Source: Picosynechococcus sp. PCC 7117 (lineage in GTDB: Bacteria; Cyanobacteriota; Cyanobacteriia; Cyanobacteriales; MRBY01). Taken from it: DNA of 64,000 bases. Shown here one piece after another: positions 1 through 64,000 of the stretch. Where the stretch lies: assembly GCF_001693275.1 (NCBI RefSeq), contig NZ_CP016477.1, positions 2,046,001-2,110,000 on the forward strand, given 5' to 3'. The position numbers and the translations under genes were made by a program. The stretch's first letter is position 1, and each line of letters starts with the position of its first letter. The notes beneath the pieces are model-generated. The model saw only the letters and a program-made list of their open reading frames with translations, searched no databases and was not told the origin of the DNA.

Positions 1-1123
1 AAATAAGTTGTTGAGCGATCGCCACGAATTACTCAAGGCACTAAAGCGGGAATTGCGCAGTTTAAAACGGAAATTTGCCGACCCGCGTCGCACCCGTTTA
101 CCGGATGTGCCATCCCCTGAACCGGAACCTGTTACAGTCGAGGCGGAGCCAGACACCCCCGCAGCGACCCCGAAGAAAAAACGCCAATCCCGCAAAAAGG
201 AGGAACCTGTGCTTGCCCTCCTGCCGCAACTAACGGAGACTTCCCATGTGGCGATCGCCGCGTCGGGGGGAGTGTATTGGGGTAATGATGATGCGGGGCT
301 ATTGGACGAGGAACCGACCATTTTTAAGGCGCAGATTGGCACGCAGGAAAATTTAATCGTCTGCACCGATCAAGGGAAAGCTTTTCCGGTGGCGATCGCC
401 GATTTACCCTACCAAGAACAGCGGGATAAACCCCAATTAATCGATTTATTACCGGATCATGCCCTACGGGATAATCATCAGCCGATCACCCAGTTTTTAT
501 TGCCCAATAATTTAGCAGAGTACGATTTACTTTTACTTACAGCCCAAGGACGAATTAAACGTCTCCCGGCGATCGAACTCGAAAGTTTCACCAGTCGCGG
601 CTTGAGTTTGATTAAGCTCAAGGATAAAGACACCCTCAAATTCGCCTGTTTCGTGAAGGGGGGTGAACAGGTGGCGATCGCCGTCAGCAGTGGGCGGGTC
701 TTGCATTTACCCGTAAACGATCACGAAATCCCTGTCATGGGCAGAACCTCCCAAGGGAACCAAGCCCTGCGCCTCCGCTTTAATGAGCAAATTGTCGCCT
801 GTGTTCCCTGCCAACGGCACAACGAACTTTACTTAATCTCCGAGGAAGGCTACGGCAAAAAATTAGCCGCCAGCAGCTTACGGCTCGGTAAACGGGGTGA
901 TATGGGCAACCATGTGATGCGCTTTGAATCAAAAACCGATCTGCTCCTCACACTTTTCGTTCCCGATCAACAGGAATCCCTGTTGGTAAAAGATTCCCGA
1001 GAAAACCTCGATCTGTTGCCTTTAAGTAAATTTAATCTGGCTGAAAAGGATAGCGCCGGACAAAGACTGGTGAAATTAACTGGGGGCGATCGCCTCGTTA
1101 ATTGTTATCTGAGTGGGTCGTAG
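1..1123 (+). CDS. gyrA: DNA gyrase / topoisomerase IV subunit A, C-terminal part (5' cut by window edge)
   Basis: The frame is open to the left edge, so only the last ~373 residues are present. They begin in the coiled-coil end of the breakage-reunion domain (LLKALKRELRSLK, then DPRRTRL). A Pro/Glu- and Lys-rich linker follows at about residues 30-65, then the DNA-wrapping beta-pinwheel with repeated blades such as LLLTAQGRIKRL, GRVLHLPV and GRTSQGNQALRL. Type II topoisomerase A subunits cleave DNA with a partner ATPase (GyrB/ParE) to change supercoiling or decatenate. I see no canonical GyrA box (QRRGGKG-like) in the visible part, so a topo IV ParC-type paralogue is a real alternative to gyrase. 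Confidence 0.85.
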   Translation, partial: NKLLSDRHELLKALKRELRSLKRKFADPRRTRLPDVPSPEPEPVTVEAEPDTPAATPKKKRQSRKKEEPVLALLPQLTETSHVAIAASGGVYWGNDDAGLLDEEPTIFKAQIGTQENLIVCTDQGKAFPVAIADLPYQEQRDKPQLIDLLPDHALRDNHQPITQFLLPNNLAEYDLLLLTAQGRIKRLPAIELESFTSRGLSLIKLKDKDTLKFACFVKGGEQVAIAVSSGRVLHLPVNDHEIPVMGRTSQGNQALRLRFNEQIVACVPCQRHNELYLISEEGYGKKLAASSLRLGKRGDMGNHVMRFESKTDLLLTLFVPDQQESLLVKDSRENLDLLPLSKFNLAEKDSAGQRLVKLTGGDRLVNCYLSGS

Positions 1124-1334
1124 AAGCCATAAAAAAGAGGGGATTAATTTCCCCTCCGTGGTCATTGCCTTTGAGCTTGTTTTTGAGCATTTTATTGCGT
1201 TTTTTTAGTTGCCGTTGACGGGCCGCGCCGCCTTTGCCTTTGTCGTTACGACCCCGACGCCGGGGACTTTCCCAACTTTTGATGCGCATCGGATTAATGG
1301 TAATTTTCTGAACTTCTTTTTTCGACAATAACAC
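1098..1334 (-). CDS. Small basic hypothetical protein (78 aa)
   Basis: This short, very basic frame is rich in Lys/Arg (RRRGRNDKGKGG, RQRQLKKRNKMLKNKLK). It starts at a GTG and runs convergently into the end of the topoisomerase gene, overlapping it by 26 bases. I do not recognise the family. The basic run could bind nucleic acid, but that is only inference. Against it: its last third crosses a strong hairpin at 1137-1156 with a minus-strand T-run, which is more typical of a terminator than of coding sequence. Shorter starts (TTG four codons in) are possible. It may be a real ribosome- or RNA-associated small protein or a chance frame. Confidence 0.35.
   Translation of the reverse strand: MLLSKKEVQKITINPMRIKSWESPRRRGRNDKGKGGAARQRQLKKRNKMLKNKLKGNDHGGEINPLFFMASTTHSDNN
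1131..1156 (-). terminator. Hairpin with minus-strand T-run between convergent genes
   Basis: Perfect 7-bp stem GAGGGGA / TCCCCTC with a 6-base loop (TTAATT). Six A residues at 1131-1136 give a U-tract on the minus strand. It sits 8-33 bases after the topoisomerase stop, so it may also help end that transcript. It falls inside the last part of the 78-aa minus-strand frame, which weakens that frame. Confidence 0.45.
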
Positions 1335-1393
1335 AAATAGCCTAGATTTTTCTGCGCGGCCTAAAACTCAGCCATGGGTTAGACTTTCAGCCT

Positions 1394-2215
1394 ATGATAA
1401 AAACGACTTTTTTCTGGGAGATTATGGTGCGATCGCCGTTTCGAAAAGCACAGGTTTTATTCACCACCTACTACGCCTACATGGTGGAATATCGGGCCGA
1501 GCTATTTTTTTGGGTACTCAACTCGTCCCTACCGATTATCCTGTTGGGGGTGTGGACAGAAGCCTCGAACCAAGTGGAGTTGCCCCTGTCTGCGATTGAA
1601 TTTGCCCGCTACTTTATCGCCGTCTTTTTTATTCGCCAACTGACTCTCGTCTGGGTGATCTGGGAATTTGAAAAGGAAGTCTCCCAGGGAAAACTGTCCT
1701 TTGCCCTACTCCAACCCATTGATCCCGTTTGGCGACATTTTGCGAGCCATGTGTCGGAACGGTTTGCTCGCCTGCCCTTTAGCATTGCCCTGGTGCTCTT
1801 GTTTTTTGCCCTTTATCCCCAGGCATTTTGGGTACCGAGCTTGACCCAGGTGTTGCTCTGTATTCTCACAGCGGCGATCGCCTTTGGTCTGCGTTTCCTC
1901 CTGCAATACACCTTTGCGATGGCGGCCTTTTGGGTGGAACGGGCCAGCGCCATCGAACAAATTTGGTTTTTGTTTTATATTTTCCTCTCTGGCTATATCG
2001 CTCCCCTAGAAACCTTTCCGCCCCTCATGAAAGAAATTGCCCTGCTGACTCCCTTCCCCTATGTGGTGTACTTCCCCTCGGCGATCTTGATGGGGTTGCC
2101 GGTGCGTCTCACCGAAGGCTTCATTGTCATGGGCGTCTGGAGTTTGATTTTCTATGGCCTAAATCGCTACTTTTGGCGTAAAGGTTTGAAACATTATTCC
2201 GGCATGGGTGCGTAG
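1394..2215 (+). CDS. ABC-2 family transporter permease (DUF990-like)
   Basis: A 273-aa integral membrane protein with about six hydrophobic segments: residues ~40-60, 75-95, 120-145, 155-180, 190-215 and 240-260. The motif FEKEVSQGKLSFALLQPIDPVWRHF between the second and third segments is typical of ABC2_membrane_6 (DUF990) permeases, which pair with a second permease and an ATPase to export an unknown substrate. No ATPase or second permease is next to it, so its partners must lie elsewhere. The N-terminus carries a short extension before MVRSPFRKA, and ATG 1424 is an alternative start. The substrate cannot be predicted. Confidence 0.85.
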   Translation: MIKTTFFWEIMVRSPFRKAQVLFTTYYAYMVEYRAELFFWVLNSSLPIILLGVWTEASNQVELPLSAIEFARYFIAVFFIRQLTLVWVIWEFEKEVSQGKLSFALLQPIDPVWRHFASHVSERFARLPFSIALVLLFFALYPQAFWVPSLTQVLLCILTAAIAFGLRFLLQYTFAMAAFWVERASAIEQIWFLFYIFLSGYIAPLETFPPLMKEIALLTPFPYVVYFPSAILMGLPVRLTEGFIVMGVWSLIFYGLNRYFWRKGLKHYSGMGA

Positions 2216-2219
2216 GAAG

Positions 2220-2239
2220 CTTAACTTTTGTTGAGTTTT
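2220..2239 (+). terminator. Possible weak terminator after the ABC-2 permease
   Basis: A CTTAAC / GTTGAG stem (six pairs, one G-U) with a TTTT loop is followed by TTTTATT, directly after the permease stop. The stem is short and AT-rich, so efficiency is doubtful. Confidence 0.35.
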
Positions 2240-2319
2240 ATTGATAGCTATAAAGTCCGGTTCCTATGATGATCGAACCCCCAGGGGGTTTAAAGATTGA
2301 CAAATTTGAAGGAGCCACC

Positions 2320-2493
2320 ATGCGCTACATGGAAGATGAAGACGGTAAGCTGAATAATTTTGCCCAAGAGCCCAAAATGTACCAAGCAGAGGCAAAAACA
2401 GCGAAAGAACAAAAAAATTTGCTGGTTATTGGTGTTCTAGGAGGCGTACTTGTGGCGACCCTCATCGGTGTCACGGTGCTGATCTCCGGTTAG
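2320..2493 (+). CDS. psb34: Psb34-like / ssl1498-family light-harvesting-like protein
   Basis: A 57-aa protein with a polar N-terminal arm (MRYMEDEDGKLNNFAQEPKM) and one C-terminal transmembrane helix (NLLVIGVLGGVLVATLIGVTVLI, about residues 32-54). The conserved 'GxLNNFAxEPKMYxAE' arm is what I recall for the ssl1498 family. That family is now called Psb34, a small thylakoid protein bound to CP47-containing photosystem II assembly intermediates. The start is set at ATG 2320 because AAGGAG lies five bases upstream; an upstream in-frame ATG at 2266 has no such site. The assignment rests on remembered family features, not on a search. Confidence 0.7.
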   Translation: MRYMEDEDGKLNNFAQEPKMYQAEAKTAKEQKNLLVIGVLGGVLVATLIGVTVLISG

Positions 2494-2534
2494 GGGTCTG
2501 GTCTGGTGGCGAAGGAAGTCAGGCTACACTAAAG

Positions 2535-2554
2535 ATGTGATGGATCAATCACAT
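2535..2554. promoter_or_regulatory. Perfect 7-7 inverted repeat before the 36-aa membrane peptide
   Basis: ATGTGAT and ATCACAT flank a 6-base centre (GGATCA), ending 16 bases before the ATG at 2571. There is no T-run after it, so it is not a terminator. It could be an operator or a 5' UTR hairpin. It resembles a cAMP-receptor site, but the spacing between TGTGA and TCACA is 8, not the usual 6. Confidence 0.45.
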
Positions 2555-2570
2555 TTAAGAGGCGATCGCC

Positions 2571-2681
2571 ATGAATGAAGGACTTCTTGCTGTTGAGATT
2601 ATTGGGATTTTTACGGTTGCGTTTATAATTTTGACCCCAATTCTTTATTGGGTTTTACCGCACCATTTTTCTCTTTCCTGA
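2571..2681 (+). CDS. Candidate 36-aa single-helix membrane peptide
   Basis: The frame starts at ATG 2571 after AAGAGG and encodes MNEGLLAVEIIGIFTVAF..., ending HHFSLS. Residues ~7-29 form one continuous hydrophobic helix with an acidic N-terminus and a His-containing C-terminal end. That layout is typical of the many tiny thylakoid subunits of PSI, PSII, b6f and NDH-1. I do not recognise it as any known one (PsbN, PetN, PsaM, Ycf12 and so on do not match). It lies 78 bases after the Psb34-like gene. After its TGA stop the same frame stays open for 35 more codons. Confidence 0.45.
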   Translation: MNEGLLAVEIIGIFTVAFIILTPILYWVLPHHFSLS

Positions 2682-2876
2682 AAGCAGTTTTGGTCAAGTT
2701 TTCTCGGGCTGTACCTGGCCCACCACAAGGACATTGATGGAATCAAGTTCACCAAGGGCGGCTATGTCGCTCTTTTTTGTGGGCATTTAAAATTTCAAAA
2801 AAAGTAGCTTGTAATCCAAGATCCCATAAAACCCGTAAGCTAGGGAAAAGTACACCCAATCGATTAAATGTGAACG

Positions 2877-3200
2877 ATGGCGCGTAAAAAAGTTATCTAT
2901 CAAGAATTTGGTAACACTGTCCCAGACGAGACCCCGGAAATCGTTGATCTGCCGCCCCAACAACAAAGTCCCCGCATCCAAGCGAGCCGCTCTGGTCGTA
3001 AGGGCAAGACGGTAACTGTAATTACGGGACTACAACATTCCCCAGAGACGTTACAAAAACTCTTAAAGCAATTGAAAAATAAATGTGGCTCCGGGGGCAC
3101 CCTCAAGGACAATACCCTAGAAATCCAGGGGGATCAGCGCCAGCCGATTCTCGCATTCCTCCTTGACCAAGGTTACAAAGCGAAAATTAGTGGTGGCTAG
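2877..3200 (+). CDS. SUI1/eIF1-family translation factor (YciH-like)
   Basis: A 107-aa protein with a variable N-terminal tail (residues 1-45) and a SUI1 domain (about 45-107). The domain is recognised from KTVTVITGLQHSPETLQKLLKQLKNKCGSGGTLKDNTLEIQGDQ and the closing FLLDQGYKAKISGG. Family members resemble eukaryotic eIF1. In bacteria (YciH) they are thought to affect start-codon fidelity or to inhibit translation under stress; the role in cyanobacteria is unproven. Its stop codon shares the CTAG palindrome with the stop of the convergent ChaN-like gene, so the two genes overlap by three bases. Start ATG 2877 gives the usual length. Confidence 0.9.
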   Translation: MARKKVIYQEFGNTVPDETPEIVDLPPQQQSPRIQASRSGRKGKTVTVITGLQHSPETLQKLLKQLKNKCGSGGTLKDNTLEIQGDQRQPILAFLLDQGYKAKISGG

Positions 3201-4090
3201 GGAATGGTCGGCGCTTCCGTCCACCAGAAGAGATCGGCAACCTCTGGCGTCGGGGTGAGATCTGGATTGGGATTGAGTAAAACTATCTGCTGTTTTAGAT
3301 TTTCGCCGAGGCGACGTTGCACCCGATCAGGAATGCCGTAGCCATAAATGACATGGCCTTGACCCGCAAGGGTAATAATTTGGGTATTGGGGTTGCGTTG
3401 AGCAAAATTGGCGATCGCCTCAGCCATGGTTTCATCCCACACCACCTGGGCGGCGAAAAAATTGTCAAAGTCAAAGTTGCCATGCTGACCATGGCCCGTA
3501 AAGGCTTCCTGGAGAAGCGCCTGATAACTTTCATTGCTCAAGTCTAAATCGCTGCGGGGAGGCAAATATTCAAAATCCGCCGCCTCTAAACTAGCCAAAC
3601 CAACTGAGGACACCTGACGTACCACTTCATTGGGGGCATTGAGGGCGATCACTGGAATCTGTTTTTCCTGGGCAAAACGAAGAATGGGCGCATACAATTC
3701 CCAGTCAAAACCCCAACGGGTTTCATATTCTGTTTGGGCGACAAGGTCAGCTTCGCTAATTTCCCCGGCAATGTATTGATCTAAAACCCCTTGGAAGGGC
3801 CGTTGAAACATTTCCATGGCGATCGCCACCTGGGGATGATGGTCGTGGAGGGCTTTGATAATTTCTAACTGGGCGATGTGGTCAGCCTCGCTGGTGTGGT
3901 GTTCACCGAGGTAAATGACTTGCGCTGTTTTCAGGGTGGCGAGGGCAGCCCTGGCGTCGGTTGTGGGCGCGGTTTTGACAGTGATCGTCTCTAAAGTATT
4001 GCCGAAACTGTCATCGGCATAGGCGAAGGAGCCATAGAAAAAAATGCTTCCCCACAATAGCCAACCCCAAGCACTGCGCCATGCTCCCAT
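3197..4090 (-). CDS. ChaN-family (DUF399) haem-binding-type secreted protein
   Basis: A 297-aa protein with an N-terminal hydrophobic signal (residues ~5-25, ending near SFAYADD), so it is probably exported. The Cofac_haem_bdg/ChaN fold is indicated by VIYLGEHHTSEADH (about residue 60), AIAMEMFQRPFQ (about 90), TEYETRWGFDWELY (about 125) and the C-terminal TLAGQGHVIYGYGIPDRV. ChaN homologues bind haem or act as metal-dependent hydrolases/proteases in the envelope; the actual role is not established. It faces the SUI1-like gene tail to tail with a 3-base overlap. No lipobox cysteine is visible, so it may be periplasmic or lumenal rather than a lipoprotein. Confidence 0.8.
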   Translation of the reverse strand: MGAWRSAWGWLLWGSIFFYGSFAYADDSFGNTLETITVKTAPTTDARAALATLKTAQVIYLGEHHTSEADHIAQLEIIKALHDHHPQVAIAMEMFQRPFQGVLDQYIAGEISEADLVAQTEYETRWGFDWELYAPILRFAQEKQIPVIALNAPNEVVRQVSSVGLASLEAADFEYLPPRSDLDLSNESYQALLQEAFTGHGQHGNFDFDNFFAAQVVWDETMAEAIANFAQRNPNTQIITLAGQGHVIYGYGIPDRVQRRLGENLKQQIVLLNPNPDLTPTPEVADLFWWTEAPTIP

Positions 4091-4227
4091 AAACTTTTCC
4101 CCACAAATCTTTTTTTAGAAAACAAAGAGAACGCAAAAAACTATGGCTATGGTAACGCAGGGGATTTTTGGCGACAGATTTAGCCCTGGGGGAAAATTGA
4201 TCTGTCCTCTACCGAAACCAGTCAACC

Positions 4228-4641
4228 ATGCACCACGCTTCAATTCGCACCGCCGATATCCACCGGGCGATCGCCTTTTACGGACAGCTCGATTTTGCCA
4301 TGGAAACCCAGTTCACCACAGGGTACACCCTCGCCTGTTGGCTTAAAGGCCCCCTTGGACGTTTGGAACTCATCCAAATCCCCCAACCAAAGCCCGCCCC
4401 CGATGCCTTTGGTGATGAACATTATGTCGGCTACTATCATTTATCCTTTGACCTGACGGAAATCACGCCAGATTTAGCCACTTGGCTCGCCGATTTGCAA
4501 CAAAATGCCCCGGAACCGATCACGGTTCTTCTAAAACCCCAACAACAGATGATTGGCGATCGCATTTATGAGGTGATGTTCCTTGCCGATGCCGATGGTC
4601 TGCCCCTCGAATTTATCCGGTATCAGGGAGAACGAGCTTAA
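4228..4641 (+). CDS. VOC superfamily (glyoxalase/bleomycin-resistance-like) protein
   Basis: A 137-aa single-domain protein with the two beta-alpha-beta-beta-beta modules of vicinal-oxygen-chelate proteins. MHHASIRTADIHRAIAFYGQLDF opens the first module and GYYHLSFDLTEI...YEVMFLADADGLPLEFIRY the second. Possible metal ligands are His2 or His3, a Glu near residue 52 (LELIQI), the His of YYHLSF and the terminal Glu of LEFIRY. These are the usual positions for glyoxalase I-type enzymes, which could point to a metal-dependent lyase, but the substrate is unknown. The next gene starts 46 bases after its stop on the same strand. Confidence 0.8.
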   Translation: MHHASIRTADIHRAIAFYGQLDFAMETQFTTGYTLACWLKGPLGRLELIQIPQPKPAPDAFGDEHYVGYYHLSFDLTEITPDLATWLADLQQNAPEPITVLLKPQQQMIGDRIYEVMFLADADGLPLEFIRYQGERA

Positions 4642-4687
4642 AATTGCCCTTTGCTACACTGGAGAGCCTGTGAATTTTTTCTCGCCC

Positions 4688-5284
4688 ATGACCGACGAAC
4701 AGCTCAAGCTTTTTTCCGTGGCCGATGCCCCCAATCCTTACCGCGTCGAACGCGCCCCCAGGCTTACCATGGGCCAAGAAAGCCTCCTGCAATGGAAGCA
4801 ACGACTGCAAAACTTTCAGGATAAGGTTCGTCAAAATCCAGCCGCAAGCCAAACCAGTTTACTTTTTGAGACCCAGTCGAAGCCAGACCACTGGGATGCC
4901 GAAAAAATTGACCCCTTTACCCTGCCGCCGAAGCCCTGGGATTTCTATCGAGAGCGTTATGATCCCCTCCAGGAAGGTCAAGCGAATATTTACTTTGTCC
5001 TCGACCATGCGGTGCCGTTGCTGCTCTATGTGGGAGAAACTAAATTATCGATTAAGCAACGCTGGAAAGGGGTTCACGATTGTAAAGATTACATTGATGC
5101 TTACATCAGCTTGCACCGTCAGTACGGCTTGAATGTGGCGGTTAATTTAGCGTTTAATGTGTCAGTCCCCACAGACCGTTCCCAACGGCTCGCCCTAGAA
5201 CGGGATTTAATCTTGAAGTGGCGATCGCCGTTTAATAAAGAATGTTGGCGCTACTGGGGACAACCCTTCCAGCGGCGGGGCTAA
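4688..5284 (+). CDS. GIY-YIG nuclease-fold protein
   Basis: A 198-aa protein with its nuclease-fold core in the C-terminal half. IYFVLDHAVPLLLYVGETKLSIKQRWKG (about residues 98-125) is a GIY-YIG signature with the variant 'IYF...LYVG'. An Arg (QRW) and a late Glu (ALERDLI) sit at the catalytic positions. The N-terminal ~90 residues are not recognised. GIY-YIG enzymes cut DNA as repair or homing nucleases, but many small bacterial members have no known role. The start is set at ATG 4688; a frame from 4583 would overlap the VOC gene. It is probably cotranscribed with the VOC gene. Confidence 0.75.
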   Translation: MTDEQLKLFSVADAPNPYRVERAPRLTMGQESLLQWKQRLQNFQDKVRQNPAASQTSLLFETQSKPDHWDAEKIDPFTLPPKPWDFYRERYDPLQEGQANIYFVLDHAVPLLLYVGETKLSIKQRWKGVHDCKDYIDAYISLHRQYGLNVAVNLAFNVSVPTDRSQRLALERDLILKWRSPFNKECWRYWGQPFQRRG

Positions 5285-5363
5285 GATGGGGCTATGCTCT
5301 CCGTAAATTTTTCTACCCATTGCCTATAATTGGCGATGTTTCGCTTCCTCTTTTTCTTTTGGC

Positions 5364-6020
5364 ATGGCTATTTCTCCTAGAAAAGTGGCGCGACCGCGAT
5401 CGCCCCGACAGCAGCAAACAACGTTTTTCCGACGGCGCTGGTTTGTTTTGGGTCTAATTGGCCTAACCTGTGGGGCGATCGCCCACCAACGTATCCAAGG
5501 CGCTTTACGTCCAGCCAAAGCCATTTTTGTCCTTGGGGGCCACGAAGAACGGGAGCGGTTTGCGGCCCAGTTTGCCCAGGAACATCCGGAGTTAAAAGTT
5601 TGGGTTTCCTCCGGTAGCCCACCGGAATATGCCCGCCAGATTTTTGCGAACTATCAAATCGAAGGCGATCGCCTCCAGCTCGATTACCAGGCCGAAGACA
5701 CCGTCACCAACTTCACCAGCCTCGTAGACGAATTTAAACAAGAAAATATCGATAGCGTCTACCTCATCACCTCCGAAAACCACATGAACCGCGCCAAGCT
5801 CGTGGCCAGCATTGTTTTCGGTACCCGTGACATTGCCATTAAACCAGTGCCTGTCCCATCGGATAATCCCCCGGAAACGACGATGAAATGTATCCGCGAT
5901 GGACTCCGCTCAATCCTCTGGGTGGTTACCGGCGAAACGGGCCGCGAGTGGCAAACCCTGACTCAAATTTCTCCCCAGGCGATCGCCCCCAGCGCCAGAC
6001 GACCAGAGGAGAATTTATAA
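5364..6020 (+). CDS. DUF218 / YdcF-ElyC-SanA-like membrane protein
   Basis: A 218-aa protein with a basic N-terminus, one transmembrane helix (WFVLGLIGLTCGAIA, about residues 27-42) and a DUF218 domain. The domain is recognised by AIFVLGGHEERERFA (about 52-66), VWVSSGSPPEYARQIF, the conserved DTVTNF (about residue 114) and YLITSENHMNRA (about 132). E. coli relatives SanA and ElyC act in envelope integrity, and YdcF binds S-adenosylmethionine; the cyanobacterial function is unknown. The catalytic-looking acidic and His residues (D..N..H) are present. It stands alone between the GIY-YIG and NADAR genes on the same strand. Confidence 0.8.
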   Translation: MAISPRKVARPRSPRQQQTTFFRRRWFVLGLIGLTCGAIAHQRIQGALRPAKAIFVLGGHEERERFAAQFAQEHPELKVWVSSGSPPEYARQIFANYQIEGDRLQLDYQAEDTVTNFTSLVDEFKQENIDSVYLITSENHMNRAKLVASIVFGTRDIAIKPVPVPSDNPPETTMKCIRDGLRSILWVVTGETGREWQTLTQISPQAIAPSARRPEENL

Positions 6021-6050
6021 TAGCTGAGGTTTTGCTTGCGTACAGGAGTC

Positions 6051-6515
6051 ATGATGGAGTCAACCGCCGAACCGATTTATTTCTACAAGGCCCATGACCC
6101 CTATGGCTGTTTCTCGAATTTTTCCTTGCACCCGATCCACTGCGAAGCCCTAGATTGGCCTACCGTTGAACATTTTTACCAGGCCCATAAATTTCTCCCT
6201 ACCCACCAACAAGATCTCATCGACAAAATTCGCGCTGCCCCGACCCCAGAAATTGCCGCCGCCCTAGGCCGCGATCCCCAGCACCCCAAACGCCCCGATT
6301 GGGAAGACATTAAACGAACCGTGATGTGGCAAGGGGTTTGGACAAAATTTAAAACCCACCCTGACATTGCCCAAATTTTGCTGGCAACGGGGGACGCAGC
6401 AATTATTGAAAATTCCCCGGTGGACTATTACTGGGGCTGTGGTGCCGATGGCAGCGGGCACAATTATCTTGGCAAAGTGTTAATGCAGGTACGCAGCCAA
6501 CTACGCCAGGGGTAA
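6051..6515 (+). CDS. NADAR family protein (YbiA-like N-glycosidase)
   Basis: A 154-aa NADAR-domain protein: YFYKAHDPYGCFSNFSLHPI at the N-terminus, WPTVEHFYQAHKF near residue 40 with the conserved Glu, and the closing DYYWGCGADGSGHNYLGKVLM. YbiA in bacteria hydrolyses the N-glycosidic bond of damaged early riboflavin intermediates (Maillard-reactive metabolites); other NADAR proteins process ADP-ribose or related nucleotides. Here it is probably a metabolite-repair enzyme. AGGAG ends two to five bases before two adjacent ATGs (6051 and 6054), so the true start is one of them. No obvious operon partner is present. Confidence 0.85.
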   Translation: MMESTAEPIYFYKAHDPYGCFSNFSLHPIHCEALDWPTVEHFYQAHKFLPTHQQDLIDKIRAAPTPEIAAALGRDPQHPKRPDWEDIKRTVMWQGVWTKFKTHPDIAQILLATGDAAIIENSPVDYYWGCGADGSGHNYLGKVLMQVRSQLRQG

Positions 6516-6569
6516 TAACCCCATGGCCTTCCCTCTCGCGAAAATGTTACCTTTTGTTTAGGAGCAGCC

Positions 6570-6587
6570 ATGTCCTACGGTCTTTAG
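6570..6587 (+). other. Possible 5-codon leader ORF before the FAD hydroxylase
   Basis: ATG-TCC-TAC-GGT-CTT-TAG (MSYGL) follows an AGGAG six bases upstream and ends 16 bases before the ATG of the hydroxylase gene. It could be a translated leader or a chance short frame. The hydroxylase's own start lacks a clear ribosome site, so translational coupling is conceivable. Confidence 0.3.
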
Positions 6588-6603
6588 TTTCTCGCACTCA
6601 GTA

Positions 6604-7815
6604 ATGGAAAAATCTCACCTTGGGTTTGATGTGATCATTGTCGGTGGCGGTATTGTCGGGGTCACCCTCGCGGCCTGCCTCAAGCAAACGGATCTGCGGA
6701 TCGCTATCGTGGAAGCACAACCCCTTGATGTGGTGACTCAACGGCAGCGAGCCTATGCGATGTCCCTGCTTTCCCAGCGGCTTTTTCAGGAGTTGGGGGT
6801 TTGGGAGACGATCGCCGCCCGCAGTGGCAAATACCGCAATATTCAACTATCGGACGAAAATTTTTCTAGTGTCGTTAGATTCTCCCGCCAGGATCTCAAG
6901 ACCGATTTCCTCGGTTTTTCGGGGCAGCACCAAGTTGTTCTTGAAACTCTCCAGGCTTCTCTGCGGGGCTATGGCAATATCCGCTGGTTCTGTCCAGCCC
7001 AAGTCACCGCCATTCACTACGAGTCTGAGCAGGCGATCGTGGAGCTATCTAGCGAAACCCAGGGGCAGATCACGATTCAAGGGGCTTTGGTAGTTGGAGC
7101 CGACGGGCCACGCTCTCTTGTGCGCCAAGGGGCAGGCATTAAAACGAGGGGTTGGAAATATTGGCAATCCTGTGTCACCTGCGTTGTTGAACATGACGCC
7201 CCCCGCAATGATGTTGCCTTTGAACGGTTTTGGGGTACGGGGCCGATGGGAGTTTTGCCCCTAACCGAAAATCGCTGTCAAATCGTCTGGACAAATCCCC
7301 ACGCCGAAGCCCAACGCCTAAAGGAATTGCCTCCGGAAGTTTTCCTAGAATATTTAGAACAACACACCGGCCCCCAGCTCGGTCGCTTAAAATTGCTTGG
7401 CGATCGCCAGGTCTTTCCGGTGCAACTGATGCAAGGCGATCGCTATGTGGATCATCGTCTCGCGTTGGTGGGAGATGCGGCCCATTGCTGCCACCCGGTG
7501 GGGGGCCAGGGTCTCAATTTAGGCATCCGTGATGCGGCGGCCCTCGCCCAAACCTTGATCGAAGCCCAGCAACGGGGCCAGGATCTAGGAAGTTTGGCTG
7601 TGTTGAAACGCTATGAACGGTGGCGCAAGCGCGAAAATCTGGTAATTCTTGGCTTTACGGATTTCCTTAACCGTCTTTTTTCCAACCGCATTTGGCCTGT
7701 GGTCTGGGTGCGCCGTCTGGGGCTGATTGTGATGGCGAAATTTAATCCCCTGCGCCTGTTTGCGCTCAAACTCATGACCGGACAAAAGGGCCGTCAACCC
7801 CGCATTTTGGCGTAA
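6604..7815 (+). CDS. FAD-dependent hydroxylase, UbiH/COQ6 family
   Basis: A 403-aa flavoprotein monooxygenase. The N-terminal dinucleotide-binding motif is VIIVGGGIVGVTLAACL (about residues 10-26), the DG-type motif is VVGADGPRSLVRQ (about 164), and the second FAD motif is LALVGDAAHCCHPVGGQGLN (about 287). These match the UbiH/UbiF/COQ6 quinone-ring hydroxylases. Cyanobacteria make plastoquinone by a different route, so the substrate is uncertain; the nearest remembered relative is Synechocystis slr1300. The C-terminal ~40 residues (RIWPVVWVRRLGLIVMAKF) look membrane-associating. It is preceded by a 5-codon candidate leader and followed by a lipoprotein gene. Confidence 0.85.
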   Translation: MEKSHLGFDVIIVGGGIVGVTLAACLKQTDLRIAIVEAQPLDVVTQRQRAYAMSLLSQRLFQELGVWETIAARSGKYRNIQLSDENFSSVVRFSRQDLKTDFLGFSGQHQVVLETLQASLRGYGNIRWFCPAQVTAIHYESEQAIVELSSETQGQITIQGALVVGADGPRSLVRQGAGIKTRGWKYWQSCVTCVVEHDAPRNDVAFERFWGTGPMGVLPLTENRCQIVWTNPHAEAQRLKELPPEVFLEYLEQHTGPQLGRLKLLGDRQVFPVQLMQGDRYVDHRLALVGDAAHCCHPVGGQGLNLGIRDAAALAQTLIEAQQRGQDLGSLAVLKRYERWRKRENLVILGFTDFLNRLFSNRIWPVVWVRRLGLIVMAKFNPLRLFALKLMTGQKGRQPRILA

Positions 7816-7905
7816 CTTTCTTGCTAGATTATTAATTTTTCGGGAGATTCTAGGGATTTGCGTTCAAAATTGAAACCAAGTGAGCGTAAATTTTCCAATC
7901 ATCCC

Positions 7906-8424
7906 ATGCGTTTTCAATTTATCTATCGGGCGATCGCCCCTGTGCTTCTGGCGAGTCTACTGTTCCTGACGGCCTGTGGTGGCAATGCCCCGATCCCCCC
8001 CCCTGACCCGAACCCTGGGACTAATACTGAAGTCACCACCCCGGCAACGGAGACGGCCCAAACACCCCAGAAGGGCAGTGCTTTTAATCAATTTTTCCCA
8101 GCGGACAAAACCGAGGGCTATGACCGGGTCTTTACCCAAGAAAAAGAGGGTTTCGCGGAAATTAAATTAACCCTCAACGGTACGGAAATGGCAAAAATTT
8201 CCATCTCAGATACCGCCACCAATCTCGCTGCCCGCAGTAAATTTGCTGAAGCCGAAGAAACCGTTGATGGGTTCCCCCTCGTGGCCCAGGGAGCAAATGC
8301 CCATGCGGTTTTAGTGGGCGATCGCTATCAAGTGAAAGTGATGTCCCGAGATCCTAGTTTTGGCCCCGATGAGCGCAAGGCTTGGCTCGCCAAGGTGAAC
8401 CTACAGGGTTTAGCGAGTTTATAG
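7906..8424 (+). CDS. Lipoprotein of unknown function
   Basis: A 172-aa protein with a clear lipoprotein signal peptide: a basic start (MRFQFIYR), a hydrophobic core and the lipobox LTAC with the acylated Cys at about residue 25. A Pro/Thr-rich tether (about 26-58) leads to a compact domain of ~110 residues (FNQFFPADKTEGYDRVFTQEKEGFAEIKLTLNGTEMAKISISDT). I do not recognise the domain family beyond 'conserved cyanobacterial'. It is probably anchored in the plasma or outer membrane. ATG 7906 is preferred over an upstream TTG at 7858 because it places the signal peptide at the N-terminus. Confidence 0.8.
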   Translation: MRFQFIYRAIAPVLLASLLFLTACGGNAPIPPPDPNPGTNTEVTTPATETAQTPQKGSAFNQFFPADKTEGYDRVFTQEKEGFAEIKLTLNGTEMAKISISDTATNLAARSKFAEAEETVDGFPLVAQGANAHAVLVGDRYQVKVMSRDPSFGPDERKAWLAKVNLQGLASL

Positions 8425-8482
8425 GTCAGTTTTTCGTAAACCACAGCCGTAATTTTCTATTGACTAAATTAGGAGGTTTTTC

Positions 8483-9373
8483 ATGAGTGCTTCGATTGTG
8501 GAGTTGATGGACCAGTTACCCGAAAAAAATCTCACGACCATGCTTTTAAATGGTCTGGATTTTGTGGTGCCTGGGGAATGGACTAACATTGTTGGCTTCG
8601 ACAATATGGTTAAAGCGGTGACGCGGGAAACCGACCCGGCAATCCTTCAAGCGGTGCGCGATCGCGCCATTGTCCTCTACAGCGACAAATCCCAGGGTTA
8701 TCAGCGGGCGATGTGGATCTACCAAACCGTTGACCAGGCGGATAAAGCATTGGCGGCGGCGGCCCTGGCGAATAAAGTGGGCGACAAAATCCCCTTGGTG
8801 GGTGGCTTGATGCAGAAAGTGACCCCCAACGCGGATAAGGCCCAGGCGATTGATTTATGTCTAAAGCTGGTCGCCGAAATTACCTGTTTTTGTCAGATTA
8901 ATGGCATTCCGGGGGATAGTCTGGGAGATTTCATGAAGGCGATCGCCGACTACAGTGGCGAAGAATTGATGCGGATTGCGACCCTGATTTGTGTGGATGG
9001 TTTGATTCCCCTGGGGCCAGATTTCCTCCAAAAAATTGACCGCACCTTAAATAATCTTTCGGCGGGAGAACTCAGCAATAATCCGGCCTTTGGTCGTGTC
9101 GGAGAATTCTTGCCGGGTGGGAATCCTGCGGGGAAATTGGCCTTTATTAACCGCAGTTTTAGCTCCATGCAGGGCTGGATGAGCGGCTTTGTGAGCGCCC
9201 GTGGTTTGACCCCCGAAAAAATCATGGATCATATCCAAGGGTTTGTGGAAGTTTCCGATAACAAGCTCGATTATGTGGCGGCCTTCTTGGATCTCAGTAC
9301 CAACTATTACGAACACACAGGCACCCAAACCGTTGCCCGGCGGCTCATTGACCGCGCCTACGGAGAAATCTAA
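8483..9373 (+). CDS. Conserved hypothetical soluble protein (296 aa)
   Basis: A helical-looking cytoplasmic protein with no signal peptide or membrane segment. A strong AGGAGG precedes the ATG. Visible stretches are VELMDQLPEKNLTTMLLNGLDFVVPGEWTNIVGF at the start, a central MQKVTPNADKAQAIDLCLKLVAEITCFCQ and a C-terminal YYEHTGTQTVARRLIDRAYGEI. The last part (ARRLIDRAYGEI) and the regular spacing suggest an all-alpha fold. I cannot place it in a named family and propose no function. Codon use is like its neighbours and a terminator follows at 9416-9441, so it is probably monocistronic or the end of a short unit with the lipoprotein. Confidence 0.75.
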   Translation: MSASIVELMDQLPEKNLTTMLLNGLDFVVPGEWTNIVGFDNMVKAVTRETDPAILQAVRDRAIVLYSDKSQGYQRAMWIYQTVDQADKALAAAALANKVGDKIPLVGGLMQKVTPNADKAQAIDLCLKLVAEITCFCQINGIPGDSLGDFMKAIADYSGEELMRIATLICVDGLIPLGPDFLQKIDRTLNNLSAGELSNNPAFGRVGEFLPGGNPAGKLAFINRSFSSMQGWMSGFVSARGLTPEKIMDHIQGFVEVSDNKLDYVAAFLDLSTNYYEHTGTQTVARRLIDRAYGEI

Positions 9374-9415
9374 AACCAGCCATTACCAGGCAAATTTTGA
9401 TAATCTGCTAGTTTA

Positions 9416-9441
9416 AGGGAGGAAAATCACCTCTCTTTTTT
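9416..9441 (+). terminator. Rho-independent terminator after the 296-aa gene
   Basis: Stem AGGGAGG / CCTCTCT (seven pairs, one G-U) with a 7-base loop, followed by six T residues. It lies 43 bases past the stop codon. It also contains an AGGAGG-like stretch, but that is too far from the next start to act as a ribosome site. Confidence 0.7.
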
Positions 9442-9470
9442 GTTGTGTTGTGGGAAAGCCAAAAGCCGTG

Positions 9471-10649
9471 ATGAAGCCGAAAAATACCTGGTGGCGATCG
9501 CCAAAAATTTTATGGATCAAGTTTTGTCTGATTGGCGGCTTACTGATCGGTTGTGCCCCCGTTGTGCCCCCGGCAGAAAGCAATCCCCGCACCTTTGCCC
9601 CCCTGAGCGTAGAGTTTCTAGACGAATATTGGTTACCCAAAACAGAGTTTCAAGGGACAACGGTCGGCGGCCTATCGGCTCTCTATTACGATGCCCAGAC
9701 CGGTGATTATTACGCCCTGAGTGATGACCGCTCCCAGTTTGCTCCGGCCCGCTTTTATACCTTCGATCTGACAATCGACGAAACCGGAGCCATTCCCCAA
9801 ATCCAGCAGCTCAACCTCAAGGGCATGACGCCTTTAACCACCCCTGACGGTGAAACCTTTGCCCCAGGAAGCCTTGACCCAGAAGGATTGATTCTCTCGC
9901 CCCGCAATACGTTATTTATTTCCAGCGAGGGAGATACCGACGCCGCCATTGACCCGTTTGTAAAAGAATTTGACCGCGAAGGTCGCGAATTAACGTCCCT
10001 CAGAATTCCCCAGCGTTTTCTAACAGGCGATCGCCAGCGGGGTGTGCGCAATAATTTAGGATTTGAATCCTTGGCCATTTCTGCCCCTTCCCAAGCAGCC
10101 GTTGACCCTTTTCGGATCTTTGTCGCTCCAGAATCATCCCTTCATCAAGACACGCGTTCTGATAATGTGGGTGCGCCCATCCGTCTACTGCATTACGTCA
10201 TCAATCCCATCGGCGAACCTGTGTTAATTGCCGAACACCTCTATCCTTTAGAACCTGCGCCCCAAGGAACCTTTTCCAATGGCCTGGTGGAAATGATTGC
10301 CCTCCCCCAGGAAGGTTATTTTCTCAGCCTGGAGCGCAGCTATGGCCTTGGGGGGGTTGGTGCGAAACTGTTCCAGGTGACCATTGGTAATGCCACCGAC
10401 ACCGCCCGCATCGAATCCCTTGCCGGAAATCCAGAGACCGTTGTGCCCATGCAGAAAACCCTATTGCTGGATTTACGACAGTTGGGGATTGGCCTCGATA
10501 ACCTAGAAGGTATGACCCTAGGGCCACGGCTTGTCGATGGCAGCCAAAGTTTACTGTTGATCAGCGATGATAATTTCAGTACCGATCAGGTAAATCAACT
10601 TTTGCTTTTTCGCTTGAGTAATTCGGCGGCCAAGGTCACATCAAAATAA
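9471..10649 (+). CDS. Phytase-like esterase-domain lipoprotein
   Basis: A 392-aa exported protein. Its signal peptide ends in a lipobox-like LLIGC (Cys at about residue 29), followed by an esterase-like/phytase-like beta-propeller domain (PF13449 type). Typical stretches are TTVGGLSALYYDAQTGDYYALSDDRSQFAPARFYTFDL (about 60-97), LDPEGLILSPRNTLFISSEGD (about 135) and LDNLEGMTLGPRL near the end. Family members are thought to hydrolyse phosphate esters or glycerophosphodiesters outside the cytoplasm, but few are characterised. ATG 9471 is chosen; a GTG at 9450 is in frame. The 3' end overlaps the convergent HAD phosphatase gene by 55 bases. Confidence 0.8.
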   Translation: MKPKNTWWRSPKILWIKFCLIGGLLIGCAPVVPPAESNPRTFAPLSVEFLDEYWLPKTEFQGTTVGGLSALYYDAQTGDYYALSDDRSQFAPARFYTFDLTIDETGAIPQIQQLNLKGMTPLTTPDGETFAPGSLDPEGLILSPRNTLFISSEGDTDAAIDPFVKEFDREGRELTSLRIPQRFLTGDRQRGVRNNLGFESLAISAPSQAAVDPFRIFVAPESSLHQDTRSDNVGAPIRLLHYVINPIGEPVLIAEHLYPLEPAPQGTFSNGLVEMIALPQEGYFLSLERSYGLGGVGAKLFQVTIGNATDTARIESLAGNPETVVPMQKTLLLDLRQLGIGLDNLEGMTLGPRLVDGSQSLLLISDDNFSTDQVNQLLLFRLSNSAAKVTSK

Positions 10650-11368
10650 GGCCAAGTGCCGACTTCTCCGGCCAATACTGTAAAGGGTTGATCGGGTTCC
10701 CCTAGATCACTGAGTACCAGGTCAGCCCCTGTAAAATCTTGGTTAGCGGTGTAGTTATTCACTGTGACAACGGTGGTGAGGCCCGCATCCCGTGATGAAA
10801 GCCAGCCATTACCGGAATCCTCAAGAGCGACACATTGATCGGCCCGGAGATTCATTTTTTCGAGGGCATAGAAAAAGATATCGGGGGCCGGTTTTTTCTG
10901 GGGGACCATGTCGCCAGCGGCAATAACCTCAAACCAATCCATCGCATCGGGGGCGAGGGAATGGGTCAATAGGGCGGTGACATTGGCTGGAGTGGTGGTG
11001 GTGGCGATCGCCAAACGAATGCCTTGATCCCGTACTTCTTGGATCAGTCGTCTAACGCCGGGGCGCAGTGGTAAAACTTCATTGGCTAACAAATCGCAGT
11101 AATGCTGGGTTTTGCGGGCGTGAAGATCCTTGATAAAAGCAGTCAGATCACCGACCGATGGCATTTGTGGCTGCCAAGATTCAATGTAAAAGCGAATTCT
11201 TTCTTTACCCCCCGTCACCTTCAGGAGCTGACCGTAAAGATCCACCGACCAATCCCAGGGCAAACCGACATCCGCAAAGGCGCGGTTAAAAGCAACGCGG
11301 TGGGCATCCTTTTCTGTATTGGCCAGGGTGCCATCCACATCAAAAATTAGGGCTTCTAGTTGTCCCAT
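10595..11368 (-). CDS. HAD-superfamily phosphatase, CbbY/Gph-like
   Basis: A 257-aa HAD subfamily IA enzyme. Motif I, ALIFDVDGTLANTE (Asp nucleophile at about residue 10), is followed by a helical cap (about 20-90). Motif II is LAIATTTTPANV (Thr), motif III the Lys of PQKKPAPDIF, and motif IV ALEDSGNG. CbbY hydrolyses xylulose-1,5-bisphosphate, a Rubisco inhibitor, and related enzymes act on phosphoglycolate or sugar phosphates. The 'KPAPDIFFYALEKMNL...CVALEDSGNG' C-terminal half resembles CbbY/CbbZ more than generic Gph, but the substrate needs assay. The internal Met at 11368 follows GAGG, so it is preferred to the upstream one at 11380. Confidence 0.85.
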   Translation of the reverse strand: MGQLEALIFDVDGTLANTEKDAHRVAFNRAFADVGLPWDWSVDLYGQLLKVTGGKERIRFYIESWQPQMPSVGDLTAFIKDLHARKTQHYCDLLANEVLPLRPGVRRLIQEVRDQGIRLAIATTTTPANVTALLTHSLAPDAMDWFEVIAAGDMVPQKKPAPDIFFYALEKMNLRADQCVALEDSGNGWLSSRDAGLTTVVTVNNYTANQDFTGADLVLSDLGEPDQPFTVLAGEVGTWPYFDVTLAAELLKRKSKS

Positions 11369-11481
11369 GTAAAACCTCAACTATTTTTATCGTCCCCACT
11401 GTACTGGGAAATTGTCTGAAATACTGAAAAGTTGCTTAATGCAAAAACAGCATTCTAAATCTCAAAAATCAAATAATCAAA

Positions 11482-12798
11482 TCAATTGCCTTGGGGAAGC
11501 TCAGCAGAGGTAACTTGATGAGGATTTGACGCGACTTTAAGCCACAACATAAAAGTGCTACCGGGGAGAGCTTCGGTATGGGGTAAGCCAATGGTTGGGC
11601 TATATACTTCAATGTCCCCGGCCATTTTTCCCACAAGATCAGCGGCGATCGCCAACCCCAGCCCAGTACCTTCAATGGTGCTTTCCGCCTGCACTCCCCG
11701 GTAATGCCGTTCAAAGACATGGGGCAAATCCGCCGGGGGGATGCCGTAGCCCGTATCGTGGACGGCAATGGTCAGTTCCTGGGCCTGGGCTTCTACCTGC
11801 AAGAACACTTGTCCCCCGGATGGTGTATATTTCAGCGCATTTTCTAAAAGATTATTCAAAACTTCCATTAGGGCTGTGTGATTCCCCAAGACCCAAGGAG
11901 ACGGTTCTGGCAGCACGTAATTTAAAGTGATTCCCCGCTCGGTGGCGATCGCCCCCAGGGAAGCGACGAGGGGAAGTACCACTTCTGCCACGGGTAACGG
12001 TTCTACGGAGAGGGAACGGTCTGGGGCAAAACTCGGTTCACCATTGGGCGGTAAAGCCAAACTTGGCCCTCCCTCCAACTGGGGAATTTGGGCCGTTAAG
12101 AGATCCACCTCTTCACTAAATTGGGTGAGCAATCCTTTCAGGCGATCGCTTTCCCGGACAATGCCTTCGGCGACCGGATAATTTTTCTCCGTCGGCAGTA
12201 ACCGCTTCAACAACAACTTACCGAAGGTACTGATCGCCATTGTTGGATTACGGAGCTGGTGTAGCAGATCATGGAAATGCTCTTGCTCTAGGGCCTGGAG
12301 ATGTTGCTGTTGGGTGAGCCGCTCCGTGGCCCAACTCTTTTGCTGATCCAACACACAGGCCAGCACTAAACTTTCGGCGATCAATTCAATCTGGGTCACC
12401 TCTGGCGATCGCCAACCCCGATCCCGGCGTCCCGTCGCTAAAATCCCCAAAATTAAATCACCATGCCACAGGGGAAATGCCCGAGCTGGTTCCCCCAACA
12501 AACCCACAAGGTCATCCGGCAAAGCAGCCGTTTCCTCGCCCATCGGGACATCAAGCCATTCCTCTTGATCCGAAACCATCGTTGCCATCTCCGTTGACCC
12601 CTGCCTCCCCGCCGCCAGCAAACGATCGGGAAAGGCACTAATGGGTTGGAGCGTAATTTCTTGATTCTCTTGATCTGGCTGGGCCAAATAAACGATCCCC
12701 CACTCTGCCCCAACGCCTTGGGCTAACAATTGCAACTGCCCTTGGCACAGGGACAAATACTCTGGGCTAACTGGCAACAGTTGCGGTAATGTCGTCAT
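11482..12798 (-). CDS. hik2: Sensor histidine kinase Hik2 (chloroplast sensor kinase homologue)
   Basis: A 438-aa soluble kinase with an N-terminal GAF-like sensor (residues ~1-155), an HisKA segment (H180 in LLHQLRNPTMAISTFGKLLLKRL) and a C-terminal ATPase with N box (NNLLENALKYT), G1 (DTGYGIP) and G2 (GTGLGLAIA). The H-box context and Cys18 (SPEYLSLCQGQL) match the conserved features of cyanobacterial Hik2 and plant CSK. In those, an N-terminal Cys ligates a redox-sensing Fe-S cluster and the kinase reports photosynthetic electron flow or salt stress. Start ATG 12798 is chosen because GGGAGG lies nine bases upstream. Its usual partner Rre1 is encoded about 1.4 kb away. Confidence 0.85.
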   Translation of the reverse strand: MTTLPQLLPVSPEYLSLCQGQLQLLAQGVGAEWGIVYLAQPDQENQEITLQPISAFPDRLLAAGRQGSTEMATMVSDQEEWLDVPMGEETAALPDDLVGLLGEPARAFPLWHGDLILGILATGRRDRGWRSPEVTQIELIAESLVLACVLDQQKSWATERLTQQQHLQALEQEHFHDLLHQLRNPTMAISTFGKLLLKRLLPTEKNYPVAEGIVRESDRLKGLLTQFSEEVDLLTAQIPQLEGGPSLALPPNGEPSFAPDRSLSVEPLPVAEVVLPLVASLGAIATERGITLNYVLPEPSPWVLGNHTALMEVLNNLLENALKYTPSGGQVFLQVEAQAQELTIAVHDTGYGIPPADLPHVFERHYRGVQAESTIEGTGLGLAIAADLVGKMAGDIEVYSPTIGLPHTEALPGSTFMLWLKVASNPHQVTSAELPQGN

Positions 12799-13077
12799 GA
12801 ATTTCATCCTCCCAAGCCGCAATCCCTAGGGGATATTTCCCAGGAAACCTTGATAAATCAGGGGTTTTGACAAAAAACTTAATTCTTTTTTTACTTTTGG
12901 ATTGATCGCCTACCTTCATTGGATTGTAGTAGATTTCTTAATACAAAAAATCCAACCCATCGCGAAAACCAGTCAATCTTCACTTGATTTTTTTCAATGG
13001 AGCCGATATACTTTGCTCGACATTCTGTAACTCCTGTTACAGCTGTTCTAAAAAAGTAAAGAAGAGGAGGTACTGGG

Positions 13078-13407
13078 TTGGCAAGAAAGCGTAAACGCAA
13101 GAGTCGGCGTCGGCAAGAAGGAAGAAAAATTTTAGAGATTGTCCCACAATATAATATCGAAAGCGGTGATGACAAACCCGTGACTGCAGCCCGCAAGCAT
13201 ATCGCTGCGAATGGGATTATGCCCCCAGCAGTCGTTGTAGTTAAGCGTAATGAGCATACCACTGATCGGTACTTTTGGGCAGAAAAAGGATTATTTGGTG
13301 CCCAATATGTAGAGGAGAATCACTTTTTATTCCCCAGTCTACGGGTGCTTTGTAGCAACGCCGATGAAGAAGTATCTGAAAAAGCGACTGTTTCTAGCAA
13401 AGCTTAA
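13078..13407 (+). CDS. DUF3155 protein (cyanobacterial)
   Basis: A 109-aa protein with a strongly basic head (MARKRKRKSRRRQEGRKI) and a well conserved body (SGDDKPVTAARKHIAANGIMPPAVVVVKRNEHTTDRYFWAEKGLFGAQYVEENHFLFPSLR). This is the DUF3155 family, which I know only from cyanobacteria and which has no assigned function. The basic N-terminus might bind nucleic acid or a membrane surface. Translation most likely starts at TTG 13078, because GAGGAGG lies eight bases upstream and no ATG is near. It is divergent from hik2 with a 279-base gap and has its own terminator. Confidence 0.85.
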   Translation: MARKRKRKSRRRQEGRKILEIVPQYNIESGDDKPVTAARKHIAANGIMPPAVVVVKRNEHTTDRYFWAEKGLFGAQYVEENHFLFPSLRVLCSNADEEVSEKATVSSKA

Positions 13408-13424
13408 AGTTCCTTCAAAAATAT

Positions 13425-13450
13425 ATCACTTAACCTAACGTTTAGGTGAT
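13425..13450 (+). repeat. 9-bp inverted repeat downstream of the DUF3155 gene
   Basis: ATCACTTAA and TTAGGTGAT pair over nine positions (one G-U) around an 8-base loop. There is no T-run, so it may be an mRNA 3' stabiliser rather than a terminator; the terminator proper follows at 13485. Confidence 0.45.
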
Positions 13451-13484
13451 CTCTAATCCCCTTCTATCAATTTCAATACTCCCT

Positions 13485-13517
13485 AGTCCCACCCATTTTC
13501 GGGTCGGGGCTATTTTT
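13485..13517 (+). terminator. Rho-independent terminator after the DUF3155 gene
   Basis: AGTCCC-ACCC pairs with GGGT-(C)-GGGGCT (one bulged base, one G-U) around ATTTTC, followed by ATTTTTG. Confidence 0.65.
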
Positions 13518-13575
13518 GTCGCGTTTTTGCCATGGTGTTAATGGATAGCTCAATTAGTTTTGTTGGGGACATTTC

Positions 13576-14169
13576 CTAAGCTTCATGGAGCTGGTAAGGC
13601 ATCACCTGACGCAGTTGGATCAACTCATCTCGGTGGGCGGTCACCGTAATTAATTGGGTAGGAGTCTCGGTAATCGGTGTTTGTGTGGTGATCTGTAAAA
13701 TAACTTTTTCTACCTTCCCTGCCTTACGCCAGTAAAAGAGACCTGCCAAGGGAGCCAGGAGACAAATACCAAGGAAGGCAAAGCCAATATTGGGATAGAG
13801 CAGTGCTAAGACCAGGGCAATACAAACTAAACCGAGGGCTGCTAATAGGCTCAAAAAAACAGCAATAAAACCACTGGGAGGAACAAAGCCTTCATAGGTG
13901 ACAATATTATTGACACCATCAACGGTGGTAATCCGATAGGCTCGCTGTTCGAAGTAGGTTTGGAGACGCTCAAAGATGGATTCTTCAGGCTCTTTTGCCA
14001 ATAGCTCTACTTGTTCGGTGCGATCTTTGATGGAAGCGCGAATGAAGAAAAACAGACCGACCATCAAGAGCAATGTAAGGAGGAGGGTCGAGGTGATTAC
14101 GGATTGTTCTAACACGGTTTTTACAAGGAGGGCTTGAAGATTCACTGCATATAAATGTATATCGATCAT
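13576..14169 (-). CDS. Cofactor assembly of complex C subunit B (CCB2/CCB4 family)
   Basis: A 197-aa membrane protein with one N-terminal helix (residues ~25-43), a soluble segment (EESIFERLQTYFEQRAYRITTVDGVNNIVTYEGFV) and two closely spaced helices (about 102-145) before a soluble tail starting FYWRKAGKVE. This layout is that of the CCB2/CCB4 (DUF2930) family. These proteins help attach the covalent haem ci to cytochrome b6 of the b6f complex at the stromal/cytoplasmic side. Its start codon is only 30 bases from that of the divergent rre1, so the two genes must share a short regulatory region or use promoters inside each other's coding sequence. Confidence 0.8.
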   Translation of the reverse strand: MIDIHLYAVNLQALLVKTVLEQSVITSTLLLTLLLMVGLFFFIRASIKDRTEQVELLAKEPEESIFERLQTYFEQRAYRITTVDGVNNIVTYEGFVPPSGFIAVFLSLLAALGLVCIALVLALLYPNIGFAFLGICLLAPLAGLFYWRKAGKVEKVILQITTQTPITETPTQLITVTAHRDELIQLRQVMPYQLHEA

Positions 14170-14199
14170 GCTATATTTTGGAAAGTCTCCGGGAAAACC

Positions 14200-14910
14200 A
14201 TGAAAAAAATTCGGGTTGTTCTAATTGAAGATCATGATTTAACGCGCATCGGGCTAAGAACTTCTCTACAACAATGTGCGGACATTGAACTTTTAGCAGA
14301 GGCGGCCAATGGAGCGGATGGATTGCGTTTGTTAGAAGAGATTCATCCTGATTTAGCGATTGTGGATATTGGTTTGCCTGAGCTTGATGGGATTGAGTTG
14401 ACCCGAATTTTGAAACAGGAAAAGCTCAAGGATCAGTCCCACGAGGCGCAAACAAAGGTTTTGATTTTGACGTTGCAGGATGATGATGCGGCTGTTTTAG
14501 CGGCCTTTGCGGCAGGGGCTGATTCCTATTGTATGAAGGATATTACGTTTGATCACTTGGTAGAGGCGGTCAAAACGACAGACTCAGGCAATAGTTGGAT
14601 TGATCCGGCGATCGCCCGCATTGTCCTCAATCAAGTGCAAGGGGGAGAATCCCTTTCTGGCTCTACAGTTACGATTCAAGCGACTTCCCCAGAAGATCAA
14701 CAACTCCTAGAAAGCTGTCCCCTAACGGATCGAGAATTGGAAGTACTCCAATTGATTGTTGATGGTTGCAGCAACTCCGAAATTGCCGAGCATTTATTTA
14801 TCACCGTGGGTACCGTTAAAACCCATGTCCGCAATATTCTCAATAAGCTTTGTGCCGATGACCGTACCCAGGCTGCTGTGCGTGCCCTTCGTTCTGGTCT
14901 GGTCGGTTAA
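14200..14910 (+). CDS. rre1: Response regulator Rre1 (Ycf29-like, NarL family)
   Basis: A 236-aa regulator. The receiver domain (residues 1-~135) has the acidic pair E10/D11, phospho-acceptor D56 (LAIVDIGLP) and the Thr/Lys switch residues (LILTLQD, CMKDITF). The C-terminal LuxR-type helix-turn-helix (about 170-236) contains PLTDRELEVLQLIVDGCSNSEIAEHLFITVGTVKTHVRNIL. AAFAAGADSYCMKDI is characteristic of Rre1/Ycf29, the output partner of Hik2 in cyanobacteria and of ycf29 in some plastids. It controls stress and redox-responsive genes. ATG 14200 is chosen because it gives the family-typical MKKIRVVLIEDH start. Confidence 0.85.
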   Translation: MKKIRVVLIEDHDLTRIGLRTSLQQCADIELLAEAANGADGLRLLEEIHPDLAIVDIGLPELDGIELTRILKQEKLKDQSHEAQTKVLILTLQDDDAAVLAAFAAGADSYCMKDITFDHLVEAVKTTDSGNSWIDPAIARIVLNQVQGGESLSGSTVTIQATSPEDQQLLESCPLTDRELEVLQLIVDGCSNSEIAEHLFITVGTVKTHVRNILNKLCADDRTQAAVRALRSGLVG

Positions 14911-14946
14911 AAAGCGCCTTGGCGGAGATTCATCAAATTATTCAAA

Positions 14947-15891
14947 ATGTCGCAGTTGCAAACAGATAGGACTGTCCGAGTCAAAAATTATGCTTTAAGT
15001 TTAGGATTTCATTTGGTGGGCATTGCCGATGCTACCGTGGACAATGCTCACAATCAACAGCAGTTACAGGCTTGGTTGGCGGCAGGGTATCAAGCGGAAA
15101 TGGTCTGGATGACTAACCTGAAACGCCAGGATATCCAAGCCTGTTTACCAGGGGTGCAGTCGGTCATTTGTGTGGCCCTCAACTATTACACACCCCATGC
15201 CCATTCTGAGGCACCAGGCGTAGGCAAGATTTCCCGGTACGGCTGGGGCCGAGATTACCATCGTGTCTTAGGCAAACGTCTAAAAGCTTTCTGCCAGTGG
15301 CTCACCAACGAATTTCCGGAGGAACACCACCGTTTCTATGTGGATACCGGGCCTGTCCAGGATAAGGTTTGGGCAGAACGAGCTGGCCTCGGTTGGATTG
15401 CCAAAAATAGCAATGTCATTACCAGAGAGTACGGTAGTTGGGTCTTTTTGGGGGAGGTCCTCACCACTTTAGCTTTGACGCCGGATCAGCCCCATACAAA
15501 GCATTGTGGTACCTGTACCCGTTGTATCGAGGCTTGTCCAACCGGGGCGATCGCCGCTCCCTTTACCGTTGATGCGAACCGTTGCATCGCCTATCACACC
15601 ATCGAAAATCGAGCCGAACAACTGCCCCCTCACATTGCCCCACACCTACAGAATTGGGTGGCAGGTTGTGATATCTGTCAGGATGTCTGCCCCTGGAACC
15701 AGCGCTTTGCCCAACCCACCAATATTGAAGATTTTCAGCCTTACCCCAAACACCTTGCACCAAAGTTAGCCGAACTTGCCACCTTATCCGAAACAGAATG
15801 GGATCAAAGACTCACAGGATCGGCGCTGCGGCGTATTAAACCAGCCATGTGGCGACGCAATGCCCAGGCAAACCTTGACCATCAACCATAG
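14947..15891 (+). CDS. queG: Epoxyqueuosine reductase QueG
   Basis: A 314-aa enzyme for the last step of queuosine tRNA modification, reducing epoxyqueuosine to queuosine with cobalamin and two [4Fe-4S] clusters. Two cluster motifs are visible: [16 protein letters not shown] (about residues 187-202) and [11 protein letters not shown] (about 237-247). The N-terminal cobalamin-binding half includes [24 protein letters not shown], whose Asp is the usual catalytic acid. Length matches the family minus the HEAT-repeat extension found in some homologues. It begins 36 bases after rre1 and may be read from the same promoter, although no functional link is known. Confidence 0.92.
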
Positions 15892-15920
15892 AAAAAACCT
15901 CCCCCATAACATGGAGAAGG
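15892..15920 (-). terminator. Rho-independent terminator of rpsB-tsf
   Basis: On the minus strand CCTTCTCC pairs with GGGGGAGG (eight pairs, two G-U) around a 7-base loop and is followed by six T. It lies 47 bases past the tsf stop. Confidence 0.75.
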
Positions 15921-15966
15921 CGGGACGCTATTTAAGCACACACAATCAAATCAGAAATTAAAGTTC

Positions 15967-16623
15967 CTATTGACCCATTTGCGCAGCGACTTCTGCGGCA
16001 AAGTCTTCTTCTTTTTTCTCAATGCCTTCGCCCAGGACGAACCGTTGGAAACGACGAATTTGGATATTTTCACCAATGGTGGCGATTGACTGCTTCACAA
16101 GCTCTTCAACCGTCATATTCTGATCACGAATGTAAGGCTGATCCATCAAAGAAAGCTCTTTTAGGCGCTTAGCAATGCGGCCTTCAACAATTTTTTCTTT
16201 GATATTATCGGGTTTACCGGCCAGGTCATCGCGACCCATTTCAATCTCGCGCTCTTTGTCGGCAATTTCAGTCGGAATGTCATCGACTTTCACATACTGA
16301 ACATTAGGACAAGCAGCGATTTGCATCGCAATCCCTTTGGCCAGATCTTTGAAGATATCACCACGGGCAACGAAATCCGTTTCGCAGTTCACTTCTACGA
16401 GAACACCAATGCCACCACCGGTGTGAATATAGCTTTCGATCAGTCCTTCGGCTGCTACCCGACCTGCTTTTTTCTCAGCAGAGGTAATCCCTTTCTGACG
16501 GAGCCACTCAATCGCTTTAGTGATGTCCCCATTGGTTTCACCAAGCGCTTTTTTGCAATCCATCATCCCTGCGCCAGTTTTATCGCGCAGTTCCTTGACA
16601 AGCTTTGCAGAAATTTGTGCCAT
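15967..16623 (-). CDS. tsf: Elongation factor Ts
   Basis: A 218-aa guanine-nucleotide exchange factor for EF-Tu. The N-terminal UBA-like domain ([45 protein letters not shown]) and the core beginning [34 protein letters not shown] are diagnostic. It is the short cyanobacterial form without the second dimerisation repeat. The start is set at MAQIS (16623) by family agreement; five further in-frame codons upstream are unlikely to be used. It follows rpsB by 49 bases on the same strand in the universal rpsB-tsf order, with a strong terminator behind it. Confidence 0.96.
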
Positions 16624-16672
16624 GTTGCTGTTCACCAAAAAATTATCAGGTCAATTCAAGAAGATATTACGC

Positions 16673-17443
16673 TTATTCAGACTCAGATGCATCGGTCTCA
16701 TCGGCGTACTCATCGATTGCTTCATCGAAGTCTCCGTAGTCACCGTTATCATCAACGGGCTGACCGTGGCGACCAGCATAAATTGCATCGGCCAATTTAC
16801 CCACAATCAATTTAATAGAACGAATTGCATCGTCGTTGGCCGGAATTGGCAAATCAACGGTTTGGGGATCGCAGTTGGTATCTAGGAGAGAAACAATGGG
16901 AATCCCTAATTTTTGGCATTCTTGGATGGCATTGTGCTCCCGACGTTGGTCAATGATCACCACAATGTCAGGGATTTTGCGCATATTCTTAATGCCGCCG
17001 AGGTATTTTTGCAGCTTGTCCAGTTCGCGACGAAGCATGGAGGCTTCTTTTTTCGGACGGCGAGCAAGGTTGCCGCTTTCTTCGAGGGCTTCTAATTCTT
17101 TGAGACGCTCAACACGAGTTTTAATAGTTTCCCAGTTGGTGAGCATTCCCCCCAGCCAACGCTGGTTGATGTAGAAAGCGCCACAGCGTTTTGCTTCTTG
17201 GGCAATGATGCCAGCGGCCTGACGTTTGGTGCCGACAAAAAGGACGTGCTTACCGTTTTCTGAAGCTTCCTTCATGTAGGTGTAGGCTTGTTCAACGAGT
17301 TGCGCAGTTTGAACCAGGTCAATGATGTGGACACCGTTACGGGATGTGTAGATGTAAGGTGCCATTCTGGGGTTCCAGCGGCGGGTTTGGTGTCCAAAGT
17401 GGACACCAGATTCTAGTAGCTCAGCGAGAGATACAACGGGCAT
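16673..17443 (-). CDS. rpsB: 30S ribosomal protein S2
   Basis: A 256-aa ribosomal protein of the small subunit. It is recognised from [43 protein letters not shown] at the start, [37 protein letters not shown], and [36 protein letters not shown]. It has an acidic C-terminal tail (about 230-256; [25 protein letters not shown]) not needed for the S2 fold. First gene of the rpsB-tsf operon. The region upstream (17444-17560) may hold the S2 autoregulatory leader, but I cannot see a defined structure. Confidence 0.97.
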
Positions 17444-17761
17444 ATTCTGTTTACTCCTTTTCGGGTTAAACCTTCATCTGGGGACATTTCATCTGTGCGA
17501 AACACCCGAAAGAATCCCAGATGTGCGAGTTTTAAACAACCTTATCAGGGTAGCATAGCTCCGCATTTGAGGGGAGAGGTCTATGGAGAACAGGTTTGGG
17601 ATGCGTGACAAAAACGACTTAAGGCGATCGCCAACAGCCATTATTTCACCTAGCCTTAGTGTTTGCGTTGGGGATTTGTGGAAAACGAAGGGGCACCCTT
17701 GGAATCATGGCCGTCGTCTTTGGGGGCGATCGCCAGAGAACTTCCCATAATGAAAGGTAAC

Positions 17762-17784
17762 GTTACATTGCTTTTTGTTACAAA
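17762..17784 (+). promoter_or_regulatory. Two GTTACAWW boxes upstream of psaA
   Basis: GTTACATT (17762-17769) and GTTACAAA (17777-17784) repeat in direct orientation about 280 bases before psaA. Each matches half of the HLR1 motif bound by the response regulator RpaB at photosystem I genes. The 15-base period differs from the usual 10, so a true HLR1 site is doubtful. Confidence 0.3.
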
Positions 17785-18049
17785 AAACCGTTTGAGTTTT
17801 CAGTTTTTCGGCGGAATTCAATTGATTTCAGCCATTGTGCCGTAATGATTTCAGGGAGTTTTAAATATTGTTAATGTCCCCCAACATCCTTGGAAAGTAG
17901 GCCCTATCATTTACATCAATGCTTTTTGCCCAATGGGTTTTAGAGCAGTCCTAAATCACTGGAAACCTTGCAAGCTGGTGATTCGCTCACAGCTTATCTA
18001 TTTGAATACATCTATTTAGATAGAACCTTTATTACGTCGATTGTCTAGA

Positions 18050-18062
18050 GAGGAGAATCCTC
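18050..18062 (+). promoter_or_regulatory. Mini-hairpin containing the psaA ribosome-binding site
   Basis: GAGGA-GAA-TCCTC forms a perfect 5-bp stem with a 3-base loop directly touching the ATG of psaA. The Shine-Dalgarno AGGAG is the left arm. psaB has a similar element at 20435-20446. Confidence 0.5.
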
Positions 18063-20282
18063 ATGGCAGTAAAGGTTGATAAGGATCCGGTACCAACTTC
18101 CTTTGAGAAGTGGGGCAAACCGGGTCACTTTGACCGAACTCTGGCACGGGGTCCAAAAACCACCACCTGGATTTGGAACCTCCATGCTGATGCACATGAT
18201 TTCGATAGCCAAACAAGTGATCTCGAAGATATTTCGCGCAAAATCTTTAGCGCCCACTTCGGTCACCTTGCTGTAGTCTTTGTTTGGCTCAGCGGCATGT
18301 ACTTCCATGGCGCAAAATTTTCTAACTATGAAGCTTGGTTAAATAACCCCACTGTTATTAAGCCAAGTGCACAAGTGGTTTGGCCCGTTGTGGGTCAAGG
18401 CATTCTGAACGGAGACGTCGGTGGCGGCTTCAGCGGTATTCAAATTACCTCTGGCCTGTTTTACCTCTGGCGTGCTGCTGGTTTTACCAACTCTTATCAA
18501 CTCTATGTGACTGCCATTGGCGGTCTTGTTATGGCAGCCCTAATGGTGTTTGCCGGTTGGTTCCACTACCATAAAGCAGCTCCGAAACTGGAATGGTTCC
18601 AGAATGCTGAAGCCATGATGAATCACCACCTATCCGTATTGTTAGGTTGTGGTTCTTTGGGCTGGACTGGCCACTTGATCCACGTTTCTTTACCGGTAAA
18701 CAAGCTCCTAGATTCTGGTGTGGCTGCAAAGGATATTCCTTTACCCCACGAGTTCTTTGATGCTTCGGTAATGGCGGAACTGTATCCCAGCTTTGCCCAG
18801 GGTCTGAAGCCTTTCTTTACCTTAGATTGGGCTGCATACTCTGATTTCTTAACCTTTAAGGGTGGCTTGAATCCCACTACTGGTAGCCTCTGGCTTTCTG
18901 ATGTGGCTCACCACCATTTGGCGATCGCTGTTCTCTTCATCATCGCGGGTCACATGTACCGGACTGGTTTCGGTATTGGCCACAGCATGAAAGAGATCCT
19001 CGAAGCCCACAAAGGCCCTTTCACTGGCGAAGGTCACAAAGGTCTTTACGAAATTCTAACCACCTCTTGGCACGCTCAATTGGCGGTTAACCTCGCGCTG
19101 CTTGGTTCTTTAACCATCGTCATCGCGCACCACATGTACTCCATGCCTCCCTATCCTTACATGGCAACAGATTACGGCACCCAGCTGTCTCTGTTCACTC
19201 ACCACACTTGGATTGGCGGCTTCCTCATTGTTGGTGCTGGTGCCCACGGCGCAATTTTCATGGTTCGCGATTACGACCCCGCTAAGAACGTTAACAACCT
19301 CTTAGACCGCGTAATTCGTCACCGTGACGCGATCATTTCTCACCTCAACTGGGTTTGTATTTTCCTTGGCTTCCACAGCTTTGGTCTCTATATTCACAAT
19401 GACACCATGCGTGCGTTGGGTCGTCCCCAAGATATGTTCTCTGATTCTGCGATTCAGTTGCAGCCTATCTTCGCGCAGTGGATTCAAAACATCCATACCC
19501 TTGCTCCCGGTGGCACCGCTCCCAATGCGATCGCCTCTGCGAGTCAAGTTTTCGGTGGTGACGTAGTGGCAATCGGCAACAAAGTTGCCCTGATGCCCAT
19601 CACCCTCGGTACTGCTGACTTCATGGTTCACCATATCCATGCGTTTACCATCCACGTCACTGTACTTATTCTGCTGAAGGGTCTTCTCTATTCCCGCAGC
19701 TCCCGTCTCGTACCCGATAAGGGTCAACTGGGCTTCCGCTTCCCCTGTGACGGTCCTGGTCGTGGTGGTACTTGCCAAGTTTCTGGTTGGGACCATGTCT
19801 TCCTTGGCCTGTTCTGGATGTACAACTCCCTCTCCATCGTGATTTTCCACTTTAGCTGGAAGATGCAATCCGATGTTTGGGGCACAATCCTCCCAGACGG
19901 TAGCGTATCCCACGTCACTGGTGGTAACTTTGCCACAAGCGCAATTACCATTAACGGCTGGCTCCGTGACTTCCTCTGGGCACAGTCTTCTCAGGTGATC
20001 AACTCCTACGGTTCTGCACTGTCGGCTTACGGCATCATGTTCCTGGCGGGTCACTTTGTGTTTGCCTTCAGTCTCATGTTCCTCTTCAGTGGACGTGGCT
20101 ATTGGCAAGAACTCATCGAGTCCATCGTTTGGGCACACAATAAGCTCAAGTTGGCTCCTGCAATTCAACCCCGTGCTTTGAGCATCGTTCAAGGTCGTGC
20201 GGTTGGTGTTGCTCACTATCTCCTCGGTGGGATCGTGACAACCTGGGCCTTCTTCCTAGCGAGAAGCTTGTCCATCGGTTAA
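18063..20282 (+). CDS. psaA: Photosystem I core subunit PsaA
   Basis: A 739-aa P700 apoprotein A1, one half of the PSI reaction-centre heterodimer in the thylakoid membrane. It binds P700, A0, phylloquinone A1 and, with PsaB, the FX [4Fe-4S] cluster. Eleven transmembrane helices are spread along the protein with many HH and H residues for chlorophyll. The FX loop [19 protein letters not shown] places the ligands at Cys562 and Cys571. The N-terminus [41 protein letters not shown] and C-terminus ARSLSIG are family-typical. It is followed by psaB after 174 bases in the standard operon. Confidence 0.99.
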
Positions 20283-20322
20283 CTCTGAAATGGTTTACCG
20301 ATCGCCAATTTCAGGGGGAGTT
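20281..20322 (+). promoter_or_regulatory. psaA-psaB intercistronic stem-loop
   Basis: AACT...AGTT and CTGAAAT...ATTTCAG pair to form a two-part hairpin that begins on the psaA stop codon. There is no T-run, so it is more likely an mRNA processing or stability element that helps set the PsaA:PsaB ratio than a terminator. The role is inferred. Confidence 0.45.
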
Positions 20323-20434
20323 GTAAGAGTTGTATTTCACTCGATTCACCTTCCCTCCCAATTGGCTCCTAGTATCTTTCCCTGCGGGAAAATACAGAGG
20401 TTACATTTGAAGACCTCACCCTCATTTGTTTAAC

Positions 20435-20446
20435 GAGGAGAACCTC
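20435..20446 (+). promoter_or_regulatory. Mini-hairpin containing the psaB ribosome-binding site
   Basis: GAGG-AGAA-CCTC forms a 4-bp stem with a 4-base loop ten bases before the psaB ATG. It holds the only Shine-Dalgarno-like sequence for psaB and parallels the psaA element. Confidence 0.45.
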
Positions 20447-20456
20447 AAGCATAGTT

Positions 20457-22658
20457 ATGGCAACTAAATTTCCAAAATTTAGCCAAGACCTTGCTCAAGA
20501 TCCCACTACGCGTCGGATTTGGTACGGAATCGCTACAGCACATGATTTCGAGACCCACGACGGGATGACTGAGGAGAATCTTTACCAAAAGATCTTTGCT
20601 TCCCACTTCGGTCACCTCGCAATCATCTTCCTGTGGACTTCCGGCACCCTCTTCCACGTTGCTTGGCAAGGCAATTTCGAGCAGTGGATCAAAGATCCCC
20701 TGAACGTCCGTCCCATCGCCCATGCGATCTGGGATCCCCACTTTGGTCAAGGCGCAATTGATGCCTTTACCCAAGCGGGCGCTTCTAACCCTGTAAACAT
20801 TGCATATTCTGGGGTTTACCATTGGTTCTACACCATTGGGATGACCACCAATGCTGACCTCTACCAAGGCGCAGTATTCCTTCTGATCCTCTCTTCTCTG
20901 TTTTTGTTCGCAGGCTGGCTGCACTTGCAACCCAAGTTCCGTCCTAGTCTTGCGTGGTTCAAGGATGCTGAATCTCGCCTCAACCACCACTTAGCTGGTT
21001 TGTTTGGTGTCAGTTCTTTGGCTTGGACAGGTCACCTGGTACACGTTGCAATTCCTGAGTCTCGCGGTGTTCATGTTGGCTGGGATAACTTCCTTTCTGT
21101 GAAGCCTCACCCCGCTGGTTTGATGCCCTTCTTCACTGGGAACTGGGGTGTGTATGCGCAAAACCCTGATACTGCGGGTCATGTGTTTGGCACATCCCAA
21201 GGTGCAGGTACTGCGATTCTGACCTTCCTTGGTGGTTTCCACCCCCAAACTGAGTCTCTCTGGTTGACTGACATTGCCCATCACCACTTGGCGATTGCCG
21301 TGCTGTTTATCATCGCGGGTCACATGTATCGCACCAAGTTCGGGATTGGTCACAGCATCAAAGAGATCCTCAATGCCCACCAGCCCCCCAGTGGTAAGCT
21401 CGGTGCCGGTCACAAAGGTCTTTACGATACCGTTAACAACTCCCTCCACTTCCAGTTGGGTCTGGCGCTTGCTTCCTTGGGTGTAATCACCTCCTTGGTG
21501 GCACAGCACATGTACTCTCTGCCTTCCTACGCGTTCATCGCCAAGGATTACACTACCCAGGCAGCCCTATACACCCACCACCAGTACATCGCTGGTTTCT
21601 TGATGGTCGGTGCGTTTGCCCACGGTGCGATCTTCTTCGTCCGTGACTACGATCCCGAAGCGAACAAAGACAACGTTCTTTATCGCATGCTGGAGCACAA
21701 GGAAGCCCTGATCTCCCACCTCAGCTGGGTATCTCTCTTCCTCGGTTTCCACACCCTCGGACTCTATGTCCACAACGATGTAGTAGTTGCCTTCGGTACC
21801 CCTGAAAAGCAAATCCTTATCGAACCTGTCTTTGCTCAGTTTGTCCAAGCGGCTTCTGGTAAAGCACTCTACGGCTTTGATGTACTTCTTTCCAACGCTG
21901 ATAGCATCGCTTCCAATGCAAGTGCGGCTTATCTTCCCGGCTGGTTAGACGCCATCAACAGCGGTTCTAACTCTCTCTTCCTCAACATTGGTCCTGGTGA
22001 CTTCCTCGTTCACCATGCGATCGCCCTCGGTCTCCACACCACCACTCTTATTCTTGTGAAAGGTGCGTTGGATGCCCGTGGTTCTAAGCTGATGCCCGAT
22101 AAGAAAGACTTCGGCTACAGCTTCCCCTGTGATGGCCCCGGTCGTGGCGGTACTTGTGATATCTCCGCTTGGGATGCCTTCTACCTCGCAATGTTCTGGA
22201 TGCTGAACACCCTGGGCTGGTTGACCTTCTACTGGCACTGGAAGCACCTCGGCATTTGGCAAGGTAACGTTGCTCAGTTCAACGAAAACTCCACCTACCT
22301 GATGGGCTGGTTCCGTGACTACCTCTGGGCGAACTCCGCACAGTTGATCAACGGCTACAACCCCTACGGTGTAAACAATCTCTCCGTCTGGGCTTGGATG
22401 TTCCTCTTCGGACACCTTGTTTGGGCAACTGGTTTCATGTTCCTCATCTCTTGGCGTGGTTACTGGCAAGAGCTGATCGAAACCATCGTTTGGGCCCACG
22501 AGCGCACTCCCCTGGCGAACATTGTTCGTTGGAAGGACAAGCCCGTTGCGCTCTCCATCGTTCAGGCTCGTTTGGTTGGTTTAGCTCACTTCACGGTGGG
22601 TTACGTCCTCACCTACGCGGCCTTCCTGATTGCTTCGACGTCAGGTAAGTTTGGTTAA
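20457..22658 (+). CDS. psaB: Photosystem I core subunit PsaB
   Basis: A 733-aa P700 apoprotein A2, partner of PsaA. The start [36 protein letters not shown] is family-typical. There are eleven transmembrane helices with His-rich chlorophyll sites, and the FX-binding loop [18 protein letters not shown] has ligands Cys558 and Cys567. It carries the lumenal and stromal surfaces for plastocyanin/cytochrome c6 and PsaC docking. It is cotranscribed with psaA, and a clear terminator follows at 22694-22723. Codon use is strongly biased, as in highly expressed genes, and long antisense open frames here and in psaA are by-products of that bias. Confidence 0.99.
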
Positions 22659-22693
22659 TTAAGTTCTTCTGAAAATTAACCTGCTAAAATCTC

Positions 22694-22723
22694 ACCCCTT
22701 GTCTTTTAGGCAGGGGGTTTTCG
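22694..22723 (+). terminator. Rho-independent terminator of psaAB
   Basis: ACCCCTTGTC pairs with GGCAGGGGGT (ten pairs including two G-U) around TTTTA, followed by TTTTCG. It lies 36 bases past the psaB stop. Confidence 0.75.
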
Positions 22724-22853
22724 CTTTGCGATGAAAAAAACCCTAGGACAATGGGCCAAATATCCTAGAAAAGGCGGAAATAGTTTGTTTCTGCACAAAG
22801 GAAGGAAAAAATAACGCTATGCTGGACACAAACTTGGCAAGCTTAGAATTTTT

Positions 22854-25055
22854 ATGGCGAGTGAGAAAAAATCTGGGTTAGGAATGTTTGGGGGGGTCTA
22901 CACCCCTTCTATTTTGACCATCCTTGGGGTGATCATGTACCTCCGGTTTGGTTGGGTTGTGGGTAATGCAGGATTGTTAGGCTCCCTCGCCATTGTTACC
23001 CTCGCCAATGCCATTACCTTTTTAACGGCCCTTTCGATCTGTGCGATCGCCACGGATAAGGTGGTTCGTGTGGGGGGCGCTTACTACATGATTAGTCGCT
23101 CTTTGGGACTAGAAACCGGCGGGGCGGTGGGAATCCCGTTGTATTTCGCCCAGGCCTTTTCGGTGGCCCTCTACACCATTGGTTTCGCAGAGAGTGTTGT
23201 CCAAGTTTTTGGCGGCTTAAATCAGCTTTATGTGGCTTTGATTGTGACGATTTTGGTGGGAGTTTTAGCCCTTACGTCCGCCAGCATTGCCATTAAAGCC
23301 CAGTACTTCATTATGGCGGCGATCGCCCTTTCTCTTGTTTCCTTGGTTCTGGGTCGCCCCTTGTCCGAAGCTGGAGATATTCTCCTATGGGGTTCTAGCG
23401 CTGAGGTGACAGTCCCCTTTTGGACGGTTTTCGCGGTATTTTTTCCGGCAGTTACGGGGATTATGTCTGGCGTAAATATGTCCGGTGATCTCAAGGATCC
23501 GATTAAAGCAATTCCCATTGGTACTCTGGCTGCCGTGGGTACTGGCTATGTTATTTACATGCTCATTCCGTTGCTGTTGGCCCAACGGGGAGATACAGCT
23601 AGCCTCATTGAGGATCCCCTGGTGATGCAACGCTTGTCTGTTTGGGGGCCAGCAATTTTATTGGGGGTCTGGGGAGCAACGCTCAGTAGCGCAATTGGGA
23701 GTATCCTCGGTGCCCCTAGGGTTTTACAAGCCCTCGCCCGGGATGGCGTGTTGCCGCCATGGTTAGGTTTTCTGGGATCTGGTAGTGGGTCGGAGGATGA
23801 GCCGCGTATTGGCACCATTGTCACTTTGGGGGTGGCGATCGCCGCTGTTTGTATTGGTGATCTCAACATCATTGCGCCGGTGTTGACGATGTTTTTCTTG
23901 ACCACCTATCTCGTCCTCAATATTTCCGCTGGTATTGAAACGCTCCTCCAAAGTCCTTCCTTCCGACCGACCTTTAGGGTGCACTGGGCGCTTTCTCTGT
24001 TGGGGGCTGTGGGCTGCCTTGGGGTGATGTTTTTAATTAATACGATCGCCACGGTCGTTGCAGCCTTGATCGTGACGATCATTTACTTTTGGCTACAGCG
24101 GCGGGAACTCCAAGTCACCTGGGGAGATGTTCGGCGTGGTTTGTGGATGGCCCTGATTAGTAAAGCGATTTATCAAGTGGCGGGAGCTGAAGATAGCAAA
24201 AACTGGCGGCCTCACCTCCTGGTGCTTTCTGGGGCACCCCGAAAACGTTGGTCTTTAATCGAGCTAGCAGATGGTTTTAGTCACAATCGGGCCTTGATGA
24301 CGGTGGCCACAGTGCTCCCCGAAGGTTCCCGTGATCCTGGCCAACAGGTGAAAATGGAAACCACAATCCGTGATTATTTGGCCAAACGGGGTGTGAAAGC
24401 TTTGGTGCGCCTCAGTACCGCAGATGATCCCTTTGTTGGCGCCTTAAATTTAATTGAAACCTATGGCCTAGGAGATTTAACCCCCAACACGGTTTTGCTG
24501 GGCAGTACAGAATCACCTGAACGATTTGCCGCCTACTGTCATCTTTTGCAGCAGGTTCACATTGCCCAACGCAATATTATTATCTTCCATGAAAATCCAG
24601 AGCGGGTTTTTGGTCGTAAAAAACGGATTGATATCTGGTGGGGCGGGGTTCAGAGCAATGGCGGCTTAATGTTGATGCTGGCTTATTTGCTCCGTACCGA
24701 TATCCGGTGGCGCAGTGCCCAGATTTACCTCAAGCTGGTGGTACAGGATGCCACAGCCGCCCAGGCCGCCCGTTTAAACCTAGAGTCCCTGATTAGTAGT
24801 GCCCGCATCAAAGCAGAACCAATGGTTATTATCGCTGGCGATCACTCCTTTGAAGATATCCTGTACCAATCCTCTGCGAGTGCAGATCTTGTTTTCCTTG
24901 GCATGGCCCGCCCCCACGAGCCCGCCGATTTCCAGGATTATTACAAAAGCCTTTCCCAACGGGCCCAGAACCTACCAAGCACCGTGTTTGTTCTCGCCGC
25001 CCCAGATTTTGCCTTTGCAGAAGTGGTGGGCGCTCCCCGAAAAGTGGGCACTTAA
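22854..25055 (+). CDS. Cation-chloride-cotransporter-like APC-superfamily transporter
   Basis: A 733-aa membrane protein. Residues ~1-420 form a 12-helix APC transporter core: GLGMFGGVYTPSILTILGVIMYLRFGWVVGNAG at the start, then VRVGGAYYMISRSLG, and FFPAVTGIMSGVNMSGDLKDPIKAIPIGTL in TM6. These are hallmarks of the SLC12/CCC (Na-K-Cl cotransporter) family. A cytoplasmic C-terminal domain (about 450-733; LLVLSGAPRKRWSLIELADGFSHNRALM, ADLVFLGMARP) matches the CCC regulatory domain. It probably cotransports cations with chloride, or amino acids, and may matter for salt balance in a euryhaline cyanobacterium. Ion specificity cannot be read from sequence. Confidence 0.85.
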   Translation: MASEKKSGLGMFGGVYTPSILTILGVIMYLRFGWVVGNAGLLGSLAIVTLANAITFLTALSICAIATDKVVRVGGAYYMISRSLGLETGGAVGIPLYFAQAFSVALYTIGFAESVVQVFGGLNQLYVALIVTILVGVLALTSASIAIKAQYFIMAAIALSLVSLVLGRPLSEAGDILLWGSSAEVTVPFWTVFAVFFPAVTGIMSGVNMSGDLKDPIKAIPIGTLAAVGTGYVIYMLIPLLLAQRGDTASLIEDPLVMQRLSVWGPAILLGVWGATLSSAIGSILGAPRVLQALARDGVLPPWLGFLGSGSGSEDEPRIGTIVTLGVAIAAVCIGDLNIIAPVLTMFFLTTYLVLNISAGIETLLQSPSFRPTFRVHWALSLLGAVGCLGVMFLINTIATVVAALIVTIIYFWLQRRELQVTWGDVRRGLWMALISKAIYQVAGAEDSKNWRPHLLVLSGAPRKRWSLIELADGFSHNRALMTVATVLPEGSRDPGQQVKMETTIRDYLAKRGVKALVRLSTADDPFVGALNLIETYGLGDLTPNTVLLGSTESPERFAAYCHLLQQVHIAQRNIIIFHENPERVFGRKKRIDIWWGGVQSNGGLMLMLAYLLRTDIRWRSAQIYLKLVVQDATAAQAARLNLESLISSARIKAEPMVIIAGDHSFEDILYQSSASADLVFLGMARPHEPADFQDYYKSLSQRAQNLPSTVFVLAAPDFAFAEVVGAPRKVGT

Positions 25056-25185
25056 GTCTCTAAAATAATTTTTTGGCTAGTTGCGTATTAACGACATATT
25101 TTCAAAAGAAAAATAGCTTTTGTGTGACATTCAAGCAACTTTGCCCCGACAATGGGAACAATTCTGACCAATAGCAAAATTCAGT

Positions 25186-26307
25186 ATGTCTGAGCGGAAA
25201 ATTACAGTATCTTTTTCAACGCTGCTGTTGATTGTCGGGGCAGTGCTATTGCTATTTTTACTCTGGCAATTACGTAGTCTACTGGTTGTGCTCATGATTG
25301 CTGTCGTCATTGCAGCGACCCTTGCACCAGTGATTACCATCGCTGAATCTTTCCGGGTGCCCCGCTGGCTGGCAGTGATCGGTGTGTACCTCGGCTTGAT
25401 CTCAATTCTCACGGGGGTAGTTTTACTCATTGGCCCCACGGTAGTTGATCAAATTCAAAAGTTGATCCGGAAGCTACCCCTGTATTTAGAAATTGTTGGG
25501 GTTTTGGTTCAATCCTGGGCCGTGCGCTTGGGCATGACAGAGCCACAAGTTTTAGAACAATTGAACCGTCTTTTTGATTTGCAAGCGTTGACAGCCTGGG
25601 CCTTCCGTTCTTCCCAAGAGCTGCTGATTCGTTCCTACGGCATTACGCGGGGGGTCATTGGGGGCATTTTAAGCTTGATTCTGGCGTTTATGCTCTCTGG
25701 TTATATGCTGTCTGGTTCTGACAAATTAATTAAAGGCTTTGTCAGTCTTTTTCCGGCTCCCTGGGATGAACAACTTCTGGAACAGGTGCAGCCCATGAGC
25801 GAGCGGATGGGAAGTTATATTCAAGGTCGGATCGTGGTTTCGGGGATTCTCGGCATTGTCATCACCATTGGCCTAAGGCTGCTGGGGATTTCAGAATTAG
25901 CCCTCGGTTTGGGGGTGATCGCGGCGGTGACAAATTTAATTCCGTTTTTTGGGCCTGTGCTAGGTGCTGTGCCGGCTTTAATTGTGGCGATCGCCCAGGG
26001 AGGATGGACATTTTTATCCGTCCTACTGCTTTTTACCTTGATCCAAAACCTCGAAACCTATGTATTAGATCCGTTATTAGTCGGTTCTTCGGTCAAAGTG
26101 AACCCGCTTTATCAGTTGTTGGCGGTTTTGGGAGGGGCCCAGGTGCTGGGAATTTTAGGCGCGGTGATTGTGCCACCCTGGGTTGCGGGAGCCGCTGTAC
26201 TGCTCGATAATCTTTACCTCAAAACAAAACCATTACCCGTGTCCCTCACCTCAACGGCGACTCCGTCCCTGTCCGACAGCCATAAATCTGAGAAAAATCA
26301 AGTCTAG
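25186..26307 (+). CDS. AI-2E family transporter (PerM/UPF0118-like)
   Basis: A 373-aa membrane protein with about eight hydrophobic segments: two at the start (residues ~8-50), one at ~65-90, a soluble loop (~90-150), then five more to ~345. ALGLGVIAAVTNLIPFFGPVLGAVPALIVAIAQGG (about 240-275) and NLETYVLDPLLVGSSVKVNPL (about 285) are the diagnostic stretches of the family. Members have been proposed to export autoinducer-2 or act as Na+/H+ antiporters, so the AI-2 name should not be taken literally. It stands alone, between the CCC transporter and the HU gene. Confidence 0.88.
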   Translation: MSERKITVSFSTLLLIVGAVLLLFLLWQLRSLLVVLMIAVVIAATLAPVITIAESFRVPRWLAVIGVYLGLISILTGVVLLIGPTVVDQIQKLIRKLPLYLEIVGVLVQSWAVRLGMTEPQVLEQLNRLFDLQALTAWAFRSSQELLIRSYGITRGVIGGILSLILAFMLSGYMLSGSDKLIKGFVSLFPAPWDEQLLEQVQPMSERMGSYIQGRIVVSGILGIVITIGLRLLGISELALGLGVIAAVTNLIPFFGPVLGAVPALIVAIAQGGWTFLSVLLLFTLIQNLETYVLDPLLVGSSVKVNPLYQLLAVLGGAQVLGILGAVIVPPWVAGAAVLLDNLYLKTKPLPVSLTSTATPSLSDSHKSEKNQV

Positions 26308-26573
26308 GCAGCAATTATTTTGGCGTTCTCTGACAAATTTGCTCTCCCTTGTTCTATTTTTAAAGTTTTGAAACGGAAAAATTGTTGAAATCTATGTAAA
26401 TTAATGCTTTCAGCGATCCATATTGAGCAAAGAACGCTTAGAATAATGCAGGAAAACCTTGCAACAAGATAAGTTTGACCCGCAACAGTGCAAAATATCT
26501 CTTCTGGGATTCTTGTTTTGCCTGGTTTTTTTACCTATACTTCTCACAATATCTAAAATTCAGGAGATTTTTA

Positions 26574-26852
26574 ATGAATAAAGGCGAATTAGTCGATTTA
26601 GTCGCTGAGAAAGCTGGTATCAGCAAAAAGCAGGCAGATTCTGTGATTAGTGCCACCGTAGAGGCAATCATGGAAACCGTTGCCAATGGTGACAAAGTAA
26701 CCCTCGTCGGTTTTGGCTCCTTTGAACCCCGCCACCGCAAAGCGAGAGAAGGTCGCAATCCCAAGACCAACGAAAAAATGCAAATTCCAGCAACCACAGT
26801 GCCCGCATTTTCTGCTGGTAAACAGTTTAAGGAAATGGTTGCCCCTAAATAG
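26574..26852 (+). CDS. hup: HU-family nucleoid DNA-binding protein
   Basis: A 92-aa histone-like protein that bends DNA as a dimer. MNKGELVDLVAEKAGISKKQADSVISATVEAIMETV is the helical dimerisation half. GDKVTLVGFGSFEPRHRKAREGRNPKTNEKMQIPATTVPAFSAGK is the beta-arm body, with the arm-tip proline in RNPKTNE...IPA. ATG 26574 is chosen because AGGAG lies eight bases upstream; a longer frame from 26475 is an artefact. The long AT-rich leader and own terminator suggest a strong single-gene unit. Confidence 0.97.
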   Translation: MNKGELVDLVAEKAGISKKQADSVISATVEAIMETVANGDKVTLVGFGSFEPRHRKAREGRNPKTNEKMQIPATTVPAFSAGKQFKEMVAPK

Positions 26853-26892
26853 AAGTTGGCTTTGGTCGGACAAACTAAAAATGTGTACGGAG

Positions 26893-26938
26893 GCTTAGAT
26901 GGTCACAACGTTGACTCTCTGGGCTTTTTTATTTTTTG
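26893..26938 (+). terminator. Rho-independent terminator of the HU gene
   Basis: GCTTAGA / TCTGGGC outer stem (two G-U pairs) with an inner GTCA / TGAC, then six T and a further T-rich run. It ends just before the 3' end of the convergent aminotransferase gene. Confidence 0.65.
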
Positions 26939-26960
26939 ACTGATCGATATTACTGCGTTG

Positions 26961-28076
26961 TTAAGCCGCCAATAAACGCTTGAGGGTTGTGGCCACTTGT
27001 TCTTGTTCTGGGATGCTGAGGTCGGGGAACATAGGCAAAGACAGCACCTGGTGAGAACATTGCTCAGCAATGGGAAAGGCTCCGGATTGGTAGCCAAAGG
27101 TTGCAAACACGGGCTGGAGATGTAGGGGTTTGGGATAGTACACCATCGCAATGATGCCCTCGGCTTGTAGCTGGCTACGGAGGGTATCGCGATCGCCGGC
27201 TTGAACGAGGATCGTGTATTGGTTCCAGACATGGGTTCCACCAGGGGTCGCTTGGGGGAGTTGAATGCCTTCGATCCCAGCCAGCAATTCATGGTAACGG
27301 TGGGCGATCGCCTGACGTTGTTGATTCCAAAGGTCGAGGTGACGCAATTTAACGGCGAGAATCGTGGCTTGCACCGCGTCTAACCGACTATTTACCCCCA
27401 GCACTTCATGTTGATAGCGGACCTTGGAGCCGTGTTCCCGGAGCATTTTGATCTGCCCATGGAGATCAGGATTGTTGGTCGTCACAGCACCACCATCGCC
27501 ACAACCGCCTAAATTTTTCGTCGGAAAAAAGCTAAAACAGCCAGCATCTCCCCAGGCTCCCACTTGGCGATCGCCCCATTTTGCTCCCGTGGCCTGGGCA
27601 CAATCTTCAACGATAAACAGGCTATGTTTTTGGGCAATTTCCCCAAGACGGGTCATATCCACAGGTTGTCCAAATAAATGAACGGGGATCACGGCCTTGG
27701 TACGGGAAGTAATGGCCGCTTCTAGTTGATCGAGGTCGAGGTTGAAGGTTGCAGCGGTAATATCAACAAAGACAGGGGTTGCGCCACACATGGCAATGGC
27801 TTCTGCAGTGGCGATAAAAGTAAAAGTAGAGGTGATCACCTCATCGCCAACGCCAATCCCAAGGGCTTTTAGGGCCAGATAAAGGGCATCGGTGCCGGAG
27901 TTGCAGCCGATGGCAGAGTTAACTTGGTGATAAGCGGCAAAATGTTTTTCGAATTCGCTTACTGCTGTCCCCCCGATATAGCGACCGGAACTGAGCACTT
28001 CCAAGACGGCGGCATTGGTTTCATCGGCAATGGTTGCATACTGGCGCCCTAGATCAACGGGAGGAATTTGGCTCAT
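26961..28076 (-). CDS. DegT/DnrJ/EryC1/StrS aminotransferase
   Basis: A 371-aa PLP enzyme of the sugar-aminotransferase family. It usually transfers an amino group to a nucleotide-linked keto-sugar for surface polysaccharide or lipid glycan synthesis. GCNSGTDALYLALKALGIGVGDEVI (about residues 58-82) binds the cofactor phosphate, and VEDCAQATGAKW contains the PLP-contacting Asp. CFSFFPTKNLGGCGDGGAV (about 181-199) contains the Schiff-base Lys. The C-terminal HLQPVF and QEQVATTL are typical. No nucleotide-sugar partners sit beside it; the glycosyltransferase and flippase near 35-37 kb could use its product, but that is speculation. Divergent from the FetB-like gene. Confidence 0.9.
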   Translation of the reverse strand: MSQIPPVDLGRQYATIADETNAAVLEVLSSGRYIGGTAVSEFEKHFAAYHQVNSAIGCNSGTDALYLALKALGIGVGDEVITSTFTFIATAEAIAMCGATPVFVDITAATFNLDLDQLEAAITSRTKAVIPVHLFGQPVDMTRLGEIAQKHSLFIVEDCAQATGAKWGDRQVGAWGDAGCFSFFPTKNLGGCGDGGAVTTNNPDLHGQIKMLREHGSKVRYQHEVLGVNSRLDAVQATILAVKLRHLDLWNQQRQAIAHRYHELLAGIEGIQLPQATPGGTHVWNQYTILVQAGDRDTLRSQLQAEGIIAMVYYPKPLHLQPVFATFGYQSGAFPIAEQCSHQVLSLPMFPDLSIPEQEQVATTLKRLLAA

Positions 28077-28161
28077 GGGTGACGGTGATTTTTTGGGTAG
28101 GAATTCGCATAAAAGCGTAAATATAAATGTTATAGGTTATGGGAGTGAAAAAAAAAAGCGC

Positions 28162-28932
28162 ATGGGTGAATTTATTGCCTTAGATCCGGGAGATTTGGGC
28201 TGGGCGTTGGGACTAATTGCCTTGGCGATCGCCCTGGCCCGGTGGCAAAAGTTGGGGCTAGAGGGGCAGCTTTTACTCGCAACGGGACGGACAATTTTGC
28301 AATTGTTGGTGGTGGGCTATGCCCTGGAAATGGTCTTTGCCTTGGCGCACCCATTGGCGGTGTTAGGGATTGTTTTGGTGATGTTGACTATTGCGGCGAT
28401 CGCCGCGAAAAATCGGATTAATGATCGGGTTAAATTGCCGTTGATCTGGGGATCAATTTTTATCAGTTTCAGTGTGCCGTTGGCGTATACCCTACTGGTG
28501 ATTGTGCAGCCGGAGACTTGGTATGACCCCCAGTATTTGATTCCGTTGGCAGGGATGGTCTTGGGGAACGCGATGAATAGTGCTTCCCTGGCGGGAGAAC
28601 GGCTCAGCAGTCGGATTAAAACCAGTCGTTTGGAAATCGAAACCCAGCTTTGTCTCGGTGCAACTCCCAAACAGGCGATCGCCAGCTACCGTACCGAAGC
28701 GATCCGCGCCAGCCTAATCCCGACGATCAATTCTATGATGGTAGTAGGTTTAGTGAGTTTGCCGGGGATGTTTACGGGGCAAGTCTTATCGGGCATTGAT
28801 CCGCTTAATGCTGCCTCCTATCAAATTTTGATTCTCTTTTTGATTGTGACCATTAACCTCATCTGTACTTCCCTGGTAACCGAGGGCCTTTATCGGCAAT
28901 TTTTTAACCCCACTGCCCAGCTCACCCTCTAA
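28162..28932 (+). CDS. fetB: FetB-like (UPF0014) iron-export ABC permease
   Basis: A 256-aa membrane protein with about six to seven helices, matching UPF0014/FetB. Diagnostic stretches are ATGRTILQLLVVGYALEMVF (about 34-53), LIPLAGMVLGNAMNSASLAGERL, the coupling segment RLEIETQLCLGATPKQAI and INSMMVVGLVSLPGMFTGQVLSGIDPLNAASYQI. In E. coli FetA (ATPase) and FetB export iron and protect from oxidative stress. No FetA gene is adjacent here, so the ATPase must be elsewhere or the substrate differs. The start is set at ATG 28162, where the family alignment begins; the frame stays open further upstream into the divergent gene. Confidence 0.82.
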   Translation: MGEFIALDPGDLGWALGLIALAIALARWQKLGLEGQLLLATGRTILQLLVVGYALEMVFALAHPLAVLGIVLVMLTIAAIAAKNRINDRVKLPLIWGSIFISFSVPLAYTLLVIVQPETWYDPQYLIPLAGMVLGNAMNSASLAGERLSSRIKTSRLEIETQLCLGATPKQAIASYRTEAIRASLIPTINSMMVVGLVSLPGMFTGQVLSGIDPLNAASYQILILFLIVTINLICTSLVTEGLYRQFFNPTAQLTL

Positions 28933-29007
28933 GTTTTGCTCCTTACCAATCCTTGCTAGACTGAATTTCCATATTTGCCGCGATCCATCTCTCACGGAAA
29001 AACGACC

Positions 29008-29973
29008 ATGTTTGCTGCTGCCGCTGCCCGCCCGACAACACCCGCCATTCCCCAAGACCTCTTTGGGGCGATCGCCGATCTCAAACAAGACCTCAACGCC
29101 ATCATCCTCGCCCACTACTACCAAGAAAATGACATCCAAGACATTGCCGACTACATTGGTGATTCCTTGGGATTAGCCCGCCAAGCCGCCGAAACCGATG
29201 CCGAAGTGATTGTCTTCGCCGGGGTACATTTCATGGCAGAAACTGCCAAAATTCTCAATCCCAATAAACTTGTGCTTCTGCCCGATCTCGATGCCGGTTG
29301 TTCCCTCGCCGACAGTTGCCCCCCCGCCGAATTCGCCCAATTTAAAGCCAAGCACCCAGACCACATCGTCATTTCTTATATCAACTGCACCGCCGAGATC
29401 AAGGCGATGAGCGATATTATCTGCACCAGCTCCAACGCCGTCAAAATCGTCAACCAAATTCCTGCCGACCAACCGATCATTTTTGCCCCGGATAAAAACC
29501 TCGGTCGTTACGTGAGTGAACAAACCGGACGGGATCTCCTCCTCTGGCAGGGCAGTTGCATTGTCCACGAAACCTTTTCCGAAAAACGTATCATCGAACT
29601 CAAACTCGAACATCCCGACGCGGAGGTGCTCGCTCACCCTGAATGCGAAACTCCTGTGTTAAACCATGCTGACTTTATCGGCTCCACGACCGCCCTACTA
29701 AAACGCTCCCAAGAGAGTGCCAGCCAGACTTTCATTGTCGCCACCGAACCGGGCATCATCCATCAAATGGAAAAGGCCAGCCCCAGTAAAACTTTTATCC
29801 CGGCCCCTTCTACCAGTAACTGTGCCTGCAATGAATGCCCCCATATGCGCCTTAACACCCTAGAAAAACTTTATTTGGCCATGAAACATAAAGCCCCGGA
29901 AATCACTCTTAGCCCCGACATTGCGACGGCTGCCTTGAAACCGATTCAGAAAATGCTAGAGATGAGTGTCTAG
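29008..29973 (+). CDS. nadA: Quinolinate synthase A
   Basis: A 321-aa enzyme condensing iminoaspartate with dihydroxyacetone phosphate to quinolinate in NAD synthesis. It carries an oxygen-sensitive [4Fe-4S] cluster. Cluster Cys are expected in [13 protein letters not shown] (about residues 92-104), QGSCIVHE and [11 protein letters not shown]-type motif near residue 272-280 ([10 protein letters not shown]). [30 protein letters not shown] at the N-terminus and [19 protein letters not shown] are hallmark stretches. ATG 29008 is chosen over an upstream TTG by family length. No other nad genes are adjacent. Confidence 0.96.
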
Positions 29974-30156
29974 AACAAAGGCGTTAGTCGCGGCAAAATA
30001 GACGGTAGCAAATTGACAAAAATCCTTTAGAGTAAATTACATTCCCTATTTGGGAAGTAAAACATTTGTAAATCTGTGTAAGTCAAGCAAAAAGATTGCC
30101 CATTCCCTTGCTATAAATTGGAATGATAGTAATGGGATGTACTTTCTTAGAGAATC

Positions 30157-30786
30157 GTGGTTTTTCCCCGATTTTTACGCAAAGATAGTGAAGTGATTGG
30201 CCCCCTTGTCCCGGAATTTTCCAAGAAACCTATGAGTATTGATCAAATTGTTGAACAAGCCCTAAAAGACGGCTATCTCACCCCGAGCATGGAAGCGGAA
30301 GTTGGACGCATTTGCGATATGTCCTCTGAGCTTTCCATTGAGGAATATATGGCGCTAGATCGCCTGATGGGGGCTTTGCTCACGGGGGAAGTGATTGCTG
30401 TCCCCCGGAAACAATTCATCAATGTTATGGAGGAGCTAGTTATTAGCCGCTCCATTGCCCGGGTCGCTGAGATCGAGGCGAGTAGCACCCAAAGTTTGGA
30501 TGTAGGGGATATTGCGGCCTATGCCCTAAACCGTTTGCCACCGCTCTACGCAACGACGGAAGAGGGAGCGAACTATCAGCGTCAAAAGGCCCGTGAGGAA
30601 TTGCAGGGTTTAATTAATGAACAGGTGGATGCAGCCCTGTCTCGCTATCTAGACCGACCGGACTTTTTCCCTGAGCGCCAGGCGATCGCCTCTCCGAACC
30701 AAGACAAGAGCATGTTAGCCCAGGTTAGTAAGCTCCTGGAAGGCTATGCACCGGGCTTTGAACAGGAAGAGAATGTGTTTTCCTAG
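30157..30786 (+). CDS. ComFB-domain protein (cyclic-dinucleotide receptor type)
   Basis: A 209-aa protein whose core (about residues 40-165) is the cyanobacterial late-competence ComFB domain: LTPSMEAEVGRICD, IEEYMALDRLMGALLTGEVIAVPRKQFINVMEELV and LDVGDIAAYALNRLPPLYATTEEGANYQRQKA. From memory, homologues (Slr1970; Nostoc CdgR) bind c-di-GMP or c-di-AMP and affect cell size, motility or competence. The start is uncertain: GTG 30157 gives an extra 25 residues, whereas ATG 30232 (MSIDQIVEQ) fits where homologues usually begin. It lies 100 bases upstream of the SigG-type sigma factor on the same strand. Confidence 0.82.
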   Translation: MVFPRFLRKDSEVIGPLVPEFSKKPMSIDQIVEQALKDGYLTPSMEAEVGRICDMSSELSIEEYMALDRLMGALLTGEVIAVPRKQFINVMEELVISRSIARVAEIEASSTQSLDVGDIAAYALNRLPPLYATTEEGANYQRQKAREELQGLINEQVDAALSRYLDRPDFFPERQAIASPNQDKSMLAQVSKLLEGYAPGFEQEENVFS

Positions 30787-30886
30787 GACTGGGGGCTGAC
30801 ACTTAGAGCTAGGGGCTGGAACTTTTTTCTGGGCCGTAGGGTCTTTGCAAGAAGAAGTCCCGTTATGAGTTCTTTGTGAAGAGAGC

Positions 30887-31543
30887 ATGAACCGATCCCT
30901 TTCTATCCCCATTCCTTCCCAGCAGGGAGTCGTTCCCAAAAGTGGTGTGTCTCCGGAAAAACTCTCTAACTATGATTTAATTCTCCGTTGCCAGGCGGGT
31001 AGTAAGCCTGAGCGGGCTGCTTTCGTGGAATTATTAAAACGTTACCAGTCCCATGTGGATCGACTCCTCTACCACCTCGCTCCGGATTGGCAGGATCGGT
31101 CTGATTTATCCCAGGAAGTTTGGATTCGGGTTTATCGCAATCTTCAGCGTTTGAATGATCCCCAAAAATTTAAGGGTTGGCTGAGTCGAATTATTACAAA
31201 CCTCTTCTATGACGAGCTACGCAAACGTAAACGGGTTCGTCGTCCCCTCTCGTTGGACAATCCGTTTCAGACCCAGGATGGAGAAGTGGCTTGGGATGTG
31301 GCTTCTGATGATCCCAGCCCCGATGATGATCTGGCAACCCAGGAATTTTACGAACATTTACGGGAGGCGATCGCCGAACTACCAGAAGTCTTTCGCACAA
31401 CAATCGTGCTGCGGGAAATTGAAGGGCTCGCCTACGAAGAAATTGCGGAAATCACCGGGGTTTCTCTCGGCACCGTCAAGTCAAGGATCGCCCGGGCCCG
31501 GGCCAAGTTACAGGAAATGCTCCAGCCCTATTTGGCAGACTAG
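30887..31543 (+). CDS. sigG: ECF sigma factor, SigG type
   Basis: A 218-aa extracytoplasmic-function (group 4) sigma factor. Region 2 is YDLILRCQAG...AAFVELLKRYQSHVDRLLYHLAPDWQDRSDLSQEVWIRVYRNLQRLNDPQKFKGWLSRIITNLFYDELRKRKR (about 26-118). Region 4 is AIAELPEVFRTTIVLREIEGLAYEEIAEITGVSLGTVKSRIARARAKLQEML (about 162-214). It resembles Synechocystis Slr1545 (SigG), and the immediately following gene resembles its anti-sigma factor, which supports the assignment. SigG is linked to envelope and oxidative stress responses. The ATG at 30887 follows GAAGAGAG weakly. Confidence 0.88.
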   Translation: MNRSLSIPIPSQQGVVPKSGVSPEKLSNYDLILRCQAGSKPERAAFVELLKRYQSHVDRLLYHLAPDWQDRSDLSQEVWIRVYRNLQRLNDPQKFKGWLSRIITNLFYDELRKRKRVRRPLSLDNPFQTQDGEVAWDVASDDPSPDDDLATQEFYEHLREAIAELPEVFRTTIVLREIEGLAYEEIAEITGVSLGTVKSRIARARAKLQEMLQPYLAD

Positions 31544-31605
31544 ATAATGAAAGCTTTTCTCAGCGGCAAACCGATGGCGATCGCCGAAGAGGGGGTGACC
31601 TAGAA

Positions 31606-32118
31606 ATGAAAAAAAACCACACTTCTCACCAACACCACACCGATTCTGAAACTCCTATGGGCCATAATTTTGAGCAGTTCCAGCGCCTGAGCGCCTATTT
31701 TGATGGGGAGGCCACCCCAGCAGAACGCAAGGAAATTCAGCACCTCCTGGATACTGACCCCCAGGTCAAACAGCAATATCAACAGCTACGGCAACTCAAA
31801 CAAGCACTACAGTTGCTGCCCATTCCCACCAGCATTTCAGCCCAATATCTCGGTCAACGGGTATTGGCGCGGTTGCGTCGTTCCCAGTTACGCACCCTTT
31901 CCCTCTGGGGCAGTGGGGCGATCGCCGCTCTCTTCGTGGCTGGGGTTATGGGTCAGATGCCGCGCCTTAACCTTGATCGCTTTGCTAAAAATGACCCCGA
32001 TCAGCAACCCACCGCTGCCCTAGTCGAAACGCCTCCCCAGGGAGAAGAAGCCCTTGTGGTCGCTCTGAATCGCCCAGTTCTCCAAATTCCCAAACTGGCC
32101 ACCACAGAGTCGCCCTAA
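31606..32118 (+). CDS. Anti-sigma factor (SapG-like)
   Basis: A 170-aa protein with a His-rich start (HTSHQHHTD), an N-terminal cytoplasmic anti-sigma domain (about 20-80; FEQFQRLSAYFDGEATPAERKEIQHLLDTDPQVKQQYQQLRQLKQAL) and a single transmembrane helix (about 100-118; LWGSGAIAALFVAGVMG). A short external or lumenal tail follows. The order sigma-factor gene then membrane anti-sigma gene, 62 bases apart, is the classical arrangement and matches the slr1545-slr1546 pair. The HXXXCXXC zinc motif of ZAS anti-sigma factors is absent: there are no cysteines. A shorter start at MGHNFEQF (31657) is possible. Confidence 0.82.
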   Translation: MKKNHTSHQHHTDSETPMGHNFEQFQRLSAYFDGEATPAERKEIQHLLDTDPQVKQQYQQLRQLKQALQLLPIPTSISAQYLGQRVLARLRRSQLRTLSLWGSGAIAALFVAGVMGQMPRLNLDRFAKNDPDQQPTAALVETPPQGEEALVVALNRPVLQIPKLATTESP

Positions 32119-32250
32119 TGTTTCGGCTGATGTTAAGTTTTGCCCACATCGTCCATGGTGAGCTGCCTCGCCGTGGATTTTTGTTTGGGGGGAATTTCGA
32201 TGTAAAAAAAGCATTATTTTTTTTCTTTTTTCCATCACAAAACCAGGATT

Positions 32251-32268
32251 CTGTCTTCTGATAGACAG
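32251..32268. repeat. 6-bp hairpin in the anti-sigma/ndhD gap
   Basis: CTGTCT and AGACAG around TCTGAT. No T-run follows on either strand; its role is unknown. The gap 32119-32385 otherwise holds T-rich sequence and the ndhD promoter. Confidence 0.35.
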
Positions 32269-32316
32269 ACAACACAAAAAATAAACATGACCATAAAAAG
32301 TTTTTACTTTAACCCC

Positions 32317-32346
32317 TTGGCAGGTTGTAACAAAAATTCATATAAT
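32317..32346 (+). promoter_or_regulatory. Sigma-70-type promoter of the first ndhD
   Basis: TTGGCA (32317-32322) and a perfect TATAAT (32341-32346) are separated by 18 bases. They lie 40 bases before the ndhD start codon, so transcription would start near 32353. Confidence 0.6.
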
Positions 32347-32385
32347 CGGAGGCGAACGCAATAATAAGTATTTTTTCCTAGTCCT

Positions 32386-33990
32386 ATGGATAGCTTGCAA
32401 ATCCCGTGGCTCACTACGGCGATCGCCTTTCCGCTTTTGGCCGCCCTTGTCATTCCCCTCATCCCCGACAAAGAAGGTAAAACCATCCGCTGGTATACCC
32501 TAGGCGTTGCCCTCACCGATTTTGCCCTTTTAGTCACTGCTTTTTGGCAAAACTACGATCTCGGTCGCACAGAATTTCAACTCACTGAAAATTTTGCATG
32601 GATTCCCCAATTGGGGTTGAACTGGTCCCTAGGCGTTGACGGTTTGTCAATGCCTTTAATTATTTTGGCGACCCTGATCACCACCTTGGCGACCCTCGCG
32701 GCCTGGAACGTCACCAAGAAGCCGAAACTCTTTGCGGGCCTCATCCTCGTGATGCTGAGTGCACAAATCGGTGTTTTTGCCGTCCAGGATTTGCTGCTGT
32801 TCTTTATTATGTGGGAATTAGAGCTAGTTCCTGTGTATCTGCTCATTTCCATTTGGGGCGGAAAAAAACGCCTCTATGCGGCCACTAAATTTATTCTCTA
32901 CACGGCCCTAGGTTCTGTTTTCATCCTCGCGTCTACCTTAGCCCTTGCTTTCTATGGCGGTGACGTGACCTTTGATATGCAAGCCCTGGGATTAAAGGAT
33001 TATCCGCTGGCGTTAGAATTACTGGCCTATGCTGGATTTCTCATTGGCTTTGGCGTTAAATTACCTATCTTCCCCCTCCACACTTGGCTACCGGATGCCC
33101 ATAGTGAAGCGTCTGCGCCGGTCTCCATGATCCTTGCTGGTGTGCTCTTAAAAATGGGTGGCTATGGTTTGATTCGGTTAAACATGGAAATGTTGCCGGA
33201 TGCCCATATTCGTTTTGCTCCCCTGCTGATTGTTCTAGGGATTGTCAACATTGTTTATGGGGCGCTGACCGCCTTTGGACAGACCAACTTAAAGCGACGT
33301 TTGGCTTCGTCTTCTATCTCCCACATGGGTTTTGTCCTCGTTGGGATTGCTTCATTCACCGATTTGGGAATGAATGGTGCCGTGTTACAGATGTTGTCCC
33401 ATGGTTTCATTGCGGCGGCCCTGTTCTTCCTGTCTGGGGTCACCTATGAACGAACCCATACTTTAATGATGGACGAAATGAGCGGTATTGCGCGGTTGAT
33501 GCCCAAAACCTTTGCGATGTTTACGGCGGCGGCGATGGCGTCTTTGGCACTACCAGGGATGAGTGGTTTCGTCAGTGAACTGACCGTCTTCCTCGGTTTA
33601 AGCAATAGTGATGCCTATAGCTATGGCTTTAAGGCGATCGCCATTTTCTTAACGGCGGTTGGGGTGATTTTAACGCCCATTTACCTGCTTTCAATGCTGC
33701 GGGAAGTATTCTACGGCAAAGGCTCCCAGGCTCCACTTAGTCTTGCGGCGGGGGAAGATGCCAAACCGAGAGAAATCTTTGTGGCAGTTTGTTTGCTGGC
33801 TCCGATTATTACCATTGGCCTTTATCCAAAACTGGCAACGACTACCTATGATCTCAAAACCGTTGAGGTCGCCTCGAAGGTACGGGCCGCTTTACCGTTG
33901 TATGCAGAGCAACTTCCCCAAAATGGCGATCGCCAAGCGCAAATGGGTTTAAGCTCGCAAATGCCGGCCCTGATTGCCCCTCGTTTTTAG
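32386..33990 (+). CDS. ndhD1: NAD(P)H-quinone oxidoreductase (NDH-1) subunit 4, first copy
   Basis: A 534-aa antiporter-like proton-pumping subunit of NDH-1 in the thylakoid membrane, about 14 helices. Key residues of the family are visible: the Glu in [20 protein letters not shown] (about 142), the Lys in [25 protein letters not shown] (about 223), and the [15 protein letters not shown] stretch. It resembles the NdhD1/NdhD2 group of respiratory and cyclic-flow NDH-1L more than the CO2-uptake NdhD3/D4, judging by the N-terminal half. A second copy lies on the other strand at 57962-59542. The numbering D1 versus D2 is a guess. Terminator at 34064. Confidence 0.92.
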
Positions 33991-34063
33991 CAATCATTGG
34001 ATGCTTTCCATTGATAAGCTCCTTGGGTTAGCACCATAAATTTAGGAAAATAATCTGAAACGG

Positions 34064-34089
34064 ATGGGCTCTAAGTAGCCCATTTTTTT
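34064..34089 (+). terminator. Rho-independent terminator of the first ndhD
   Basis: Perfect 7-bp stem ATGGGCT / AGCCCAT with loop CTAAGT, followed by seven T. Confidence 0.8.
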
Positions 34090-34122
34090 GTCCGAATAAA
34101 TGCTGCTCAGACTACATATTCT

Positions 34123-34644
34123 CTAGAGCCATTTAATCTGCCAAAATTTCTGGTCTGCCGTGCGCTGTTCCTTTTCTGTGAGCCAAGCGGGCATCGGACG
34201 ATAGGTGCCAAAAAGCCGATCCCACCAATCAACACCGATCCCAAAATTATGGTGCCACTGATTGTATTTATGGTGAACGTAATGGACGGGCATCGGTAGC
34301 CAAAAACATTTAACCGGGTTGTCATGTTGCAATTGGTGGGCGAAGGCAGCAAAGGCCGCGTAGAAAAAACAGCCCAGAAACCAACTGATTCCTAGGGTCA
34401 GAGAATGGAGAAAAAAAGGCAACATCACAACATTAATCCCGAAAACATAGTTGCGAAACTCCCAAAGAAAACCCTGGCCAGTACCGCCAACATGATGTTT
34501 GGCATGGCCTTGGCCCAGTTTAGGAAAAATTCGCTTCAGGGGATGCTTGGGGGAAGCATGGAAAATTCGGTGAATCCAATATTCCAGAAAACTACCGAAG
34601 ATAAAGGCCAGGCTGAAGATGAGTAAAGGCAACAAAATTTCCAT
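34123..34644 (-). CDS. Sterol desaturase / fatty-acid hydroxylase family protein
   Basis: A 173-aa diiron membrane oxygenase. The four His clusters of the superfamily are all present: EYWIHRIFH (about residues 22-30), GHAKHH (about 46-51), HQLQH (about 105-109) and HYVHHKYNQWHHNFG (about 121-135). Hydrophobic segments lie at about 5-20 and 65-100. Relatives hydroxylate or desaturate sterols, sphingoid bases, fatty acids or carotenoids. It is shorter than classic sterol desaturases and close in size to small cyanobacterial hydroxylases. It sits divergently from the flippase gene at the edge of the sphingolipid-like cluster, so a long-chain lipid is a plausible substrate. That link is inference. 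Confidence 0.82.
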   Translation of the reverse strand: MEILLPLLIFSLAFIFGSFLEYWIHRIFHASPKHPLKRIFPKLGQGHAKHHVGGTGQGFLWEFRNYVFGINVVMLPFFLHSLTLGISWFLGCFFYAAFAAFAHQLQHDNPVKCFWLPMPVHYVHHKYNQWHHNFGIGVDWWDRLFGTYRPMPAWLTEKEQRTADQKFWQIKWL

Positions 34645-34823
34645 AGGTCACACTTGCAGTTCACGCAAAACTTCAATAGAGTAAACAGGCTATGTTGGCT
34701 ACAACCCTTGCGGTTCGCCATGATTGGGCCAGGGAACATTTGTGAACTTTTGTATTATAGTTGTCTCGGCAAACCTTTGGGTCTCAACAGTGAAGGCCGT
34801 AATTTTTTTTTCGTCACGAATCA

Positions 34824-36161
34824 ATGGCTAAATTTTTTTGGGCAGACCGCATTCTCCGCAAAATCTTAAAAAATTTCAGTTGGTTGCTCTGTGGTCAAAT
34901 TCTGACGGCGATCATCAACTTCTGCTATCTCAGTCTCACGGCCCATGCCCTTGGGGTTGAGACTTTTGGGAGGTTAATTTTACTCCGGGCTTACATTGAG
35001 CTTTTGATTGGCTTGACAACTTTTCAGTCATGGCAAGCGTTAATTCGTTATGGCGCTGATTATGTAAAGAATAAGGATTCTAAGGGTTTATGCGAGTTAT
35101 TTAAATTAACCACTGGCCTGGATCTTCTGGGTTCTTTGGGGGGGTATCTAGTTGCTGTTGCGGCGGCGCCGTGGGTCGGGCCAATCGTGGGATGGGAGCC
35201 GCAGACGATCCATGCTGTGCAGCAAGCCAGTATTTTGATGCTTTGTACCCTTGGCTCAACCCCTATTGGTTTACTGCGACTCGATGATCGCTTTGATCTA
35301 CTCGCGGCCCAACAATTGGTGCCACCGCTTACGCGTCTTGTGGGCACTCTCATTGCCCTCTGGCTCGATGCTCCTTTGATGGGCTATCTTCTGGCTTGGT
35401 TATGTGGGGAGGCACTTAATGGTCTTTCGCTATTGGCTTTGGGTTTGTGGCAAGCCCATAAAAAGCAAATTTTGCGTCGTTTGGATTGGTCTTTGCCGGA
35501 TTTTTTGTTTGGCGATCGCCGTGTTCTAAAATTTTGCTTTGTTTCTAATCTGAATTCTTCTTTACCCCTGGCGATCACCCTGAGTCCGTTGATTGTCGGC
35601 GCGGTGGCAACCCCCAGCGCTGTGGCCTTGTTTCGGGCTGGCTACGAATTTTCGACCCCTTTCCGAGAACTCGCTTTAATTTTTACTCAGTCGGTTTATC
35701 CTGAATTAGCCCACTTGAGTGCCCAAGGACGCTGGCGCAAATTTCAAAAGCTGCTGTGGAAACTAGGGCGGGTGCTCCAGGGGATTGGTTTTATTTTGCT
35801 AATTGCCATTCTGTTGGGGGGTAAAGGGTTACTCTACTACGCGATGGGGGAAGAGTTTACGGCGGCCTATGGCACCTTAGTTTTGCTGATTACCGGCGGT
35901 ATTTTGATGATGGGGAACTATCTGCTTGAACCAGCCCTGTTTGCGATGGAAATGCCCCATATCTCACTGCGAAATAATGCCACCGCCATTCTTCTTTTCT
36001 ATCTGCCGTTACTGGTGGTTTTGGCTTACTATTACGGAGCTTTGGGGGCAGGCATGGCGACTCTCATTGCCAATGGTGTTGGGTTTTCACTGAATTTATT
36101 CTGTACGTGGCGGGAAGTGCAACGACGTTCGACACCAACGCCGGAATATTTAACCCGTTGA
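34824..36161 (+). CDS. Oligosaccharide/lipid flippase (polysaccharide biosynthesis, MOP superfamily)
   Basis: A 445-aa membrane protein with about 12 helices in two halves, typical of Wzx/MATE-like flippases. The N-terminal NFSWLLCGQILTAIINFCYLSLTAHALGVETFGRLILLRAYIELL is the diagnostic region ('ALGVxxFG'). Such proteins flip lipid-linked sugars across the plasma membrane for capsule, O-antigen or glycolipid export. It runs convergently into the glycosyltransferase gene with a 12-base overlap and is divergent from the hydroxylase. Flipping a glycosylated lipid made by the neighbouring operon is an attractive but unproven role. Confidence 0.85.
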   Translation: MAKFFWADRILRKILKNFSWLLCGQILTAIINFCYLSLTAHALGVETFGRLILLRAYIELLIGLTTFQSWQALIRYGADYVKNKDSKGLCELFKLTTGLDLLGSLGGYLVAVAAAPWVGPIVGWEPQTIHAVQQASILMLCTLGSTPIGLLRLDDRFDLLAAQQLVPPLTRLVGTLIALWLDAPLMGYLLAWLCGEALNGLSLLALGLWQAHKKQILRRLDWSLPDFLFGDRRVLKFCFVSNLNSSLPLAITLSPLIVGAVATPSAVALFRAGYEFSTPFRELALIFTQSVYPELAHLSAQGRWRKFQKLLWKLGRVLQGIGFILLIAILLGGKGLLYYAMGEEFTAAYGTLVLLITGGILMMGNYLLEPALFAMEMPHISLRNNATAILLFYLPLLVVLAYYYGALGAGMATLIANGVGFSLNLFCTWREVQRRSTPTPEYLTR

Positions 36162-37376
36162 TCGGATTTGGGTTTCTAAATAACGAACCCATTGTTCACT
36201 GGGATCAAGTTGCGTCTCTCGATTTTGGTTTTGCTTTTGGATATTGTTTTGCAGCCGTTGGCGATCGCCTTTAGAGTCGATCAACTGAGCTAGCTGCTGG
36301 ATAAAATCTGCTCCGTCTTCAGGTTGAAACAAACAACCATTGACCCCAGGCTCAATCAGATTCCGTGCCCAGTCACAGTCCGGGGCTAAAACGGGGGTCC
36401 CCACATAGAGGGATTCTTGCACTGTCCGGCCAAAAGTTTCTTTAAGGGAAGCAGTCACATGAAGATCCACGTTCGCTAAGAGGGCTGGCACCTGCTCGTG
36501 GGGCACCTCGCCCAGGATCACCGTCGGTAAGCTTTGGGCAAATTCACTATTGGCGATCGCCTCTGCTAATTCTCCCCGGCCTGCTACCAGTAGTGTGAAA
36601 TTTTCAGTAATGTTTGCTCGACCAAGTTCCGGTAAATGCTTCAGAATAAAAGCCCAATTTTTATCGGGAGACAGTCGCCCCAAAAAAAGAATTTTGACCC
36701 GCTGATCCAGGTCTGGTAAGCCATAATGCTGCTGAAAAAAATTGGTCTGTTTTAGGGCTTGGGGATTCGCAATTTTCGGCGGGCCAATCACGGGCATATA
36801 AACCACATTTTCTAGTTGCCATTGCTTTAGGCGCTGTTCAATAAAATGACTGCCTACCAGAGTGACAGAACATTTGCCATAGAGCCGACGGGTTAGGGCT
36901 AAAGCGGCCCATTTCGCTGGCCCAATTAACCAAGCCGGGGCATAGTCCTGGAGATAATCGACAAAATTCGTCCGGTAACAGCCGATATAGGGAATATTTC
37001 GCGCTTGGGCATAATCCCACCCCGGTAAGGCGAAAAGCGTCGTCCAAAGCCGTTCTGGTTCTTCGACTTGAATCAAATCTGGCTGGAATTCCTCTAATGC
37101 GGTTTCAATGTGTCTTAAACTGCTCCGCTTGGGATTGCGTTCCTGGGGAATCCCCAACCAGGCCACACTGGGCAACGGCACAATTGCGACATTTGCAAAC
37201 AAATCGCCCACATAATCAGCCCAACGGGGATAAATAGCGGCGACTTCCTGGTAACTGGAAACAAAACAGAGCACCTGATGTCCCTGGGCAGATAGGACTT
37301 TTAAACGTTCAAATAGCGTGATGCTCACCCCATCGTGGGAAGGCAAAAAGGTGCTCGAAATAATCGCAATTTTCAT
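36150..37376 (-). CDS. GT4-family glycosyltransferase
   Basis: A 408-aa GT-B enzyme: Rossmann-like N-domain (MKIAIISSTFLPSHDGVSITLFERLKVLSAQGHQVLCF) and C-domain with KILFLGRLSPDKNWAFILKHL (about 225) and LLVAGRGELAEAIAN. The nucleotide-sugar EX7E-type motif is ASLKETFGRTVQESLYVGTPVLAPDCDWARNLI (about 310-342). The N-terminus resembles lipid glycosyltransferases such as SqdX and mannosyl/glucosyl transferases. Last gene of the four-gene minus-strand operon, three bases after the FAAL stop to the GTG or nine to the ATG used here. It probably attaches a sugar to the operon's lipid product. Confidence 0.87.
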   Translation of the reverse strand: MKIAIISSTFLPSHDGVSITLFERLKVLSAQGHQVLCFVSSYQEVAAIYPRWADYVGDLFANVAIVPLPSVAWLGIPQERNPKRSSLRHIETALEEFQPDLIQVEEPERLWTTLFALPGWDYAQARNIPYIGCYRTNFVDYLQDYAPAWLIGPAKWAALALTRRLYGKCSVTLVGSHFIEQRLKQWQLENVVYMPVIGPPKIANPQALKQTNFFQQHYGLPDLDQRVKILFLGRLSPDKNWAFILKHLPELGRANITENFTLLVAGRGELAEAIANSEFAQSLPTVILGEVPHEQVPALLANVDLHVTASLKETFGRTVQESLYVGTPVLAPDCDWARNLIEPGVNGCLFQPEDGADFIQQLAQLIDSKGDRQRLQNNIQKQNQNRETQLDPSEQWVRYLETQIRSTG

Positions 37377-37385
37377 CGCCACCCT

Positions 37386-39164
37386 TTAGAGGCTATTGGC
37401 CAGGGCCGTGACATCACTATCAGCGATCGCCAACTGCCATTCCCCCAAACCGTTGAGGGTACCCGCCAGATACTGCTGACGACAGGCTTGCCGCTGAATT
37501 TTACCGCTAGAAGTTTTGGGGATACTGCCCGTTCGCAAGAGGACAATACCGTAAACTTCCACCGTATGTTCTTCGTAAACAGCCTGGCGAACTGCCCCAA
37601 CAATTTCCTCTAGATCAAAGTGACGGACATAGCTCCGTTCCAATTCTTGAACCACCACCAGTCGTTCTTCATCGGCGGCCTCCACGGAAAAAGCCGCACC
37701 CGCACAGGGACGCAGAGCTGGGTGACATTGCTCCACAGTCAGCTCAATATCCTGGGGATAACGGTAACGGCCCCAAAGAATCATTACGTCCTTCGTACGT
37801 CCGGTAATAAAGAGTTCGCCATCTTTTAAAAAGCCGAGATCCCCCGTACGGAGATAGGGGCCTTGGTTATCCACATAGGCTTGGAAGGTTTCTTTTGTGA
37901 TTTCTGGCCGTTCCCAGTAGCCTTTACCAATCCCTTTACCTGCGGCCCAAATTTCGCCCACTTGGCCTTCGGGAAGTTTGGTTTTGGTTTCCGGGTCAAC
38001 GATAATCACCTCGTCGTCAAGCCATGTCCAGCCACAACTGACAATGCCCCGACTGCCATCGGTACTGATGATCGCTTGGTTTTGTTCGAGGGCTTCGGGG
38101 GCCATATATTGCACCACTGGCGCTTTTTCCTTGGAGCCGCCACTGATGAACAGAGTCGCTTCGGCCATGCCATAGCAAGGATAAAAGGCTTCGCGACGAA
38201 ACCCGCAAGGGGCGAAGGTCTGGGCAAACTTTTCGAGGGTACTGGCCCGGACAGTTTCAGCGCCACTATAGGCCACATCCCAAGAGTTGAGATCGAGGGT
38301 TTTGAGTTGTTCTGGGGTGACTTGGCGAGCAACCAAATCATAGGCAAAGTTCGGGCCACCACTGGTGGTGATGCGGTGCTGGGAGATGATCTCTAGCCAC
38401 CGGACAGGCTTTTGTACTAGCTCGATGGGAGACATCAGAAAGGCCTCAAAGTTGCCGTAGAAGGGCTGGAGAACACCGCCGATCAAGCCCATATCGTGAA
38501 ACATGGGGAGCCAACTGGCCATCCGGGTTTCGGGACTGTGGCTAAAGGATTTGTAGATCACGGCGGAGTTATGGAGCACATTACCATGGGTGACCATCAC
38601 GCCTTTGGGTTTCCCTGTGGAGCCGGAGGTGTATTGCAAAAAGGCGAGGGTGTCGTCGGTAATGTTGGGGGCTTGCCAGTCTGCTGCGAGATCTGCGGGA
38701 ATTTCATCCATCGCAATTACTTTGACTTGGCTAAATTTGCGCACAAGACCAGCGGCCTGGCGGGGGGCTTTAGTGAGTTTCTTTTGGAAATAGTCAATGA
38801 GGGCGCGGGTTGTGAGGATTCCCTTGGCCTGACAATCTTCTACCCGTTCCATGAGCTTTTCGAGGGCATCATCACTGCGACTGGGGTTAATGGTGACGGC
38901 GATCGCCCCGGCATAGAGACAAGCGTAAAAACTAGCAACAAATTCGAGGCCCGCCGAGTAGGGGAACACTAACAAAATGCGATTGCCCGGTTCGATAAAG
39001 TTTTGCAAATGGGCGGCGATCGCCTTTACCTGGTGCTCTAGTTGGGCATAGGTCAGGGTTGTGAGGTTATCTTCGCCTGAAATAAAGTGATAGGCGGTGC
39101 GGTCGGGGGTGCTGTCAACGCGGTGACGAAGCAGATCAACAATGGTTTTCGCAGAATGGGTCAT
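37386..39164 (-). CDS. Stand-alone fatty acyl-AMP ligase (FAAL)
   Basis: A 592-aa adenylating enzyme: AMP-binding P-loop YTSGSTGKPKGVM (residues ~178-190), WLPMFHDMGLIGGVLQPF, the A5-type motif FYPCYGMAEATLF (about 330), LRTGDLGFLKDGELFITGRTKD (about 470) and the C-terminal catalytic-Lys motif SIPKTSSGKIQR near residue 560. The FYPCYGMAEATLF and FHDMGLIGG stretches are typical of FAAL, which activates fatty acids as acyl-AMP and loads an acyl carrier protein rather than CoA. It has no ACP of its own, so it may feed the ACP of the neighbouring fusion or a free ACP. The start is between 39164 and 39179. Confidence 0.88.
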   Translation of the reverse strand: MTHSAKTIVDLLRHRVDSTPDRTAYHFISGEDNLTTLTYAQLEHQVKAIAAHLQNFIEPGNRILLVFPYSAGLEFVASFYACLYAGAIAVTINPSRSDDALEKLMERVEDCQAKGILTTRALIDYFQKKLTKAPRQAAGLVRKFSQVKVIAMDEIPADLAADWQAPNITDDTLAFLQYTSGSTGKPKGVMVTHGNVLHNSAVIYKSFSHSPETRMASWLPMFHDMGLIGGVLQPFYGNFEAFLMSPIELVQKPVRWLEIISQHRITTSGGPNFAYDLVARQVTPEQLKTLDLNSWDVAYSGAETVRASTLEKFAQTFAPCGFRREAFYPCYGMAEATLFISGGSKEKAPVVQYMAPEALEQNQAIISTDGSRGIVSCGWTWLDDEVIIVDPETKTKLPEGQVGEIWAAGKGIGKGYWERPEITKETFQAYVDNQGPYLRTGDLGFLKDGELFITGRTKDVMILWGRYRYPQDIELTVEQCHPALRPCAGAAFSVEAADEERLVVVQELERSYVRHFDLEEIVGAVRQAVYEEHTVEVYGIVLLRTGSIPKTSSGKIQRQACRQQYLAGTLNGLGEWQLAIADSDVTALANSL

Positions 39165-39209
39165 GGTGGGCGATCCCATGGGGTCAGGGTAAAGGAAAGG
39201 GATAAAGAT

Positions 39210-40016
39210 TTAGTGTTGGCGGGCGCGGGCCACCAGTCGATCAAAATACCATTGCAGGACGGGGGCCAGCAGGCTATGGAGGCGATAAAGTAGTTGCATT
39301 TCCAAGCCAGGGGTAATAACGAATTGTTGTCGCTGAATACCCCGGAGAATGGTGGCGGCAACCCGTTCTGCTGTCCACATTTGGGCGGTCTCTGTAATTA
39401 ACTTGGTTTCCGGCGGTTTTGTCAAATTTTCGGCGGCCAGTTGGGGGGTATCGGTATCGGGCGGATAGGCGATCGCCACCTGAATCCCCTGGGACTTTAA
39501 TTCTCCCCGGAGAGATTCGGCCAGACCCCGCAGGGCAAATTTACTCGGACTGTAGGGGGTATAGCCAAACAAACCCACTAGACCCGCTCCAGAGGAAATC
39601 ATCACAATTTGGCCCTGGTTTTGGGCACTCATTGCTGGGAGGGCAGCGCGAATCGCATACAACGTGCCGAAATAATTTACCGTCATGGTTTGTTCAAAAA
39701 TCTCCAGGGGCAGTTCCTGAAAATAACCGGGGTGGGCCATGCCCGCTGAGGTGATTAATAAATCCGGCGCTCCAAATTTTTCCATGGCTGTGGCGATCGC
39801 CTGTTCAATTTCCAACCGTTGGGCCACATCCGCCGTGAGGGTTAAACATTGCTGCTGGGCATCGGTAAAAGCTTCTTGAATCTGAGTTTGCGCTACCTGG
39901 AGCTTAGTGGGACTGCGGGCAATGATTGAAAGATTGACATTCCCCTGTTGAGCTAACTGACAGGCGATCGCCAAACCAATCCCACTCGATCCCCCCGTAA
40001 TAATTGCGTGTCGCAT
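39210..40016 (-). CDS. Short-chain dehydrogenase resembling 3-ketodihydrosphingosine reductase
   Basis: A 268-aa SDR. ITGGSSGIGLAIACQL (residues ~6-21) binds NADP(H), ITSAGMAHPGYF is the NAG-like motif, MISSGAGLVGLFGYTPYSPSKFAL holds the catalytic Ser-Tyr-Lys (YSPSK), and YPPDTDTPQL (about 187) follows. The 'PPDTDTPQL' segment is what I recall as typical of KDSR/Tsc10-type enzymes, which reduce 3-ketosphinganine to sphinganine. The C-terminal amphipathic part (LLYRLHSLLAPVLQWYFDRLVAR) may associate with membrane. Its ATG directly abuts the TAG of the FAAL-ACP-oxoamine-synthase gene, indicating translational coupling. Confidence 0.8.
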   Translation of the reverse strand: MRHAIITGGSSGIGLAIACQLAQQGNVNLSIIARSPTKLQVAQTQIQEAFTDAQQQCLTLTADVAQRLEIEQAIATAMEKFGAPDLLITSAGMAHPGYFQELPLEIFEQTMTVNYFGTLYAIRAALPAMSAQNQGQIVMISSGAGLVGLFGYTPYSPSKFALRGLAESLRGELKSQGIQVAIAYPPDTDTPQLAAENLTKPPETKLITETAQMWTAERVAATILRGIQRQQFVITPGLEMQLLYRLHSLLAPVLQWYFDRLVARARQH

Positions 40017-43000
40017 CTATTCAGCCTCGATTTCAGCCAGAAATTGCTGACCGACTTCCGCAAAAATTGCGAGGGCTTTGTCTAAATGTTCCTGGGTGTG
40101 GGTCGCCATCACACTGGTCCGGAGGGCGGCTTTATTACGAGGCACCGCCGGATACACCGCTGCATTCACATAAACTCCCGCCTCTAGCAGCGCCTTACAG
40201 AATTGCATACATTTAAAATCATCGCCAATGTGTACCGTAATAATCGGCGTTTGGGCGGTACCCACAGTAAACCCAAGGGACTGTAACCCCCGTTGCCAAT
40301 ATTGGGCATTTTCATGGAGCTTTTGCACCCGCCAGGGTTCGGCGATCAAAATATCCAAGGCCGTGGCAGCCGCAGCCAAGGAGGTGGGGGGTATAGAAGC
40401 CGAAAATAACATTGACCGCCCGTTAAAACGAATCCAATCAATCACCTTTGCTTCGGCGGCGACCCAACCGCCAATGGAAGCCAAACTCTTGGAAAAAGTG
40501 CCGCAAAGAATATCACTGCTGCCGATTATCCCGAAATGCTCCTCCGTCCCCCGGCCCGTTTTTCCCAAAACACCCAGAGCATGGGCATCATCTACTGCGA
40601 GGGTAGCCCCATGGCGATCGCATAATTTCCGAATTTCTGGTAGGGGCGCAATATCCCCCGTCATTGAATACAGACCATCAATCGTGACCATTGTCGCGGA
40701 CTCTGGCGTCACCTGGATCAATTTTTGTTCTAAATCTTGCAGGTCATTGTGCTGGTATTGAACTACCCGGCAGCGACTCATAAACGCCCCATCGTAAATG
40801 CAAGCATGGGCCTCACTGTCGAGGATCATCGTTGTATTTTCGTTCATCAAGGCAGAAATAAAGCCTAAATTCGCCTGATATCCCGTGGTAAAGACTAGAG
40901 CATCCTCATGACCGACGAAGGCGGCAAGTTTTCGCTCAAATTCTCGGTGTTGGCGGGTCGAACCATTGAGCAATCGTGATCCCGTTAAACTCGGCCCTTC
41001 TTCTAGAGCGGCCTTGGCAGTGGCTTCTCGTACTCGGACATCGGCAGTCAGCCCCAGATAATTATTGGAGCCCAACATAATTAGTTGTCGCCCTTCAAAA
41101 ATACAGGTGGCCCCTTCATTGCGTTCAAGGGCTCGGAAATAGGGCAGTAGATCATTGGCTCGCAATTGATCCGGCAGGTTAAACTCCCTGGCTTTATCGA
41201 GGACATTGCGGCTTGGTTTATAAGCGAGGCGCAACCGTTGGTCGAGATCAATGCCCTCTGCTTCTAGCTGAGTCGCTTGGGGGAGATGTCCGTTTTGGTG
41301 ATGTTGGGATTCTTGGGGGAGATTAGCTAGAGTCAGGATATCTTGGGCGAGTTGGGCAACGGTAAGATCCTCAAAAAATTTTTCAAGGGGCACTGTTAAG
41401 TCGAATTTTTGCTCGATGTAATGCTTGATTTCAACAACTTGCACGGAATCTAGGCCCAAAGCGGCGATGGGTTGATCGTCTTGGATAGTATCAAGGGGCA
41501 ACGAGAGGGCTTGGGCCAATTGTTCGCGGAGGGGTTTAATTAAGTCAGTGGTCGGCTGGGAGGGTTGTTGTTTCTGGGGAGGATTAAAACTTTGGGCGGA
41601 AGCATGATCTACTTCACCCAGGACGCTGCGGCCCACAACCATCAACTCATCGGCCAGAAACGCTTGACGGCAACGGTGTCGTTGGATTTTACCGCTGGAC
41701 GTTTTCGGGATACTACCGGTTTTAATCAGGATGATGCCATAGGTTTGTAGTTCATGGTTTGCGGCGATCGCCTGACGGATTTTTTGGGCGATCGCCTCGA
41801 CATCCAGATTTCGGAGAAAAGTTCGTTTTACCTCTTGCACCAGCATTAGGCGTTCTGTACCGTCAATTTCTACCGTGAAGGCCGCCCCGCAATTTTCCCG
41901 GAGAGCTGGGTGGGATTGTTGGGCCGTGAGCTCGATGTCGTGGGGATAGTGATTTTTTCCCCGGACGATAATTAAATCCTTGAGGCGACCGGTAATGAAC
42001 AGTTCTCCTGCGGCGATAAAACCGAGATCACCAGTGCGCAGGAAAGATTTTTGGTGGTGATTGAGAGTTGCCGTAAAGGTTTCTTGGGTGGCAATGGGGG
42101 CATTCCAATAACCCTGGGCGACACTGTCCCCCCGCACCCACACTTCCCCAGTCGTCCCTTCAGGACAAGGGGCAAAAGATTCCGGATCAACGATCGCCAC
42201 CTGGGTGTCATGGTAGGGTTGGCCACAACTGACAAATAGATTTTCTGACTCTGCCGATGAATTGGTGGTAATCGGCGCTCGTTTTTTGTCACCCCCTGTG
42301 ATGAAGAGGGTCGCTTCGGCCATGCCATAGCAGGGATAAAAGGCCTCTGGCCGGAAACCACAGGGGGCAAATTTTTGACTGAATTTGTCGAGGGTCACCG
42401 CTCGCACTGGTTCCGCACCGCTGTAAGCAAGATTCCAACTGCTTAAATCCAGATCGGCTAGATCACTGTCCGTCAGGCGATCAACACATAGATCATAGGC
42501 AAAATTTGGCCCACCGCTGGTCGTAGCCTGATACTTGGCGATCGCCTGGAGCCAGCGACGAGGATTAGTTAAAAACGCCACCGGAGGCATCAAAATACTG
42601 GGAAAGCCCACGTAAAGCGGCTGGAGTACATGGCCAATGAGACCCATATCATGGAAAAGGGGCAGCCAACCGACCCCGATACTCTTTTCGCTATGGCCAA
42701 AGGCGGTTTGAATCAGTCGCTGGTTGTGAAGGATATTCCGGTGGGAAACCATCACGCCCTTTGGTGTCCCCGTAGAGCCAGAAGTGTATTGCAGAAATGC
42801 TAGATCATCCCCCTGAATTGCCTGGGGCTTGAAGCCTTGGGGAGCTTGTTCTAAAGTATCCGTCGCCAAAAAGGTTAGATCCTGAAACGGTTCTGCTTGG
42901 GCAAATCTTTGTTGAATATCTCCTAACAAAGCCTCGGTGGTCAGGGCAAGTTCGGCCTGGGCATTATCGGCGATCGCCAACAGGCGCGATAATTTTTGGT

Positions 43001-43301
43001 TGCGCTTCGGCGGATAGACAGGCACCGCAATCACCCCGGCATAAAGACACCCCAGAAATGCTGTGATAAACGCCAACCCAGACGGATACAGCAACAATGC
43101 CCGTTCCCCACGCCAGGGGGCCAGATGGGAGGCGATCACCTTTGCCTGGGTTGCTAATTCTTGATAGGTAAGGTGACCAGATTCAGTTTCTCCATTTTCT
43201 AAAAAAACATAGGCTTGGGCATTGGGTTGGCTGCGTGCCCGCTCATTGAGGATATCGAGCAACGATGCTTGTGCCTGGATAGAATGCTGGAGAAACGTCA
43301 T
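40017..43301 (-). CDS. FAAL-ACP-alpha-oxoamine synthase fusion (serine palmitoyltransferase-like)
   Basis: A 1094-aa three-part enzyme. Residues ~1-575 are a fatty acyl-AMP ligase (P-loop YTSGSTGTPKGVM at about 172-184; FYPCYGMAEATLF; SIPKTSSGKIQR). About 595-680 is an acyl carrier protein with the 4'-phosphopantetheine Ser at about 619 (ALGLDSVQVVEIK). About 690-1094 is an alpha-oxoamine synthase of the SPT/KBL/BioF family, with VDDAHALGVLG and the PLP Lys at about 938 (GTFSKSLASIGGW). One chain could activate a fatty acid, hold it as thioester, and condense it with an amino acid to a 3-keto long-chain base. The amino acid (Ser, Ala, Gly or other) cannot be read. First gene of the operon. 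Confidence 0.9.
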   Translation of the reverse strand: MTFLQHSIQAQASLLDILNERARSQPNAQAYVFLENGETESGHLTYQELATQAKVIASHLAPWRGERALLLYPSGLAFITAFLGCLYAGVIAVPVYPPKRNQKLSRLLAIADNAQAELALTTEALLGDIQQRFAQAEPFQDLTFLATDTLEQAPQGFKPQAIQGDDLAFLQYTSGSTGTPKGVMVSHRNILHNQRLIQTAFGHSEKSIGVGWLPLFHDMGLIGHVLQPLYVGFPSILMPPVAFLTNPRRWLQAIAKYQATTSGGPNFAYDLCVDRLTDSDLADLDLSSWNLAYSGAEPVRAVTLDKFSQKFAPCGFRPEAFYPCYGMAEATLFITGGDKKRAPITTNSSAESENLFVSCGQPYHDTQVAIVDPESFAPCPEGTTGEVWVRGDSVAQGYWNAPIATQETFTATLNHHQKSFLRTGDLGFIAAGELFITGRLKDLIIVRGKNHYPHDIELTAQQSHPALRENCGAAFTVEIDGTERLMLVQEVKRTFLRNLDVEAIAQKIRQAIAANHELQTYGIILIKTGSIPKTSSGKIQRHRCRQAFLADELMVVGRSVLGEVDHASAQSFNPPQKQQPSQPTTDLIKPLREQLAQALSLPLDTIQDDQPIAALGLDSVQVVEIKHYIEQKFDLTVPLEKFFEDLTVAQLAQDILTLANLPQESQHHQNGHLPQATQLEAEGIDLDQRLRLAYKPSRNVLDKAREFNLPDQLRANDLLPYFRALERNEGATCIFEGRQLIMLGSNNYLGLTADVRVREATAKAALEEGPSLTGSRLLNGSTRQHREFERKLAAFVGHEDALVFTTGYQANLGFISALMNENTTMILDSEAHACIYDGAFMSRCRVVQYQHNDLQDLEQKLIQVTPESATMVTIDGLYSMTGDIAPLPEIRKLCDRHGATLAVDDAHALGVLGKTGRGTEEHFGIIGSSDILCGTFSKSLASIGGWVAAEAKVIDWIRFNGRSMLFSASIPPTSLAAAATALDILIAEPWRVQKLHENAQYWQRGLQSLGFTVGTAQTPIITVHIGDDFKCMQFCKALLEAGVYVNAAVYPAVPRNKAALRTSVMATHTQEHLDKALAIFAEVGQQFLAEIEAE

Positions 43302-43687
43302 AAAGCAGTAAATCAAAAGCTAAGGGGACGCAACAGTTTGTGGAGCCTGACCTTAAGGAATAATAAAGGAGTTTTCTAATTTTGTTATGCAGAAATATAG
43401 CCTAATGTTGTCAATCCCGGTATTTTTGCCCCAGTATTTAGAGCATTGAGAATGAGAATTACCAGTCCCATTTTCACAACCTCAAGTCAATGGGCACAGC
43501 TCCTCCGGTTGAATCAGTATCGGCCAGACAGCGGCTCAATCACCGGGAAAGACCATAGGCGATCGCCGATCGCCCCCTAGGTGCCGTAAAATCATAGCGC
43601 TAATGGGCTAGAAAAACGAGACAGGGCATTTTCCGACTTGAACTCGCCAGTATCTAGTCGGGAAACGGCTAGGGGATATTTTTTGTA
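43302..43687. other. Upstream region of the FAAL-ACP-oxoamine synthase operon
   Basis: About 390 bases without a gene. On the minus strand a perfect TTGACA (43409-43414) is a candidate -35 box, but no good -10 follows at 17 bases. An HIP1 pair overlaps near 43559-43575. I see no other structure. Confidence 0.4.
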
Positions 43688-43761
43688 TGGACGTAACTGG
43701 ATTCGAACCAGTGACCCCATCGATGTCAACGATGTACTCTAACCAACTGAGCTATACGTCC
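43688..43761 (-). tRNA. tRNA-Val (anticodon GAC)
   Basis: Reading the minus strand, a full cloverleaf folds. The 7-bp acceptor stem is GGACGTA / TACGTCC, the D-arm is GCTC..GAGT, and the anticodon stem is CATCG / CGATG with loop TTGACAT (anticodon GAC). The T-arm is ACTGG / CCAGT with TTCGAAT, and the discriminator is A. The length is 74 bases and CCA is not encoded. The gene reads codon GUC (and GUU by wobble). Confidence 0.95.
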
Positions 43762-43905
43762 GGGTTGCAAACAGTATATAAATGTAGCACTAGCATTTAA
43801 GAATATGCAAGCATCTCGGCAAAGAAAAACAGAAGGATTGCTTTATCAGGGATGTTTGATTAAAATGGCATCGATTATTCAGGCTATCGAGTCCCCTTAC
43901 GATCT

Positions 43906-44409
43906 TTGAGTCAATCTTTAGATATTCCGACCCTTGACACCCTGGCACAGGAGCTAGCTGCCATTCAACAAACTGGCTCTAAGCGCATTGCTCTTCTCGG
44001 TTCTCGGCATGTCCCGATTACCCACCAGCACCTGATCGAAATGATGAGCTATGCCCTAGCCCTAGGGGGAAATCGAATTATCACCTCCGGCGCAACGGGG
44101 ACAAACTCAGCGGCGATTAAGGGTGTAATGCGGGCTGATTCGAGCCTTTTAACTGTAATTCTGCCCCAGAGCCTCGAAAAGCAACCCCGTGAATCCCGTG
44201 TGGAACTCGAAAAGGTCGTGCATTTGGTCGAACATCCCGAGAATGATGAACTTTCTCTGGGAGAAGCCAGCAGCCTGTGTAATAGTGAAATTATCTCCCG
44301 CTGCCAACAACTAATCTGTTTTGCGTTCCATGACAGTGACACCCTCCTGCAAACCTGCCAAGAAGCAGAAGAACAGCGAAAACTTGTCACCCTCTTCTAT
44401 TTCGATTAA
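43906..44409 (+). CDS. DprA-like Rossmann protein ('DNA recombination-mediator protein A')
   Basis: A 167-aa protein with a DprA/Smf- or LOG-type nucleotide-binding fold. RIALLGSRHVPITHQHLIEMMSYALALGGNRIITSGATGTNSAAIKGVMRADSSLLTVILPQSL (about residues 27-90) has the GSR and SGxxxGxD/NxxA pattern. It lacks the extra domains of full-length DprA, so a role in RecA loading during transformation is uncertain. The C-terminal part (ISRCQQLICFAFHDSDTLLQTCQEAEEQRK) is strongly conserved in cyanobacteria as I recall. The start is taken as TTG 43906; the nearby ATG 43865 is out of frame and no ribosome site is evident. Confidence 0.68.
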   Translation: MSQSLDIPTLDTLAQELAAIQQTGSKRIALLGSRHVPITHQHLIEMMSYALALGGNRIITSGATGTNSAAIKGVMRADSSLLTVILPQSLEKQPRESRVELEKVVHLVEHPENDELSLGEASSLCNSEIISRCQQLICFAFHDSDTLLQTCQEAEEQRKLVTLFYFD

Positions 44410-44451
44410 TTTTTTGTGCTACCCATTTGCCCAGTTGTTTAGGATTAATCC

Positions 44452-44886
44452 ATGAATCTGTCTGTTTCTGCTGTCCTTATCTATTCGTTGATCGGCGCGG
44501 TATTTCTGGTTTATCTACCCTATGGGGTGGTGGGCTATGCGCGGGTTAAACTGGCTGGTCAAATGAGCGATCGCCTGGAGATGTTTCGGCGGCCTAGGGC
44601 AACGGTAGATCTATTGCCAGATTATGCGCAGCGGGCCAATTGGGCGCACCAAAATGCTTTTGAAGCGTTGGCGGTTTATGGTGTTGCTTGTTTGTCTGCG
44701 TTGGTAACGGGGGTGGATTCTCCCTGGGCAAAAATTGCGGCGATCGCCTTTTTGGTGGCGAGAACCCTCTACCCGTTGTTTTATATCCTCAACATTCCGG
44801 TGTTGCGTTCGATGATGTTTGCCGTGGGGAATATCGCCAACATTACGCTTTTTGCCTTGAGTGCGATCGCCGTCCAGAGCCTCTAG
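44452..44886 (+). CDS. MAPEG-family membrane protein
   Basis: A 144-aa protein with four hydrophobic helices (about residues 6-28, 70-88, 92-112 and 120-142). The MAPEG pattern is RANWAHQNAFEALAVYGVACLSAL (about 61-84; conserved N..E) and AFLVARTLYPLFYILNIPVLRSMMF. Eukaryotic members conjugate glutathione or make leukotrienes; bacterial ones have unknown or glutathione-S-transferase/peroxidase-like roles. The Arg and Glu/Asn ligands for glutathione are present. It lies 42 bases after the DprA-like gene on the same strand. Confidence 0.85.
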   Translation: MNLSVSAVLIYSLIGAVFLVYLPYGVVGYARVKLAGQMSDRLEMFRRPRATVDLLPDYAQRANWAHQNAFEALAVYGVACLSALVTGVDSPWAKIAAIAFLVARTLYPLFYILNIPVLRSMMFAVGNIANITLFALSAIAVQSL

Positions 44887-44970
44887 GAAAATCCCCAGAG
44901 CCTCGCACAACGTTTACAGGCCAATGTGAACCTTGAAATTTTTATCTGTTGAATTCAGCTAAGTATCTTT

Positions 44971-45462
44971 ATGGCTTCTACAAATTCCTTTGATGTGGTG
45001 AGTGATTTTGATCGTCAGGAAGTGGTCAATACCATTGATCAAGCTCTCCGGGACATCAACACGCGCTATGACCTCAAGGATACCAAGACTACCATTGAGC
45101 TGGGAGAAAACACCATCACAATTAATACTGCCAGCGATTTTACCCTCGATGCAGTGCAAACTATCCTGGTCACTAAGGCCGTTAAACGGAACCTGTCACC
45201 GAAGCTTTTTGATTATGGCGAGGCAGAATCCGCCAGTGGTGGCCGCGTGCGCCAAGTGATCACCCTGCGCCAGGGCATTTCTAAGGATGATGCGAAGAAA
45301 ATCACCAAGATGGTCAAAACAGATTTTAAAAAAGTGCAGGCTTCGATCCAAGGGGATGCTGTCCGCATTTCGAGCAAGTCAAAGGATGACCTCCAGGCAG
45401 TAATGCAGGCGGTGCGAGATTTGGATTTCCCGATGCCGATTCAGTTTACGAACTATCGCTAA
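44971..45462 (+). CDS. YajQ-family nucleotide-binding protein
   Basis: A 163-aa protein matching YajQ (DUF520) from end to end: [40 protein letters not shown] at the start, [16 protein letters not shown] and [56 protein letters not shown]. YajQ folds as two ferredoxin-like domains and, in Xanthomonas and others, binds c-di-GMP to modulate a transcription factor. With the ComFB gene at 30 kb it is the second possible cyclic-dinucleotide receptor in the window. Its stop overlaps the stop of menA by four bases, tail to tail. Confidence 0.95.
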
Positions 45463-46409
45463 TAACCCAAGCCCGTAACGCTGAGAAATTCTAGATTGTA
45501 ATAGGACAAAACATAGGCGATCGCCAACAATAGACCGCTGGCAAAGTGAAACTTGACCGCAAAAAATTTGCAGTTACTCACCTTGTCGGGTTGGTCATGG
45601 TTCAGGCGGACATGGTTGATCAGGCTCAGGGCAAAGGGGGCACTGGCAAACGTGAGGAGCATCCAGGGTGACCAAGTGCCGACAGCCACCAATAGGCAGG
45701 TCAAAACTAAAACGGCTCCCAAACTGTAGGTCAATACCTGCGCCCCTTGGTAGGTGCCGAGGCGGACAATGGGTGATTTTTTCCCGGCGGCTAGGTCATC
45801 TTCGGCCTGGTGAAAATGGGAGCAAAACAAAATAATACTCGTCGTCAAAGCAACCCAAGTCGAGGCCCAGACCGCATTGAGCGTGAAGGTTTGGGCTTGG
45901 CTATAAAAGACTCCCAACCCCGTAATCCAATAGGCGAGAAAACAGACAAACTCGCCAATGCCGAGATAACCCAACCGAAACGGTGGCCCCTGGTAGGTAT
46001 AGGCGATCGCCGTTGCCAGGAGCAACAAATTAAACACCATCCAATCCTGCTGCAGATAGCTGATTAAGGCAATTCCGGTGATTCCCAGACCCAAAAAACC
46101 GAGGGCAATGCCAAAAACCAGTTGGCGATCGCCCGTGAGATTGACCACCGAAGTCGCTTTATTGACATCAATGCCCGTGTCCGCGTCGAACACATCATTA
46201 CTCAGGTTCATCCAAGCAATTAAGCAAATTGCCGCCCCCAGGAAAAGCCCAAACCGCACCGGGTTAAACACCCCAAATTCCCCATAGGCCGCTGCCGTTG
46301 TCACGATCACAGGGGTCACCGCCACCGTATAAATGGGGGGTTTAATCGCCGCAAGCCAAAGACGACGGGTAGCTTTCGGACTAGAGGTGGGTGGGTTTTC
46401 CGTGAGCAT
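45459..46409 (-). CDS. menA: 2-carboxy-1,4-naphthoquinone phytyltransferase MenA
   Basis: A 316-aa UbiA-superfamily prenyltransferase with about nine helices. The two Asp-rich, Mg-binding motifs are [14 protein letters not shown] (about residues 68-81) and [14 protein letters not shown] (about 201-214). It attaches the phytyl chain to 1,4-dihydroxy-2-naphthoate to make phylloquinone, the A1 electron acceptor bound by PsaA and PsaB. The N-terminus [33 protein letters not shown] fits cyanobacterial MenA. It is convergent with the yajQ gene (4-base overlap) and 140 bases downstream of hisB on the same strand. Confidence 0.9.
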
Positions 46410-46549
46410 TAGTGATTAAATGAGCCAATTCTTCAGAAAAGTGTACCTTAACCTTTCCGCAAGGGGGGAGGAGCGAAGCAATGCCCCAATACACTTTAGC
46501 TGTGAAAATCTGCTTGCAAATGTTGGGCATAAAAATTTTTAGAAAGACC

Positions 46550-47161
46550 CTAAAGAACCCCTTTAGAACTAGGGATCGTTGCCGCCCGACGGGGGTCAAT
46601 TTCTAGGGCCATACGCATCGCCCGGGCAAAGGCTTTAAAGGTCGCTTCAATGATGTGGTGGGAATTAATACCGTCTAGTTGGCGCACGTGGATCGTCATT
46701 TGGGCATGGTTGACGATCGCCACAAAAAATTCCCGTACCAATTGGGTATCGTAGGTGCCGACCCGTTCCGTGGGGATTTCTAAACCATAGCTGAGGTGGG
46801 GCCGACCAGAAAAATCTAAGGCGACCTGTACTAGGGCTTCATCGAGGGGCGCGACAAAATGACCAAACCGCTGAATCCCTTTGCGCTCACCAATGGCTTT
46901 GGCGATCGCCATCCCCAGGGTAATGCCCACATCCTCGTTGGTGTGGTGGTCGTCAATCTCGTAATCCCCTTGGGCCTGGATGTGTAGATCCAATAGACCA
47001 TGGGAACAGAGCTGATGCAGCATGTGATCGAGGAATGGCACCCCAGTATTCACCTCACACTTGCCAGTTCCATCCAGATTGACCGTTACTTTCACATTGG
47101 TTTCACCCGTCACCCGGGCAACGGTGGCAATCCGGGGGGACTCAGAAGAAGCAGGCATCAT
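46550..47161 (-). CDS. hisB: Imidazoleglycerol-phosphate dehydratase
   Basis: A 203-aa enzyme of histidine synthesis (dehydration of imidazole glycerol phosphate). The Mn-binding His/Glu motifs are all present: [17 protein letters not shown] (about residues 43-59), [11 protein letters not shown] (about 69-79), [21 protein letters not shown] and [19 protein letters not shown]. The monofunctional form, without the N-terminal phosphatase of enterobacteria, is normal in cyanobacteria. No other his genes are near, as is usual in this phylum. Confidence 0.97.
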
Positions 47162-47255
47162 TAGAATATAACTAGGTTCAAATTCGCTAAGCTATTCTAG
47201 CTTAAGGTTGAAACCATTTAGGGAAACCCATACTGAAGACGAGACAGACTACACC

Positions 47256-47579
47256 ATGGACAACAACAACTTCCTGCAACAAATGCTGATGATTGGGATT
47301 GGGACCACCTCGATCGTCGCCGAAAAAGTCAAAGAAGCCAGTGACCAGTGGGTAAAAGAAGGGACGATCAACCCAGAGCAGGCCAAAACAATGCTCGATG
47401 ACATGATGAACCAACTCAAACTCGAACAGGGCAATGCAGAGGCTTATTTCGAGCGGCAGGTGCGGAATATTTTGCGGGATCTTGGGGTACCTCGTCAGTC
47501 GGAAATGGATGAACTGCGCGGTCGCATTGATCGTTTAGAGCGGCAGGTGCGCGAACTGGAAAATAAGCAGTGGCGATAG
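47256..47579 (+). CDS. Phasin-family / coiled-coil protein
   Basis: A 107-aa helical protein (MDNNNFLQQMLMIGIGTTSIVAEKVKEASDQWVKEGTINPEQAKTMLDDMMNQL...) ending in a coiled coil (DELRGRIDRLERQVRELENKQW, about 82-105). It resembles the small PhaF/phasin-like proteins of cyanobacteria, which can coat polyhydroxyalkanoate granules or act as general amphipathic scaffold proteins. No PHA synthase lies in the window and PCC 7002-like strains usually lack PHA, so another surface-binding role is likely. The start at ATG 47256 is chosen over an upstream in-frame codon at 47208. Confidence 0.75.
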   Translation: MDNNNFLQQMLMIGIGTTSIVAEKVKEASDQWVKEGTINPEQAKTMLDDMMNQLKLEQGNAEAYFERQVRNILRDLGVPRQSEMDELRGRIDRLERQVRELENKQWR

Positions 47580-47639
47580 GCCCGGTAAGATAGGAAAGCA
47601 ATGCACACTGTTTGTAAATCTGGGAGTGAATGAACATCC

Positions 47640-48164
47640 ATGCGAGAAATTTGGCTTAGTTTTGGGGTCATCGTTATCTGTGGGGTTATGTTAATCTTGT
47701 CTGCGGTCTTTAATGGGGCCAGTCAAACGGCGATCGCCGCTGAACTCGACTCGACCAGTCCAGTGGTACAAATTGCCGCCAATCCCACCGAGGAACTCAA
47801 AGATATGGATATTGATTTATCAAAAGCAGTCACAACCGAATCCGGCCTCCAGTACATCGATGAAGTTGTCGGTGAAGGGGCATCCCCCATGGAAGGGGAA
47901 ATGGTGACGGTTCATTACACTGGCAAACTGACAAACGGCGACGTGTTTGACAGCTCCGTCAAGCGCAATGAACCCTTTTCTTTTGTGATCGGTGTTGGGC
48001 AAGTGATTAAAGGTTGGGACGAAGGTGTCATTACCATGAAGCCTGGTGGTAAGCGCACGCTGATTATTCCCGCGGAACTGGGCTATGGTTCCCGTGGTGC
48101 TGGTGGTGTGATCCCCCCCAATGCAACTTTGATCTTTGATGTGGAATTGCTTGGTATTCGCTAG
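47640..48164 (+). CDS. FKBP-type peptidyl-prolyl cis-trans isomerase
   Basis: A 174-aa protein with an N-terminal membrane/signal helix (IWLSFGVIVICGVMLILSAVF, about residues 4-24), a linker, and an FKBP domain (about 70-174). Active-site stretches are VTVHYTGKLTNGDVFDSS (about 90-107), FVIGVGQVIKGWDEGV, LIIPAELGYGSRGAGGVIPPNATLIFDVELL. The signal suggests it acts in the periplasm or thylakoid lumen, helping protein folding around proline. 60 bases downstream of the phasin-like gene; a strong bidirectional terminator follows. Confidence 0.93.
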   Translation: MREIWLSFGVIVICGVMLILSAVFNGASQTAIAAELDSTSPVVQIAANPTEELKDMDIDLSKAVTTESGLQYIDEVVGEGASPMEGEMVTVHYTGKLTNGDVFDSSVKRNEPFSFVIGVGQVIKGWDEGVITMKPGGKRTLIIPAELGYGSRGAGGVIPPNATLIFDVELLGIR

Positions 48165-48194
48165 GCTAACCACGATTAATAATGCTACAAAAAT

Positions 48195-48231
48195 CCCCCA
48201 TGCCAAACGGAAAATGGGGGGTTATTTTTTT
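48195..48231. terminator. Bidirectional rho-independent terminator
   Basis: CCCCCAT / ATGGGGG (seven pairs, 12-base loop) is flanked by an A-run on the left and ATTTTTTT on the right. It can end both the FKBP gene and the convergent desaturase operon. Confidence 0.8.
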
Positions 48232-48259
48232 GAATTGGCGGTAATGATCAAACGCAAAT

Positions 48260-49102
48260 TTATTCTGTGACGACGGCTGGCGGCAAAATGACTTTCGTGG
48301 CGAGACCAAGCCGTTGTAGGAGCCAGATGGCCCACCAGGTAACATCGATTTCCCACCAGCGCCAACCGGCTTTCGCCACATTGGGATAGGCATGGTGGTT
48401 GTTATGCCAGCCTTCGCCATAGGTGAGAATTGCCGCCCACCAGAGATTACGGGAATTATCGTCGCTTGCGTGACTGCGGTAGCCCCACACATGGGTGACA
48501 GAGTTGATAAACCAGGTGCTATGCCATAGCAACACCGCCCGCACCAGCATCCCATACACGACCCAAGACCAACCGCCGAGGAGATAAAGGGCGATCGCCA
48601 AGGGAATTTGTAGCAACAGAAAATTGCGGTTTAGCCAACGATAAAAGGGCTGTTTCGCGAGATCCTGGGCATAGCGGCTGTATTGATCAGCATCAAAAAA
48701 TTGTTGATCGGGGTAGAAAATCCAGAGCATATGGCTCCACCAAAAACCCCGTTTTGCGGAATAGGGGTCTTTAACTTTATCTTCTGTGTGGGCATGGTGT
48801 AACCGGTGGCCCGCCACCCAAAAAATAGGGCCACCCTGGAGAGCCAGGGCACCGATAAACGCCAGGGTATATTCCAGCCATTGCGGGACTTTGAAACTGC
48901 GGTGGCTCAGTAGGCGATGGTAACCGAGGCAAATACCGATGCTGCCAAAGAGCCAGTGGAGAAACAGACAAACGGCGATCGCCGACCAAGAAAAAAAGAA
49001 GGGGGCCAAACCAAGGGCCAGGAGATGAACCGCGCCGAAAAAGAACACAGCAACCCAGTCTAGGGTTGGTTTTTGGGGGAGTTGTTGCACAGATTGGGTC
49101 AT
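48260..49102 (-). CDS. Delta-9-type fatty-acid desaturase in the low-oxygen operon
   Basis: A 280-aa diiron membrane desaturase. Three His boxes are present: HRLLSH (about residues 62-67), HRLHHAH-type GHRLHHAHTED (about 98-108) and EGWHNNHHAYP (about 230-240). Four membrane helices lie in pairs. It is of the acyl-CoA/acyl-lipid C9 class and could be annotated desC. Its position as last gene behind hemN, with 76 bases between them and a shared terminator, suggests it belongs to the micro-oxic operon. From memory, the PCC 7002 ChlR regulon includes a desaturase called desF; this may be that gene. Confidence 0.87.
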   Translation of the reverse strand: MTQSVQQLPQKPTLDWVAVFFFGAVHLLALGLAPFFFSWSAIAVCLFLHWLFGSIGICLGYHRLLSHRSFKVPQWLEYTLAFIGALALQGGPIFWVAGHRLHHAHTEDKVKDPYSAKRGFWWSHMLWIFYPDQQFFDADQYSRYAQDLAKQPFYRWLNRNFLLLQIPLAIALYLLGGWSWVVYGMLVRAVLLWHSTWFINSVTHVWGYRSHASDDNSRNLWWAAILTYGEGWHNNHHAYPNVAKAGWRWWEIDVTWWAIWLLQRLGLATKVILPPAVVTE

Positions 49103-49178
49103 GAATTCTCAAACAATAGAACAAGACAATGGGGCGAACCCGGTTGATGATCCGCCCCAGGGGAAACGGTGGCGATCG

Positions 49179-50576
49179 CTAAATCGCCTTGGAGAAAGTT
49201 TTTTCGGTTTTATGTTGTAGGTAGGTGTCAAACACCGCCGCAATATTGCGGATTAAGAGCCGACCGCTGGGCGTCACCTGGAAGCCATCCCCGGAACGGT
49301 GAATCAACCCGTCGGCTTCCAAATCATTTAAAGCACTCAATTCGGCTTGGAAATAGTCGTTAAAGTCCAAATCAAAGCCCAGGTGATATTTGTTCTCCAG
49401 CGCCGGGGCCGACAGGCGAAACTGGCACATTAATTCCATAATCACGGTGCGGCGAATCAGGTCATCCTGGGTGAGTTGGACACCCTTTTCGATGGGGAGA
49501 ACCCGTTGATCAATGGCTGCGTAAAAATCTTTCAAGCGTTTGTGGTTTTGGACATACACATCCTGGAGCATACTGATCGAAGTCATGCCAAACCCTAAAA
49601 GATCTGATTCCGGCTTCGTGGTGTAGCCTTGGAAATTCCGGTGCAATTCCCCGGCCTGTTGGGCGATCGCCAATTCATCGTTGGGCTTCGCAAAGTGATC
49701 CATGCCGATGAACACATAACCGTGGTAGGTGAGGTTGGCGATCGTCATCTTGAGGATTTCCAGCTTTTCGGCGGTGGGGGGCATCGCAGCTTCGGGCATC
49801 CGTTTTTGCAGAGGTTTCAACCAGGGCACATAGGCAAAGCTAAAGACGGCGATGCGGTCGGGGTTTAGTTGGATCGTTTTCTGGACAGTTTCCGTAAACG
49901 TCGCCAGGGTCTGGTAGGGCAAACCGTAGATCAGATCCACATTGACGCTTTCAAAACCCGCCTCCCGAATCCAGGCCATCACCTCAAAGAGTTTTTCCTC
50001 CGGTTGGATGCGATTTACCGCCGCTTGCACCTGGGGATTAAAATCCTGGATGCCGAAGCTGATCCGCTTAAAACCCAGTTGACGCAGGGCAAAAATATAC
50101 TCGCGACTCACCTCGCAGGGGTTGATCTCGATGGAAATCTCCGCATCGGGCGCAAATTGAAAATTGTCCTGGAGAGTTTGCCACAGGCGCGTCACTTGCT
50201 CCAAGTTTAAATAATTGGGCGTGCCGCCACCCCAGTGGAGTTGTTGCACCAGGCGATCGCCTTGGACGAGGGGGGCAACCTGTTGAATGTGACGAATCAG
50301 GTAGTCCAGATAGGTAGCCGCCGCCGGTTTGTACTGGGTAATGATCGTATTGCAGCCACAGAAATAGCAGGGCTTTTCACAAAAGGGAATGTGGCAGTAG
50401 AGGGAAAGGGGCGTTTTTTTATAATTCCCCATGGCGATCGCCTGGCGGAAAAGATCCCCCTCAAAATCAGGGGTTAATTCCGTTGCGGGAGGGTAACTGG
50501 TGTAGCGGGGAACCGCTTGATTATATTTTTGGAGGAGCTGTCCATTAAAGCGGACATTTTGACAGGCTAAATTCAT
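49179..50576 (-). CDS. hemN: Oxygen-independent coproporphyrinogen III dehydrogenase HemN
   Basis: A 465-aa radical-SAM enzyme that converts coproporphyrinogen III to protoporphyrinogen IX without O2. The cluster motif CHIPFCEKPCYFCGCN (about residues 61-76; CxxxCxxC) is followed by QLHWGGGTPNYL (about 110), EISIEINPCEVS and the C-terminal HemN domain with FGMTSISMLQD. It is the full HemN type rather than the shorter HemW type. Part of the minus-strand chain cyclase - heme oxygenase - hemN - desaturase that supplies tetrapyrroles when oxygen is scarce. Confidence 0.94.
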   Translation of the reverse strand: MNLACQNVRFNGQLLQKYNQAVPRYTSYPPATELTPDFEGDLFRQAIAMGNYKKTPLSLYCHIPFCEKPCYFCGCNTIITQYKPAAATYLDYLIRHIQQVAPLVQGDRLVQQLHWGGGTPNYLNLEQVTRLWQTLQDNFQFAPDAEISIEINPCEVSREYIFALRQLGFKRISFGIQDFNPQVQAAVNRIQPEEKLFEVMAWIREAGFESVNVDLIYGLPYQTLATFTETVQKTIQLNPDRIAVFSFAYVPWLKPLQKRMPEAAMPPTAEKLEILKMTIANLTYHGYVFIGMDHFAKPNDELAIAQQAGELHRNFQGYTTKPESDLLGFGMTSISMLQDVYVQNHKRLKDFYAAIDQRVLPIEKGVQLTQDDLIRRTVIMELMCQFRLSAPALENKYHLGFDLDFNDYFQAELSALNDLEADGLIHRSGDGFQVTPSGRLLIRNIAAVFDTYLQHKTEKTFSKAI

Positions 50577-50713
50577 CGGAAAAAGAGATTAATTAAAGTT
50601 GATTTTTCAAAAAAAATCCCCTAGCACTTCTAATCTCAGTGAGAAATAATGCTTTCAAACGATACTTAAAAGCGCTCGGAGAAACTCGTAGGAATAGAGG
50701 ATTAAAACTGGTT

Positions 50714-51466
50714 CTAGGAAGACGCAATAAGGGCCGGATCATCGGGCTGGCGATCGCGGTTTTCGGTACTGCCCGGGCGGTCTTGGCGAGTTAACAAATC
50801 AAAGGTGTGTTCGCCGATGGCAGCCTTTACGTCTGGCTCCAACTCGTGCATCACATCCCGGTTGAGGGCAAAGGCATAATTGGCTTCGTTGATAATCTTT
50901 TGGATGGTTTCTTCGTCTAAATTCAACCGATCCAGGGCGTCTCGATACTGCAACTTGAAATTGCGGCGATCGCCTGGGGTCGGCCAATGGTCAAATTCAT
51001 AAAATCTGGTGCCTTGGCCATCGGGTAACTCTAAAGCCGAGCGGATAATATTCTTTAAACTCTGACCCCCAGACAGATCCCCCATATAGCGCACATAGGC
51101 ATGGGCAATCAGGAGCAGCGGATCAGTGGCGGCCAGTTCTTGTAAGCGCGCTTGGTAGACTTTACCCGCCGGGAGTAGTTCCAGTTGCCTGTGCCAATGC
51201 TCACCGTAGTAAAAGGCAAGATCCTCTTCCAGATGGGGCACTCGGTTCAACTCCGGGAAATAGATTTCCCCTAGAATTTCGTGGTCTTTGTACTGTTCAA
51301 AAGCCGTCTCCAGGGTGTAATAGACCGCATACAAATTGGCCATCAATTTCCGGAGGGGTTGCCGCTCCACAATGCCCTTCAAAAAACACTTCATAAAAGC
51401 TGTATTTTCTGAGAGGGTATGGGAGGTTTGGGTACCAAAGCGGAGGCGTTGGGATAGGGTCGTCAT
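50714..51466 (-). CDS. ho2: Heme oxygenase (HO2-type)
   Basis: A 250-aa biliverdin-forming heme oxygenase. The proximal His is in LRFGTQTSHTLSEN (about residue 17), the distal helix is YVRYMGDLSGGQSLKNII (about 130-147), and FYEFDHWPTPGDRRNFKLQYRDAL follows. It cleaves haem to biliverdin, the precursor of phycobilins, using O2 and ferredoxin. Position in the micro-oxic operon indicates the paralogue working at low O2 (ho2). ATG 51466 (MTTLSQRL) is chosen by family; an ORF reaching 51544 only adds residues overlapping the cyclase gene. The C-terminal tail (RQDRPGSTENRDRQPDDPALIASS) is polar and variable. Confidence 0.93.
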   Translation of the reverse strand: MTTLSQRLRFGTQTSHTLSENTAFMKCFLKGIVERQPLRKLMANLYAVYYTLETAFEQYKDHEILGEIYFPELNRVPHLEEDLAFYYGEHWHRQLELLPAGKVYQARLQELAATDPLLLIAHAYVRYMGDLSGGQSLKNIIRSALELPDGQGTRFYEFDHWPTPGDRRNFKLQYRDALDRLNLDEETIQKIINEANYAFALNRDVMHELEPDVKAAIGEHTFDLLTRQDRPGSTENRDRQPDDPALIASS

Positions 51467-51512
51467 GGCTGCTCCATGGGGTAAATAAGCGGAAAAATGC
51501 TGAGGGGAATTT

Positions 51513-52589
51513 TTAGTGAACCTCGGCCCGTAGGGCTTCGGCATCCACAGGCTTGGTGAAGAAGATCAAAGCCATATGCCAAACGATGTTGGTGATCCAG
51601 GGGATTTTTTGGAAAAACTGAATCACTTTGGGGTTGCCGTTGGTGGCGATCGCCTTGAGGTGTTCATTGGCGGCGGCGCAGGCTTCTAAACGGGGGAAAA
51701 ACTGCGGATGGTTTGTGTCGAGCACTTCCGGGAAAGCCCGTAGAGACGTTTCGTTGGTGTTGCGAATCACATCCCGATTGTATTGGTGGGCATCAAGGCC
51801 AATCATCTCGTAAAAATCAGACCGTTCCAGGGTTGTCAGGGAATGGGTGACAAATACCGTTAACAAGAAAAAGCGCGACCACAAGCGAGATTGCCAAGTT
51901 TTCCAGAGGGATTTTTGCGATCGCAATAGGGCTTTAAAAAAGTCTCCGTGGCGGTTTTCGTCCTGGCACCAGCTTTCAAAATACTTAAACAGCGGATAAA
52001 TATTGTGTTCTGGGTGTTTCTCCAGGTAACGATACACGAGGATATAGCGCCAATAGCCGATCTTTTCTGACAGGTAAACGGTATAAATCACCCACTCCGG
52101 CGGAAAGAAAGTATAGGTTCGTTTTTGGGTGAGATATTTCAGGTCTAAACAGAGACCAAAATCCACCATTGATTTGTTGATAAATCCCGCATGGCGTGCC
52201 TCGTCCCGGGCCAGCAGGTGAAAAGCTTCGGCCAAAATCGGGCTGCGATCGCGGAGGCGACGGGACAGTTCTTTAAATAAAAGAAAGCCAGAAAACTCAG
52301 AAGTACAAGAACGTTCTAAAAAGTCAATGAAAATACTGCGGGTTTTCTCGTCGAAATGATCCCAAGATTGCTCAAAACTTTCGTCACGGATGAAATGATT
52401 ACGGTTATAATCGGCGCGCAATTCTTCGAGGGCAGCCAAAATTTCTTCTTCGTGGGAAGAGAGCACCATGTTGGCAATTTTATCAAAATCCGTGGTGTAA
52501 AAGCGGGGTGTTAGGAGGGTTTCTTGAACTGGTTTTTTAACCCCTGGTCTGAGAAGTTCTGGACTTGGCTGGTCAGTGAGCGTAACCAT
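51513..52589 (-). CDS. chlAII: Mg-protoporphyrin IX monomethyl ester oxidative cyclase (AcsF/ChlA II type)
   Basis: A 358-aa diiron enzyme forming the isocyclic ring of chlorophyll. The diiron ligand motifs are visible: ERSCTSEFSGFLLFKEL (about residues 98-114), LLARDEARHAGF (about 136-147) and ESWCQDENRHGDFFKALL (about 220-237). Cyanobacteria often have two cyclases, and the one grouped with ho2 and hemN is the form used at low oxygen. First gene of the operon, read divergently from the ChlR-like regulator with 165 bases between start codons. Confidence 0.93.
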   Translation of the reverse strand: MVTLTDQPSPELLRPGVKKPVQETLLTPRFYTTDFDKIANMVLSSHEEEILAALEELRADYNRNHFIRDESFEQSWDHFDEKTRSIFIDFLERSCTSEFSGFLLFKELSRRLRDRSPILAEAFHLLARDEARHAGFINKSMVDFGLCLDLKYLTQKRTYTFFPPEWVIYTVYLSEKIGYWRYILVYRYLEKHPEHNIYPLFKYFESWCQDENRHGDFFKALLRSQKSLWKTWQSRLWSRFFLLTVFVTHSLTTLERSDFYEMIGLDAHQYNRDVIRNTNETSLRAFPEVLDTNHPQFFPRLEACAAANEHLKAIATNGNPKVIQFFQKIPWITNIVWHMALIFFTKPVDAEALRAEVH

Positions 52590-52726
52590 AGGCTGATTAA
52601 AAGGTGTTTTTTAAATCTTTCTGGGACTTATCTTTTCGGAATTATCCTGAAGTTTCAAGAGGGTTTCTCCGGCTAGCCTATAGTTACCTGGGGTAAAAAA
52701 ATATTGCCTTTGTTAGGATTCCGGGG

Positions 52727-52741
52727 ACATTGAAGAAATGT
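52727..52741. promoter_or_regulatory. Inverted repeat in the chlAII / chlR divergent region
   Basis: ACATT-GAAGA-AATGT is a perfect 5-5-5 inverted repeat, 14 bases before the first possible start of the regulator gene. It is a candidate operator for autoregulation. The rest of the 165-base gap must carry both promoters. Confidence 0.35.
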
Positions 52742-52754
52742 TAAAGTTTTAGCA

Positions 52755-53156
52755 ATGAAGTATGTTTGGCCAATGACTGACCCCAACCCTTGTAATGATG
52801 TTAATTTCCAATGTCCGATCCAATTTGTGGTGGATTTGTTGGGAAATAAATGGTCAATTTTAGTGTTGCGGGAGCTTTTTACAGGCGATCGCCGCACCAA
52901 TGAACTGCTCAAGGCTTTACCGGGGATCAGTACCAAAACGTTAATGGTACGCCTGCGAGAACTAGAAGCCCATGGCCTGGTGGAACGGCGCATTTACGCA
53001 GAGATTCCCCCCCGGGTGGAATATTCGTTAACAGCAAAGGGACGAGAAATTCAGCCTGTGATGACCGCCCTCCATCAAGTTGGCTCCCAATGGTTGGAAC
53101 AAGAGACTTGCGTTTGTCCTTTGCAGGGGGAAATAGATTCGGTGCAATCGGCTTAA
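52755..53156 (+). CDS. chlR: ChlR-like redox-sensing activator (HxlR/MarR-type winged helix)
   Basis: A 133-aa winged-helix regulator: CPIQFVVDLLGNKWSILVLRELFTGDRRTNELLKALPGISTKTLMVRLRELEAHGLVERRIYAEIPPRVEYSLTAKG (about residues 20-96) is an HxlR-type domain. Four cysteines flank it (Cys13, Cys20, Cys119, Cys121), enough to bind one Fe-S cluster. As I recall, ChlR of PCC 7002 uses an oxygen-sensitive [4Fe-4S] cluster to activate the neighbouring cyclase, ho2 and hemN genes when oxygen falls. Position and cysteines fit exactly. The start may be ATG 52755 or, by family, ATG 52773 (MTDPNPCND). Confidence 0.85.
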   Translation: MKYVWPMTDPNPCNDVNFQCPIQFVVDLLGNKWSILVLRELFTGDRRTNELLKALPGISTKTLMVRLRELEAHGLVERRIYAEIPPRVEYSLTAKGREIQPVMTALHQVGSQWLEQETCVCPLQGEIDSVQSA

Positions 53157-53160
53157 TTTT

Positions 53161-53895
53161 TTAGGACAATTCAAAGAGTTCAGCCACGGTCACAAAGCGA
53201 TAGCCAGCTTCGGTCAACTGACTCAAAATCAAATCTGTCGCTTCTACGGTGCGTTGGCGATCGCCGCCACCATCGTGCATCAAAACAATCGATCCGGGTT
53301 GTACAGCCCCAATGACCCGTGCCGCAATGTCCACAGGACTAGCCTCAATTTCCCAATCAAAAGAATCCACATCCCAAATCACGAGGCGTTTCTGTTGTTG
53401 ATGGAGATAAAGGGGAAGCAGGAGAAAACGACGACCCCAGGGCGGCCGAAAATCGATCTGGCCCGTGACCCCCAAATTCCGCAGCAGTTGATCCGTTTTG
53501 TCCACTTCGTTGGTGATGTAGTCCCAGGAACGGAAGGCCATGTATTTGTGTTCGTAGGAATGGTTACTCAGTTCATGGCCAGCGGCGATGGTTTGGCGGA
53601 CGGTGTCTGGATAGAGTTCGATATTTTGCCCCACCACATAGAAGGTGGCCTTCGCTTGGTAGTCGTCGAGAATCTCTAAAATCGCTTCGGTATAGGGCGG
53701 TGCCGGGCCATCATCATAGGTCAAAGCAACAACTTTCTCTGGGGTGGCGACTTGGTACAGGCCAAAAAAGCTAATCTGTCTGATCAAAGGCAACGCATTT
53801 CGCACCAAGATCAAGGCGATCGCCGTGACGAAAAATAAACGAATGACCTTCTGCCAAGCCTTGGGGCGCAGGGGAACAAAACGAACAGCTTTCAC
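53161..53895 (-). CDS. Polysaccharide deacetylase (NodB-homology) membrane-anchored protein
   Basis: A 244-aa protein with an N-terminal signal-anchor (VIRLFFVTAIALILVRNALPLI, about residues 17-38) and a NodB domain. Motifs: VVALTYDDGPAPPYT (Asp pair, about 55-69), HELSNHSYEH (HxxxH, about 107-116), IDFRPPWGRR and the late LMHDGGGDRQRT. The metal-binding D-H-H triad is intact, so it is probably an active carbohydrate esterase facing the periplasm, acting on peptidoglycan, chitin-like or exopolysaccharide substrates. It ends four bases from the stop of the convergent ChlR gene. Confidence 0.88.
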   Translation of the reverse strand: MKAVRFVPLRPKAWQKVIRLFFVTAIALILVRNALPLIRQISFFGLYQVATPEKVVALTYDDGPAPPYTEAILEILDDYQAKATFYVVGQNIELYPDTVRQTIAAGHELSNHSYEHKYMAFRSWDYITNEVDKTDQLLRNLGVTGQIDFRPPWGRRFLLLPLYLHQQQKRLVIWDVDSFDWEIEASPVDIAARVIGAVQPGSIVLMHDGGGDRQRTVEATDLILSQLTEAGYRFVTVAELFELS

Positions 53896-53928
53896 AATGG
53901 GTACCGCAGGAAAGAAGTGAGCACCTAC

Positions 53929-54630
53929 CTAGCCAAGATAGGCTGCTTTAACCCGTTCATCGGTGAGTAGATCCCGGGCGTTGCCGCTAATTTTAAGGTA
54001 ACCCGCTTCTAAAACATAGGCGCGATCGCTACATTCGAGGGCCAAACTCGCATTTTGTTCGACTAAAAGAATCGTGGTGCCATCGGCGTGGAGTTGTTGA
54101 ATTACCTGAAAAATTTCCTTCACAATTTGGGGCGCTAAACCAAGACTCGGTTCATCAAGGAGTAAAAGTTTTGGCCGCCCCATCACCGCCCTGGCGATCG
54201 CCAACATTTGTTGTTCCCCACCGCTGAGGGTGCCCGCAATTTGATTTTTCCGTTCTGCGAGGCGCGGGAAAATGGCAAATTGTTTTTCGAGATCCGCCTT
54301 AATCCCTAACCGATCCTGGCGCGTGTAGGCCCCCAATTCCAAATTCGTTAAAACTGTTTGCCGCGCTAAAATTCGTCTTCCCTCTGGACTATGGGCAATG
54401 CCCGCCCTGACAACGGCATGGGGGGCACTTTTGGTGATCTCGGTGCCATGATACAAAATTCGACCTTGGCGGAGATTGACCAGCCGCGAAATGGCCTTGA
54501 GGGTAGTGGTTTTTCCTGCCCCATTTGCGCCGATCAGGGTGACAATTTCCCCGGCATTGACCGTTAAGTGGATATTTTTCAGGGCTTCGATACCACCATA
54601 ATTGACTGAGACATCAATGAGTTCCAACAT
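53929..54630 (-). CDS. ABC transporter ATPase, LivF type (branched-chain/neutral amino acids)
   Basis: A 233-aa ATP-binding subunit: Walker A GANGAGKTT (about residues 34-42), signature LSGGEQQMLAIARAVM (about 136-151), Walker B LLLLDEPSLGLAP (about 155-167) and the H-loop in LLVEQNASLAL. The N-terminus MLELIDVSVNYGGIEALKNIHLTVNAGEIVTLIG and GIAHSPEGRRIL are characteristic of LivF rather than UrtE. It abuts the LivG gene (TAA then ATG), so they are cotranslated. In Synechocystis the equivalent pair NatA/NatE energises the N-I neutral amino acid permease. No permeases or binding protein are adjacent. Confidence 0.88.
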   Translation of the reverse strand: MLELIDVSVNYGGIEALKNIHLTVNAGEIVTLIGANGAGKTTTLKAISRLVNLRQGRILYHGTEITKSAPHAVVRAGIAHSPEGRRILARQTVLTNLELGAYTRQDRLGIKADLEKQFAIFPRLAERKNQIAGTLSGGEQQMLAIARAVMGRPKLLLLDEPSLGLAPQIVKEIFQVIQQLHADGTTILLVEQNASLALECSDRAYVLEAGYLKISGNARDLLTDERVKAAYLG

Positions 54631-55407
54631 TTACTCATCCCCCAAATACGCTTCAATCACCGCTGGATCTGCCTTTACGTCCTCTGGTAAACCGAGGGCA
54701 ATCAGTTCGCCAAAGTCCAACACCGCCAGGCGATCGCACAGTCCCATCACCAGGGGAATATGGTGCTCAATCAACAGAATCGTCAGGTCAAATTGCGCCC
54801 GAATTTGTCGAATCAAATCACTCAAAGCGCCTTTTTCGTTGGGGTTCATCCCGGCAGCGGGTTCATCGAGGAGTAAAAGCTGGGGTTCTAGGGCCAAGGC
54901 GCGGGCAATTTCTAAACGCCGCTGATCACCATAGGAAAAATTTTTTGCCTGTTGACGGTATTTTCCAGTTAAGCCCACCAAATCTAGCAATTCCTTCGCC
55001 CGGTCGTAGGTTTCTTGCTCAGCTTTTTTCGCTTTGGGTAAACCTAAAATACCTTCAAAAATATTGTTTTTTTGGTGCAGATGACGGGCGATCGCCACAT
55101 TTTCGAGGGCCGACAAATTTCCAAACAAGCGCAGATTCTGAAACGTCCGCGCAATACCAGAGGCCGCAATTTGGTGGGGAGCCAGACCGTGAATCTTGCG
55201 GCCTTGGTACAGAATGTTTCCTTGGGAAGGGGGAATCATCCCGGTCAACAGATTAAAAAAAGTTGTTTTGCCCGCCCCATTCGGCCCAATCAAGCCGAAA
55301 ATTTCCCCTGGGGCCACCTGAAAAGACACATCATGCACCGCCACCAGGCCCCCGAAGCGCCGGGTCAAATGTTGAACGTTGAGGATGGGGATGGCTAAAT
55401 CCGGCAT
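54631..55407 (-). CDS. ABC transporter ATPase, LivG type (branched-chain/neutral amino acids)
   Basis: A 258-aa ATP-binding subunit: Walker A GPNGAGKTT (about residues 41-49), Walker B LLLLDEPAAGMNPNEKG (about 177-193) and H-loop LLIEHHIPLVMGLCDRLAVLDFG. The signature SYGDQRRLEIARALA departs from LSGGQ in the way usual for LivG proteins. HLTRRFGGLVAVHDVSFQVAPGEIFGLIG and GIARTFQNLRLFGNLSALENV confirm LivG. First gene of a two-gene minus-strand unit with the LivF gene. The substrate is probably amino acids, by homology to NatA. Confidence 0.88.
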   Translation of the reverse strand: MPDLAIPILNVQHLTRRFGGLVAVHDVSFQVAPGEIFGLIGPNGAGKTTFFNLLTGMIPPSQGNILYQGRKIHGLAPHQIAASGIARTFQNLRLFGNLSALENVAIARHLHQKNNIFEGILGLPKAKKAEQETYDRAKELLDLVGLTGKYRQQAKNFSYGDQRRLEIARALALEPQLLLLDEPAAGMNPNEKGALSDLIRQIRAQFDLTILLIEHHIPLVMGLCDRLAVLDFGELIALGLPEDVKADPAVIEAYLGDE

Positions 55408-55614
55408 AGGCTCGACCGATTAAATCAAGCTTATTTTAGCGGCATCTAGGGGTGAAATTAACGGGATTATTGAGTCGGCGATCGCCAAAAATCTCCCCAG
55501 GTGATTGGTCTACCTTATGAAAAATATGTGCCATTCTCATTTATCTAAATGGATTGTTTTGGTTTACTATGATCCCTCAGTAGTCACCTCGTTTTGACAT
55601 CGGACGATCGAACA

Positions 55615-56364
55615 GTGAAAAAACTTATTCGCGGCCTGGACAAATTTAAGCAAAGCTATGTTGCGAGCCACCAGGATCTTTTTGAACAACTTTCCCACGG
55701 CCAAAAGCCCCGCGTTCTGTTCATTTGTTGCTCCGACTCCCGTGTTGACCCGGCGCTGATTACCCAAACGGATATTGGTGAAATCTTCGTCATCCGCAAT
55801 GCCGGAAATATTATTCCTCCCTATGGTGCGGCCAATGGTGGCGAAGGGGGCACCCTAGAATATGCTCTCCAAGGCCTCGATATTCGGCAAATTATTGTCT
55901 GTGGCCATTCCCACTGTGGCGCGATGAAAGGGCTGCTTAAATTAAATAAACTCCAAGCCGATATGCCTTTGGTTTACGACTGGCTCAAGCACGCCGAAGC
56001 CACCCGTCGCCTCGTCCGGGATACTTACCCCCACTGCGAAGGGGAAGAACTGGTCGAAACCCTCGTTGCGGAAAATGTCCTTGTTCAGATTGATAATCTC
56101 AAAACCTATCCCGTGGTGCGATCGCGGCTCCACCAGGGCAAACTGAAAATCTATGGCTGGATCTACAACATCGAAAATGGCGAAGTGTTAGCCTACGACG
56201 AAACAAAACACGCCTACGTGAAGCCAGACTATAGCCTCATCGACGAAACCCCCTTAACGGAGCGCGAAGCCCTAGAAGGTTGCCCACTTCCCTACACCGT
56301 CGCTTCTGGCCAGAGTTTAGCGGGTTGGTACGGCGAAACTGATACCTTCTCCGTGAGTGGTTAG
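55615..56364 (+). CDS. ccaA: Beta-type carbonic anhydrase CcaA (IcfA)
   Basis: A 249-aa zinc enzyme interconverting CO2 and bicarbonate, carboxysomal by homology. Zinc ligands and the Asp-Arg pair are in FICCSDSRVDPALI (about residues 34-47) and VCGHSHCGAMKGLLKLN (about 94-110). VIRNAGNIIPPYGAANGGEGGTLEYAL and VYDWLKHAEATRRLV match cyanobacterial CcaA closely. The start is probably GTG 55615 (MKKLIRGLDKFKQSY), where homologues begin; a TTG at 55594 is in frame. Compared with my memory of Synechocystis CcaA (~274 aa) the C-terminal tail is shorter and different, the region used there for binding CcmM. Confidence 0.9.
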   Translation: MKKLIRGLDKFKQSYVASHQDLFEQLSHGQKPRVLFICCSDSRVDPALITQTDIGEIFVIRNAGNIIPPYGAANGGEGGTLEYALQGLDIRQIIVCGHSHCGAMKGLLKLNKLQADMPLVYDWLKHAEATRRLVRDTYPHCEGEELVETLVAENVLVQIDNLKTYPVVRSRLHQGKLKIYGWIYNIENGEVLAYDETKHAYVKPDYSLIDETPLTEREALEGCPLPYTVASGQSLAGWYGETDTFSVSG

Positions 56365-56685
56365 GCTGCCATTGCCGTTGCTCTTTTTTTCTCACAAACA
56401 AATTTAATTGAGCAAAACTGAAAAACAATGATGGCTTTGTTGGTTTAAAGTTGGGACTATTCAAGCTCTCTTCATGTCTCAATGTCCTAGCTGTCAATTT
56501 CAACATACCGTTAAAAATCACAGTATTCTGCACTTTACCATTATTGACAATGTGTTTTTCGAATCACTATTCTACATATAGTGCTTTAATACAAGTTAAT
56601 GCACTTTCAACGGAGTGTTATTATGAGCAGGTGACACTCTGCTAACACTACCTGTGGAATGTCGGTTATATTGTCAACATCTATC
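56365..56685. other. AT-rich gap after ccaA
   Basis: About 320 bases with no supportable gene. The short frames here have no start signal or coding character and GC content falls sharply from the ccaA gene. It marks the left edge of an atypical patch that runs to about 57.9 kb. No tRNA, repeat or terminator is clear; a T-run at 56384-56390 lacks a good stem. Confidence 0.5.
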
Positions 56686-57201
56686 TTACTGTTTGGGACG
56701 CATATTGTTTAATAAAACAATAGCTAAAAAACACCCAGCTATTCCACCAACCAACATGTAGATAAATTGTTTTTGCTCAGTTTCTTGATCATTAGAAACT
56801 CTTATTTGTTTCCAGCTTAATCCAGTATCTCGCTCTCTTGATCTAAGAATTGTACATTGTATATCTCCGCTAGGTGGACATTGACGGTAAAGACCTACTC
56901 CTGGAACTCTTTCGACTCTTGTATAGCTTACAGGTTCAACTAGTAAAAGACCTGCTATAGCTCCTACTATAGTTGCTGTGCTAATAATTCCAAAACTCCA
57001 GTTTATTTTTGGTAAGCTATCTAAGCTCTTGTCTTTATTTACCAGATCTAAATCATTACGTTTTTTGTTGATTTCAAATTCATTTTTTTTGCCCATGAAA
57101 TTACAAGAAATACATCTGTAAATTTCGCCAGAACATAACGTACTTGCAATACTAATACTTTTGCCGTAGCACGTGGGACATTTTAATTCTTGATGATTCA
57201 T
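56686..57201 (-). CDS. Orphan zinc-ribbon membrane protein
   Basis: A 171-aa protein, unrecognised. Residues ~8-33 form a zinc-ribbon-like motif (CPTCYGKSISIASTLCSGEIYRCISC: CxxC...CxxC). A charged linker follows, then one transmembrane helix (about 69-90; WSFGIISTATIVGAIAGLLLV), a loop with two cysteines (QCPPSGDIQC) and a second helix (about 144-166). The ribbon and the C-terminus would face the cytoplasm, with the loop outside or in the lumen. Base composition is much more AT-rich than the rest of the window and there is no HIP1 octamer inside, so it is probably acquired DNA. No function is proposed. Confidence 0.55.
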   Translation of the reverse strand: MNHQELKCPTCYGKSISIASTLCSGEIYRCISCNFMGKKNEFEINKKRNDLDLVNKDKSLDSLPKINWSFGIISTATIVGAIAGLLLVEPVSYTRVERVPGVGLYRQCPPSGDIQCTILRSRERDTGLSWKQIRVSNDQETEQKQFIYMLVGGIAGCFLAIVLLNNMRPKQ

Positions 57202-57347
57202 TTAAGTAAGGGTGAAAATTGTATGGATTTCTTTGACTATTAATTGTTTTTACATACACTAAGTTTTTTGCTGAAAATTGTATACTACTTGGTGATACTT
57301 CTTGTGGTGGATTTTAATGTCTTACGTTAGTAGAAATTTCCCTCAAC
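57202..57347. other. AT-rich spacer before the vapC remnant
   Basis: About 150 bases of AT-rich sequence with no gene. It may once have encoded the rest of the PIN toxin, but no residual similarity is visible. Confidence 0.4.
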
Positions 57348-57548
57348 TCATTGAAGATAGCTTTTGAGACGGGCAAATTAATCAAGATTGCGGATCCCAG
57401 ACAAGATTTCTTGACGAATCAACCCAAGTATAACAACTTCATCCGCGATAATCAGTCGTTGTAGTTCTGAAACTTGAGGCAACAGCTCAGACGGTTCTTT
57501 TCGACGTAAAGCCAGGGACCAAACTGAAGTATCAACGATCGTTTGCAT
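57348..57548 (-). pseudogene. vapC: Decayed VapC (PIN-domain) toxin gene
   Basis: It starts with ATG two bases after the vapB stop. It encodes MQTIVDTSVWSLALRRKEPS...IIADEVVILGLIRQEILSGIRNLD, the N-terminal third of a PIN ribonuclease with the first catalytic Asp (VDTSVW) and the Glu of RQEILSG. A TAA at 57378-57380 then interrupts. In the same frame the sequence continues FARLKSYLQ, which is what follows in intact VapC (normally '...QFxRLKxxLxAF'), so the stop looks like CAA changed to TAA. A second stop (TGA 57348-57350) follows. The later catalytic Asp residues are missing, so the toxin must be inactive. Confidence 0.75.
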
Positions 57549-57550
57549 CT

Positions 57551-57745
57551 CTATCGTCGTTGTGTTTTGTAGCTATAGTTGGGATCGTATTCAATCGTTC
57601 CAAAAAGCTCGATTAATTTGAGGCGCTTACGCCGCTGAATATATTCTTTGAGGGCAATTTCAACAAGGGCATCGGGCGGTGTTTGATTGCCGAGGGCGAG
57701 AGCTTCTTTCAAAAGAGCATCATCAATATTCAAAGCTACAGTCAT
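57551..57745 (-). CDS. vapB: VapB-type antitoxin
   Basis: A 64-aa protein of the VapB/DUF2191 family: MTVALNIDDALLKEALALGNQTPPDALVEIALKEYIQRRKRLKLIELFGTIEYDPNYSY. The first half is the ribbon-helix-helix DNA-binding dimer and the C-terminal LFGTIEYDPNY segment is the toxin-binding tail. It sits directly upstream of the vapC remnant in the normal antitoxin-toxin order. With the toxin broken it is an orphan antitoxin, and could persist as a neutral relic or to neutralise a related toxin elsewhere. Confidence 0.82.
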   Translation of the reverse strand: MTVALNIDDALLKEALALGNQTPPDALVEIALKEYIQRRKRLKLIELFGTIEYDPNYSYKTQRR

Positions 57746-57900
57746 TCCAGTTGCCTTCAGTTAAATTAAATTCACTCTGTTATTTTTTTTGCCAATCGTC
57801 TCTCGAAAAATGCCTGGCTTCTTGTCATGTCTGTGAAATCATTGATGATTTCTAGTGTATCAAGTCCTTTGATAAAGGCGATCGCCGAACTCCAGCTAAT

Positions 57901-57930
57901 AAAAAAGACGGTGCCCATTAACACACCGCC
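57901..57930 (-). terminator. Rho-independent terminator of the second ndhD
   Basis: On the minus strand GGCGGTG pairs with CACCGTC (seven pairs, one G-U) around a 10-base loop, followed by six T. It lies 31 bases past the ndhD stop. Confidence 0.78.
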
Positions 57931-57961
57931 TTGCAAAAATTATGGACTCCAGTTTGAACGA

Positions 57962-59542
57962 TTAGCGAATCTCTGGGGCACGCAGAACCGCAACATCTAA
58001 ACTAGGTGCCTGTGCCGTCTGCCGAAGACTTGGCACCGATTGGCGCAGGATCGCCGTTAGATTTTCTGTGGTAGAAGCATAGATCTGGGTCACAGCCTTC
58101 GGATACAGACCAATCCCAATAATCGGAATCAACAAGCACGCAATCACAAAGACTTCGCGAGGCTCGGCATCGATCAGTTTTTCATGCTCCACAAGCTCTT
58201 TGTTTTCTGGGCCGTAGAGGATTTCTCGCAACATCGAAAGCAGATAGATCGGCGTTAAAATGACGCCCACTGCCGCGAGGAAAACAATGATCACCCGGAA
58301 AGTAGGGCTATAGGCATCACTGGTGGCGAAACCGACGAATACCATTAATTCAGCAACAAACCCACTCATCCCCGGCAGCGCCAAGGAAGCCATCGAGCAG
58401 GTCGTCCACATCGCAAAAATTTTCTTCATTTTTTTGCCGACCCCACCCATTTCATCGAGCATCAGGGTGTGGGTACGGTCATAGGTGGCACCAACCATAA
58501 AGAAGAGACTTGCCCCAATGAGCCCATGGGAAATCATCTGTAACATTGCACCACTCGTCCCCAAATCGGTGAACGAAGCCATCCCAATTAGCACAAAGCC
58601 CATGTGGGAAATGGAGGAATAGGCGATTTTTCGTTTGAGATTACGTTGGGCAAAGGAAGTGAGGGCCGCATAAACGATATTGACGACTCCGAGGATCACG
58701 AGCACTGGGCCAAACAGGGCATGGGCATCGGGGAGCATCCCCGCATTCATCCGCAGTAGGGCATAGCCGCCCATTTTTAGGAGAATTCCGGCGAGGAGCA
58801 TGTGGGCCGGGGCCGTGGCTTCACCGTGGGCATCGGGGAGCCAGGTATGCAGAGGGAAAATCGGTAACTTTACCCCATAGGCGATAAGCAGGCCACCATA
58901 AAGCAGCAGTTGGAGGTTAATGCCAAAGTCTTTCTGGGCGATCGCCGTCATATCAAAGGTGACCGTATCCCCATAAAAGGCCATGGTCAGGGCGGCAATC
59001 AGAATAAATAACGAACCGCCAGCGGTGTAGAGGATGAATTTCGTTGCGGCATAGAGCCGTTTTTTGCCACCCCAAATGGACAGAATCAGGTAAACCGGAA
59101 CCAGTTCTAGTTCCCAGGTAAAGAAAAACAGCAGCATATCCTGCACGGCGAAGACAGCGATTTGACCGCCATACATCAGCAGCATCAGGAAATAAAATAG
59201 CTTTGGCTTAAAGCTTACGGGCCAGGCCGCCAAGATCGCCAAAGTTGTGATAAAACCCGTGAGAAGAATCAAGGGCATGGAAAGGCCATCGGCCCCCACT
59301 GACCACCGCAGATCGATTGCTTCGACCCAGGTGTAGCTTTCTACCAGTTGCAGATTCGGGTTACCAAAATCGTAGCCCGTGTAAAAGGCCGTCACGATGA
59401 TCAAAAAGTCAATTAAGCCAATGGTCAAGGCATACCAGCGCACTGTTTTCCCATCTTTGTCGGGGATGAGGGGCAAAAATAATGCCGCAATAATGGGAAA
59501 TAAAATAATCGTGGATAACCACGGAAAATTTGCAAAGTTCAT
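57962..59542 (-). CDS. ndhD2: NAD(P)H-quinone oxidoreductase (NDH-1) subunit 4, second copy
   Basis: A 526-aa paralogue of the NdhD at 32-34 kb, with the same landmarks: [42 protein letters not shown] (essential Glu), [25 protein letters not shown] (essential Lys) and [28 protein letters not shown]. It differs mainly in the first helix, the loop after helix 14 and the tail ([15 protein letters not shown]). In cyanobacteria different NdhD proteins define NDH-1 variants for respiration, cyclic flow and CO2 uptake. It is not next to ndhF or CO2-uptake genes, so it is probably of the D1/D2 group. Confidence 0.92.
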
Positions 59543-59862
59543 ACAAACTCAAAAAAATTAATGGCTGTTTCTTAAAAAATGCAATATTTATAAATCATTA
59601 ACGCAGAATAAAGGCGATCGCCAAGCAGAATGCTTTACCCTGTACCATCTTCAAAAAAGTGGGACAGAAGATCTAACGCCTCTAACGTTACTTGTACCAT
59701 TCCCAAATTTTCTTGACCGACTCTCCGGGGGAACTGCAATACTCCTTAACTTTGACCCCCCCTAAGGTGAAGATCCCCTAGCAATTCAGCCTTGGCATTC
59801 CCAAACGCAGCCAGAAAATGCTAGAAATGCTCACTTCTTAACTTTTTATCAGTAGCTTGACC
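59543..59862. other. Divergent region between the second ndhD and the rhodanese gene
   Basis: About 320 bases that must carry both promoters. TGTACCAT occurs twice (59641-59648 and 59693-59700) in the same orientation, and TAACG twice between them, a possible regulator site upstream of ndhD. No gene or RNA is evident. No clear NdhR (CcmR) motif was found. Confidence 0.4.
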
Positions 59863-60219
59863 ATGACCAACCCTAGTTCTAACCCACAACTCCAGGCCGT
59901 CAGTCCCACGGTGTTTGCCCAGCGCGTCGCCACGACCGAATCTTTGCAACTCATTGATGTGCGTGAGCCCGATGAGCTAGAGATTGTCGCCCTCCCAGGC
60001 TTTACCAATTTACCCCTGAGTCAATTTGAACAATGGGCTGCCCGCATTGCTGTGGACTTTGACCCCCAGGCAGAAACCTATGTGCTTTGTCACCATGGTG
60101 TGCGTTCGGCGCAAATGTGTTATTGGCTGCAACAACAAGGTTTTACCCAAGTGATCAATATTGAAGGTGGGATTCACCTTTACACCCTCTCTGTGGATCA
60201 AAGCCTACCGCGCTACTAG
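59863..60219 (+). CDS. Rhodanese-domain sulfurtransferase
   Basis: A 118-aa single-domain rhodanese. It starts with LQAVSPTVFAQRVATTESLQLIDVREPDELEIVALPGFTNLPLSQF (residues ~10-55), with the typical IDVREPxE. The active-site loop is YVLCHHGVRSAQMCYWL, with the catalytic Cys at about residue 76. GFTQVINIEGGIHLYTLSVD closes the domain. Enzymes of this type move sulfane sulfur from thiosulfate or persulfides to acceptors in thiol, molybdopterin or tRNA modification; the partner is unknown. ATG 59863 is chosen; a TTG two codons upstream is also open. hrcA follows after 114 bases. Confidence 0.88.
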   Translation: MTNPSSNPQLQAVSPTVFAQRVATTESLQLIDVREPDELEIVALPGFTNLPLSQFEQWAARIAVDFDPQAETYVLCHHGVRSAQMCYWLQQQGFTQVINIEGGIHLYTLSVDQSLPRY

Positions 60220-60333
60220 GGAAGAATGAGCTATACTAACCCAAACTTAGACCTTAAATCTTTCTTAAGTTAAGCCAAGTTTTTTTACTATTTTTTTATA
60301 TTTCTTAGTTATTGAAAGCACTACTGTCGGCGT

Positions 60334-61380
60334 ATGGTTGCTCAGAAAATTCTTAATCCCCGTCACCAAAATATTTTTCGAGCAACGGTCAACCATTACA
60401 TTTCCACAGCGGAACCCGTAGGCTCCAAAACCCTTGTGGAGGAATATGACTTTCAGGTCAGTTCTGCCACCATTCGTAATGTGATGGGCAAGTTGGAAAA
60501 GGCAGGTTTTTTGTATCAACCCCACATCTCGGCGGGACGGGTCCCCTCTGATTCCGGCTATCGCTTCTATGTGGACGAACTCGTCACTCCTAATTCCCAG
60601 ACCCGTAAACGAGCGAGCCAAACGTTACAGGAACAGACCGCTGCAGAGTATTGGGGACTAGATGCGACCCTCCAGCGGGCAACGCAAATCCTGGCGACGT
60701 TAAGTGGTTATATTGCTCTAATCACGGTGCCCCATCAAAACCATGCTCGCCTACGCTATCTACAGTTACTCCCCCTGGGGGATCAGAAGGTGATGATGAT
60801 TGTGGTGACGGATAGTTATCAACCCCAATCGTTGTCCTTGACCCTGGACTGTGACCCCGATGAGCTAGAGATTCTATCGAATTTTTTGAATCACCATCTC
60901 CAGGGGCGATCGCTCCAAGAAATTGCCAGCCTTGATCCCCAGGCTTTAGACGAAGACTTTCACCATTGTCAGCTGTTATTGGAGACGATTTTGGGTAAGA
61001 TTGCCCAGATTGTGCCCAATACGATTGCGACGCCGATTCTAGTACGGGGCATTTCGGAAGTGCTGCGGCAACCTGAGTTTTCCCAAATTGAGCAGTTACA
61101 AACCCTATTGCACTTGCTAGAGGCGAAACAAGAACAGCTACTCCCGGTGGTTTTTAATGGTTTACCAGGCGATCGCCCGACGCTCATTCACATCGGCACC
61201 GAAAATCCCCTAGAACCCATGAAAACCTGCGCCCTTATTTCCACATATTATTACCAAGAAAAAACGCCCGTTGGTAGTGTTGCGGTGCTTGGCCCGACGC
61301 GGATGTTCTATGAAAATGCGATCGCCTTAGTTGAAGCCACAGCAGATTATCTTTCTGAGAATTTAAAAGCCGCTTTTTAA
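60334..61380 (+). CDS. hrcA: Heat-inducible transcription repressor HrcA
   Basis: A 348-aa repressor that binds CIRCE operators at groESL/groEL2-type promoters. The N-terminal winged helix is NPRHQNIFRATVNHYISTAEPVGSKTLVEEYDFQVSSATIRNVMGKLEKAGFLYQPHISAGRVPSDSGYRFYVDEL (about residues 5-80). A dimerisation/GAF-like domain follows, ending YYQEKTPVGSVAVLGPTRMFYENAIALVEATADYLSENL. The start GTG/ATG near 60334 is the family start (MVAQKILNPRHQNIF). No CIRCE element (TTAGCACTC-N9-GAGTGCTAA) lies in the 114 bases upstream, so it does not look autoregulated that way. Confidence 0.93.
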   Translation: MVAQKILNPRHQNIFRATVNHYISTAEPVGSKTLVEEYDFQVSSATIRNVMGKLEKAGFLYQPHISAGRVPSDSGYRFYVDELVTPNSQTRKRASQTLQEQTAAEYWGLDATLQRATQILATLSGYIALITVPHQNHARLRYLQLLPLGDQKVMMIVVTDSYQPQSLSLTLDCDPDELEILSNFLNHHLQGRSLQEIASLDPQALDEDFHHCQLLLETILGKIAQIVPNTIATPILVRGISEVLRQPEFSQIEQLQTLLHLLEAKQEQLLPVVFNGLPGDRPTLIHIGTENPLEPMKTCALISTYYYQEKTPVGSVAVLGPTRMFYENAIALVEATADYLSENLKAAF

Positions 61381-61485
61381 GGTTTAAGAATCGTAGGAAA
61401 TAAAGATCAAATAATTCAATTTTTTGTTTTTTTTGTTGATGGCGATCGCCACAATCTTTTTAGGGGAGTACCCATAGGGGATTTC

Positions 61486-62043
61486 ATGGACTTTGACTTA
61501 GATATTCTTCTCTTTGCCCTAGTGTTGAGTATTGACTGTTTTTCCGTCGCCCTCGCACTAGGAGTACGCCATTTTTCCCGCAAGCGGGCCTTATTTTTTG
61601 CGCTCAGTTCAGGTTTCTCCGGTGGCGGTGCTATTTCCCTCGGTTTTCTCCTGGGTAATTTCGCCCAATACATCACTTTCTATGATCAAGGAATTGCTTT
61701 TATTCTCTTGATCCTTATCGGTGTTCACATGTGCTACAACGCCTACCGAGAAATGCAGAAGCTCCCAGATGATAAGGATGAACCCAGAAAAATTCATGGT
61801 CTTTGGAAAATTCTTTTGGTCTCTAGCATTTCCAGTGTTGATTCTTTGGGGGTTGGTATTTCCCTTGGTTTAATGGGCAAACCCTTAATTCCCTATTCCC
61901 TGGGGATCGGGATTTCCGCTTTTTTTGCTACTTATGTGGGCTTATTTTGCGCACAATTAATTTCTAGTCAATTGAAGGAAAAGGTAGAGTTTTTTGGCGG
62001 TGGTATTTTGATTGCCATGGGCCTTAAAATGCTCTCAATATAA
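61486..62043 (+). CDS. MntP-like manganese-exporter-family protein, first tandem copy
   Basis: A 185-aa membrane protein with six helices in two repeats. FALVLSIDCFSVALALGVRHFSRKRALFFALSSGFSGGGAISLGFLLGNF (about 8-57) and LLVSSISSVDSLGVGISLGLMGKP (about 107-130) carry the conserved Asp of each repeat (SIDCFSVAL, SVDSLGVG). This is the pattern of MntP (PF02659) Mn2+ efflux pumps. A paralogue follows 244 bases later. The sequence AGGGGAGTA just before its start resembles part of the yybP-ykoY (Mn2+) riboswitch but is too close to the ATG and isolated. Confidence 0.8.
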   Translation: MDFDLDILLFALVLSIDCFSVALALGVRHFSRKRALFFALSSGFSGGGAISLGFLLGNFAQYITFYDQGIAFILLILIGVHMCYNAYREMQKLPDDKDEPRKIHGLWKILLVSSISSVDSLGVGISLGLMGKPLIPYSLGIGISAFFATYVGLFCAQLISSQLKEKVEFFGGGILIAMGLKMLSI

Positions 62044-62287
62044 TGATTATTTAGGCCCGATTTTTATAAATCTAAAGTCATCGTTTTCCAAGTAAAAAGC
62101 AGATTATTATTTCGCTCAGTCTCACGAGAATTTGGATTTATTTATAGACAATTACTTTTTGGGAAGAATTTTTTTAATAATTTTGTGGAACTCGGAAACA
62201 ATGAAAAAACTATGATAAATCGACCCACGATTTTTCGTTTATAGTAATAAATGCATTCTTTTCGGGTTGGTGATCGCCACGGCATTT

Positions 62288-62851
62288 ATGGGTTTTGAAT
62301 TAGACATTATTATTTTCGCCCTTGTCCTCAGTATTGACTCCTTTTCCGCTGCCTTAGCCCTTGGTATTCGTCACTTTTCTGGAAAACGGGCTTTATTTTT
62401 TGCGCTCAGTTCGGGGCTTTCTGAAGGGGTGGCGATCGCCCTCGGCTTCATTTTGGGACGTTTTGCCCAGACTATAATTATGGCCTACGATCATTGGGTG
62501 GCCTTTGCCCTATTGGTTTTGGTGGGTGGACATATGTGCTACAACGCTTACCAAGAAATGCGAGCCAAGCCAGGCGATGACGATGGTGAATCCGTCAAAA
62601 TCCATAGCCTGTGGAAAATTTTGTTTATTTCTAGTATCACCAGCATCGACTCTTTGGGGGTGGGCGTTTCCCTCGGCCTCATTGGTAAACCGCTTGTGCC
62701 TTACTCCCTCAGCATTGGCTTGGCTGCTTTTTGCGCTACCTATGGGGGCTTATTTTGTGCCAGACTCATTTCCGGGCACTTAGGCGAAAAGGTAGAATTT
62801 TTTGGCGGCGGAGTTTTGATCGCCTTGGGCATTAAGATGCTGTCAATCTAA
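62288..62851 (+). CDS. MntP-like manganese-exporter-family protein, second tandem copy
   Basis: A 187-aa paralogue of the gene upstream, sharing long stretches such as HFSxKRALFFALSSG, HMCYNAYxEM and EKVEFFGGGxLIAxGxKMLSI. The repeat Asp motifs are LSIDSFSAALALGIRHF and SITSIDSLGVGVSLGLIGKPLVPYS. The loop between repeats is more acidic (KPGDDDGESVKIHS). Such pumps export Mn2+ or other divalent metals; in photosynthetic cells Mn supply to PSII makes control of its level important. ATG 62288 follows a frame open from GTG 62267; family agreement favours MGFELDIIIFALVLSID. Confidence 0.8.
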   Translation: MGFELDIIIFALVLSIDSFSAALALGIRHFSGKRALFFALSSGLSEGVAIALGFILGRFAQTIIMAYDHWVAFALLVLVGGHMCYNAYQEMRAKPGDDDGESVKIHSLWKILFISSITSIDSLGVGVSLGLIGKPLVPYSLSIGLAAFCATYGGLFCARLISGHLGEKVEFFGGGVLIALGIKMLSI

Positions 62852-62866
62852 TCTATTCCGAATACA

Positions 62867-63259
62867 CTACAAAAGCCCTTCTAATTGACGTCGAATGCGG
62901 TCTAATTCTGTATCCGACAAATCGTTTTCTGACGCTGTGGTTTGCTCTGCTGGCTGTTGCTTTCCCTCTGGATCCCAAGCTAAATCTGTCACATTCGCTT
63001 CGGGGGGCGTGGCCAATTCGCCAGCGGCAACGTGCTGCCAATCATAATCTGCATCCCGACAAAACTCGATAATGTCTTCTTCATCCATGGCTTCGATGGA
63101 GACGGGCGGGAAATCCTGGGCCTCCAACATTAGCCCAAACCGGGTGGCGTCATCTTCATCTTCAAACATTAAAATCTTGTTGCGATCGCCAGTTTGGAGT
63201 GTGTGAATCCCTTCATTTTCTGTCCGGGCATTAAACAGCAAGACATACACGCGACTCAT
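62867..63259 (-). CDS. DUF3110 protein
   Basis: A 130-aa cytoplasmic protein: MSRVYVLLFNARTENEGIHTLQTGDRNKILMFEDEDDATRFGLMLEAQDFPPVSIEAMDEEDIIEFCRDADYDWQHV (residues 1-77) is the DUF3110 domain, known in cyanobacteria and plants but without assigned function. The rest is an acidic, Glu/Asp/Thr-rich tail ending LSDTELDRIRRQLEGLL. The start at 63259 is set by AAGGAG eight bases upstream and by family agreement; a much longer open frame to 63403 is not used. It is convergent with the second MntP-like gene, 15 bases apart. Confidence 0.85.
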   Translation of the reverse strand: MSRVYVLLFNARTENEGIHTLQTGDRNKILMFEDEDDATRFGLMLEAQDFPPVSIEAMDEEDIIEFCRDADYDWQHVAAGELATPPEANVTDLAWDPEGKQQPAEQTTASENDLSDTELDRIRRQLEGLL

Positions 63260-63603
63260 GGATTTTCTCCTTAGATGCTTACTAATCGGCTCCTTTTGGG
63301 GGAGGGTGATCAAATTGTTTATGATAAGGTAACGGGAAATTTCGCTCAAACCCTTTAAAATGGTACCGCTCGATTGGCAAATTGCGAATCTTCCCATGTT
63401 CAACCATGGTTTATTTTTGCTTGGTATCGATCTTAAAGGTGGCGATCGATCGCCATCGCTGTTTCAGGGCCTTTTTGCTTAACAAGCCTTCACAAAACAG
63501 CAGTAGTGGAACTTTCCTGGAATCTTTTCTTTCATAGAGCCTAGACGCTCACTTGATCAAGGGAGCCTCTGACGGTATAACCCAACTGGGGAGGGGGACA
63601 GCC
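63260..63603. other. Divergent region DUF3110 / exported protein
   Basis: About 340 bases with no gene. It should contain both promoters. GCGATCGATCGCC (overlapping HIP1-like units) lies near 63443-63455. A GGGGAGGGGG purine tract precedes the ATG at 63604 and may be its ribosome site. Confidence 0.4.
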
Positions 63604-64000
63604 ATGACAAAATTTTATGCACCGACCATTATTGGGGCAACAACGCTCCTGACCATTGCCGCTGGTCTTGGTGGTATTCAAGGGGCGATCGCCGGCCCGG
63701 AAACCTTTACGATCGCCGCTAACGGAGCCATTACCTCCAATGAAGTCTTTAACGGGACAATCACCGGCCAGGCTGGGGGGCCAACCAATAGTAACTTTTG
63801 TGGCTGGATTGCCAATCGCCCCAACCACACCTTTCGCATTAATGGCAATGGCCTGATGTCTCTCAATCTCAGCGTCGTCGATCCTAACGGTGGCGTTTCC
63901 AGACCCTTTACGCTTCTGATCAAAAATGCCGATGATCCCAGTGCAGATCCATTCTGTGCGATCGCCGATCCTTTTAGCGGAATTCCTGCCGAAATTGGCG
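63604..64000 (+). CDS. Exported protein of unknown function, N-terminal part (cut by window edge)
   Basis: The frame from ATG 63604 is open to the last base, so at least 132 residues are present. MTKFYAPTIIGATTLLTIAAGLGGIQGAIAG is a typical Sec signal peptide with cleavage near residue 31. The mature part (ETFTIAANGAITSNEVFNGTITGQAGGPTNSNFCGWIANRPNHTFRINGNGLMSLNLSVVDPNGG...) is Asn/Gly/Thr-rich and beta-strand-like, with two cysteines (about residues 67 and 119) that could form a disulfide. I do not recognise the family. Some predicted cyanobacterial PEP-CTERM or surface proteins look similar, but the C-terminus is not visible. Confidence 0.6.
   Translation, partial: MTKFYAPTIIGATTLLTIAAGLGGIQGAIAGPETFTIAANGAITSNEVFNGTITGQAGGPTNSNFCGWIANRPNHTFRINGNGLMSLNLSVVDPNGGVSRPFTLLIKNADDPSADPFCAIADPFSGIPAEIG

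Follow-up and report, generated by a model that had tools for sequence, protein, structure and literature searches.

A FAAL-ACP-oxoamine synthase operon in Picosynechococcus sp. PCC 7117 with a proposed role in the biosynthesis of a glycosylated sphingoid-type lipid

Six ORFs lie between positions 34123 and 43301 of the window, which is the whole 64,000-nucleotide stretch of DNA analysed here from the unicellular cyanobacterium Picosynechococcus sp. PCC 7117. All six were found where the original prediction had placed them, and Pfam bears out the domain identity proposed for each:

34123-34644, minus strand: diiron hydroxylase (FA_hydroxylase, PF04116), 173 aa; from Pfam and His boxes
34824-36161, plus strand: flippase (Polysacc_synt, PF01943), 445 aa; from Pfam and its E. 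coli BL21 SPT-locus subfamily
36150-37382, minus strand: GT4 glycosyltransferase, 410 aa; from Pfam GT4 domains and weak structure matches
37386-39179, minus strand: second FAAL (FAAL2), 597 aa, without a fused ACP; from Pfam AMP-binding and DIP2-like C-domain, NCBIfam FAAL models and motifs
39210-40016, minus strand: SDR (adh_short), 268 aa, likely a KDSR/TSC10-like 3-ketosphinganine reductase; from Pfam, best PDB sequence match and co-occurrence
40017-43301, minus strand: FAAL-ACP-oxoamine synthase fusion (AMP-binding/PP-binding/Aminotran_1_2), 1094 aa; from Pfam, NCBIfam, trees, motifs and fold

The genes for the fusion, the SDR, FAAL2 and the GT4 form a four-gene minus-strand operon, and their gaps of 0, 30 and 3 nt agree with the tight packing anticipated for them. 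The flanks are occupied by the flippase gene, which is convergent with the GT4 gene and overlaps its end by 12 nt, and by the diiron hydroxylase gene, which is divergent from the flippase gene and separated from it by 179 nt. Promoter and terminator scans of the locus gave no signal clearly above that of shuffled sequence. In all six genomes of the genus examined the fusion gene is followed by FAAL2 and the order fusion-SDR-FAAL2 is kept, so the gene set is more than a chance assembly.

The fusion consists of a FAAL (residues ~1-575), an ACP (~576-690) and an SPT-like oxoamine synthase (AOS) domain (691-1094). The ACP retains an intact LGLDSVQ motif with Ser617, and the motifs YTSGSTGxPKGV and SSGKIQR are intact in the FAALs of both the fusion and FAAL2. 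Assignment to the FAALs is satisfied by the AMP-binding fold, FAALs as nearest kin, the catalytic motifs and the partner ACP, the use of ACP and not CoA being inferred.

The AOS domain groups with characterised SPTs in two trees, with support of 100/97 and 99/92 (bootstrap 99-100), apart from KBL and from the genome's own BioF; the second tree brings long branches together. The AU test rejects its grouping with BioF (p=0.013) or KBL (p=0.009), and leaves unrejected (p=0.247) a grouping of the window type with the remaining fusion-type synthases, whose scores are BioF-like. The domain scores higher on the SPT profile than on BioF (444 versus 363 bits, the latter under the bioF cut-off of 426), and the order is reversed in the own BioF (334 and 462). 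It also falls below all three NCBIfam SPT cut-offs (444 of 640 for SPT_CFB, 401 of 500 and 323 of 670), which places it, as judged by these profiles, outside the three named SPT subfamilies; the SPTs of E. coli BL21, Klebsiella and Roseomonas each pass one model and fail the other two. The PLP lysine and the SPT-type active-site stretches are present, and GSRxLNG, GTFSKS, F(S/T)AS and (Y/F)VN are shared with three SPTs at places where the aligned BioFs and KBLs differ. The top fold match is the SPT of Sphingobacterium multivorum (SmSPT; TM 0.91). An SPT as nearest PDB chain was dropped as stand-alone proof, because the own BioF likewise finds its best PDB match in SmSPT (256 bits); the argument for an SPT rests instead on the trees and the profile contrast. 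These results suggest that the AOS domain is an SPT-clade candidate, and they uphold the view that the fusion is not a biotin enzyme; the formation of 3-ketosphinganine from serine is inferred.

The amino-acid substrate is not certain from the sequence. Use of alanine or glycine in place of serine, which would yield a long-chain amino alcohol that is 1-deoxy or shorter and lacks the usual sugar-bearing C1 hydroxyl, would be in keeping with the unmet SPT cut-offs, but SPT-type residues including Ser81, His138, Lys244 and Arg367 (SmSPT numbering), whose active-site roles we assume, are kept in the alignment, the domain is placed among the SPTs, and the GT4 of the operon fits a hydroxyl acceptor. 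We consider this alternative unlikely, although it survives best of those weighed here; 1-deoxyceramides are bacterial products according to the accessible part of a Black Sea study (PMC11334938).

The SDR has the eukaryotic ketodihydrosphingosine reductase TSC10 (8jat) as its best PDB sequence match (100 bits versus 92 for the next), and the match covers the AENxTKP stretch, but overall identity is low. The motifs TGGSSGIG and YSPSK are intact. A fold search with a model of pLDDT 74.6 did not return TSC10 in its top 50 and was uninformative; reductase activity is inferred. In a sample of 386 cyanobacterial genomes the SDR occurs in 16, of which 15 also carry the cluster-type synthase (p=2e-21); because the genomes are related and not independent, the co-occurrence p-values are only guides. 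E-value limits were fixed for each search and kept as they were thereafter. The 21 synthase genomes are made up of 18 plus 3 genus members in the sample. The window-type synthase itself was searched for in the genus and in an order sample of 291, with no separate search of the phylum sample. Outside the genus it was seen only in Cyanothece sp. SIO2G6: the synthase row of Limnothrix sp. RL_2_0 is identical to that of a genome of the genus studied here (G005), the two contigs are equally long, and Limnothrix was therefore rejected as an independent witness, leaving Cyanothece as the sole non-genus case seen.

The GT4 shows weak matches to PimA, WlaC and further GT4 structures. The flippase resembles that of the E. 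coli BL21 SPT locus, whereas four control flippases do not, and E. coli BL21, Klebsiella and Roseomonas each have a member of its subfamily close to SPT. It is present in five of the 386 genomes, in every case with both the SDR and the cluster synthase. The hydroxylase had been suggested as a possible modifier of the chain; its PF04116 assignment stands and its His boxes are intact, but 23 of its 31 carrier genomes (of 386) lack the cluster synthase and only 8 have it. It was dropped as a sure member of the pathway, and its membership is the least certain of all the parts. A PDB search with the hydroxylase gave no match.

As the most likely product of the cluster we propose a glycosylated lipid of the sphingoid type, a conclusion drawn from sequence in which we place moderate confidence. 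The enzyme family and clade, the intact motifs, the conserved operon and the co-occurrence are established; the substrates, the order of steps and the end product are inferred. The FAAL of the fusion would convert a fatty acid to acyl-AMP and load it onto the fused ACP, and the SPT-like domain would condense the acyl-ACP with L-serine to 3-ketosphinganine, which the SDR would reduce to sphinganine. Activation of a further fatty acid may fall to FAAL2, possibly to feed an N-acylation step whose enzyme was not identified here, and a chain may be hydroxylated by the PF04116 protein. The GT4 would add a sugar and the flippase would move the lipid across the inner membrane. The course originally predicted, from a 3-keto long-chain base through reduction and glycosylation to export, thus finds support in phylogeny, motifs, fold, co-occurrence and the link to the BL21 SPT locus, all of it at the level of sequence.

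The absence of an obvious N-acyltransferase, also noted at the outset, persists: own-genome searches for PF13480, LAG1 and aca identified none, two of them without a working control. At E<=10 the genome yielded no homologue of aca/yghO, in a search that lacked a positive control in that genome, and a search for LAG1-type ceramide synthase gave no match, without any control responding. The sole PF13480 match in the genome is a FemAB-like PF04339 protein, which was rejected as a ceramide synthase since it shows no significant similarity to yghO and nothing ties it to the cluster. Among the loci examined, bCerS/aca homologues occur in BL21 and Klebsiella only. A bolder scheme, which we regard as speculative and rather improbable, is that the genus makes outer-membrane glycosphingolipids in the eukaryote-like order (SPT, then ketosphinganine reductase, with free sphinganine as intermediate) by a self-loading FAAL-ACP-SPT megaenzyme, with N-acylation driven directly by FAAL2 replacing a ceramide synthase.

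A secreted amino-alcohol natural product instead of a membrane lipid is conceivable, since synthases of the other clade end polyketide modules (in L205 from Pfam; in L176 and L206 from position and length) and in the Cyanothece synthase the ACP and the AOS are separated by a luciferase-like domain. The operon contains no PKS or NRPS, however, and the Wzx-like flippase of the SPT-locus subfamily, together with the lipid-type GTs carried by sister clusters, fits a glycolipid; we hold the secreted product to be improbable. It is still harder to argue that the operon and its flanking genes are not one pathway and that only the synthase and the SDR belong together. The hydroxylase distribution fits such a split, as do the positions of flippase and hydroxylase, which are distant from the operon in genome G003 and, in G001, were not observed next to it, but the flippase occurs only with the SDR and synthase and near SPT in other bacteria, and loci L013, L025 and L169 again combine FAAL2, GT and flippase, there with a synthase of another type. 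A BioF- or KBL-type fusion, which would share the common enzyme family and fold, is ruled out for practical purposes by the AU tests and the profile scores, and the genome has a separate BioF above the curated cut-off (G000:C1:1354315).

The sphingoid-type lipid cluster is best read as a variant of the ligase/ACP/SPT module already known, here fused and paired with a eukaryote-like reductase. The proteobacterial sphingolipid locus comprises aasR (acyl-ACP synthetase), acpR, spt, epi and aca, namely CC_1162-1165 and CC_1154 in Caulobacter and ECD_02850-02854 in E. coli BL21, and its ligase, ACP and SPT are separate genes acting jointly (PMC9386255, accessible part). The pathway can consequently be called undescribed only with qualification. 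Ligase, dedicated ACP and SPT form one module in both systems, and in BL21 a PF01943 flippase belonging to the subfamily of the window's flippase lies ~3.6 kb from spt; the window AOS is 38% identical to BL21 SPT and the FAALs 31-33%. Unlike that locus, the window adds FAAL2, GT4 and the hydroxylase, no aca/yghO homologue was detected in its genome (without that control), and its reductase is a classical KDSR-like SDR without BLAST similarity to BL21 epi. A CerR/epi homologue is lacking in the cluster, and an epi search of the genome gave just one partial 31% match, away from the cluster. SmSPT (8guh/3a2b) is 42% identical to the AOS domain and shares its motifs, but stands alone. The cyanobacterial oxoamine synthase Npun_R3567 of Nostoc punctiforme is also SmSPT-like (38.75%), but is a stand-alone BioF-clade enzyme that made no 3-ketosphinganine in E. 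coli, as given in the accessible part of PMC8895605, whereas the window AOS lies outside the BioF clade. Planctomycetota fusions have the identical domain order, but their AOS domains (19 loci) are only 31-37% identical to that of the window, and they and the other cyanobacterial fusions form a separate clade, whose two scored members (L012 and L171) have bioF as their best profile, under its cut-off. No SDR was seen in the stretches of the 19 planctomycete loci examined, some of them short; several cyanobacterial FAAL-ACP-AOS proteins adjoin relatives of the SDR, FAAL2, flippase or hydroxylase.

Sphingolipids are a class of fats best known from animals and plants. In cyanobacteria they are recorded, in the accessible part of PMC8895605, from two cyanobacteria only, without a known genetic basis, and the sole candidate gene put to the test turned out not to encode an SPT. 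The cluster supplies an SPT-clade candidate in all six genus genomes examined and concrete genes for a lipid that has seldom been reported from cyanobacteria. If the proposal is true, long-chain bases would be made from free fatty acids by a fused route, a reductase of the KDSR type would be at work in bacteria, and there would perhaps be new means of N-acylating or glycosylating such bases. The genus is easily transformed, provided that it is, as we presume, the Synechococcus PCC 7002 group.

In PHROGs no family matches the GT4, and two families of unknown function match the fusion. Of the plasmid matches listed for the flippase (33, some on the same record, out of 128 and 8 records), five were examined.

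The cluster is predicted from its sequence to work like a serine palmitoyltransferase (SPT) module, with a synthase that falls within the SPT clade; the canonical sphingolipid gene set is not present as such. The six open reading frames lie where the original prediction had placed them (window G000:C1:2046001-2110000, in a genome of 3.43 Mb), and Pfam gives the domains named there:

40017-43301, minus strand, fusion of fatty acyl-AMP ligase (FAAL), acyl carrier protein (ACP) and aminotransferase-fold oxoamine synthase (AOS)
39210-40016, minus strand, short-chain dehydrogenase (SDR)
37386-39179, minus strand, second FAAL (FAAL2)
36150-37382, minus strand, GT4 glycosyltransferase
34824-36161, plus strand, flippase
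34123-34644, minus strand, hydroxylase

The first four genes are as tightly packed as had been described, with gaps of 0, 30 and 3 nt, and their catalytic motifs are intact. A tRNA-Val gene (gac; 43688-43761, minus strand) is found a short way upstream of the operon, and the GC content of the cluster (0.508) is close to that of the window (0.493). No report of this gene set was found in the open literature, a search that left out most subscription papers and preprints.

The operon is conserved within the genus. The fusion is present in 6/6 genus genomes examined (68-100% identity), each time followed by a second FAAL; reading of the five other genus loci found fusion, SDR and FAAL2 in all and GT4 in four. 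The G005 stretch stops short of the GT4 position, and contig L009 with the same sequence, which carries GT4, flippase and the start of the hydroxylase, was used instead. L009 bears the title Limnothrix sp. RL_2_0 and is the same contig as G005:C88, whose genome is assigned to the genus of the window; it may be mislabelled. Flippase and hydroxylase adjoin the operon in the window, G002, G004 and L009/G005, and lie together on a contig other than the operon's in G003; in G001 neither was seen in the operon surroundings, the only part covered. The GT4 of G002 (L164:11807-13042) is only 39% alike to that of the window despite synthase domains 97% identical, and the sugar-adding step, itself inferred, may have been swapped between them. 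In L009 a 675-aa protein with epimerase-type and FAD_binding_4 domains (L009:14296-16320), which might make a special sugar donor, sits between FAAL2 and GT4. In G003 the gene after GT4 encodes a histone-deacetylase-type protein (L165:12223-13137, PF00850), and G001 has a similar one (L166:12582-13496).

The AOS domain alone scored 444 bits on SPT_CFB, 401 on SPT_beta, 363 on BioF and 358 on KBL (NCBIfam), whereas the BioF of the same genome scored 462 on bioF, above its cut-off, and 334 on SPT_CFB; a KBL from the genus passes the KBL models. The domain reaches the cut-off of no NCBIfam SPT model and stands outside all three named SPT subfamilies. In a 52-row tree its type (eight rows, two identical) groups with the Sphingobacterium and Sphingomonas SPTs at 100/97. 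When the SPT of Escherichia coli BL21 was included, and the identical row was dropped together with two long ones, the grouping held at 99/92; a caveat is that the window clade and the proteobacterial SPTs meet on long branches. Topology tests did not reject a grouping with other fusion-type synthases (p=0.247); they rejected one with cyanobacterial BioF (p=0.013) or KBL (p=0.009), so that a biotin-type enzyme, which would have refuted the original prediction, is not what the tree and profiles indicate. GSRxLNG, GTFSKS, F(S/T)AS and (Y/F)VN are common to the domain and three aligned SPTs, and the aligned BioFs and KBLs differ. A fold search gave Sphingobacterium multivorum SPT as best match of the domain model (pLDDT 82.8; TM 0.91, 42% identity). 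As far as the accessible part of the source goes, Nostoc punctiforme BioF also resembles this SPT (38.75%), yet yielded no 3-ketosphinganine in E. coli and forms a separate clade (PMC8895605). The BioF of the window's genome shares the likeness, and it is therefore the tree and the profile contrast that count. Serine as substrate and the chain lengths are inferred.

For the SDR, the KDSR-like (ketodihydrosphingosine reductase-like) assignment rests on sequence, its best PDB match being the 3-ketodihydrosphingosine reductase TSC10 (100 bits; next 92) over an alignment that includes the AENxTKP stretch; TSC10 is absent from the top 50 of the fold search. ENxTKP occurs in 21/22 orthologues (>200 bits) and 0/12 weaker SDR-like frames at the loci compared. 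The SDR falls under the cut-off of the only NCBIfam model approached (198 of 215), and the reduction is inferred.

Among 386 cyanobacterial genomes, 16 have the SDR (E<=1e-70) and 18 a cluster synthase of a second, separate clade (queried from locus L171, E<=1e-110), 12 of them with the SDR. Three further SDR genomes, all from the window's genus, carry the window-type synthase; G064 has neither type. Counting both types, a synthase is present in 15/16 SDR genomes against 21/386 overall (Fisher p=2e-21), in 12/13 without the window's genus (p=1e-17) and in 11/12 SDR genera among 142 (p=6e-12); six synthase genomes lack this SDR. The SDR is inside the synthase's own cluster in 8/16 genomes (directly in G000, G002, G003, G200, G228, G013 and G506, with one gene between in G046); it is ~20 kb away in G298, ~1.65 Mb away in G125 and on a separate contig in five. 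In the order sample the window-type synthase occurs in 6/291 genomes, all of the window's genus (next best match 265 bits); outside the genus it was seen in Cyanothece sp. SIO2G6 (L066), with SDR and FAAL2.

The flippase (E<=1e-50) is present in 5/386 genomes, always with SDR and synthase (p=3e-7); without the window's genus this leaves two genomes (p=0.002). A BL21 PF01943 protein ~3.6 kb from spt aligns with it over 440 aa (25%, 129 bits), and neither of these is matched better than E 0.08 by the two other PF01943 proteins of the window's genome or by two E. coli Wzx flippases. This kinship is observed; export and membrane location are inferred. Among five plasmid loci with a related flippase, ACP and SPT lie within 9 kb in Klebsiella and Roseomonas (each SPT passes an NCBIfam SPT model), and neither was found nearby in Novosphingobium, where the flippase adjoins a GT4, Sphingobium or Sinorhizobium. 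The hydroxylase (E<=1e-30) is found in 31/386 genomes, eight with a cluster synthase; it is enriched there, yet clearly has other roles.

Among described systems the proteobacterial sphingolipid locus comes closest. There, according to the accessible part of the source, SPT acts together with a ligase and a dedicated ACP, and the ceramide is completed by epi and aca (PMC9386255). Ligase, ACP and SPT are separate genes in BL21 but fused in the window, and epi is replaced by the KDSR-like SDR. The window FAAL is 31% identical to the BL21 ligase versus 51% to the FAAL of the genome's own FAAL-ACP-PKS-sulfotransferase-hydrolase protein, presumably the olefin synthase. No aca homologue was found in the genome (a search without positive control there), in keeping with the earlier remark that no N-acyltransferase is obvious; any N-acylation is inferred.

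Two sister clusters carry synthases of the other clade. L025 (Anabaena catenula) encodes a FAAL-acyl-CoA dehydrogenase-ACP-AOS protein followed by SDR (66%) and an MGDG-synthase-type glycosyltransferase, with hydroxylase and FAAL2 on the opposite strand; L013 has FAAL, ACP-AOS, SDR (62%) and flippase (50%). That relatives of SDR, flippase, FAAL2 and hydroxylase accompany two distinct synthases argues for a working set.

Proteins that combine FAAL and AOS, with a central region large enough to hold an ACP, occur across Planctomycetota (19 loci: L012, L014-L020, L024, L030, L032, L034, L035, L038, L040, L041, L049, L065 and L079), and the window SDR was not seen in the stretches examined. Second-type clusters L202 (G139), L203 (G125) and L204 (G077) combine FAAL2, FAAL, ACP and AOS with a B12 radical SAM protein (DUF4070) and a GT4 relative (38-39%); L202 also has a PF05118 Asp/Arg hydroxylase-family protein, and L204 a similar one. 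Cluster-type AOS domains also end very long proteins (L205:7174-15333 in G298, L206:6358-13755 in G055, L176:1705-9987 in G506), in L205 behind a full reducing PKS module (Pfam); with a KDSR-like SDR in the same genomes, this arrangement recalls, by analogy only, the fungal PKS-AOS-reductase logic.
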